From an uncultured Pelagibacteraceae bacterium (lineage in GTDB: Bacteria; Pseudomonadota; Alphaproteobacteria; Pelagibacterales; Pelagibacteraceae): a DNA stretch of 35,081 nucleotides. The notes below the pieces were generated by a model. The model made no database searches. It was given only the letters and a program-made list of their open reading frames with translations, and was not told the origin of the DNA. The translations under genes and the position numbers were made by a program. Every line of letters begins with the position of its first letter. Position 1 is the first letter of the stretch. This document shows positions 1-35,081 of the stretch, in pieces. The DNA is taken from assembly GCA_902590505.1 (NCBI GenBank), contig CACIWZ010000005.1, positions 1-35,081 on the forward strand, in the 5' to 3' direction.

Positions 1-1
1 A

Positions 2-544
2 GAAAAAATAATTAAAAATTTAAATAAGTCTAAAGTTACAACAATTTCCCCTTTAGAAATGAAAGTAATAAATAATAAAAATTCAGTAAAAAATTACTTA
101 GCCATCAATGAAGTTTCTATACTGAGACAGAGTAGACAAGCGGCTAATCTTTCAATTAAATTGAATTCAAAATTTATAATGAAAAAGTTAGTTTCAGATG
201 GTGTATTGATATCCACACCTGCTGGAAGCACAGCATATAATTTATCAGTTCACGGTCCAATATTAAATTTAAACTCTAAAAAAATATCAATCGCACCCAT
301 AAGTGCTTTTAGACCCAGAAGATGGCTCGGTAAAATTGTGAGTGATAGATCTAACATAATGATAACAAATTTAAATTCTGCAAAAAGACCAATCAGCGCA
401 GTAGCAGACAATTTAGAAGTAAGAAACGCAAAAAAAATAATTGTGAAAGTCCAAAAGAAGATAAAGTTTAAACTTCTTTACGATAGCAATAGAAGTTTAC
501 AAAAAAAGATCAAACTTGAACAATTGAGAAAAGAAGTTTCTTAA
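2..544 (+). CDS. nadK: NAD kinase, 3' part (5' end outside window)
   Basis: Phosphorylates NAD to NADP in the cytoplasm, the main source of NADP for biosynthesis. The reading frame is open to the left edge, so the 180 visible residues are the C-terminal two thirds of a protein normally about 255-300 residues long. An ATG at 59 is internal: the residues before it (ending TTISPLE) fit the family. Diagnostic motifs are NEVSILRQ (about visible residues 36-43), STPAGSTAY (71-79, the conserved NAD-binding segment) and ISAFRPRRW. The N-terminal GGDG motif lies outside the window. The stop codon is only 3 bp from a tRNA-Thr 3' fragment marking the left end of the island, so the gene and the original tRNA-Thr faced each other almost without spacer. 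No terminator is visible, and read-through into hsdM on the same strand is possible. Confidence 0.93.
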   Translation, partial: EKIIKNLNKSKVTTISPLEMKVINNKNSVKNYLAINEVSILRQSRQAANLSIKLNSKFIMKKLVSDGVLISTPAGSTAYNLSVHGPILNLNSKKISIAPISAFRPRRWLGKIVSDRSNIMITNLNSAKRPISAVADNLEVRNAKKIIVKVQKKIKFKLLYDSNRSLQKKIKLEQLRKEVS

Positions 545-547
545 TTA

Positions 548-594
548 TGGTGCCCTCACACGGACTCGAACCGCGAACCTATTGATTACAAATC
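548..594 (-). repeat. Left attachment core: 47-bp tRNA-Thr 3' fragment
   Basis: Perfect copy of the 3' 47 nt of the tRNA-Thr at 5678-5753. It covers the last two bases of the anticodon 5' stem, the anticodon loop, variable loop, T arm, acceptor 3' strand and encoded CCA. Similarity stops abruptly at 595, so there is no 5' half and it cannot be a functional tRNA. It begins 3 bp after the nadK stop codon. It is the expected site-specific scar, with the crossover probably in or near the anticodon loop. Confidence 0.92.
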
Positions 595-619
595 TTCAAG
601 CAAGGTACATTATTCTTTC

Positions 620-636
620 TATTATCATTGATAATA
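620..636. promoter_or_regulatory. Short palindrome upstream of hsdM (possible operator)
   Basis: TATTATCA and TGATAATA form a perfect 8-bp inverted repeat around one central base, in the 124-bp stretch between the tRNA fragment and the hsdM start. A dyad of this size could be an operator or recombination-factor site controlling the R-M operon. In sequence this AT-rich such dyads also arise by chance, and no controller gene is encoded in the island. No convincing -35/-10 pair could be assigned to hsdM; a TATATT at 667-672 abuts the 23-bp repeat and might be a -10 box. Confidence 0.3.
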
Positions 637-671
637 AAGGATAGTGGATTCATCGGTCAAGAAGTTTATAT

Positions 672-694
672 TCGGACACCACATAGACACCACA
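672..694 (+). repeat. Left 23-bp subterminal repeat (putative recombinase arm site)
   Basis: Identical to 5569-5591 and in the same orientation. It contains the 9-mer GACACCACA twice (675-683 and 686-694), separated by TA, so the two units are 11 bp apart, about one helical turn. It lies 77 bp inside the left attachment core and 24 bp before the chosen hsdM start. Tandem short repeats in helical phase beside a core site are typical of arm-type sites of lambda/P4-like tyrosine recombinases. The binding role is inferred. Confidence 0.75.
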
Positions 695-718
695 GTAAAA
701 AAAAATTACAATAGTAAA

Positions 719-2173
719 ATGTTTGAACAAACATTTAAAAATATAGATGACATACTTTGGAAAGATGCAGGTTGTAGTACCGAGTTAGATTATGCTGAGC
801 AATCATCATGGATATTGTTTCTTAAATGGTTAGATGATTATGAGAAAGAGAAAGAAACTAAAGCTAAACTAGAGAACAAAAAATTTAAGCCTACGCTAGA
901 TAAAGAATTTCAATGGTCTACTTGGGCTATAGTTAAAGATAAATCAGGAAAAGTAGATTTTAATAAATCTCTTACAGGGCCAGACCTTAAGAAGTTTGTT
1001 GATGACAAACTATTCCCTTACCTTTCTTCGTTTAGAAACAGCGCTGAAAGGTTTGATACACTTGAATATAAAATTGGTGAAATATTTTCTGAGCTTAAAA
1101 ACAAGCTACAAGATGGTTACACATTAAGAGATGTTGTTAATGAAGTAGATAATCTTCAGTTTCAAAGCAATGAACAAAAGCATGAGCTGAGTGCTTTATA
1201 TGAGGAAAAGATTAAGAACATGGGAAATGCTGGTCGTAATGGTGGTGAATATTATACTCCAAGACCACTAATTAAATCTATTGTTAAAGTCATAGACCCT
1301 AAAGTTGGCGAAACTGTTTATGATGGTGCTGTTGGCAGTGCAGGATTTTTAGTTGAAGCATTCGAGCACATGAGCCAGTCAAAGTCTTTAACGGCTTCAG
1401 AACTTAAAATACTTCAAACAAAATCATTCTATGGAGCAGAAAAAAAAACCTTAGCTTACATTATTGGCATTATGAATATGATACTTCATGGAATAGAGAG
1501 CCCTAATATCATTCACCAAAATACACTTGAGACTAATATTCAAGAAATACAAAACAAAGATAGGGTGGATGTTATACTTGCTAACCCTCCTTTTGGTGGA
1601 AAAGAAAAAACTAATATACAAGAAAACTTTCCTATTAAGACAGGAGAGACTGCATACTTATTTCTTCAGCATTTTATTAAAAAACTTAAAGTAGGTGGAA
1701 GATGTGGTGTGGTTATCAAAAATACTTTCTTAAGCAATACAGACAATGCAAGTATAGCTCTTAGAAAACAATTGCTCGAAGAATGTAATTTATTTTCAAT
1801 ACTTGATTTACCCAAAGGAACTTTTCTTGGAACTGGGGTTAAGACAGTTGTATTGTTTTTTGAAAAAGGTAAACCAACTAAAAAAATTTGGAACTACCAG
1901 CTTGATGCTGGAAGGAACATGGGTAAAACTAATCCGTTAAATGATAATGACTTAACTCATTTTATTAAATTAGCCAAAACACAAAAACTAAGTGACAATA
2001 GTTGGACTACGAAGATAGAAAAAATAAATAAAGATACTTTTGATTTAGGAGTTAAAAACCCTAACAAAGTTGAAGAAATAGACAACAGAACAGCAAAAGA
2101 GATACTAGCTGAGATAGAAGAACTTGATAAACAATCTTCTGGTGTATTGAAAAGCATTAAGGAATTTTTATGA
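719..2173 (+). CDS. hsdM: Type I restriction-modification DNA methyltransferase subunit M
   Basis: Methylates adenine N6 at sites chosen by HsdS; two M subunits plus one S form the methylase, and adding R gives the restriction complex. The protein is 484 residues. N-terminal HsdM bundle begins MFEQTFKNIDD. Then come GEYYTPRPL (176-184), the S-adenosylmethionine motif I variant DGAVGSAGF (202-210) and the catalytic NPPF motif (289-292). A GTG-started extension to 644 is open but runs through the 23-bp repeat and does not resemble HsdM, so the ATG at 719 was chosen. It overlaps hsdS by ATGA (2170-2173). No frameshift or missing catalytic residue is seen. It is the first gene of the island and may be expressed from an island promoter or by read-through from nadK. 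Confidence 0.95.
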   Translation: MFEQTFKNIDDILWKDAGCSTELDYAEQSSWILFLKWLDDYEKEKETKAKLENKKFKPTLDKEFQWSTWAIVKDKSGKVDFNKSLTGPDLKKFVDDKLFPYLSSFRNSAERFDTLEYKIGEIFSELKNKLQDGYTLRDVVNEVDNLQFQSNEQKHELSALYEEKIKNMGNAGRNGGEYYTPRPLIKSIVKVIDPKVGETVYDGAVGSAGFLVEAFEHMSQSKSLTASELKILQTKSFYGAEKKTLAYIIGIMNMILHGIESPNIIHQNTLETNIQEIQNKDRVDVILANPPFGGKEKTNIQENFPIKTGETAYLFLQHFIKKLKVGGRCGVVIKNTFLSNTDNASIALRKQLLEECNLFSILDLPKGTFLGTGVKTVVLFFEKGKPTKKIWNYQLDAGRNMGKTNPLNDNDLTHFIKLAKTQKLSDNSWTTKIEKINKDTFDLGVKNPNKVEEIDNRTAKEILAEIEELDKQSSGVLKSIKEFL

Positions 2174-3237
2174 TGTGGAAGACTTCGACTATAGATGAGA
2201 TATGTAACATAGAATATGGAACAAGAGTTGTTAGGAGAAAAGATAGCGGAACAGTTTATCCGGTGTATGGAGGTGGAGGTGAAACATTTTTAATTGATAA
2301 GACAAATCGACAGGATAGAGTTGTCATTTCACGTTTCGCCATGTCAGAACAATGCACGCGCTTTGTTAAAGGTAAGTTTTTTCTTAATGATAGCGGATTA
2401 ACATTATCACCTAAAACAAAAGATTTATCACAAGTTTTTCTAGACAAAACTATACTTTCATTAAATAGCACTATTTACCAACTTGGAAGAGGAATGGCTC
2501 AAAGAAATCTTTCTATGAAAAATTTTAGATTATTAAAAATAACTTACCCGACATCAATCGAAAAACAGCAACAAATAGTGGCAAAACTTGATACAGCGTT
2601 TGCTGAGATTGATAAATCTATTTCGTTAAATAAAAAAAAACTAGAAGGTTCCGCAACTGTAATATCAAAGATACTGCCAGATTTGTTTGACAGATATGTA
2701 AGTAAGTTCATTGACAGTCCACTTGGCTCATTATTTAAAGTTAGTTCAGGTAAATTTCTACCAAAGAAAAAAATGAATTCAGAAGGAAATATCAAAGTTT
2801 ACGGTGGAAACGGAATTTCTGGAAGCCATGATGATTTTAATTTAGATGGGAAAAATATTTTGATTGGAAGAGTTGGAGCTTATTGCGGCAATGTCCATTA
2901 TGTTAATGAAAAAATTTGGTTAACAGATAATGCAATGTATACCCACTCTTACAAATACAATTTTAATCTTAAATTTCTTTCTCTGATATTGTCTTCAATA
3001 AATATGGGGAGTTTTGCACGTCACGCTGCTCAGCCAGTTATCTCTTTTTCTTCAATAAAAGATTTAAAGATTAGATTTCCAGAATCTGTTGACGAACAGT
3101 CCCAAATAGTTAATGCTTTTGAAAAGATAGAAAATAATCTTCGTAAGCTGCGTATAAACTATAAAAAACAAAAACAAAATTTTGAAGTTCTTAAATCATC
3201 AATACTTAGTCAAGAAATAAAAAATAAAGTAGCATGA
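2170..3237 (+). CDS. hsdS: Type I restriction-modification specificity subunit S
   Basis: Recognises the bipartite target sequence and links the M and R subunits. The protein is 355 residues, short for HsdS (often about 400) but with the full two-domain plan. Target recognition domain 1 is about 5-128, ending near the YPTSIEKQQQIV transition. A helical spacer spans about 129-175, target recognition domain 2 about 185-303, and a second helical spacer 305-355 begins with SVDEQSQIV. The two spacer starts are clearly repeats of each other (EKQQQIV and DEQSQIV), as expected of HsdS internal symmetry. Both target domains carry YGG-containing turns (33-37 and 211-213). ATG at 2170 overlaps the hsdM stop; ATG at 2173 is an equal alternative. 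It overlaps hsdR by ATGA at 3234. The recognition sequence cannot be read from the protein. Confidence 0.92.
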   Translation: MMWKTSTIDEICNIEYGTRVVRRKDSGTVYPVYGGGGETFLIDKTNRQDRVVISRFAMSEQCTRFVKGKFFLNDSGLTLSPKTKDLSQVFLDKTILSLNSTIYQLGRGMAQRNLSMKNFRLLKITYPTSIEKQQQIVAKLDTAFAEIDKSISLNKKKLEGSATVISKILPDLFDRYVSKFIDSPLGSLFKVSSGKFLPKKKMNSEGNIKVYGGNGISGSHDDFNLDGKNILIGRVGAYCGNVHYVNEKIWLTDNAMYTHSYKYNFNLKFLSLILSSINMGSFARHAAQPVISFSSIKDLKIRFPESVDEQSQIVNAFEKIENNLRKLRINYKKQKQNFEVLKSSILSQEIKNKVA

Positions 3238-5564
3238 ACGAAGCAGATACAAGACGTGAGTTAATAGACCCTAAGATTAAAGAATCTGGTTGGGGTAAAG
3301 TTGATGGAAGTTATATCAGAGCTGAATTTCAAATTACCAATGGTGAAATTAAACCAGGAGGTATAAGAGCTGGAATAATTAAAGCAGATTATGTTTTAAT
3401 TTATAAAAATAGAAAACTTGCAGTAATAGAAGCTAAAAAAGATGAGCTTCCTGTAAGCGATGGTGTTGGTCAAGCTAAAGACTACGCTCAAAAGTTAAAG
3501 ATTTTAACTACTTACTCAACAAATGGAAAAGAAATCTATGAAATTAATTATTCTAAAGATGAAAAAGGTAAAATGTTTATTAAATCAGAAGGATTGGTTG
3601 ATAAATTTCCTTCCCCTGATGAACTATGGACTAAAACATTTAAAGATAAAAATGAATGGTCTAGTAGGTTCGATGCTATTAATTTTGAGCCATTTAAAGG
3701 AAATAGAGAACCTAGATATTATCAAGAAATAGCAATCAATAATGCTCTTGATGCTATAGCGGATAAACAACAAAGAATTCTTCTTACTCTCGCAACAGGT
3801 ACAGGTAAAACAGTAATAGCATTTCATATTGCATGGAAATTATTTCAATCCAGATGGAATATTCAAAGAGATGGAAAAAGAATTCCAAGAGTACTGTTCC
3901 TTGCAGATAGAAATATCTTAGCTAATCAGGCTTTTAATTCTTTTGGCGCATTTGATGAAAATGCCTTAGTTAGAATTACACCTCAAGATGTGAGGGATAA
4001 AGGACATGTGCCAACAAATGGTGCTGTGTTCTTCACAATATTTCAAAGCTTTATGTCAGGGCCACAAAACAAACCTTACTTTGGTCAGTATCCTGCTGAT
4101 TTTTTTGATTTAGTAATTATTGATGAATGTCATAGAGGTGGAGCTAAAGATGAAAGTAGATGGAGAGGTATAATGGAATATTTTTCTTCAGCAGTGCAAA
4201 TTGGTTTAACTGCAACACCAAAAAGAAAATTTAATGCTGATACTTATAATTACTTTGGTGAACCTGTTTATACCTACTCATTAAAAGATGGAATTAAAGA
4301 TGGTTTCTTAACTCCTTTTAAAGTTAAAAGAATCCAAACTACAATGGATGAATATGTTTATACAGGTGATGATGACATTTTAGCGGGAGAAGAAGAAATA
4401 ACTGAAGGTGAAGTGTTCCAAGAGAAAGATTTTAATAAAAAAATAGTTATTGAAGAAAGAGAAAAGAAAAGAGTTCAGTTGATGTTAGATAGTATTAATC
4501 CAAAAGAAAAAACTCTCGTCTTCTGTGCAAGTATTGCTCATGCTGGAATGGTCAGAGATTTAATTAATCAAATATCTGTTAAACCTCCAGCTGATTATTG
4601 TGTGCGGGTTACTGCGAAAGATACTAAAACAGGTGACACTCATTTAAGGCAGTTCCAAGATAACGAAAAAACATTACCTACTATATTGACGACTAGTCAA
4701 AAACTAAGCACAGGTGTTGATGCATTAAATATAAGAAATATTGTCTTAATGAGACCTGTAAACAATATGATTGAATTTAAACAAATCATTGGAAGGGGTA
4801 CTAGACTATTCGAGGATAAATTTTATTTTACTATTGTAGATTTTGTTGGAGCTTCGGCTAACTTCTCTGACTCTGAGTGGGATGGAGAGCCAATTCCAGA
4901 AGAGCCACCAAAAGAAAAACCTGAGAAACCATTTGAGCCAGGTGAAGAAGTTGGAGGTGAAGAACCAACTGAACCTAAACCGCCAAAGGAAAAGATTATA
5001 ATTAAATTAGCTGAAGGTAAGGAATTAACAATTAAATCAATGTCAACATCGCTATTTTACTTTCAAGGTCAGCCAGTTACAGCTGAAGAATTTATCAAAA
5101 AATTATTCAACACTATTACTCTTCCAAACATCTTAAAAAGTGAAGAAGAGCTCAGAAACTTATGGTCTTCTCCAATAACAAGAAATGAACTTTTAAAAAA
5201 ACTTGAAGATAATGGATTTACCAAACAAGACTTAAAGTCTATTCAAACACTCATTGAAGCTGAAGATAGTGATATTTTTGATGTACTAGAACATATTGCT
5301 TATAGTAAAAAACCAATTCAAAGGGCTACAAGAGTTGCTAACGCTGAAAATGAAATACATAAAAATATTAATGAAAAACAAAAAGAATTTGTTGATTTTG
5401 TTTTGAGCAAATATGTAGAAGGAGGGGTAGACGAACTAGATATTAATCGATTGAGTGATTTAATCGAACTTAAATATAAAACAATTCATGACGGTCAAAA
5501 AGTTTTAGGTAATCCAGACAGTATTAAAAAGACTTTTATAGAATTCCAAAAGTTTCTTTATTAA
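3234..5564 (+). CDS. hsdR: Type I restriction endonuclease subunit R (ATP-dependent translocase/nuclease)
   Basis: Translocates and cuts unmodified DNA when bound to HsdM and HsdS. The protein is 776 residues. An N-terminal PD-(D/E)XK nuclease shows D52 and E66-A-K68 in the context ADYVLIYK...AVIEAKK. Superfamily 2 helicase motifs follow: Walker A ATGTGKT (187-193), DECH (297-300), TAT (326-328), and a later QIIGRGTRLF motif VI. A charged Pro/Glu/Lys linker (about 550-590) leads to a C-terminal helical domain like that of EcoEI-type R subunits. It starts at the ATGA overlap with hsdS, so the three genes are translationally coupled in the order M-S-R. All catalytic motifs are intact, so restriction is probably active. 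It faces tRNA-Thr and rlmB; no good terminator lies in 5565-5677. Confidence 0.95.
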   Translation: MNEADTRRELIDPKIKESGWGKVDGSYIRAEFQITNGEIKPGGIRAGIIKADYVLIYKNRKLAVIEAKKDELPVSDGVGQAKDYAQKLKILTTYSTNGKEIYEINYSKDEKGKMFIKSEGLVDKFPSPDELWTKTFKDKNEWSSRFDAINFEPFKGNREPRYYQEIAINNALDAIADKQQRILLTLATGTGKTVIAFHIAWKLFQSRWNIQRDGKRIPRVLFLADRNILANQAFNSFGAFDENALVRITPQDVRDKGHVPTNGAVFFTIFQSFMSGPQNKPYFGQYPADFFDLVIIDECHRGGAKDESRWRGIMEYFSSAVQIGLTATPKRKFNADTYNYFGEPVYTYSLKDGIKDGFLTPFKVKRIQTTMDEYVYTGDDDILAGEEEITEGEVFQEKDFNKKIVIEEREKKRVQLMLDSINPKEKTLVFCASIAHAGMVRDLINQISVKPPADYCVRVTAKDTKTGDTHLRQFQDNEKTLPTILTTSQKLSTGVDALNIRNIVLMRPVNNMIEFKQIIGRGTRLFEDKFYFTIVDFVGASANFSDSEWDGEPIPEEPPKEKPEKPFEPGEEVGGEEPTEPKPPKEKIIIKLAEGKELTIKSMSTSLFYFQGQPVTAEEFIKKLFNTITLPNILKSEEELRNLWSSPITRNELLKKLEDNGFTKQDLKSIQTLIEAEDSDIFDVLEHIAYSKKPIQRATRVANAENEIHKNINEKQKEFVDFVLSKYVEGGVDELDINRLSDLIELKYKTIHDGQKVLGNPDSIKKTFIEFQKFLY

Positions 5565-5568
5565 AATC

Positions 5569-5591
5569 TCGGACACCACATAGACACCACA
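5569..5591 (+). repeat. Right 23-bp subterminal repeat (putative recombinase arm site)
   Basis: Perfect copy of 672-694, same orientation, beginning 5 bp after the hsdR stop. The GACACCACA units are at 5572-5580 and 5583-5591. It lies 86 bp inside the right attachment core, nearly the same distance as on the left (77 bp). In a circular form, the two repeats would flank one 47-bp core at similar distances, as in an attP. The rest of the gap, 5592-5677, shows no gene and no convincing terminator. Confidence 0.75.
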
Positions 5592-5677
5592 AGCATTTCT
5601 ATGTTCATCACTTGTATCACTGTTGTTCTTAGTAAGATTTTTTTATAAATTTAAAAGTTAAGGATTTACTTTCTTTG

Positions 5678-5724
5678 TGGTGCCCTCACACGGACTCGAA
5701 CCGCGAACCTATTGATTACAAATC
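5678..5724 (-). repeat. Right attachment core within tRNA-Thr
   Basis: This is the 3' 47 nt of the intact tRNA-Thr, identical to 548-594. The sequence downstream of the tRNA 3' end (below 5678) is island DNA, so the present 3' trailer of the tRNA transcript was supplied by the element. Confidence 0.92.
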
Positions 5725-5753
5725 AATTGCTCTACCAATTGAGCTATGAGGGC
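5678..5753 (-). tRNA. tRNA-Thr (anticodon TGT)
   Basis: A 76-nt cloverleaf on the minus strand with 7-bp acceptor pairing GCCCTCA/TGAGGGC, encoded CCA, D arm GCTC/GAGC, anticodon stem ATTGA/TCAAT with loop TTTGTAA (anticodon TGT), and a T arm with the TTCGAGT loop. It lies 44 bp after the rlmB stop on the same strand and may be cotranscribed with it. It is the integration target of the Type I R-M island, and the gene is intact because the element restores the 3' half. Confidence 0.96.
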
Positions 5754-5797
5754 CTGAGCGTCTCTTTAAAATAAATTAACAAAAAAAACAATATAAA

Positions 5798-6553
5798 TTA
5801 TTTACTTTCTGTATTTATTGAATGAAAAATATGATGACATACCACAGAAACGGTATTTGCAATATTTAAACTTTCAATTTTGTTGTTCATATTTACTTTA
5901 AATCTAAAGTCTGAATTTTCTAAAGTTTTTGTTTTAATCCCATAACCTTCTGAACCAAAAAGAAGAACATTTTTTCCTTTCCAATTATTTTTTGTAAAGT
6001 CTTTATTTGAATTTATATCAAAAGCACTAATCCAAAAGTCTTTGGTTTTAAGGAAATTCAAAGCAGTATTCAGATTAGAAACTTTGAATATTTTTAAATG
6101 TTCTGTGCCACCACTTGCACTTTTATAAAGCAACTTACTTTTAGATGGAAAGCTTCTCTCTTTTACTATCAATCCATCTATATTAAATGCAACAGCACTC
6201 CGAATTATTGAACCTATATTTCTAGGATCTGTAACTTCTTCTAATGCAACTAAATTGATATTTTTATGTTTATTTAAAACAGCAAACTCTTTTAAAGTAA
6301 TTTCTTCTAGTTGTTCTACCTCTGCAACTAAACCTTGGTGAGCTGTTTCATCTTTACCACATAAATTGTCTAATTCTTTTCTTGATTTAAAAAAAACATT
6401 TAAAGATTTAAAAAGGTTTAATGATTGATTTTCCCTGTTTAATTTTTTTTGTGCATCTTCCGTTAAAAAAACCCTCTCGATTTTTCTTGCTGGATTTTTT
6501 AATGCTTCTAAAACAGCATGTTTTCCAACTATTAAAAATGTCGTTTTTTTCAT
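5798..6553 (-). CDS. rlmB: 23S rRNA 2'-O-ribose methyltransferase of the TrmH/SpoU family (RlmB-like)
   Basis: Predicted to methylate the 2'-OH of a guanosine in 23S rRNA (G2251 in E. coli numbering) using S-adenosylmethionine. From the ATG at 6553 the protein is 251 residues, normal for RlmB. The N-terminal substrate-binding domain starts with FLIVGKHAVLEAL. The knotted SPOUT domain carries motif 1 DPRNIGSIIRSA (109-120), motif 2 LLFGSEGYGI (197-206) and motif 3 IESLNIANTVSV (226-237). An upstream in-frame TTG at 6574 would add 7 residues; the ATG was preferred because it fits the family start. Neither has a clear Shine-Dalgarno. The gene is divergent from the tRNA-Tyr/tuf block and upstream of tRNA-Thr. 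The exact nucleotide modified is assigned by family only. Confidence 0.88.
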   Translation of the reverse strand: MKKTTFLIVGKHAVLEALKNPARKIERVFLTEDAQKKLNRENQSLNLFKSLNVFFKSRKELDNLCGKDETAHQGLVAEVEQLEEITLKEFAVLNKHKNINLVALEEVTDPRNIGSIIRSAVAFNIDGLIVKERSFPSKSKLLYKSASGGTEHLKIFKVSNLNTALNFLKTKDFWISAFDINSNKDFTKNNWKGKNVLLFGSEGYGIKTKTLENSDFRFKVNMNNKIESLNIANTVSVVCHHIFHSINTESK

Positions 6554-6585
6554 GTTTTTGAGTAATTTTTTCAAATTAATAGCAT

Positions 6586-6634
6586 ATTTTAAGGCAAAAT
6601 GATTTATTGCAATTGTTCCATAAATGCTTATAAA
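6586..6634. promoter_or_regulatory. Divergent promoters sharing one palindromic -35 box (rlmB and tRNA-Tyr/tuf)
   Basis: On the plus strand TTGCAA (6607-6612), a 16-bp spacer and TATAAA (6629-6634) would start transcription near 6641, 48 bp before tRNA-Tyr. TTGCAA is its own reverse complement. On the minus strand the same hexamer is followed after 15 bp by TAAAAT (6591-6586), placing a start about 25 nt before the rlmB ATG. Both assignments rest on sequence match only, in AT-rich DNA where -10-like boxes are common. Confidence 0.45.
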
Positions 6635-6663
6635 ACGCTTGTTGTTAAATGCTTTTTAAGTTA

Positions 6664-6677
6664 GTGGGTATCCCCAC
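6664..6677 (+). other. Small GC-rich hairpin upstream of tRNA-Tyr
   Basis: GTGGG (6664-6668) pairs with CCCAC (6673-6677) around a TATC loop, unusually GC-rich for this DNA. It would lie in the 5' leader of the tRNA-Tyr transcript, 11 nt before the mature 5' end. No T-run follows, so it is not a terminator. It could help position RNase P or other processing; function unknown. Confidence 0.35.
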
Positions 6678-6688
6678 AATTGAAATTA

Positions 6689-6774
6689 GGAGGGGTACCA
6701 AAGCGGTCAAATGGGGCGGGCTGTAAACCCGTTGACTTCGGTCTTCGAAAGTTCGAATCTTTCCCCCTCCACCA
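6689..6774 (+). tRNA. tRNA-Tyr (anticodon GTA)
   Basis: An 86-nt class II tRNA with a long variable arm, acceptor GGAGGGG pairing with CCCCTCC, and encoded CCA. The anticodon stem CGGG/CCCG encloses the loop CTGTAAA (anticodon GTA). It is the first RNA of the tRNA-Tyr, tRNA-Gly, tuf, tRNA-Trp cluster and lies just downstream of the candidate promoter at 6607-6634. Confidence 0.96.
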
Positions 6775-6821
6775 AACTTAAAAGTATATTAATGATAAAG
6801 AGCGAGATAAGTTTGGATTTT

Positions 6822-6895
6822 GCGGGTGTAGTTCAATGGTAGAACGCTAGCCTTCCAAGCTGGATGTAAGGGTTCGATTCCCTTTACCCGCTCCA
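6822..6895 (+). tRNA. tRNA-Gly (anticodon TCC)
   Basis: A 74-nt cloverleaf starting GCGGGTGTAG and ending CCCGCTCCA with encoded CCA. The anticodon stem CTAGC/GCTGG (one G-T pair) encloses CTTCCAA, giving anticodon TCC. It sits 47 bp after tRNA-Tyr and 36 bp before tuf, so tuf mRNA is probably released by tRNA processing from a shared transcript. Confidence 0.96.
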
Positions 6896-6931
6896 AAATT
6901 TAAATTAAAAAATAAAGTGAGGAAAAAATAG

Positions 6932-8131
6932 ATGTCTAAAGAAAAGTTTAACCGTAACAAACCACATTGTAATATCGGTACAATTGGCCATGTCGATCAT
7001 GGTAAAACAACATTAACTGCAGCAATTACAAAAGTATTGTCTGAAGCAGGAGGTTCAAGTAGCGCTAACTTTGTTGCATACGACCAAATCGATAAAGCTC
7101 CTGAGGAAAAAGAAAGAGGAATTACAATTTCAACAGCTCACGTAGAATATGAAACTGAAAAAAGACACTATGCTCACGTAGATTGTCCGGGTCACGCTGA
7201 CTATGTTAAAAATATGATTACTGGAGCGGCACAAATGGATGGAGCAATTTTGGTAGTAAATGCAGCTGATGGACCAATGCCTCAAACTAGAGAACATATT
7301 CTTTTAGCAAGACAAGTTGGTGTTCCAGCAATTGTAGTTTTCTTAAATAAAATTGACACTGTTAAAGATAAAGAACTTGTAGATTTAGTCGAAGAAGAAA
7401 TCAGAGAACTTTTGACATCTTACAAATTTCCTGGAGATAAAATTCCAATAATTAAAGGTTCAGCATTAAACGCAGTTGAAGGTAAAGATGAAGCTACTGG
7501 AAAAAACGCAATCATGGAATTAATGAAGGCTGTTGATGAAACTATTCCTCAGCCAGACAGACCTAAAGACAAACCTTTCTTAATGCCTGTAGAGGATGTT
7601 TTTTCAATTTCAGGAAGAGGTACAGTAGTAACAGGAAGAGTAGAGTCTGGGGTCATCAAAGTTGGTGAAGAAATTGAAATAGTAGGAATAAGAGATACAA
7701 AAAAATCTGTTTGTACCGGCGTAGAGATGTTTAGAAAACTTCTAGATAGCGGCGAAGCAGGTGATAACATTGGTGCTCTTTTAAGAGGCGTTGAGAGAGA
7801 TGACGTTGAAAGAGGACAAGTTCTATGTAAACCTGGTTCAATCACTCCACACACTGAATTTGAATGCCAAGCTTATATTTTAAAAAAGGAAGAGGGAGGA
7901 AGACATACTCCGTTTTTTACGAAATATAGACCGCAATTTTATTTTAGAACTACTGATGTGACAGGTGAAGTAACACTTCCATCAGGCACTGAAATGGTAA
8001 TGCCTGGTGATGATGGAAAATTCAATGTTAAATTAATTACTCCTATTGCGATGAGTGAGAACTTAAACTTTGCAATTAGAGAAGGTGGTAAAACAGTTGG
8101 AGCTGGAGTAGTAACTAAAATAGTTAAATAA
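6932..8131 (+). CDS. tuf: Translation elongation factor Tu
   Basis: GTPase that delivers aminoacyl-tRNA to the ribosomal A site. The protein is 399 residues, close to the usual 393-397. GTPase motifs are GHVDHGKT (19-26), RGITIS (63-68), DCPGH (85-89) and NKID (140-143). Domains 2 and 3 follow, including the conserved GRHTPFF segment of domain 3. A Shine-Dalgarno-like GTGAGG lies at 6917-6922, one of the clearer ones here. The gene is flanked by tRNA-Gly and tRNA-Trp rather than following fusA; no second tuf is present in the str block of this window. Confidence 0.98.
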
Positions 8132-8137
8132 ACGCTT

Positions 8138-8213
8138 AGGAGCGTAGTTCAATTGGTAGAGCGCCGGTCTCCAAAACCGGAGGTTGTGGGTTCGAGTCCC
8201 TCCGCTCCTGCCA
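8138..8213 (+). tRNA. tRNA-Trp (anticodon CCA)
   Basis: A 76-nt cloverleaf with acceptor AGGAGCG/CGCTCCT and encoded CCA. The anticodon stem CCGGT/ACCGG encloses CTCCAAA (anticodon CCA). It begins 6 bp after the tuf stop and ends 13 bp before secE, so it is almost certainly excised from a tuf-secE-nusG transcript. Confidence 0.96.
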
Positions 8214-8226
8214 AAAACTAAAATTT

Positions 8227-8418
8227 ATGAAAAATCCTTTAAAATTTATTCAAGAAGTTAAACAAGAAACATTTAGAATAACTTGGCCTACAAAGAAAGA
8301 AACAATGATGGGAGCAGTTATGGTATTTGCATTAGCTTCTATCGCGGCAATATTCTTTTTAATTTTAGATCAAATTTTAAGATTTTTATTAAATTTAGTT
8401 TTAACTATTAATTTTTAA
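8227..8418 (+). CDS. secE: Preprotein translocase subunit SecE
   Basis: Inner-membrane clamp subunit of the SecYEG channel. The protein is 63 residues, the short single-span form typical outside enteric bacteria. The amphipathic N-terminal helix contains EVKQETFRITWPTKKE, the family signature. One transmembrane helix (about 27-58) follows. It starts at ATG with an A/T-rich leader and no Shine-Dalgarno, lies 13 bp after tRNA-Trp, and is followed by nusG after 4 bp. Its partner secY is at 31089-32393. Confidence 0.95.
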   Translation: MKNPLKFIQEVKQETFRITWPTKKETMMGAVMVFALASIAAIFFLILDQILRFLLNLVLTINF

Positions 8419-8422
8419 AAAG

Positions 8423-8947
8423 ATGAATTGGTATATTGTACAGGCGTATTCTGGTTTTGAAAAGAAAGTTGTGGAAGCAATTAAAGAAGAACTTAAAAAA
8501 CACAAGCTTTCAGATAATCTCCAAGAAATTCTTGTTCCCACTCATCAAGTTACAGAAGTAAAAAAAGGAAAAAGAACTAAAAAAGAAAAGAAGTTTTTTC
8601 CAGGGTATGTATTAATAAAAATAGAACTAACGAAACAAATCTATCATTTAATAAAAAATCTCCAAAAAGTAAGTGGTTTTTTAGGATCATCTGATAAGCC
8701 AACTCCAATTTCAGATAACGAGATTAAGAGAATACTAGGACAGGTTTCAGAGAGTGCCGTTACTCAAAAAGTGGGTATAAATTTTGAAATAGGTGAAAAA
8801 GTAAAGGTTTGCGACGGACCTTTTGCATCATTTAATGGATTAATTGAAGAAATAGATGAAGAAAAATCTAGACTTAAAGTCTCAGTTTCTATATTTGGTA
8901 GAGCGACACCAGTAGATTTAGAATTTAATCAAGTGGAGAAAAACTAA
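8423..8947 (+). CDS. nusG: Transcription termination/antitermination factor NusG
   Basis: Binds RNA polymerase to suppress pausing, and couples it to Rho or the ribosome. The protein is 174 residues, standard length. The N-terminal NGN domain starts with MNWYIVQAYSGFEKKV and includes FFPGYVLIKIEL. The C-terminal KOW domain (about 120-174) includes KVCDGPFASFNGLIEEID. The stop codon abuts the rplK ATG with no spacer, indicating translational coupling. Confidence 0.97.
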   Translation: MNWYIVQAYSGFEKKVVEAIKEELKKHKLSDNLQEILVPTHQVTEVKKGKRTKKEKKFFPGYVLIKIELTKQIYHLIKNLQKVSGFLGSSDKPTPISDNEIKRILGQVSESAVTQKVGINFEIGEKVKVCDGPFASFNGLIEEIDEEKSRLKVSVSIFGRATPVDLEFNQVEKN

Positions 8948-9373
8948 ATGGCAAAAGAAATTACAGGTTATGTAAAATTACAAATTAAAGGAGGCCAGGC
9001 AAATCCTGCTCCACCAGTAGGTCCGGCATTAGGTCAAAGAGGAATTAATATTATGGAATTTTGTAAAGCTTTTAACGAAAAAACAAAAGCTTTCATGGGA
9101 AAACCTGTACCTGTAGTAATCACAGTATATAAAGATAAAAAATTTGATTTTATAATTAAATCTCCCCCAGCTTCACATTTCATAAGAGAAGCAGCAAAAT
9201 TAAAAAGTGGATCTAGTGAGCCAGGCAGAGTAGTTGCTGGTTCAATTACAATGAAACAAGCCGAGGCAATTGCAAAAGAGAAGATGAAAGATTTAAATGC
9301 TTTTGATTTAAAAGAAGCAACAAAAATTATTTGTGGTTCAGCAAGATCAATGGGTATTGAAGTTAAGGAATAG
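8948..9373 (+). CDS. rplK: 50S ribosomal protein L11
   Basis: Part of the GTPase-associated centre with L10 and L7/L12, binding 23S rRNA near the thiostrepton site. The protein is 141 residues, normal length. Recognisable segments are [22 protein letters not shown] near the N-terminus, [12 protein letters not shown], and the RNA-binding C-terminal domain ending [13 protein letters not shown]. It directly follows nusG and precedes rplA by 2 bp. Confidence 0.98.
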
Positions 9374-9375
9374 AA

Positions 9376-10062
9376 ATGAAGAAAAAATCTAAGAGATATA
9401 AAAATATATTAAAATCCGTTGTTAAAGATAAAAAACTTAACTCAAAAGAAATTTTAGAATTAGTTAAGAAAAATTCTAATACAAAGTTCGACGAGTCAGT
9501 TGATGTATCTTTAAGAATAAATTTAAAGCAATCCAAAGGTGGAGATTTTAATTTGAGAACTACTGTAAAGCTACCGAATGGATCTGGAAAGAAAGAAAAA
9601 ATAGCAGTTCTTTGTGAACCTGATAAACTAGGAGATGCCAAAAATAGCGGAGCAGAAGTCTACGGATCTGATGATTTAATTGAGAAAATTGCTTCTGGAA
9701 AGTTTAATTTTACAAAATTAATTTGTACGCCTGCGATGATGGGAAAAATTGGTAAGCATGGGAAAGTTTTAGGTCCCAAAGGTTTAATGCCGAATCCAAA
9801 ACTTGGAACTGTGTCTAATGATATTTTGAAAAGTGTTAAAGATATCAAATCTGGCTTAGTAGAAATTAAGAATGATAAAGATGGTAATTTGGCTTCAACA
9901 ATTGGAAGAAAAAGTTATTCAACAGAAAAACTTTTAGAAAATTATAATTACTTTATTGAAAGTATTAAAAAAGAAAAACCAGAGACTATCAAAGGTGAAT
10001 TTATCAAAAATATCTATATAACATCGACCATGGGAATTTCATTTAAAGTAGGAGCTAAGTAG
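9376..10062 (+). CDS. rplA: 50S ribosomal protein L1
   Basis: Forms the L1 stalk at the ribosomal E site and in many bacteria represses its own operon by binding mRNA. The protein is 228 residues. The family signature GKVLGPKGLMPNPKLGTV is intact in the second half. The C-terminal segment is more Lys-rich and divergent than in most relatives. Only 5 bp separate it from rplJ, leaving no room for a separate L10 leader. Confidence 0.97.
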   Translation: MKKKSKRYKNILKSVVKDKKLNSKEILELVKKNSNTKFDESVDVSLRINLKQSKGGDFNLRTTVKLPNGSGKKEKIAVLCEPDKLGDAKNSGAEVYGSDDLIEKIASGKFNFTKLICTPAMMGKIGKHGKVLGPKGLMPNPKLGTVSNDILKSVKDIKSGLVEIKNDKDGNLASTIGRKSYSTEKLLENYNYFIESIKKEKPETIKGEFIKNIYITSTMGISFKVGAK

Positions 10063-10067
10063 TCAAT

Positions 10068-10580
10068 ATGATGAGCAAGGAAGCTAAAAAGAGTTACGTA
10101 GAGGAGATGAAAAAAAACTTTACTGCTAATGAATCCGTAATGATTGCGCAGTATCAAGGACTTAATGTTAATGAGCTAGATGCACTAAGAAAAGAACTTA
10201 GAGAAAAAGGTATTTTGTTTAAGATTACAAAAAATAGAATTACAAAGATAGCTTTAAAAGATACTCCTAAAAAAGATTTAGAGAAATATTTTAATGGACC
10301 AACTGCTGCAGCTATATCATCAGACCCGATTTCAACAGCTAAAATTCTGACCAAATTTTCAAAGTCGAATAATAAACTAAAAATTATAGCAGGATTCATG
10401 GATGGAAAAGTTTTAGATGAAAAAGAGGTGTCTATTATAGCCACACTTCCATCGTTAGAGGAAGCAAGGGCTAAAATTGTTGGTATTTTAGCCTCCCCAG
10501 CTCAGAAATTGGTAAGTATTTTACTTGCACCTGGCTCAAAAATTGCTAATTTAGCGCGCGCGAAGAGTTTAAAAAAATAA
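10068..10580 (+). CDS. rplJ: 50S ribosomal protein L10
   Basis: Anchors L7/L12 dimers to the ribosome stalk base. The protein is 170 residues from the first ATG; a second ATG at 10071 is equally plausible. The N-terminal RNA-binding domain contains YQGLNVNELDALRKELRE and FKITKNRITKIAL. The C-terminal helix (about 140-170) that binds L7/L12 ends LARAKSLKK. It is packed 5 bp after rplA, so the long L10 leader structure that controls rplJL in enteric bacteria is absent. Confidence 0.96.
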   Translation: MMSKEAKKSYVEEMKKNFTANESVMIAQYQGLNVNELDALRKELREKGILFKITKNRITKIALKDTPKKDLEKYFNGPTAAAISSDPISTAKILTKFSKSNNKLKIIAGFMDGKVLDEKEVSIIATLPSLEEARAKIVGILASPAQKLVSILLAPGSKIANLARAKSLKK

Positions 10581-10595
10581 TTCATAGGATTGACA

Positions 10596-10967
10596 ATGGC
10601 AGATTTAAATAAAATTATAGATGAACTTTCCACACTTACAGTTGTTGAAGCTGCAGAGCTATCAAAACAACTTGAGGAAAAATGGGGAGTAACAGCGGCA
10701 GCGCCTGTAGCGGCAGCACCAGCTGGAGGGGCAGCAGCACCAGCAGGTGAAGAAAAATCAGAATTTTCTCTTTTCTTAGCTGCAGCTGGAGATAAAAAAA
10801 TTAACGTAATAAAAGAAGTAAGGGCGATAACTGGTTTAGGTTTAAAAGAAGCAAAAGATTTAGTTGAAGCTGCACCAAAGGAAATCAAAGGTGGAGTTGC
10901 GAAAAAAGACGCTGAAGAATTTAAGAAAAAACTTGAAGCAGCTGGAGCTAAAGTAGAATTAAAGTAA
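10596..10967 (+). CDS. rplL: 50S ribosomal protein L7/L12
   Basis: Multicopy stalk protein that recruits translation GTPases. The protein is 123 residues. The N-terminal dimerisation helices (1-33) are followed by an Ala/Pro/Gly hinge (about 35-52). The C-terminal factor-binding domain includes [20 protein letters not shown] and ends [18 protein letters not shown] at 10590 would add two residues; the ATG at 10596 matches the family, and an AGGA element lies just upstream. A strong hairpin follows before rpoB. Confidence 0.97.
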
Positions 10968-10982
10968 ACAAAATTTAAGACT

Positions 10983-11018
10983 AAATTTTATTGTAAGTAA
11001 ATCCTTACAATGGAATTT
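10983..11018 (+). terminator. 15-bp hairpin between rplL and rpoB (candidate attenuator or RNase site)
   Basis: AAATTTTATTGTAAG (10983-10997) pairs with CTTACAATGGAATTT (11004-11018) around a 6-nt loop. There are 15 consecutive pairs, two of them G-U, with a T-run overlapping the 3' foot and two more T after it. It fills the 61-bp rplL-rpoB gap. In E. coli the same junction has a partial terminator and an RNase III site that lower rpoB relative to rplL. This hairpin could serve either role; the equivalence is inferred from position. Confidence 0.6.
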
Positions 11019-11028
11019 TTTATATTTG

Positions 11029-14000
11029 ATGCAATTATCTTTTACTCAAAAGAAACATATAAGAAGAAATTTTGGCAAACTAGTTGAAGGGCTTTCTATT
11101 CCAAATTTAATCGAAGTTCAAAAAAATTCTTATAATGAATTTTTAGAGTCTAAATCCTTAAATGAACAAATAAGTGAACTGTCTAAAGGCATTGATAAAG
11201 TTTTTAAAAGTATTTTTCCAATAGAGGATGGAAATGATAAATCCACACTAGAATACATATCCTACAAGCTTGAGAAGCCAAAATTTGATGTCATTGAATG
11301 CAAACAAAGAAGTCTATCTTATTCTGCATCTCTTAAAGCTAACTTACGTCTCGTTGTTTACGAGATAGACGCTGAAAATAATACTAAACAAATTTTATCT
11401 GCTAAAGAACAAGAAGTTTTTATCGGTGAATTACCATTAATGACTCCAAGCGCGACTTTTATCACGAATGGTGTAGAGAGAGTAGTTGTCAATCAAATGC
11501 ATAGAAGTCCTGGAGTTTTTTTCGATCATGATAAAGGTAAAACACATGCAAGTGGAAAGCTACTATTTAATTGTAGAATTATTCCTGGGAGAGGTTCGTG
11601 GTTAGATTTTGAATTTGATCCAAAAGATATTCTATATTTTAGAATTGATAGAAAGAAAAAACTTCCAATTACTACAATACTTTTTTCTCTTGGGTATTCA
11701 AAGGAGAAAATAATAGAAACATTTTATTCAACCGGTAAGTATTCCTACAATAGTGAAACTCAGAGTTGGATTACAGATTTTATTCCTGAAAATTATAAAA
11801 GACCGATTAAACTTTCATATGATTTAATCGATGCAAAAAATAATAAAAAGATATTATCCAAGGGAGAAAAATTAAACATAGTTATTGCAAAAAAACTTTA
11901 CGAAAAAGGTTTAAATTCGATATCTGTTTCAAATAATGAAATAATCGGTAAATATACTGCAAAAGATATTAAAGAAAAAAACGGAGATATTTTAATTAAA
12001 GCCGGCTTTGATATAACTGAAGAACAATTAAATAAAATTATCAGTATAGAGGAAAAACATTTAAATATTGTAAATATTGATCCAATTAATAAAGGGCCAT
12101 ACATTTTAGAAACTTTAAAAATTGACAAGAATCAAAATAAATCAGAAGCTTTAAATGATATTTATAAAGTTTTAAGACCAGGAGAGGCTCCATCATTAGA
12201 AATTGCTGAAGAAGTTTTTAGCAATCTATATTTTAAAAAAGAAAGATACGATCTTTCTGAAGTAGGAAGAGTGAAACTGAATTCTAAATTAAATTTAAAT
12301 ACAAATACAAAAAAAACTATATTAGAAAGCGCTGACATAATTGCAATTATTAAATTTATGCTAGATTTAAGAGACGGCAAAGGTGATGTTGATGATATCG
12401 ATCATCTAGGAAACAGAAGAGTTAGATCAGTTGGAGAATTAGTAGAAAATCAATTTAGAATTGGTCTTTTAAGAATGGATAGGACAGTAAAAGAGAAAAT
12501 GTCTACGTTCTTAGAAATTGAATCTGCGATGCCCCAAGATCTAATTAATGCAAAGCCAATCACTACTTCGTTAAAAGATTTTTTTGCAACTTCTCAATTA
12601 TCCCAGTTTATGGATCAAACCAATCCTTTATCTGAAATTACTCACAAAAGAAGGGTTTCAGCTTTAGGTCCTGGAGGCCTTACTAGAGAAAGAGCTGGTT
12701 TCGAAGTACGTGACGTTCATCCAACCCATTATGGCAGGATTTGCCCTATCGAAACACCTGAAGGACCAAACATAGGTCTTATTAATAGTTTAGCCACTTA
12801 TTGTAGGGTAAATAAATTTGGTTATATAGAAAGCCCATATAAAAAAGTTGTAAATGGAAAAGTCACCTCTGAAATAAAATATCTATCAGCTATTGAAGAA
12901 GAAAAATTTACAATTGCTCAAGCTAACTCTTCTTTGAATAAAGATGGTTCTTTTGTTGAAGAACTTGTAGCGTGTAGGAAAGATCTAAACTTTGAATTAG
13001 CTAATAGAGAAAACATCGACTACATAGATGTTTCACCTAAACAATTAGTATCTGTTGCTGCTGCTTTAATTCCATTCCTTGAAAACGATGATGCTAATAG
13101 AGCTCTGATGGGATCAAATATGATGCGGCAAGCTGTTCCATTACTTAAACCGGAGTCCCCACTTGTTGGAACTGGTATAGAGTCGGATGTTGCATTGGAC
13201 TCAGGTGTTACAATAGTAGCAAAAAGAAATGGTGTTGTAGATAAAATTGATGGAAAAAGAATCGTAGTTAAAGCTACAGATGTAACAGATCTTTCCCAAT
13301 CAGCAGTTGATATTTATAATTTATCTAAATTTCAAAGATCGAACCAAAATACATGCATTAACCAGAAACCTCTCGTAAAAGTGGGCGATAAAATAAAAAA
13401 AGGTGATATTATTGCTGATGGTCCTGCCACAAAACTGGGTGAATTAGCTTTAGGTAAAAATGTAACTGTAGCATTTATGCCTTGGCAAGGCTATAATTTC
13501 GAAGACTCAATTTTAATTTCTGAAAGGTGTGTAACTGATGATGTTTTTACATCAGTGCATATTGAGGAATACGAGTCCATGGCTAGAGATACAAAACTAG
13601 GTGCTGAAGAAATAACTAGAGATATACCAAACGTAAGCGAAGAAAGTCTTAGAAATTTAGATGAGTCAGGTATAGTTTATGTGGGTGCTGAAGTAAAACC
13701 CGGTGATATTTTAGTTGGAAAAGTAACGCCAAAAAGTGAAACATCATCGAGTCCTGAAGAAAAATTATTAAGATCAATATTTGGTGAAAAAGCTACAGAC
13801 GTAAGAGACTCATCATTAAAACTACCATCTGGAAGTACTGGTGTAGTAATAGATGTAAGAGTCTTCAATAGACATGGAATCGAGAAGGATGAAAGATCAA
13901 TTGCTATTGAAAGAGCTGAGATAGAGTCTGTTCAAGAAGACAAAAAAGTAGAAGAAGAAATACTTAACAGAAATATAAAATTGAGAGCAATAGATTTATT

Positions 14001-15120
14001 GAATGGCCAAAGTATAAATAAATCTTTTAAGGATCTTAAAGCTGGTTTAACTTTAAATATAAATGATTTTGAAAATCTTTCATTAAAAGATCTATGGAAA
14101 ATTTCTTTTCAAAAACAAGAAATAAATAATGATCTGGAAAAACTTAAAAATCAATTTGAAAATGCCGCTGATGACATCAAGCTGAGATTTGAAGATAAAG
14201 TTGCGAAAATTCAACAAGGCGATGATCTTCTTCCAACTGTTATGAAAGTTGTTAAGGTATTTGTTGCAGTAAAAAGAAGATTGATGCCAGGTGATAAAAT
14301 GGCTGGTAGGCATGGAAATAAAGGTGTTGTAAGTAAAATAGTGCCAGTAGAAGATATGCCTTATATGGATAATGGTAAACCTGTTGACATTGTTTTAAAT
14401 CCCCTAGGAGTACCTAGTCGAATGAATGTCGGTCAAATTTTAGAAACACATTTAGGATGGTCTTGTTCAGAATTAGGAGATCAAATTAAACAATATCTTA
14501 GAAACTTTGATCAAGAGGTTAATAAAATAAAAGATAAATTAAAAGAAATTTACGGAAAATCATATTTCGACGATGTTATTGCTAAACTTTCAAACAAAGA
14601 AATAGCTGAACTTGTTCAAAACTTATCTAATGGAGTTCCAATTGCTACTCCAGTTTTCGATGGTGCCAGCACTAAAGATATAACAAATATGCTTGATTTA
14701 GCAAAATTACCTAATACTGGACAAACTCATCTTTGGAATGGTCAAACCGGTGAAAGATTTGATAGACCAGTAACAGTTGGAATTATTTATATGCTAAAGC
14801 TTAATCATTTGGTTGAAGATAAAATTCATGCTAGATCAACTGGACCATATAGTTTAGTTACCCAACAACCATTAGGTGGTAAAGCACAATTAGGAGGGCA
14901 AAGATTTGGTGAGATGGAAGTTTGGGCATTGGAAGCTTATGGTGCTTCTTATACTTTACAAGAAATTTTAACAGTAAAATCCGATGATGTAGCTGGTAGA
15001 ACTAAAGTTTATGAGACAATTGTAAAAGGTAACAATAATTTTGAATCTGGAGTCCCTGAATCTTTTAACGTTTTAGTAAAAGAAATTAGAGCTTTAGGTT
15101 TAAATATCGAATTAAATTAA
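11029..15120 (+). CDS. rpoB: DNA-directed RNA polymerase beta subunit
   Basis: One half of the RNA polymerase active-site cleft. The protein is 1,363 residues, normal size. A TTG at 11026 would add one residue; ATG at 11029 ([17 protein letters not shown]) matches the family. The rifampicin-binding region lies at about 515-585 and includes [19 protein letters not shown] and [18 protein letters not shown], with no obvious resistance-type substitution. Catalytic-region [12 protein letters not shown] is near 1088-1099. The C-terminus has [20 protein letters not shown]. Only 2 bp separate it from rpoC. Confidence 0.98.
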
Positions 15121-15122
15121 TT

Positions 15123-18100
15123 ATGGAAAAGAATTTAACAAAAAACTTTGAAAATCAGAATTTATCAAAAGAAAATAATTTTGATAGTATAAAAATAACT
15201 TTAGCTAGTCCTGAAAAAATTAAATCATGGTCCTATGGTGAAATTAAAAAACCTGAAACAATTAATTATAGAACATTCAGACCTGAAAAAGATGGTTTGT
15301 TTTGTTCAAGAATATTTGGACCAGTAAAAGATTATGAGTGTTTGTGTGGAAAATATAAACGAATGAAATTTAGAGGAATTATATGTGAAAAATGTGGAGT
15401 AGAAGTGACTAAATCTAACGTTAGACGAGAAAGAATGGGGCACATAGACCTTGCTTGTCCAGTTGCTCATATTTGGTTTCTAAAATCTTTACCAAGTAGA
15501 ATTTCTTTAGCTATCGATATGAAACTTAAAGAGGTTGAAAAAGTTCTTTATTTTGAAAGTTTTATCGTAGTAGAACCGGGACTTACTACTTTAAAAAAGG
15601 GTCAACTTATATCTGAAGAAGCGTTACTTAAAGCTCAAGAGGAGTTTGGAGAGGATGCGTTTACCGCTGGCATAGGTGCCGAAGCAGTTAGAGAGATACT
15701 TGTTAATTTAGACCTTAAAAAAGAGCAGAAAAAACTTAGAGAGTCTTTAAATGAAATTAAATCAAAAGTTACTGAAGAAAGAACTATAAAAAGATTAAAG
15801 CTAATTGAGTCTTTTATTAATTCAGGAAATAAACCTGAATGGATGATTTTAACCTCAGTTCCAGTAATTCCACCTGAACTAAGACCTTTAGTTCCATTAG
15901 ACGGAGGCAGATTTGCTACTTCTGATCTGAATGATCTTTACAGAAGAGTAATTAACAGAAATAATCGATTGAAGAGATTACTAGATCTCAAGGCACCGGA
16001 TATCATAGTAAGAAATGAAAAAAGAATGCTTCAAGAGTCAGTTGATGCATTATTTGATAACGGAAGAAGAGGAAGAGTAATTACCGGCACAGGTAAAAGG
16101 CCGCTCAAATCTTTAGCAGAAATGTTGAAAGGTAAACAAGGAAGATTCAGACAAAATTTATTAGGAAAAAGAGTAGATTATTCAGGAAGATCAGTCATAG
16201 TTGTAGGTCCTGAGCTAAAATTGCATCAGTGTGGTTTACCTAAAAAAATGGCATTGGAGTTATTTAAGCCATTTTTATATGCAAGATTGGATAAATTAGG
16301 TCTTGCAACAACAATTAAACAGGCAAAAAGATTAGTCGAAAAAGAAAAAAGTGAAGTATGGGACTCGTTAGAACATATAATTAGAGAACATCCAATACTT
16401 CTAAATAGAGCACCAACTCTTCATAGATTAGGAGTTCAGGCTTTCGAGGCTAAATTAATCGAGGGAAATGCAATAGAGCTTCACCCTCTTGTTTGTGCCG
16501 CGTTTAATGCCGACTTCGATGGAGACCAGATGGCAGTTCATATTCCTCTAAGTTTAGAAGCTCAACTCGAGGCTAGAGTTTTGATGATGTCTACTAATAA
16601 TATTTTAAGTCCTTCGAACGGCAAACCGATTATTGTTCCAAGCCAAGATATTGTTTTAGGAATTTATTACTTATCACAATCTTCTTTAGAGAAGGACAAA
16701 AAACCTAAAGGCATTTTTTCAAGCGTAGAAGAAATTGAACAAGCACTCGAGAATAAATCAATAAGTTTACATTCAAAAATAATATCTACTTTTAAAACAG
16801 TGAATGCTGATGGCAAAAATATTATTGAAAAATATACAAGCACCGCTGGCAGATTCTTATTAGCTAATTTATTGCCTATAAATAAAGATATAAAATTTAA
16901 CTTGGTAAATAAACTCTTAACTAAAAAAAATGTGTCAGAAGTTATAGATACAATTTTCAGGTTCTGTGGTCAAAAGGAAACTGTAATCTTTTGTGACAGG
17001 ATTAAGACTTTAGGTTTTAAACATGCCTTCAAAGCAGGGATTTCTTTTGGTAAAGATGATTTAATAATCCCAGAAAATAAGGAAAATTTAATTAATAATA
17101 CAAAAAAACAAATCGAAGAATATGAAAAACAATACTCAGATGGATTAATTACTAGAGGTGAGAAATATAATAAAGTCGTAGATGTATGGTCAAAATGTAC
17201 TGATACAGTTGCTAATGAGATGATGAAAGAAATCTCTTCAGCAGAAAAAGTTTACGATGATGATAGAATAGAAACTAATTCAGTATATATGATGGCGGAT
17301 TCAGGTGCCAGAGGATCTCAAGCTCAAATGAAACAATTAGCAGGGATGAGAGGATTAATTGCTAAACCTTCAGGAGAAATTATTGAGACTCCTATTATTT
17401 CAAATTTTAAAGAAGGTTTAACAGTGTTAGAATATTTTAATTCAACCCATGGTGCTAGAAAAGGACTAGCTGACACAGCATTAAAAACAGCAAATTCAGG
17501 TTATCTTACAAGACGACTATGTGATGTCGCTCAAGATGTTCAAATTACTAAATCAGAATGTGATCCTAAGAAAAGATCATCAGTTAATATTTCTGAAATT
17601 ATAGAAGGTGGTAATATTCTTGTGAGTTTATCAGAAAGAGTTCTTGGAAGAGTTATTGCTGAAAATATAAAGAATCCAGTTACTGGAGAAATAATTGTTA
17701 AAAAAAATAAGCTAATTGATGAATTTGATTGTGAAAAAATTGATGCCGCTGGAGTAAAATCAGTGAACGTATATTCAGTTATAACTTGTGCTTCTACTAA
17801 AGGTGTTTGCCAAATATGTTATGGACGTGATCTGGCAAGAGGAAAACTTGTGAGCGTTGGTGAAGCGGTAGGTATGATTGCTGCACAGTCAATTGGAGAA
17901 CCTGGAACTCAATTAACAATGAGAACCTTTCACGTTGGTGGAACTGCGCAAATTAAAGAAGAGTCACAAATTATTTCTCAAACAAAAGGAAAACTTAATA
18001 TCATTAACAAAAATTTAATTGAAGACTCCAAAAAAAATATTATAGTTATGGGCAGAAATACTCAGCTAAGTATCGAAGACGAAAATGGAAGACAACTCGC

Positions 18101-19313
18101 AATTTATAAAGTAAATTATGGATCAAAATTATTTTTTAAAGACGGCGAAATAATTGACAAAGGAAAAAAAATTGCAGAATGGGATCCTTACACCTTACCA
18201 GTTATTGCTGAAACAAGTGGTATTGCGAACTATATGGATTTAATGGAAGGTAGCTCTCTTACAGAAACTCTAGACGATGCTACCGGTTTATCATCCAAGT
18301 CAGTTACAGATTGGAAGTCGTCAGCAAAAAATTCAGAATTAAAACCAAGAATTACACTTAGAAACGAAAAAGGTGAAATTATAAAGAAAGCTGATGGCAA
18401 TGAAGCAAGATATTATTTAGTACCAGATACAATTTTATCTGTGAAAGACGGTCAAAAAATTTCAGCTGGAGATGTTTTAGCAAGATTACCTAAAGAAACT
18501 TCAAAAACTAAAGATATTACTGGTGGCTTGCCTCGTGTAGCTGAACTTTTCGAAGCAAGACGACCTAAAGATAGTGCTATAATCGCTGAAAACGATGGTG
18601 TAATTGAATTTGGTAAAGAAGTTAGAGGAAAACAAAAAATATCAATTAAATCTTCAAACGGAGAGACTTCTAATTATTTAATACCAAAAGGCAAACATGT
18701 TAATTTTAATCAAGGTGAAAAAATTAAAAAAGGTGAATATTTATTAGATGGTAGTCCGGCCCCTCATGATATTTTACGAATTTTAGGGGTTGAAAAACTT
18801 ACAGAGTATTTTGTCACAGAAGTTCAAGAAGTATATCGACTACAAGGTGTAGTAATTAATGACAAGCATATAGAAACTATCGTTAGGCAAATGTTAAAAA
18901 GAGTTGAAATTAAAGAACCAGGAGACTCTGATCTTTTAACAGGAGAAGTTGTAGATTTATTAGAAATTAATAGTATTAACGAAAATCTGAGAAATGAAAA
19001 AAAGAAACCTGCTACATTTGAGAGAATTCTTTTAGGTATTACCAAAGCTTCGTTACAAACTAATTCTTTCATTTCCGCCGCTTCGTTTCAAGAAACTACG
19101 AGAGTGCTTACTGATGCATCAATCAAGGGTAAAACAGATTCATTAGAGGGTTTAAAAGAAAATGTAATTGTAGGTAGATTAGTCCCTGCAGGAACAGGCT
19201 TAACTAAAATTGAGTGGGACAAACAAGCAAGAGAGCAAGACAAGACAAGATTAGAGGAATTAAAAAAACAAGAGCTAGAATCCGCACCAGTTGCCCCTGA
19301 GCAGTCAGCTTAA
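15123..19313 (+). CDS. rpoC: DNA-directed RNA polymerase beta' subunit
   Basis: Carries the catalytic magnesium of RNA polymerase. The protein is 1,396 residues, normal for the class. The N-terminal zinc site uses Cys73, Cys75, Cys88 and Cys91. The active-site motif NADFDGDQ is at 462-469. A second zinc-binding cluster around residue 890 includes [11 protein letters not shown]. The trigger-loop/bridge-helix segment includes [16 protein letters not shown]. The last 20 or so residues are Glu/Lys/Pro-rich and not conserved. It starts at ATG 15123 with a TTAATT leader and no Shine-Dalgarno. It is followed by 149 bp of noncoding DNA holding the next promoter. Confidence 0.98.
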
Positions 19314-19337
19314 TTTTGCTAAAAAACCCATTAATTA

Positions 19338-19405
19338 TTGACTTTTATAAATTCAATGCTAGTTTACGGCACATTTTGAATGTTAGAAGTAAGGTTGATT
19401 ATAGC
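19338..19405 (+). promoter_or_regulatory. Candidate promoter(s) for the rpsL-rpsG-fusA ribosomal block
   Basis: In the 149-bp rpoC-rpsL gap, TTGACT (19338-19343) is followed after 16 bp by TAGTTT (19360-19365), preceded by TGC as in extended -10 promoters. A second candidate is TTGAAT (19376-19381), 18 bp, TATAGC (19400-19405). The first would give a leader of about 90 nt. This is the only sizeable gap between rpoC and adk, so a promoter is expected here. The choice between the two cannot be settled from sequence. Confidence 0.5.
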
Positions 19406-19419
19406 CTTAAACACTAACA
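19381..19419 (+). promoter_or_regulatory. Imperfect hairpin in the rpsL leader
   Basis: TGTTAG (19381-19386) pairs with CTAACA (19414-19419) and, inside it, TAAGG (19390-19394) pairs with CCTTA (19405-19409), with a small internal loop and a 10-nt apical loop. If transcription begins at the upstream promoter candidate, this forms near the 5' end of the mRNA. It could be a ribosomal-protein autoregulatory site, but that is only inferred from position; the stem is modest and AT-rich. Confidence 0.35.
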
Positions 19420-19462
19420 AATTTATCGGGGCTACTCTTACTTATACTTCAAAATTTTTATT

Positions 19463-19834
19463 ATGCCGACAATTAATCAGTTGATTAAAAAGAGAAGAGT
19501 TAAACCTGTTGCTAGAAATAAAGTTCCAGCATTAGAGAAACAACCTTTAAAACGCGGAGTTTGCGTAAAAGTTTATACTACTACACCTAAAAAACCAAAT
19601 TCAGCTTTAAGAAAAGTCGCGAGAGTTAGATTATCTAACGGTTTTGAAGTGACAGCATATATCCCAGGTGAAGGACACAATCTTCAAGAACATTCTGTTG
19701 TTTTATTAAGAGGTGGACGAGTTAAAGATTTGCCTGGTGTCAGGTATCATATTTTAAGAGGTAACCTGGATACCCAAGGGGTAGCTAATCGTAAACAAAG
19801 AAGATCCCTATACGGAGCAAAAAAACCAAAATAA
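19463..19834 (+). CDS. rpsL: 30S ribosomal protein S12
   Basis: Decoding-centre protein controlling translational accuracy. The protein is 123 residues, normal length. [20 protein letters not shown] and the segment [11 protein letters not shown] are conserved, with the Lys residues associated with streptomycin sensitivity in place. It starts at ATG after TTTATT without a Shine-Dalgarno. It is the first gene of the str block and is followed by rpsG after 4 bp. Confidence 0.98.
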
Positions 19835-19838
19835 TATT

Positions 19839-20309
19839 ATGTCAAGAAAAAGAAAAGCACCTGTTAGAAAAGTTTATCCCGATCCAAAATTTCATTCTGA
19901 TGTAGTTTCTAAATTTATAAACTCTATTATGTATGACGGAAAAAGATCCACGGCTGAAAAAATTCTTTATGATGCTTTAGACATTATTAAAAATAAAAAT
20001 AAAGAAGACCCACTTAAGATTTTTAATTCAGCAATAAGTAATGTTAAACCAAATTTAGAGTGTAGATCTCGAAGAGTAGGTGGAGCTACATATCAAGTCC
20101 CTGTAGAAGTGAAGTCGAAAAGAGCGCAAGCTCTTGCTCTGCGATGGATAATGGATGCTACTAGAAGAAGAAAAAATAAAACAATGGCTGAGAAACTTTA
20201 TGCTGAAATAATGGATGCTTCACAAAATAAAGGTTCGGCAATTAAAAAAAGAGAAGACACTCACAAAATGGCAGAGGCAAATAAAGCTTTTGCTCACTTT
20301 AGATGGTAA
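19839..20309 (+). CDS. rpsG: 30S ribosomal protein S7
   Basis: Nucleates assembly of the 30S head and contacts the E-site tRNA. The protein is 156 residues, normal length. It begins [18 protein letters not shown] and includes [14 protein letters not shown] and the C-terminal [17 protein letters not shown]. The 4-bp spacing from rpsL leaves no room for the S7-binding intercistronic hairpin used by E. coli for autoregulation. fusA begins 4 bp downstream. Confidence 0.98.
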
Positions 20310-20313
20310 AAAT

Positions 20314-22386
20314 ATGAGCAAGTACACTTTAGATAAATATAGAAACATAGGTATCATGGCCCACATTGATGCTGGGAAGACAACTACAACTGAAAGAGTT
20401 TTATATTATACGGGGAAAAGCCATAAGATAGGTGAAGTACACGATGGCGCCGCTACGATGGACTGGATGGAACAAGAACAAGAAAGAGGTATAACAATTA
20501 CCTCTGCAGCAACAACTTGTTTTTGGAGAGATCATCGAATTAACATTATTGACACTCCCGGACACGTTGACTTTACAATTGAGGTAGAAAGGTCTTTAAA
20601 AGTTTTAGATGGAGCTGTTGCAGTATTTGATGGAGTTGCAGGCGTTGAACCACAATCAGAGACTGTTTGGAGACAAGCGGATAAGTATAAAGTTCCGAGA
20701 ATTTGTTTTGTAAATAAATTAGATAGAACAGGAGCAGACTTTTATAGATGTGTTGAAATGATAAAGGAAAGATTAGGTTGCAAACCTTTACCCCTTCAAC
20801 TTCCAATTGGCTCTGAAGCAGATCTAAAAGGTGTAGTTGACCTAGTTAAAATGAAAGGCGTAGTCTGGCAAAACGAAGATTTAGGTGCAAAGTTTGATTA
20901 CGTAGATATCCCAGAAGAATTAAAAGAAAAAGCAAAACAATATAGACAAAATTTAGTTGAAACAGCAGTCGAAGAGGATGAAAAACTTATGGAGTCCTAT
21001 CTTGATGGAAAAGAGCCTTCAGAAGAAGATCTTATAAAGTGTATTAGAAAGGGGACTTTAGGTTTTAACTTTGTTCCTATATTAACTGGTTCTGCCTTTA
21101 AAAATAAAGGTGTTCAACCTTTATTAGATGCTGTTATAGATTACCTACCTAGCCCAAGTGACTTACAGTCTATTGAAGGAACTAAAGTTGGGTCTGATGA
21201 AAAAGTAACAATGAAATTTAATGAAAAAGAAAACTTTTCTGCTCTTGCTTTTAAAGTAGCTAATGATCCTTTTGTTGGTTCTCTTACTTTTATAAGAATT
21301 TATTCTGGAACTTTAAACGCAGGTACTTCAATTTTAAACTCCTCGAAAGATAAAAATGAAAGAATAGGTAGGATGCTTTTGATGCACGCAAATAGTAGGG
21401 AAGACATAAAGACCGCATCAGCTGGCGATATTGTTGCCTTAGCAGGTTTGAAATATACAATTACTGGTCATACATTATGTGACTCAAAAAATCCTATTCT
21501 TCTGGAACCTATGGAATTTCCTGATCCTGTAATTGAGATAGCAGTAGAACCTAAAACAAAAGGTGATCAAGAAAAAATGGGCGAAGCTTTGGCAAGATTA
21601 GCTAAAGAAGATCCATCTTTTAGAGTTTCATCAGACGAGGAATCTGGTCAAACAATCATTAAAGGTATGGGTGAATTACATTTGGATATAATAGTCGACA
21701 GAATGAAAAGAGAGTTTAAGGTTGAGGCAAATATAGGCGCCCCTCAAGTAGCTTATCGAGAAACTATTTTGGGAACAGCTGAGATGGAATACATTCACAA
21801 AAAACAAAGTGGAGGAGCAGGACAGTTTGCAAAAGTGAAACTCAGTGTTGAGCCATTAGAAGCAGGAAAAGGTAGAGAAGTTGAAAATCTAATTAAGGGT
21901 GGTTCAATACCAAAAGAATTTATACCAGGAGTAGAAAAAGGCGTAGAAAGTGTTTCTGATAGTGGAATATTAGCTGGCTTTCCGATAATTGATTATAAAG
22001 TAAAAATTTTAGATGGCTTACATCATGATGTTGATTCTAGTGTTTTAGCTTTTGAAATTGCTAGCAGATCATGTTTCAGAGAGGCTTGCCAAAAGGCTAC
22101 GTTAAAATTATTAGAACCAATGATGAAGGTGGAAGTTGTTACACCTGAAGAGTTTATGGGTGATGTAATTGGAGATTTAAACAGCAGGAGAGGTCAAGTT
22201 GGTTCTACAGAGCCTAGAGGAAACGCAACCGCTATCAACGCTGTTGTTCCTTTAGCAAATATGTTTGGATACATAAACAATCTTAGATCATCTACTCAAG
22301 GTAGAGCTCAATACACAATGCAATTTAGTCATTACGACAAAGTTCCTCAAAATGTTCAAGATGAAGTAACAAAAAAACTAGCTTAA
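20314..22386 (+). CDS. fusA: Translation elongation factor G
   Basis: GTPase that drives translocation and ribosome recycling. From ATG 20314 the protein is 690 residues, normal size. The same frame is open back to 20215 inside rpsG, but [19 protein letters not shown] is the family start. GTPase motifs are AHIDAGKT (16-23), [16 protein letters not shown] and NKLDRTGA. Domain IV includes the [14 protein letters not shown] segment. Unlike the classic str operon it is not followed by tuf but by rpsJ after 3 bp. Confidence 0.98.
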
Positions 22387-22389
22387 ATT

Positions 22390-22698
22390 ATGGAAAATCA
22401 AAATATTAGAATACATTTGAAAGCTTACGACAATAAAATTTTAGACCTTTCTACTGAGGAAATTGTAAATACAGCTAAAAGAACCGGCGCACAAGTTAAA
22501 GGTCCTATTCCATTACCTACAAGAATTGAGAGATATACAGTTCTTAGATCTCCTCATATTGACAAAAAGAGTAGAGAACAATTTGAGTCAAGAACTCACA
22601 AAAGATTAATTGATATAATAGAACCAACTCCACAAACAGTTGAGGCATTAATGAAGCTAGATTTAGCCTCGGGGGTAGATATAGAAATAAAAATATAA
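22390..22698 (+). CDS. rpsJ: 30S ribosomal protein S10
   Basis: Component of the 30S head that also acts with NusB in rRNA antitermination. The protein is 102 residues, normal. The conserved core includes [42 protein letters not shown] and the C-terminal [13 protein letters not shown]. It starts at an ATG preceded by TAAATT with no Shine-Dalgarno, 3 bp after fusA, so the S10 block here has no visible promoter or long leader of its own. Confidence 0.98.
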
Positions 22699-22702
22699 AT
22701 TT

Positions 22703-23407
22703 ATGAGCATAGGATTAATTGGAACAAAAATAGGAATGACAAGAGAGTTTATGGACTCAGGACAATCTGTTCCTGTGACTGTAATCAAAGTAGAGCAAGG
22801 TAGGGTTTTGGACATTATTACTAAAGATAAAAGAGGATACAACGCAGTAAAAGTTGGTTTTTTTAAACAAAAAAACTCAAAAATAAATAAACAAATGAAG
22901 GGTTACTTTGCAAAAAAAAATACTGAACCTAAAAAAATATTAAAAGAATTTAGAACTAACAATATAGATCAATTCAAAGAAGGCAACGAACTAGGATTAG
23001 AGATTTTTAAAGATAAAAAATTTTTAGATGTGAGATCAAAAACTATCGGTAAAGGTTTTGCAGGTGTGATGAAAAGGTGGAATTTTGGAGGATTGAGAGC
23101 TTCACATGGTGTCTCTGTCTCTCATAGATCTCATGGTTCAACTGGACAAAGACAAGACCCAGGAAAAGTATTCAAAGGCAAAAAAATGGCTGGACACATG
23201 GGAGATAAACTTAGAACCATGCTAAATTTAGAGATAATAAAATCTGATGTAGAGAACAATTTAATTTATCTAAGAGGATCAATTCCAGGTTCTAAGAACT
23301 CAACTGTTTTCCTTAGAGAATCTATAAAAAATATAACAAGAAAGACAATTAAAGAACGACACGAAGCAAAAATTAAGGCTGCAGCAGCAAAGAAAGGTAA
23401 AAAATAA
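22703..23407 (+). CDS. rplC: 50S ribosomal protein L3
   Basis: Early assembly protein reaching the peptidyl-transferase centre. The protein is 234 residues. It begins with IGLIGTKIGMTREF and carries the central loop KGFAGVMKRWNFGG and SHRSHGSTGQRQDPGKVFKGKKMAGHMG. The C-terminus has an Ala/Lys-rich tail (about 215-234) beyond the usual core. The stop codon overlaps the rplD ATG by one base (TAATG). Confidence 0.97.
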   Translation: MSIGLIGTKIGMTREFMDSGQSVPVTVIKVEQGRVLDIITKDKRGYNAVKVGFFKQKNSKINKQMKGYFAKKNTEPKKILKEFRTNNIDQFKEGNELGLEIFKDKKFLDVRSKTIGKGFAGVMKRWNFGGLRASHGVSVSHRSHGSTGQRQDPGKVFKGKKMAGHMGDKLRTMLNLEIIKSDVENNLIYLRGSIPGSKNSTVFLRESIKNITRKTIKERHEAKIKAAAAKKGKK

Positions 23408-24042
23408 TGAAACTTCCTTTATTGAACATAGATGGAACTAAATCTAGCTCAATTGAGATTTCTGATAAATTGATTAATATAAAGGTCAATCATAAATTAA
23501 TTAAATTTGTAATAGACTGGCAACTTAATCATTCAAAACCAAGAGTTGCTAAAACTAAACAAAGAAATCAAATTAAAGGTTCGACGAAAAAAATAATTGC
23601 GCAAAAAGGCAGTGGTGGAGCTAGACATGCCAGTAAAAAGGCACCAATATTTGTTGGCGGAGGTATAGCTCATGGTCCAAAAGGAGATAATTATAAAATC
23701 AAGAAAATAAATAAAAAAGTCAGAAAACTTGCACTAGCACAAACTCTTTCAAAAAAAAATTATGACAAAAGTTTACATATCTTAGCAGACGTTAAGAAAG
23801 AAATTAAGAAAACAAAAGAATTTAACAGTTTTTTAGAAAAAAATAAAATAAACAACGTATTAATAATTTCTGATAATGACTCTTTAAAAAATATTCATAA
23901 ATCGGCTAGAAATATAAAAAATTTAAAAATTATCAAAGATGAAGGAACAAATGTATACGATTTATTTAAATATAAAAATATATTAATTACATCCTCCTCA
24001 GCAAAAAAAATTCAAAATAGGATTTTAAATGAAAAAAATTAA
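23407..24042 (+). CDS. rplD: 50S ribosomal protein L4
   Basis: Lines the nascent peptide tunnel. The protein is 211 residues. The loop KPRVAKTKQRNQIKGSTKK and QKGSGGARHASKKAPIFVGGG is conserved. The second half is very Lys/Ile/Asn-rich and divergent. In some bacteria L4 represses the S10 operon through a leader RNA, but no such leader exists here. The 3' end overlaps rplW by 14 bp, one of the longest overlaps in the block. Confidence 0.96.
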   Translation: MKLPLLNIDGTKSSSIEISDKLINIKVNHKLIKFVIDWQLNHSKPRVAKTKQRNQIKGSTKKIIAQKGSGGARHASKKAPIFVGGGIAHGPKGDNYKIKKINKKVRKLALAQTLSKKNYDKSLHILADVKKEIKKTKEFNSFLEKNKINNVLIISDNDSLKNIHKSARNIKNLKIIKDEGTNVYDLFKYKNILITSSSAKKIQNRILNEKN

Positions 24043-24322
24043 TTATATAGACTCAATAAGAAATCCAATTATTACTGAAAAAGCAACTATTTTATCTGAA
24101 CAAAACAAAACTGTTTTTAAAGTTCATAATGGTGCGAATAAAAAAACTATTAAAAAAAATATAGAGAAACTTTTTAAAGTTAATGTTATTAAAATAAATA
24201 TAATCAATCAAAAACCAAAATTAAAAATAAAACAGGGAAGAAAATCGCATAAAAGCGGATATAAAAAAGCAATTATTACTTTAAAAAAAGGTCAAAGTAT
24301 TGACCTTACTACGGGAGTTTAA
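24029..24322 (+). CDS. rplW: 50S ribosomal protein L23
   Basis: Sits at the tunnel exit and docks trigger factor and signal recognition particle. The protein is 97 residues. RNPIITEKATILSEQNKTVFKV is the conserved N-terminal core; the rest is basic and contains NVIKINIINQKPK and the exposed loop region. It starts inside the rplD 3' end in another frame and is followed by rplB after 3 bp. Confidence 0.95.
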   Translation: MKKINYIDSIRNPIITEKATILSEQNKTVFKVHNGANKKTIKKNIEKLFKVNVIKINIINQKPKLKIKQGRKSHKSGYKKAIITLKKGQSIDLTTGV

Positions 24323-24325
24323 TTT

Positions 24326-25159
24326 ATGGCATTAAAAACTTTTAAACCTTATACAAAATCAACAAGAGGAACTGTTGTTATAGACAAAAGTGTTTTATGG
24401 AAAGGAACACCATATAAGCCATTAACAAAAGGACAAAACTTTACGGGTGGTAGAAATAATAATGGTAGAATTACCTCAAGACATATAGGCGGTGGATCAA
24501 AACATAAGTATAGAATTATCGATTTTTACAGAAAGAAAAAAAACATCAAAGCCACCGTTGATAGAATTGAATACGACCCTAACAGAACTGCTTATATTGC
24601 ATTAATTACTTATAAAGATAATGAAAAATCGTACATTATTTGCCCTAAAGGTTTAAAAAAAGGGGATACAATAGAGTCAGGTAAAAATGTTGAAATTAAA
24701 ATCGGTAATTCGTTAGAACTAAAAGATATTCCTCCAGGTACTTCGCTACATAATGTAGAGTTAATCCCTGGTAATGGCGCAAAACTTGCGAGATCTGCAG
24801 GATCATCAGTTACATTGTCAGGATATGATGGAGATTATGCAATTCTTAAACTTTCATCTGGAGAAATGAGAAAAGTAAGTAGTTCTTGCATAGCTACAAT
24901 TGGAACTGTATCAAACCCAGATCAAAAAAACATAAAAATTGGTAAAGCTGGAAGAAATAGATGGAGAGGCAAAAGACCACAAACAAGGGGCGTTGCTATG
25001 AATCCAGTTGATCACCCACATGGAGGTGGAGAGGGAAAAACTTCTGGTGGAAGAAGTCCTGTTTCTCCTTGGGGTCAGTCAGCAAAAGGATTGAAAACAA
25101 GAAGACCTAAGAGAAGTGACAAATTAATTATTACTAGAAGAAAGAAGAGGAATAGGTAA
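24326..25159 (+). CDS. rplB: 50S ribosomal protein L2
   Basis: Large-subunit core protein close to the peptidyl-transferase centre. The protein is 277 residues, normal. It begins with [16 protein letters not shown] and carries [26 protein letters not shown], and the C-terminal segment [15 protein letters not shown] with the conserved histidines. The stop overlaps the rpsS ATG by one base. Confidence 0.98.
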
Positions 25160-25476
25160 TGACAAGATCAATTTGGAAAGGACCATTTGTACATCCTAGT
25201 TTGTTAAAAAAGATTGATAAACTAAAAGACCAGCCCAACAAAAAGCCAATTAAAACTTGGTCAAGAAATTCTACAATAATACCGGACTTTGTAGGACATA
25301 GCTTTATGATTCATAATGGAAAATCTTTTATACCAATTACTATTTCAGAAGAAATGGTTGGCCATAAATTAGGTGAATTTGCACCAACAAGAACATTTAA
25401 AGGGCATACACCTGCTGACAAAAAAGCTGCTGCGGCTGCTCCAACGGATAAACAAGCTACTGGAGATAAGAAATAA
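25159..25476 (+). CDS. rpsS: 30S ribosomal protein S19
   Basis: Binds 16S rRNA in the 30S head next to S13. The protein is 105 residues against a usual 89-93. The conserved part ends near [11 protein letters not shown], after [11 protein letters not shown] and [23 protein letters not shown]. The extra C-terminal tail (about 88-105) is Ala/Lys/Asp-rich low complexity. The stop overlaps the rplV ATG by one base. Confidence 0.97.
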
Positions 25477-25844
25477 TGAATAAGGAAAACACATTAGTCA
25501 AAGCAGTAAATAAAAATGTAAGAACAAGCCCGAGAAAGTTATCTTTGGTTTGTAATTTAATAAAAGGAAAAAAAGCTGATGTTGCACTCAGGGATCTTGA
25601 ATTTACGAGAAAAAGAATAGCTAAAGATGTAAGCAAAACAGTCAAATCAGCTATCTCCAATGCAGAAAATAACTATCAATATGATATAGATAATTTATTT
25701 GTAAAAGAGGCATACGTTGGAAAATCTTTAGTTATGAAAAGATACAGACCAAGAGCAAAAGGCAGAGCAAGTCCTATTAAAAAACCATTTAGTAGGATCA
25801 CAATTGTTTTGGAGGAAAAAAAGGAAAAAAAGGCGAGTAAATAA
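25476..25844 (+). CDS. rplV: 50S ribosomal protein L22
   Basis: Spans the large subunit to the peptide tunnel wall. The protein is 122 residues. Core motifs are [24 protein letters not shown] and the tunnel-loop region [18 protein letters not shown], without unusual change. The C-terminus is short and Lys-rich. One-base TAATG overlap with rpsC. Confidence 0.97.
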
Positions 25845-26530
25845 TGGGACAAAAAATAAATCCGATTGGTTTAAGACTTGGTATTAATCGTGGATGGGAC
25901 TCCACTTGGTTTGCTAAAAAGAAAGACTTTGGAAAGTTTTTGATTGAAGATCATAAAATCAGAAATTATATCAAAAAAAATATTACTAATTCTGGTGTTT
26001 CTGAAATTATTATAGAAAGATCGTCAAAAAAATGTACGATTTCCATTCATACATCAAGACCGGGTTTTGTAATTGGTAAAAAAGGCGCAGATATTGAAAA
26101 AATTAAAAAAAATATAATGAAAATTACTGACAGTGATGTGAATGTGAATATAAAAGAAATAAAAAAACCTGAACTGAATTCAAATTTAGTTGCCGAAAAT
26201 ATAGCTCAACAATTAGTTAAGCGAGTTGCCTACAGAAGAGCAATGAAAAGAGCTATGCAATCAGCTATGAGGTTAAATGCTAGAGGGATAAAAGTTATGC
26301 TTAGTGGTAGATTGGCTGGAAACGAGATAGCAAGAACAGAATGGTTAAGAGAAGGAAGCATTCCTTCTCATACATTGAGAGCTGATATTGATTATGGTTT
26401 TGCTGAAGCTTTAACCACATATGGAATTATAGGTGTGAAAGTTTGGATATATAAGGGTGAACTAATGGCAAAAGACGTTGAAAAAGAAAAAAAAGAAAGG
26501 GTAAAAAATGCTACAGCCGGTCAGAACTAA
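25844..26530 (+). CDS. rpsC: 30S ribosomal protein S3
   Basis: Forms part of the mRNA entry channel and helicase activity of the 30S subunit. The protein is 228 residues. It begins with [16 protein letters not shown], has a KH domain with [18 protein letters not shown] (about 64-90), and a C-terminal domain with [15 protein letters not shown]-like sequence (here [15 protein letters not shown]). Its 3' end overlaps rplP by 23 bp in another frame. Confidence 0.98.
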
Positions 26531-26912
26531 ATATAGGAAAGCATTTAAAGGAAGAATTCATGGAAATGCATCCAGGGCTGTGAAGCTTAATTACGGACAA
26601 TTTGGTCTAAAAGCTATTCAACCTGATAGAATTATTGGAAAACAAATTGAGGCAGCAAGAGTTGCTCTAACTAGGTACATGAAAAGAACTGGAAAGGTAT
26701 GGACAAGAATTTTTCCAAACATACCTGTTTCAAAAAAGCCTACTGAAGTGAGAATGGGGAAAGGCAAAGGATCCCCTGAATACTATGCTTGTAGAGTGAA
26801 ACCTGGAAGAATAATTTTTGAGATAGATGGTGTTACTGAAGAAACAGCTAGGGAAGCTTTATATAAAGCCTCAGCTAAATTACCAATTAAAACGAAATTT
26901 ATAAAAAGATAA
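26508..26912 (+). CDS. rplP: 50S ribosomal protein L16
   Basis: Late-assembly protein contacting A-site tRNA. The protein is 134 residues. It begins [16 protein letters not shown], so the start within the rpsC 3' end is right and the 23-bp overlap is real. It also carries [22 protein letters not shown] and [14 protein letters not shown]. It is followed by rpmC after 3 bp. Confidence 0.98.
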
Positions 26913-26915
26913 ATT

Positions 26916-27104
26916 ATGGCGAAAAAAAAAGAGGACAAAAGATTAACTAAAGACCAAGCTGAAAAAAAAATATTATCTTTAAAAAAAGATTTATTTAATA
27001 TCAGATTTAAAAAAATTAATAATCAGGTTAATAATCCAGCACAGTATGGGCAAATAAAAAAAAGTATAGCTAGACTATATACAACAATTAAAAATACAAA
27101 ATGA
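26916..27104 (+). CDS. rpmC: 50S ribosomal protein L29
   Basis: Small protein at the tunnel exit beside L23. It has 62 residues forming two predicted helices. The typical core [23 protein letters not shown] is visible, preceded by a Lys-rich start. It starts at ATG after AAATT with no Shine-Dalgarno and overlaps rpsQ by ATGA. Confidence 0.94.
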
Positions 27105-27328
27105 CAAAAAAAATTTTAAAAGGAATAGTGACAAGTGCAAAAAATAACAAAACTATTGTTGTTGAAGTGACAAGAAAATTTAAACATCCTTTTTATGAAA
27201 AAGTTATTAAAAGATCAAAAAAATATCATGCACATGACGAAAAAAACAAATTTAAAGAAGGTGAAAAAGTTGCAATAATTGAGTGTAAACCGATTTCCAA
27301 AAAAAAAACATGGCAGGTTTTAGAATAA
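27101..27328 (+). CDS. rpsQ: 30S ribosomal protein S17
   Basis: Primary 16S rRNA-binding protein of the OB-fold type. It has 75 residues, slightly short. Conserved features are [37 protein letters not shown] and the C-terminal [13 protein letters not shown]. The start overlaps the rpmC stop (ATGA) and the stop overlaps the rplN ATG by one base. Confidence 0.97.
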
Positions 27329-27696
27329 TGATACAAATACAAACAGAATTAACAGTTGCAGACAATACGGGCGCCAAAAGAGTTGAGTGTATAAAGGTTC
27401 TAGGTGGCTCTAAACGAAGATATGCATCAGTAGGGGATATAATTGTTATAAGTGTAAAAGATGCCATACCAAAAGGAAAAGTAAAAAAAGGAGCAGTTCA
27501 TAAGGCAGTAGTTGTAAGGACTAGAAAAGAAATATACAGAGATGACGGTTCTAAAGTTCAGTTTGATACAAATGCAGTAGTTTTAACTGACGATAAAGGA
27601 GAGCCTATTGGGACAAGAATTTTTGGACCTGTTACGAGAGAACTTCGTACAAGAGGCCACACTAAAATAATTTCACTAGCTCCGGAGGTATTATAA
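27328..27696 (+). CDS. rplN: 50S ribosomal protein L14
   Basis: Intersubunit-bridge protein. ATG at 27328 gives 122 residues, the canonical length, starting [19 protein letters not shown] longer frame from 27310 exists inside rpsQ but adds residues foreign to the family. The signature [15 protein letters not shown] and the C-terminal FGPVTRELR are present. One-base overlaps link it to rpsQ and rplX. Confidence 0.98.
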
Positions 27697-27947
27697 TGCT
27701 TTTAAAAAAAGGAGTTCAAGTAAAAGTTATTTCAGGAAAAGATAAAGGTAAAACGGGAGAAATTTTAGAAATTAATAGAAGACATAATAAAGTTAAAATT
27801 AAATCTATAGGTATGATAAAAAAACATCTTAAGCCAACAAAAGAGAATAAAGGTGGGATAATTTCAAAGGAAAGTTTTATTCATCAGTCAAATGTAAAAA
27901 ATATAGATGTAAAAATTAATGATAAGAAAAAAACAGGTAAAAAATGA
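27696..27947 (+). CDS. rplX: 50S ribosomal protein L24
   Basis: Assembly-initiating protein with a KOW fold. It has 83 residues, shorter than the usual 100-105. The KOW core KKGVQVKVISGKDKGKTGEIL and HLKPTKENKGGIISKE are present; the C-terminal part is trimmed and ends in Lys-rich sequence. A good Shine-Dalgarno (GGAGG) lies just upstream within rplN. It overlaps rplE by ATGA. Confidence 0.95.
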   Translation: MLLKKGVQVKVISGKDKGKTGEILEINRRHNKVKIKSIGMIKKHLKPTKENKGGIISKESFIHQSNVKNIDVKINDKKKTGKK

Positions 27948-28495
27948 CACCAAGATTAAAAATAGCTTACGATAAGGAAATAATAAACAAACTAATGAGC
28001 AAGCTATCTGTTAAAAACAAACATCAAGTTCCAAAAATAGAAAAAATAATTTTAAACATGGGATTAGGTGAAGACGCTTCAGATGGTAAAAAATTAAAAG
28101 CTTGTGTAGATGATTTGGCTTTAATTGCTGGGCAAAGACCGATTATTACAAAATTCAAAAAATCTATCTCTAATTTTAAAACAAGAAAAGGTTCTAACGC
28201 TGGTGCGAAAGTTACTTTAAGATCAGATAAAATGTATGAATTTATCGATCGATTGGTAAATATAGCATTGCCAAGGATAAAAGATTTTAGAGGATTATCA
28301 TTAAAAGGTGTAGATAATTCTTACAATTATTCTTTTGGAATTAAAGAACATATCGTTTTTCCAGAGGTGAACTTTGACAAGGTTGATAAAATTAGGGGAT
28401 TGGACATAACAATAGTGACAAAAAGTAAAAGTAAAGAGGGAACAATTGAACTTCTAAGAGAGTTTAATTTTCCACTAAATAGCAAAAAAAATTGA
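27944..28495 (+). CDS. rplE: 50S ribosomal protein L5
   Basis: Binds 5S rRNA in the central protuberance. The protein is 183 residues, normal. It carries VPKIEKIILNMGLGE, AGQRPIITKFKKSISNFKTRKG, RLVNIALPRIKDFRGL, and FPEVNFDKVDKIRGLDITIVT. It starts at the overlap with rplX; rpsN begins 7 bp after its stop. Confidence 0.98.
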   Translation: MTPRLKIAYDKEIINKLMSKLSVKNKHQVPKIEKIILNMGLGEDASDGKKLKACVDDLALIAGQRPIITKFKKSISNFKTRKGSNAGAKVTLRSDKMYEFIDRLVNIALPRIKDFRGLSLKGVDNSYNYSFGIKEHIVFPEVNFDKVDKIRGLDITIVTKSKSKEGTIELLREFNFPLNSKKN

Positions 28496-28502
28496 GGTAT
28501 TA

Positions 28503-28808
28503 ATGGCAAAAAAAAGTGCAATTGAAAAAAACAAAAGAAGAATGAAATTAGTAAAAAGGTACGCAAAAAAAAGAGCGGCTCTAAAAAAAATTATAAATAA
28601 TAAAAAATTAGAATTATCTGAAAGATTTGAAGCTCAACTCAAATTAAACAAATTACCAAAGAATTCTGCAGCGATAAGAGTAAGAAATAGATGTGAAGTT
28701 TCAGGGAGACCTCATGGAGTTTATAGAAAATTAAAAATATCTAGGATTGCGCTTAGAGATATGGCATCTTCAGGCAAAATTCCAGGAATAACAAAATCAA
28801 GTTGGTAG
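28503..28808 (+). CDS. rpsN: 30S ribosomal protein S14 (zinc-free type)
   Basis: Head protein of the 30S subunit. It has 101 residues, the long form without the CXXC zinc motifs. It begins AKKSAIEKNKRRMKLVKRYA and has RNRCEVSGRPHGVYRKLKISRIALR and the C-terminal GIPGVTKSSW-like end (here KIPGITKSSW). A GAGG Shine-Dalgarno-like element lies at the rplE stop. Confidence 0.97.
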   Translation: MAKKSAIEKNKRRMKLVKRYAKKRAALKKIINNKKLELSERFEAQLKLNKLPKNSAAIRVRNRCEVSGRPHGVYRKLKISRIALRDMASSGKIPGITKSSW

Positions 28809-28815
28809 GAGAGAT

Positions 28816-29214
28816 ATGACATTTACAGATCCGATAGGCGATATGTTTTCAAGAATAAGGAATGGTCAGATGAGATCATTAAACTCCATAGCCATCCCTT
28901 CCTCAAATTTTAGAAAAAATATTTTAGAAATATTAAAAAAAGAAGGCTATATAAAAGATTACTTCATCGAAAAAACAGAAAATAATAAAACTAGTCTCAA
29001 AATATCTTTAAAATATTATGAAGGAGATCCAGTAATAAAAGAAATTAAACGAATTTCAAAACCTGGTAGAAGAGTTTATTCTAGAGCAACAAGTATACCA
29101 AAAGTAATGAATGGACTTGGACTTGCAATCCTTTCAACGCCTAAAGGCGTGATGAGCGATACAGAGGCTAGGAAAAATAATGTCGGTGGTGAGATAATTT
29201 GTAGGGTATTTTAA
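28816..29214 (+). CDS. rpsH: 30S ribosomal protein S8
   Basis: Central-domain 16S rRNA-binding protein that in E. coli also represses the spc operon. The protein is 132 residues. Conserved segments are DPIGDMFSRIRNGQM, SKPGRRVYSR, and GLAILSTPKGVMSDTEARKNNVGGEIIC. A GGAGAG Shine-Dalgarno lies at the rpsN end. One-base overlap with rplF. Confidence 0.98.
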   Translation: MTFTDPIGDMFSRIRNGQMRSLNSIAIPSSNFRKNILEILKKEGYIKDYFIEKTENNKTSLKISLKYYEGDPVIKEIKRISKPGRRVYSRATSIPKVMNGLGLAILSTPKGVMSDTEARKNNVGGEIICRVF

Positions 29215-29756
29215 TGTCAAAAATTGGAAAAAAAAATATAATTATACCAAAAGATTCATCTGTGAAAATTGAAGGATCAAACTTAACTATAACAGGTCCT
29301 AAGGGCACTAAGAAACTCACAATCAACGATAAAATTTTTTCCTCTCAATTAAAAGAAAGTGAATTGCAAATTAAACCTTTAGAAAAAAATATAGACAAAA
29401 AGACTTCAATTATGTGGGGCACTTATAGAAGTTTAATAAATAATGCAGTTACTGGAGTATCAAAAGGACATGAAAAAACATTAGAATTGAGCGGCGTAGG
29501 TTTTAGAGCAAATATTAAAGGCGATAAATTGAATTTACAAATAGGTTTTAGTCACGACATAAATTTTGATATTCCAAAAGAGATAAAAATAACTGTTGAA
29601 AAACAAACTGTGATAAAGATTTCAGGTGTTGATAAAGAATTAGTTTCTAAAGTGACAGCAGATATAAAAAGTTTAAAACCAGTTGAACCCTATAAAGCTA
29701 AAGGAATTAAAGAAAGAGGTCAATTTGTTCTAAGAAAAGAAGGTAAAAAAAAGTAG
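29214..29756 (+). CDS. rplF: 50S ribosomal protein L6
   Basis: Sits near the factor-binding site below the L7/L12 stalk. The protein is 180 residues, two tandem related domains. It begins [17 protein letters not shown] and carries the conserved C-terminal [22 protein letters not shown]. It follows rpsH by a one-base overlap and precedes rplR by 2 bp. Confidence 0.97.
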
Positions 29757-29758
29757 CC

Positions 29759-30112
29759 ATGAAAAAAATTAAAAATAAATTAAAAAGAAAATTGAGAAAC
29801 AGAAAGAAGCTTGCAAAAGTAAATACAGATAGGTTTAGAATCTCAATAAATAAATCTTTGAATAATCTTTCAGCTCAAATTATAGACGATTTTCAAAGAA
29901 AAACTTTGGTATCTGTTTCTTCTAACGAAGAAGAGATCAGAAAAAAGAAAGTAAAAAAAATGGAAAAATCTACTTTAACTGGGGAAATATTAGCAAAAAG
30001 AGCGAAGGAAAAAAATATAAGCAAAGTTTTTTTTGATAGAGGAAGCTATAAATATCATGGAAGGATAAAAACATTTGCTGAGACATTACGAAAAAATGGA
30101 TTGAAATTTTAA
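29759..30112 (+). CDS. rplR: 50S ribosomal protein L18
   Basis: Binds 5S rRNA with L5. The protein is 117 residues. A very basic N-terminus is followed by [41 protein letters not shown] and the C-terminal [19 protein letters not shown], all family-typical. One-base TAATG overlap with rpsE. Confidence 0.97.
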
Positions 30113-30630
30113 TGACTGAAAATAAAAAAATAGAAAGTGATATAAAAGAAAAATTAGTTGCAATTAATAGAATCACAAAAGTTGTTAAAGGAGGTAGAAG
30201 ATTTGGTTTTGCAGCTCTAATAGTAGTAGGAAATCAAAAGGGTTCTATAGGCATTGGTCAGGGAAAATCAAAACAGGTTCCAGATGCAATTAAAAAAGCA
30301 ACTGAAGTAGCTAAGAGAAACTTAATAAAAATTCCTCTAAAAGAAGGCAGAACTTTGCATCATGATGTGACTGGTAAAAATGGTTCGGGTAAAGTTTTTT
30401 TAAGAGCTGCACCAGCAGGTACAGGTATAATCGCAGGTGGAGCAATTAGATCTGTCTGTGAAGTTTTAGGAATTCAGGATGTTGTTGCAAAATCTTTAGG
30501 CTCAGCTAATCCGCACAATGTATTGAAAGCATGTGTAAACGGTTTAAAATCTCAAAGCTCACCAAAAATATTGTCAGCAATCAGAGGAAAAAAAATATCT
30601 GATATTGTTGAAAAAAGAGAGGCTAAATAA
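30112..30630 (+). CDS. rpsE: 30S ribosomal protein S5
   Basis: Contributes to decoding fidelity and mRNA unwinding. The protein is 172 residues. Conserved are [47 protein letters not shown] and [17 protein letters not shown]. The next gene is rplO with a one-base overlap, so rpmD (L30), which normally sits between them, is absent at this position. Confidence 0.98.
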
Positions 30631-31082
30631 TGAGTTTAAATAAATTATTTAAAACTAATAAAAAGAAAATTAGAGTTGGTAGAGGCATTGGTTCAGGGAA
30701 AGGCAAAACTTCATCAAGGGGTCACAAAGGTCAGAAATCTAGATCTGGAGTATCAATAAAGAGTTTTGAGGGAGGTCAAATGCCTTTATATAGAAGATTA
30801 CCTAAAAGAGGATTTAAGCAAATTAAAAAGCATCAAATAGCAATTTTAAACCTCTCTAAAATACAAAATATGTTTGATAAAAAAGCCAATGATTTAAAAA
30901 ATTCGCTCGATATTAAGATATTAAAAGACAAAAATTTGATAAATAAAAAATATTCAAAATTGAAAATTTTAGGAACAGGAGAATTAAAAACTAACATTGA
31001 TATAAGTGCTCATTTTGCATCTAAACAAGCTTCAGAAAAAATTCAAAAAGCTGGTGGAAAGTTGAACTTAATAAAAAAATAA
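30630..31082 (+). CDS. rplO: 50S ribosomal protein L15
   Basis: Late-assembly large-subunit protein. The protein is 150 residues. The Gly-rich N-terminal extension is typical: GRGIGSGKGKTSSRGHKGQKSR, then FEGGQMPLYRRLPKRGFKQ. The C-terminal domain ends with ASEKIQKAGGKLNLIKK. It directly follows rpsE and precedes secY by 6 bp. Confidence 0.97.
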   Translation: MSLNKLFKTNKKKIRVGRGIGSGKGKTSSRGHKGQKSRSGVSIKSFEGGQMPLYRRLPKRGFKQIKKHQIAILNLSKIQNMFDKKANDLKNSLDIKILKDKNLINKKYSKLKILGTGELKTNIDISAHFASKQASEKIQKAGGKLNLIKK

Positions 31083-31088
31083 TTCGAT

Positions 31089-32393
31089 ATGTCTAGCGAA
31101 ACCTTAAATACAGCTGGGGCATTTAGCCAAGCAAAAGATTTAAAAAACAGAATTCTCTTTACAATTTTAATATTGATAATTTATCGATTAGGAACTTATG
31201 TTCCATTAGCTGGTATTGACCCTAGTGCATTAAAAGAAATAATGGCCTCAAGCCAAAAAGGATTGCTTGGAATGTTTAATATGTTTTCAGGTGGAGCTGT
31301 CACAAGAATGGCTATTTTTGCTTTAGGTATAATGCCATACATATCTTCATCAATTATTGTGCAACTTTTGACCGGTGTTTCAGATTATTTTAAAAATTTA
31401 AAAGAGCAAGGTGAAATTGGTAGGAAGAAAATTACTCAAATTACAAGATATGGAACAGTTTTAATTGCAATTTTACAAGGTTATGGTGTGTCAGTTGGTT
31501 TAGAAAATGCTGGAAATTTAGTAATTGAACCAGGTTTATCCTTTAGATTAATTACAACGATTTCTTTAGTTGCCGGTACCACTTTTTTAATGTGGCTTGG
31601 TGAACAAATAACATTAAGAGGTGTTGGCAATGGTATATCTTTAATAATTTTTTCTGGTATCGTTGCTGAAATTCCTAGAGCCTTAGCTTCAACTTTTGAA
31701 TTGGGTAGAACAGGTGCCCTCTCTGCACTAATGATTGTTGGAATTTTTATTTTAGTAATACTAACAGTTTTATTTATTGTTTTTTTTGAGAGAGCAATGA
31801 GAAAAATATTAATAAACTATCCAAAAAGACAAGTTGGAAATAAAATGTACGGCGGTGAGTCGTCTCATTTACCTTTAAAAATAAATACGGCTGGAGTAAT
31901 ACCAGCAATATTTGCTTCTGCATTACTATTATTACCTATAACTGTTTCTAATTTTGGAATGGCCGAGTCTGATACTTTTTTAAAAATTTCTTCAATGTTC
32001 ACTCAAGGCCAACCATTATATATGTTATTATATGCTTCAGGAATAATATTTTTCTCTTTTTTTTATACTTCAATAGTATTTAATCCTAAAGAGACAGCTG
32101 AAAATTTAAGAAAGTATGGAGGCTATATTCCTGGAATAAGACCTGGTGAAAGAACAGCAGAGTATATTGATACTATTTTAATCCGTTTGACTACAGTTGG
32201 CTCTATGTATTTAACATTTGTTTGTTTAATGCCAGAATTTTTGATTGCTAAATATCCAATACCATTTTATTTAGGTGGGACCTCAATATTAATTGTTGTT
32301 GTAGTAGCAATGGACACGGTTACTCAAGTACAGACAAGATTAATGAGTTCTCAATACGAGTCACTCATTAGAAAAACAAAATTTGGTAAATAA
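31089..32393 (+). CDS. secY: Preprotein translocase subunit SecY
   Basis: Forms the protein-conducting channel of the inner membrane with SecE and SecG. The protein is 434 residues with about ten predicted transmembrane helices. Family features are LGTYVPLAGID after the first span, GIMPYISSSIIVQLL, and the cytoplasmic loop GERTAEYIDTILIRLT (near 350-365), which contacts SecA and the ribosome. It is in its usual place at the end of the spc block and followed by adk after 8 bp. Confidence 0.98.
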   Translation: MSSETLNTAGAFSQAKDLKNRILFTILILIIYRLGTYVPLAGIDPSALKEIMASSQKGLLGMFNMFSGGAVTRMAIFALGIMPYISSSIIVQLLTGVSDYFKNLKEQGEIGRKKITQITRYGTVLIAILQGYGVSVGLENAGNLVIEPGLSFRLITTISLVAGTTFLMWLGEQITLRGVGNGISLIIFSGIVAEIPRALASTFELGRTGALSALMIVGIFILVILTVLFIVFFERAMRKILINYPKRQVGNKMYGGESSHLPLKINTAGVIPAIFASALLLLPITVSNFGMAESDTFLKISSMFTQGQPLYMLLYASGIIFFSFFYTSIVFNPKETAENLRKYGGYIPGIRPGERTAEYIDTILIRLTTVGSMYLTFVCLMPEFLIAKYPIPFYLGGTSILIVVVVAMDTVTQVQTRLMSSQYESLIRKTKFGK

Positions 32394-32401
32394 TTTATTT
32401 A

Positions 32402-32974
32402 ATGAATTTAGTTATTTTCGGTCCACCAGGTGCAGGCAAAGGAACTCAATCAGGTTATATCGCTAAAAAATTTAAATTATATCAGCTTTCAACTGGGGAA
32501 TTATTAAGAAACGAAATCAAAAACAATACAAATTTAGGTAAACAAATTTCATCTACAATAAACTCAGGAAATTTAGTTTCTAATGAAATAGTTAGTAATT
32601 TAATTGAAAAATATTTATCAGATAAAACTTATCAAAATAAAATAATTTTTGATGGCTATCCAAGGACTTTAATTCAGGCACAAACTCTAAACGATTCAAT
32701 GATTAAATATAATCAAAAAATTCATATAGCTTTAAGATTAACTGTAAGTCTTGATACGATTATAAAAAGAATTAAAGAGAGAAGCGCTCTTGAAAAAAGA
32801 GATGATGATAGTGAAGAAATAGCGATTAAAAGATATGAAACTTACGAAAAAAATATAAAACCAGTAATTGATTTTTATAAACAATCAAATTTACTGAAAG
32901 ACGTTAATGGTGAATCGTCTATAATTGAAATTAACAATGAAATTAGCGCTTTAATTGAGTCTATCAAGGGTTGA
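32402..32974 (+). CDS. adk: Adenylate kinase (short LID form)
   Basis: Interconverts ATP, AMP and ADP in the cytoplasm. The protein is 190 residues, the short form lacking the zinc-binding LID insert. P-loop GPPGAGKGTQ is at 7-16, AMP-binding LSTGELLRNEI at 29-39, and FDGYPRT at 83-89. The reduced LID region is followed by EKRDDDSEEIAIKRYETY. The stop codon TGA is embedded in the -35 box of the promoter for rpsM. Confidence 0.97.
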   Translation: MNLVIFGPPGAGKGTQSGYIAKKFKLYQLSTGELLRNEIKNNTNLGKQISSTINSGNLVSNEIVSNLIEKYLSDKTYQNKIIFDGYPRTLIQAQTLNDSMIKYNQKIHIALRLTVSLDTIIKRIKERSALEKRDDDSEEIAIKRYETYEKNIKPVIDFYKQSNLLKDVNGESSIIEINNEISALIESIKG

Positions 32975-32998
32975 CTTTAAATGATTACTCAATATAAA
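32971..32998 (+). promoter_or_regulatory. Near-consensus promoter for rpsM-rpsK-rpoA-rplQ, overlapping the adk stop
   Basis: TTGACT (32971-32976) and TATAAA (32993-32998) are separated by 16 bp, each matching the sigma70 consensus in five of six positions. The adk stop TGA (32972-32974) is inside the -35 box. Transcription would begin near 33005, about 25 nt before the rpsM ATG at 33031. It sits in one of the few gaps in the ribosomal run (56 bp), which adds weight. Confidence 0.68.
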
Positions 32999-33030
32999 TA
33001 CGCTGAATTAGATTTTAACTCATATATTTT

Positions 33031-33414
33031 ATGGCTCGAATAGCAGGAATAAACATTCCACAAAATAAAGTTGTTAGTGTAGCTTTAACCTATATCCATG
33101 GAATAGGATTACATTCATCAAAAAAAATTTGCGAAAAATTAAACATTCCAGTCACGAAAAGAGTTAACGAATTATCCGAAGATCAAGTTTTAAAAATAAG
33201 AGAATTCATTGACGCAAATCATAAAGTTGAAGGTGATTTAAGAAGAGAGATATCGGTAAATATTAAAAGACTAGTAGATTTAGCTTGTTATCGAGGTACA
33301 AGGCATAAAAAAAAGCTTCCTGTTAGAGGCCAGAGAACCCAATGTAATGCAAGAACAAGAAAAGGAAAAGCAATAGCAATAGCTGGTAAAAAATTAACAC
33401 CTTTGAAAAAATAA
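33031..33414 (+). CDS. rpsM: 30S ribosomal protein S13
   Basis: Head protein forming bridges to the large subunit and contacting P-site tRNA. The protein is 127 residues, slightly long. It begins [26 protein letters not shown] and has [28 protein letters not shown] toward the basic C-terminus. It has an A/T-rich leader with no Shine-Dalgarno and heads the alpha block. rpmJ, sometimes found just before rpsM, is not here. Confidence 0.98.
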
Positions 33415-33421
33415 TATTTAA

Positions 33422-33868
33422 ATGATAAAGGCAAAAGATAAAACAGAAAAAAAAGTTGAACAAAAAAAAGTTGAAGTAAAAAAAGTTAGTACTTTTAAAA
33501 AAAAAAAGAAAGTTAAAAAAAATATAACTTCCGGAATAGCTTATGTTTATTCAACTTTTAATAATACAATAATTTCAATAGCAGACGAGAGCGGGAATGT
33601 TGTATCATGGTCCTCTGCTGGAGCAAAAGGATTTAAAGGCTCTAGAAAGTCCACACCTTATGCGGCTCAAGTTGCAGCAGATGACGCTGGTGCTAAAGCA
33701 TATGAACAAGGATTAAGAACATTAACCGTTCAAGTAAAAGGCCCAGGTTCAGGTAGAGAAACAGCTTTACGATCTTTACAATCAAGAGGTTTTAAGATTC
33801 TTTCAATAAAGGACACCACACCTATGCCTCATAATGGAGCGAGACCACCAAAAAGAAGGAGAGTATAA
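33422..33868 (+). CDS. rpsK: 30S ribosomal protein S11 with Lys-rich N-terminal extension
   Basis: Platform protein near the mRNA exit. The protein is 148 residues against about 129 usually. The first 30 or so residues are a Lys/Glu/Val-rich, low-complexity extension. The conserved domain begins near [19 protein letters not shown] and includes [18 protein letters not shown] and the C-terminal [18 protein letters not shown]. No later in-frame ATG precedes the conserved domain, so the extension is part of the gene. It abuts rpoA. Confidence 0.97.
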
Positions 33869-34903
33869 ATGCAAACTACATCAAATATAATAGACAAAAA
33901 TTGGAAAGCTTTAATTAAACCAAATAAATTAGACATAAGCAGTAACGAAGACAAAACTATTGCTAAAGTTATAGCTGAGCCTTTAGAAAAAGGTTTTGGT
34001 CAAACTATTGGAAATTCTTTACGTAGGATATTATTATCATCTATTCAAGGTGCAGCAGTTACTGCAATTCAAATTGATGGAGTTCTACACGAGTTTTCTT
34101 CAATTAAAGGTGTGAGAGAAGATGTAACTGACATTGTTTTAAATGTTAAAAATTTAGCTATAAAATCCTCTTCCTCTAGTTCAAAAAAAATTATTTTAGA
34201 TATAAAAGGTCCTAGAGAGGTTAAAGCAAAAGATATCACTTTAGTACCTGATGTTGAAATTTTAAACCCCGAACAAACAATTTGTAATTTAGACGAAAAA
34301 ACTCATTTTCACATGGAGCTTATGGTAAGTACCGGTAAAGGTTATGTTCAGGCAAAAAAAAATAAATCAGAAGATAGCCCACTTGGCTTGATATCAATAG
34401 ATTCACTCTTCAGTCCTGTAAAAAAAGTTGCATTCTCAGTTGAGAATACTCGTGCAGGAAGTGCATTAGATTACGATAAATTAATAATGACTGTTGAAAC
34501 AAATGGAACAGTAGATGCAGAGGATGCGATAGCATACTCAGCTAGAATTTTTCAAGATCAGCTGGCGATGTTTGTAAATTTTGAGGATCCTCAAGAGATT
34601 GTTAAAGAAGTTAAATCTTCAGAACCTGAATTTAATAGAAATTTATTAAAAAGAGTAGAAGAGTTAGAGTTATCAGTGAGATCTATGAATTGTTTAAAAA
34701 ATGACAATATCATTTATATTGGTGACTTAGTTCAAAAAACTGAACCAGAGATGTTAAGAACTCCAAATTTTGGAAGAAAATCTTTAAATGAAATAAAAGA
34801 AGTTCTTAACACTATGTCACTATATTTAGGTATGGAAATCCCTAATTGGCCACCTGATAATATTGCAGAATTATCTAAGAAATTAGAGGAGAATAATTAC
34901 TAA
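33869..34903 (+). CDS. rpoA: DNA-directed RNA polymerase alpha subunit
   Basis: Dimerises to scaffold RNA polymerase; its C-terminal domain contacts promoter DNA and activators. The protein is 344 residues, normal. The N-terminal domain has [25 protein letters not shown] and [13 protein letters not shown] linker near 245-260 leads to the C-terminal domain with [15 protein letters not shown] and [21 protein letters not shown] lies just upstream at the rpsK end. One-base overlap with rplQ. Confidence 0.98.
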
Positions 34904-35081
34904 TGAGACATGGCTTAGGATACAGAAAACTCAATAAGACTAGTGAGCATAGAAAAGCTTTATTTAAAAATATGCTTAACTCATTGATAAAATATGAACA
35001 AATAATAACGACCCTTCCTAAAGCAAAAGAGCTTAAACCTCAGATAGATAAAGTGATAACTATAGGTAAAAAAAATATTCT
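34903..35081 (+). CDS. rplQ: 50S ribosomal protein L17, 5' part (cut by window end)
   Basis: Large-subunit protein near the tunnel exit. The first 59 residues are visible, starting [20 protein letters not shown], followed by [25 protein letters not shown], the family signature. The start overlaps the rpoA stop by one base. The frame is open to the right edge; usual full length is about 120-140 residues. Confidence 0.95.

What the first reader, a model, noticed from the sequence alone, without database searches (positions are those of the whole stretch)
548..5724. A 5.1-kb integrase-less tRNA-Thr island consisting of one Type I R-M operon
A perfect 47-bp repeat of the tRNA-Thr 3' half brackets a unit that is almost wholly hsdM-hsdS-hsdR (4.85 of 5.13 kb), with no recombinase, excisionase or transfer gene. 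This is more compact than ordinary tRNA-borne islands. It suggests a non-autonomous 'defence cassette' moved in trans by a recombinase elsewhere in the cell or on a phage or related element. If the same ends carry different cargo in relatives, this would be a family of minimal satellite islands in a streamlined genome.
Basis: partly seen in the sequence, partly recalled or inferred. Interest (0 to 1): 0.82.

Follow-up and report, generated by a model that had tools for sequence, protein, structure and literature searches.

The report
Integrase-less tRNA cassettes in SAR11 bacteria
In tiny-genome ocean bacteria, a complete restriction-modification system sits at the end of a tRNA gene as a bare cassette with matched end signals but no enzyme to move it, and relatives carry other genes, among them other defence systems, between the same kind of ends, which suggests that such genes are swapped by enzymes borrowed from other mobile elements.

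Summary
A perfect 47-bp copy of the tRNA-Thr 3' half (548-594 / 5678-5724) brackets 5,130 bp, of which 4,846 bp is hsdM-hsdS-hsdR, with no recombinase. Inside each end lies an identical, directly oriented 23-bp sequence holding two 11-bp-spaced repeats (672-694, 5569-5591).

The host is SAR11 (Pelagibacteraceae). At the same tRNA-Thr, relatives in three genera carry this architecture with other cargo: 15 units in 14 genomes; counting a truncated sixteenth, six carry defence-type genes. In 20 of 40 sampled single-copy genomes nadK abuts the tRNA (empty site). The end motif differs between elements but agrees between the two ends of one element in 11 of 15 units (permutation test: 0 of 20,000). 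That is the signature of integrase arm-type sites.

Integrase-encoding SAR11 elements at other tRNAs mostly carry similar paired repeats just upstream of int; three of them encode a terminase-small-subunit-like protein. One stands in tandem with an integrase-less unit sharing its core and arm motif.

Best reading: a family of non-autonomous cassettes, defined by their recombination sites and mobilised in trans. No integrase was found at tRNA-Thr, and mobility itself is unproven.

The parts
2..544 (+). 3' part of nadK (contig begins inside it); left flank, abuts the tRNA in empty relatives
   Evidence: Pfam NAD_kinase_C; in 20 of 40 sampled relatives the aligned nadK end lies 8-37 bp from the tRNA-Thr core
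548..594 (-). distal copy of the tRNA-Thr 3' half (attL-like core)
   Evidence: exact 47-bp repeat
595..671 (.). conserved left inner end between core and arm repeats
   Evidence: left ends (about 100 bp after the core) 85.6-95.0% identical among six same-genus units; nadK DNA 69.5-78.6% identical among the seven genomes where it was extracted
672..694 (+). left arm-type site (inferred): two 11-bp-spaced GACACCACA repeats
   Evidence: exact 23-bp direct repeat; agrees with the other end in relatives while differing between them
719..2173 (+). hsdM, Type I DNA methyltransferase subunit
   Evidence: Pfam/PADLOC; start
2170..3237 (+). hsdS, specificity subunit
   Evidence: Pfam Methylase_S, two stretches
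3234..5564 (+). hsdR, EcoAI/FtnUII-family restriction subunit
   Evidence: NCBIfam NF046051, 785 bits
5569..5591 (+). right arm-type site (inferred), same sequence and orientation as the left
5592..5677 (.). right inner end (86 nt between arm and tRNA 3' end)
   Evidence: right ends 86.2-92.7% identical among G000, G093, G054, G064, but only 71.6-76.4% to G092; arm-to-tRNA distance 85-102 nt in the nine elements whose longest end match is the arm
5678..5753 (-). intact tRNA-Thr (TGT), integration target; its 3' 47 bp are the second core copy
   Evidence: ARAGORN
5798..6574 (-). rlmB-like SpoU rRNA methyltransferase, right flank
   Evidence: Pfam SpoU_methylase

Best explanation
This is one member of a family of non-autonomous integrative cassettes of SAR11. 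Each is defined by its ends: a copy of the tRNA 3' half as the crossover core and, inside each end (72-79 nt from the left core, 85-102 nt from the tRNA on the right), a matched pair of tandem 11-bp repeats that are arm-type binding sites for a tyrosine integrase. It carries a small load, here a complete Type I restriction-modification operon, in the place where related elements carry the integrase gene. Shown: architecture, empty sites, the same kind of ends with different cargo, end-to-end agreement of the repeats, absence of an integrase, and integrase-encoding SAR11 elements with similar paired repeats. Inferred: that the repeats are integrase sites, that an integrase supplied in trans by a satellite-like element or phage excises and inserts the cassette, and that the cassette still moves.
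For: (1) Exact 47-bp tRNA duplication, and nadK directly beside tRNA-Thr in 20 of 40 sampled genomes. (2) Fifteen units with a duplicated tRNA-Thr core (left copies degenerate in G054 and G109, inverted in G025) in 14 Pelagibacteraceae genomes of three genera, cargo differing; no PF00589 match inside any of them (for the genus, for G186, G209, G233, G322, G357 and the truncated G402). (3) In 11 of the 15 the repeats at the two ends agree while differing between elements, e.g. GACACCACATAGACACCACA (window), TGAACAGTACAGGAACAGTACA (G100), TGCACCACATATGCACCACA (G186), TTCACTTCAAATTCACTTCA (G322), GACTTCAAAAAGACTTCA (G357). Test on ten of these 11: summed longest exact match between own ends 204, permuted mean 112.9, 0 of 20,000 permutations as high; for seven elements with different arm sequences, 1 of 5,040 pairings, the true one. 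(4) Left ends 85.6-95.0% identical among six genus units, against 69.5-78.6% for nadK in the seven genomes where it was extracted. (5) Most integrase-encoding SAR11 elements examined have paired repeats between core and int; in L257 and L264 the far end carries the same motif. (6) In G218 (L261) an integrase element and a 1.39-kb integrase-less unit stand in tandem at tRNA-Met with identical 48-nt cores and the same CTGACACA arm motif.
Against: No integrase at tRNA-Thr was found, and none of the integrase elements examined has the window's exact arm motif. No circle or transfer was observed. Four of 15 units lack a recognisable matched right arm (G025, G144b, G109, G209). G025's left end is inverted at a contig end, perhaps an amplification chimera. 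Taken singly, G092 and G012 (11-bp longest match) do not exceed the maxima of 200 shuffles (12 and 15), and in G093 the longest match (14 bp, shuffle maximum 12) is not the arm, whose two copies differ by one letter. The right end of G092 is only 71.6-76.4% identical to the others, no better than nadK. High end identity could reflect constraint and not recent transfer. The nadK-tRNA junction also holds inserts with no core copy in 11 of 40 sampled genomes, so it is flexible for other reasons too. At E <= 1e-50 hsdR has one other relative in 169 genus genomes, 38% identical, so its origin is unknown. In L019 and L261 the far-end repeats of the integrase element have other spacings (9 and 12 bp), and in L255 and L263 I could not match the far end.
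Confidence: 0.74

Rival explanations
1. Fixed remnants: each unit is an integrative element that lost its integrase by deletion and is now immobile, kept for its cargo (a dead cis-mobilizable element).
For: No helper integrase seen at tRNA-Thr; degenerate left cores in G054 and G109, missing right arms in four of 15 units; in the DIRDFQ-type arrays of G109 several arm copies lie inside one long unit, which looks like old accretion.
Against: The window's two cores and two arms are letter-perfect; the repeats keep agreeing at both ends while changing between elements, which needs selection or recent exchange; one end type carries unrelated cargo in different genomes.
Confidence: 0.15
2. Homologous-recombination cassette: the ends are simply conserved flanks through which flexible genes are exchanged, without any site-specific recombinase.
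For: SAR11 recombine freely (a 2025 paper on genome-wide recombination in deep-ocean SAR11, PMC12374537, seen only in the listing); inserts without core copy occur at the same junction in 11 of 40 sampled genomes.
Against: Does not explain the exact tRNA duplication, the 11-bp-spaced repeat pairs, their regular distances, or their agreement within an element but not between elements.
Confidence: 0.08
3. Assembly or amplification artefact joining a restriction operon to a duplicated tRNA end.
For: The window begins at a contig start; one relative (G025) shows an inverted contig end.
Against: Separate assemblies in three genera show the same architecture; GC is 31.9% in the unit and 31.6% to its right.
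Confidence: 0.02

Closest known systems
CIMEs (cis-mobilizable elements) of ICE/IME systems
   Same: att sites retained, integration and transfer genes absent, tandem accretion with related elements (definition seen in passages of PMC5704250)
   Different: CIMEs are described there as decayed ICE/IME; here small units recur in three genera with end-matched repeats that differ between elements, and the candidate helpers look like phage satellites, not conjugative elements (conjugation genes were not searched for)
Dehalococcoides ssrA islands without integration module
   Same: 15 islands with the repeat but no integration module, in tandem with complete islands, suggested to be cis-mobilizable (passages of PMC3146451)
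   Different: Serine recombinase, ssrA target, reductive dehalogenase cargo; the passages seen do not mention end-matched arm repeats
Tycheposons (Prochlorococcus; reported in Methylophilaceae)
   Same: tRNA-bordered cargo elements in streamlined aquatic bacteria (passages of PMC10872708)
   Different: Described there as 4-200 kb with a tyrosine recombinase; this unit has none
Phage satellites (PICI, cfPICI, PICMI and others)
   Same: SAR11 integrase elements found here carry int, primase/helicase-like genes and in three cases a TerS-like gene, resembling satellites
   Different: The tRNA-Thr cassette itself has none of these genes
CALIN arrays and MITEs (hitchers mobilised in trans)
   Same: Lack their enzyme and depend on one from a helper (passages of PMC11389934)
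   Different: Other recombinase classes; here the site is a tRNA core with integrase-type arm repeats

Membership tests
CIME | retains attL and attR | tested here: met
   47-bp core copies and matched repeats at both ends; their function is not tested
CIME | no integrase or transfer gene | tested here: met
   only hsdM, hsdS, hsdR among ORFs of 90 aa or more
CIME | derived by decay from an ICE or IME | not testable with these tools
   no intact tRNA-Thr ancestor found
CIME | att sites functional (mobilised by accretion) | not testable with these tools
   needs reads or an excision assay
Phage satellite (PICI/PICMI type) | own integrase | tested here: not met
   the two PF00589 matches of the genome lie on contigs C4 and C13
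Phage satellite (PICI/PICMI type) | replication and packaging-interference genes | tested here: not met
   only hsd genes in the unit
Tycheposon | tyrosine recombinase within the element | tested here: not met
Tycheposon | tRNA border | tested here: met
Type I restriction-modification system | hsdM, hsdS, hsdR in one operon with family domains | tested here: met
   neighbouring genes overlap by 4 bp (coordinates)
Type I restriction-modification system | methylation and restriction activity | not testable with these tools
   needs expression and methylome data

The most novel reading that the evidence does not exclude
SAR11 bacteria hold a two-tier mobile system: small tRNA-borne phage satellites (integrase, primase/helicase, TerS-like protein), and below them gene-sized cassettes that keep only the satellite's recombination sites and are moved, perhaps also packaged, at the satellite's expense. 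Immunity operons would circulate as interchangeable cassettes, with the arm-repeat sequence as a lineage code that decides which helper can move which cassette.
Probability: 0.35. Interest if true: 0.87.

Novelty: new variant of a known kind. Interest (0 to 1): 0.74.

Why it matters
SAR11 are among the most abundant ocean bacteria and have streamlined genomes (recalled). A cassette class with no enzyme of its own escapes integrase-based searches for mobile elements. If it moves, it gives a concrete route by which restriction and other defence systems are exchanged under phage pressure, and the arm repeats give a sequence-based way to find such cassettes and to predict their helpers.

Tried and rejected
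Viral helper. The NN-spaced arm pattern had 55 stretches in viral contigs, none with the window's TA spacer. The exact 38-bp tRNA core had none. Other arm types gave 1, 2, 3 and 0 stretches; the six contigs have GC 0.43-0.63 and none looks like SAR11. In INPHARED no listed hit matched the 30-bp core query fully (273 records match, 60 rows listed each time); of four Pelagibacter phages among them one was listed, a 16-nt match inside a coding gene of HTVC022P. An integrase query hit 16 Pelagibacter phages; two were listed and examined (Ran EXVC014P, Hroenn EXVC015P): no tRNA-Thr core and no convincing paired repeat within 1.5 kb of int; the other 14 were not examined. Identities of integrase queries to phages in the rows listed were about 22-35%. 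A single-integrase search of viral contigs confirmed none.

tRNA-Thr helper in genomes. PF00589 hit 120 of 169 genus genomes; most hits are of Xer-like length and their surroundings were not fetched. I fetched 13 atypical or partial ones, plus the own element: none at tRNA-Thr, though five of the 13 stretches show no tRNA at all. The integrase of the own element hit 12 of 397 family genomes, and the alignment A1 16 of 297 order genomes, three of them longer, weaker matches; none of the loci examined was at tRNA-Thr.

In one search the G025 rows are wrong because its end is inverted; I dropped them before quoting ranges. One search did not include G144a, recognised later. In G184 (L255) the ends look composite and I could not resolve them.

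Literature: ten searches listed no paper on integrase-less tRNA cassettes in SAR11; the library holds open-licence PubMed Central papers only and each search listed at most 20 papers. I read passages of six papers, none in full.

Mended: genera three, not five; the arm motif in 8 of 169 genomes, not nine; defence cargo in six of 16 units, not a majority; distances and single-element test results.
Full report
What is there. The window begins at the first base of a contig of a 1.04-Mb, 17-contig genome. Kin records with names are titled uncultured Pelagibacteraceae bacterium, so the host is SAR11. A 47-bp exact copy of the tRNA-Thr 3' half lies at 548-594; the full tRNA-Thr is at 5678-5753, minus strand. 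Between them are hsdM (719-2173), hsdS (2170-3237) and hsdR (3234-5564) and no other ORF of 90 aa or more. HsdR is of the EcoAI/FtnUII family. A 23-bp sequence, holding two GACACCACA words 11 bp apart, occurs in the same orientation just inside both ends (672-694, 5569-5591).

Relatives. The left end (545-720) was searched in 169 genus genomes; 113 match, the great majority by the tRNA alone. In eight (G000, G025, G054, G092, G093, G100, G109, G144) the match runs well beyond the tRNA; G012 has a second core copy with a diverged end. A search of 397 family genomes added units in two other genera: G186, G209, G233, G322, G357 and a G402 unit cut by its contig end. In all I recognise 15 units with a duplicated tRNA-Thr core (two of them in tandem in G144) in 14 genomes of three genera. 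The left copy is degenerate in G054 and G109 and inverted, at a contig end, in G025. G064 and G079 have an arm near tRNA-Thr but no second core copy that I found. No PF00589 match lies inside these units: one search covers the genus genomes, another the six others.

Cargo of the 16 units (with G402). Defence-type, six: window, EcoAI-like Type I system; G100, a different Type I system with a HindI-like HsdR; G144 first unit, a 1,033-aa helicase resembling the helicase part of restriction enzymes; G233, an MmeI-like IIG enzyme, a helicase and a T5orf172 protein; G402, a PLD plus SNF2 helicase protein similar to defence proteins; G012, a 549-aa protein matching a candidate defence family, PDC-M72B. 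Others: G322, seven ORFs including a MotA/ExbB-like and a nuclease-like protein; G144 second unit, G025 and G357, a 278-296-aa protein and a giant protein of 1,612-1,663 aa, the G144 one weakly matching coiled-coil families; G054 and G093 one, and G092 and G109 several, small secreted-type proteins with variants of the motif DIRDFQIEGMSIGDSLL; G186 and G209, other proteins. I ran family searches on only part of these ORFs.

Empty and filled sites. Of about 100 genus genomes with a single tRNA-Thr match I fetched 40, going down the list. In 20 the aligned nadK end lies 8-37 bp from the tRNA core; 11 have an insert of 0.8-3.5 kb with no second core copy (two show one weak paired repeat inside); in 9 nadK is not on the fetched stretch. 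The junction is thus both an integration site and a generally flexible spot.

End signals. The paired 11-bp repeats differ among elements but agree between the two ends of one element in 11 of 15 units; G092 has single repeats, and in G093, G012 and G144a the two ends differ by one or a few letters. For ten of these 11 the summed longest exact match between own left and own right end was 204, against 112.9 for permuted pairings, none of 20,000 permutations reaching it; for seven elements with different arm sequences only the true pairing of 5,040 reached the observed sum. Singly, G092 and G012 do not exceed their shuffle maxima, and the longest match of G093 is not the arm. In the nine elements whose longest match is the arm, it starts 72-79 nt after the left core and ends 85-102 nt before the tRNA core. 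Left ends are 85.6-95.0% identical among G000, G054, G092, G093, G109 and G144b, 57.4-75.3% in comparisons that involve G100, G012 or G144a; right ends are 86.2-92.7% identical among G000, G054, G064 and G093 but 71.6-76.4% to G092; nadK DNA is 69.5-78.6% identical among the seven genomes where I extracted it. In the genus the window's arm motif, with up to two mismatches, occurs in 8 of 169 genomes, each time near tRNA-Thr. In the collection of one genome per species it occurs exactly in five Pelagibacteraceae records and one high-GC contig, where it looks like chance.

Candidate helpers. The genome has two PF00589 matches. One, 327 aa, belongs to a 5.1-kb element at tRNA-Met (50-bp core copies at L019 8518 and 13635) with paired repeats TCCGGCACA (11 bp apart) beside int and CGGCACA words (9 bp apart) near the far end. 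Relatives of this integrase occur in 12 of 397 family genomes and at further places in the order, at tRNA-Met, -Ser, -Asn, -Glu, -Arg, -Lys and tmRNA. Paired repeats lie between core and int in most of them; in L257 (tRNA-Asn) and L264 (tRNA-Arg) the far end carries the same motif. Several encode a primase/helicase-like protein, and the three tested for it (L258, L261, L263) a protein matching terminase small subunit families, so they resemble phage satellites. In L261 the order is tRNA-Met, integrase element, core copy, a 1.39-kb unit with two ORFs of 184 and 180 aa, core copy, and another arm. All three cores are identical over 48 nt and the arms of both units share CTGACACA. This is a helper-and-passenger arrangement in one chromosome.

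Mechanism. I take the repeats to be arm-type sites of tyrosine integrases, the tRNA stretch from anticodon stem to 3' end as the core, and the cassette as cargo in the position where int lies in the complete elements. The arm-type reading rests on known integrase biology (recalled) and on the placement beside int. An unrelated high-GC viral contig has the very repeat of G186 37 nt behind a tRNA-Val, 1.5 kb upstream of a tyrosine integrase gene (L328), which fits. Excision and insertion by an integrase from elsewhere is an inference. It is not shown that any helper now fits the window's arms. G144 holds two units with different arm types at one tRNA-Thr, so if the reading is right at least two integrase specificities use this tRNA.

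What is known. Elements that keep att sites but lack an integrase are known as CIMEs (PMC5704250, passages), and Dehalococcoides has such islands (PMC3146451, passages). Enzyme-less hitchers mobilised in trans include MITEs and CALINs (PMC11389934, passages). Tycheposons are tRNA-bordered but carry a recombinase (PMC10872708, passages). Tyrosine recombinases and tRNA genes beside a transferred operon in Pelagibacterales are in print (PMC12416821, passage). A paper on SAR11 ecogenomics names islands but its main text holds neither 'integrase' nor 'restriction' (PMC7318151, term search). What I did not find described in these searches is this SAR11 family, the end-to-end agreement of the arm repeats, and the helper-passenger tandem. 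I therefore call it a new variant of a known kind.

Noticed in passing
L258, L261, L263 (loci): SAR11 elements of about 5-6 kb with integrase, primase/helicase-like gene and a terminase-small-subunit-like gene: apparent phage satellites of SAR11.
   Followed up: partly
L014 2244-15940 (oriented); also L015, L016, L021, L107: Small secreted-type proteins sharing variants of DIRDFQIEGMSIGDSLL, often in arrays, some with an arm repeat about 25 bp upstream; no Pfam match for the one tested.
   Followed up: no
L025-L027, L030-L043 and others (viral contigs): Many viral contigs share a repeat of GGGACACCACA units with an inverted copy beside it; role unknown, same 11-bp period as the arm sites.
   Followed up: no
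L011 9167-9690: Inverted copy of the island left end at a contig end in G025, possibly an amplification chimera.
   Followed up: partly
L102 1780-7151: tRNA-Thr cassette of G322 with a MotA/ExbB-like protein, proteins without Pfam match and a nuclease-like protein; could be an unrecognised defence system.
   Followed up: no
L328 226-3106: High-GC viral contig with tRNA-Val, the repeat TGCACCACATATGCACCACA 37 nt behind it and a tyrosine integrase gene 1.5 kb further on: an independent case of a similar layout.
   Followed up: partly
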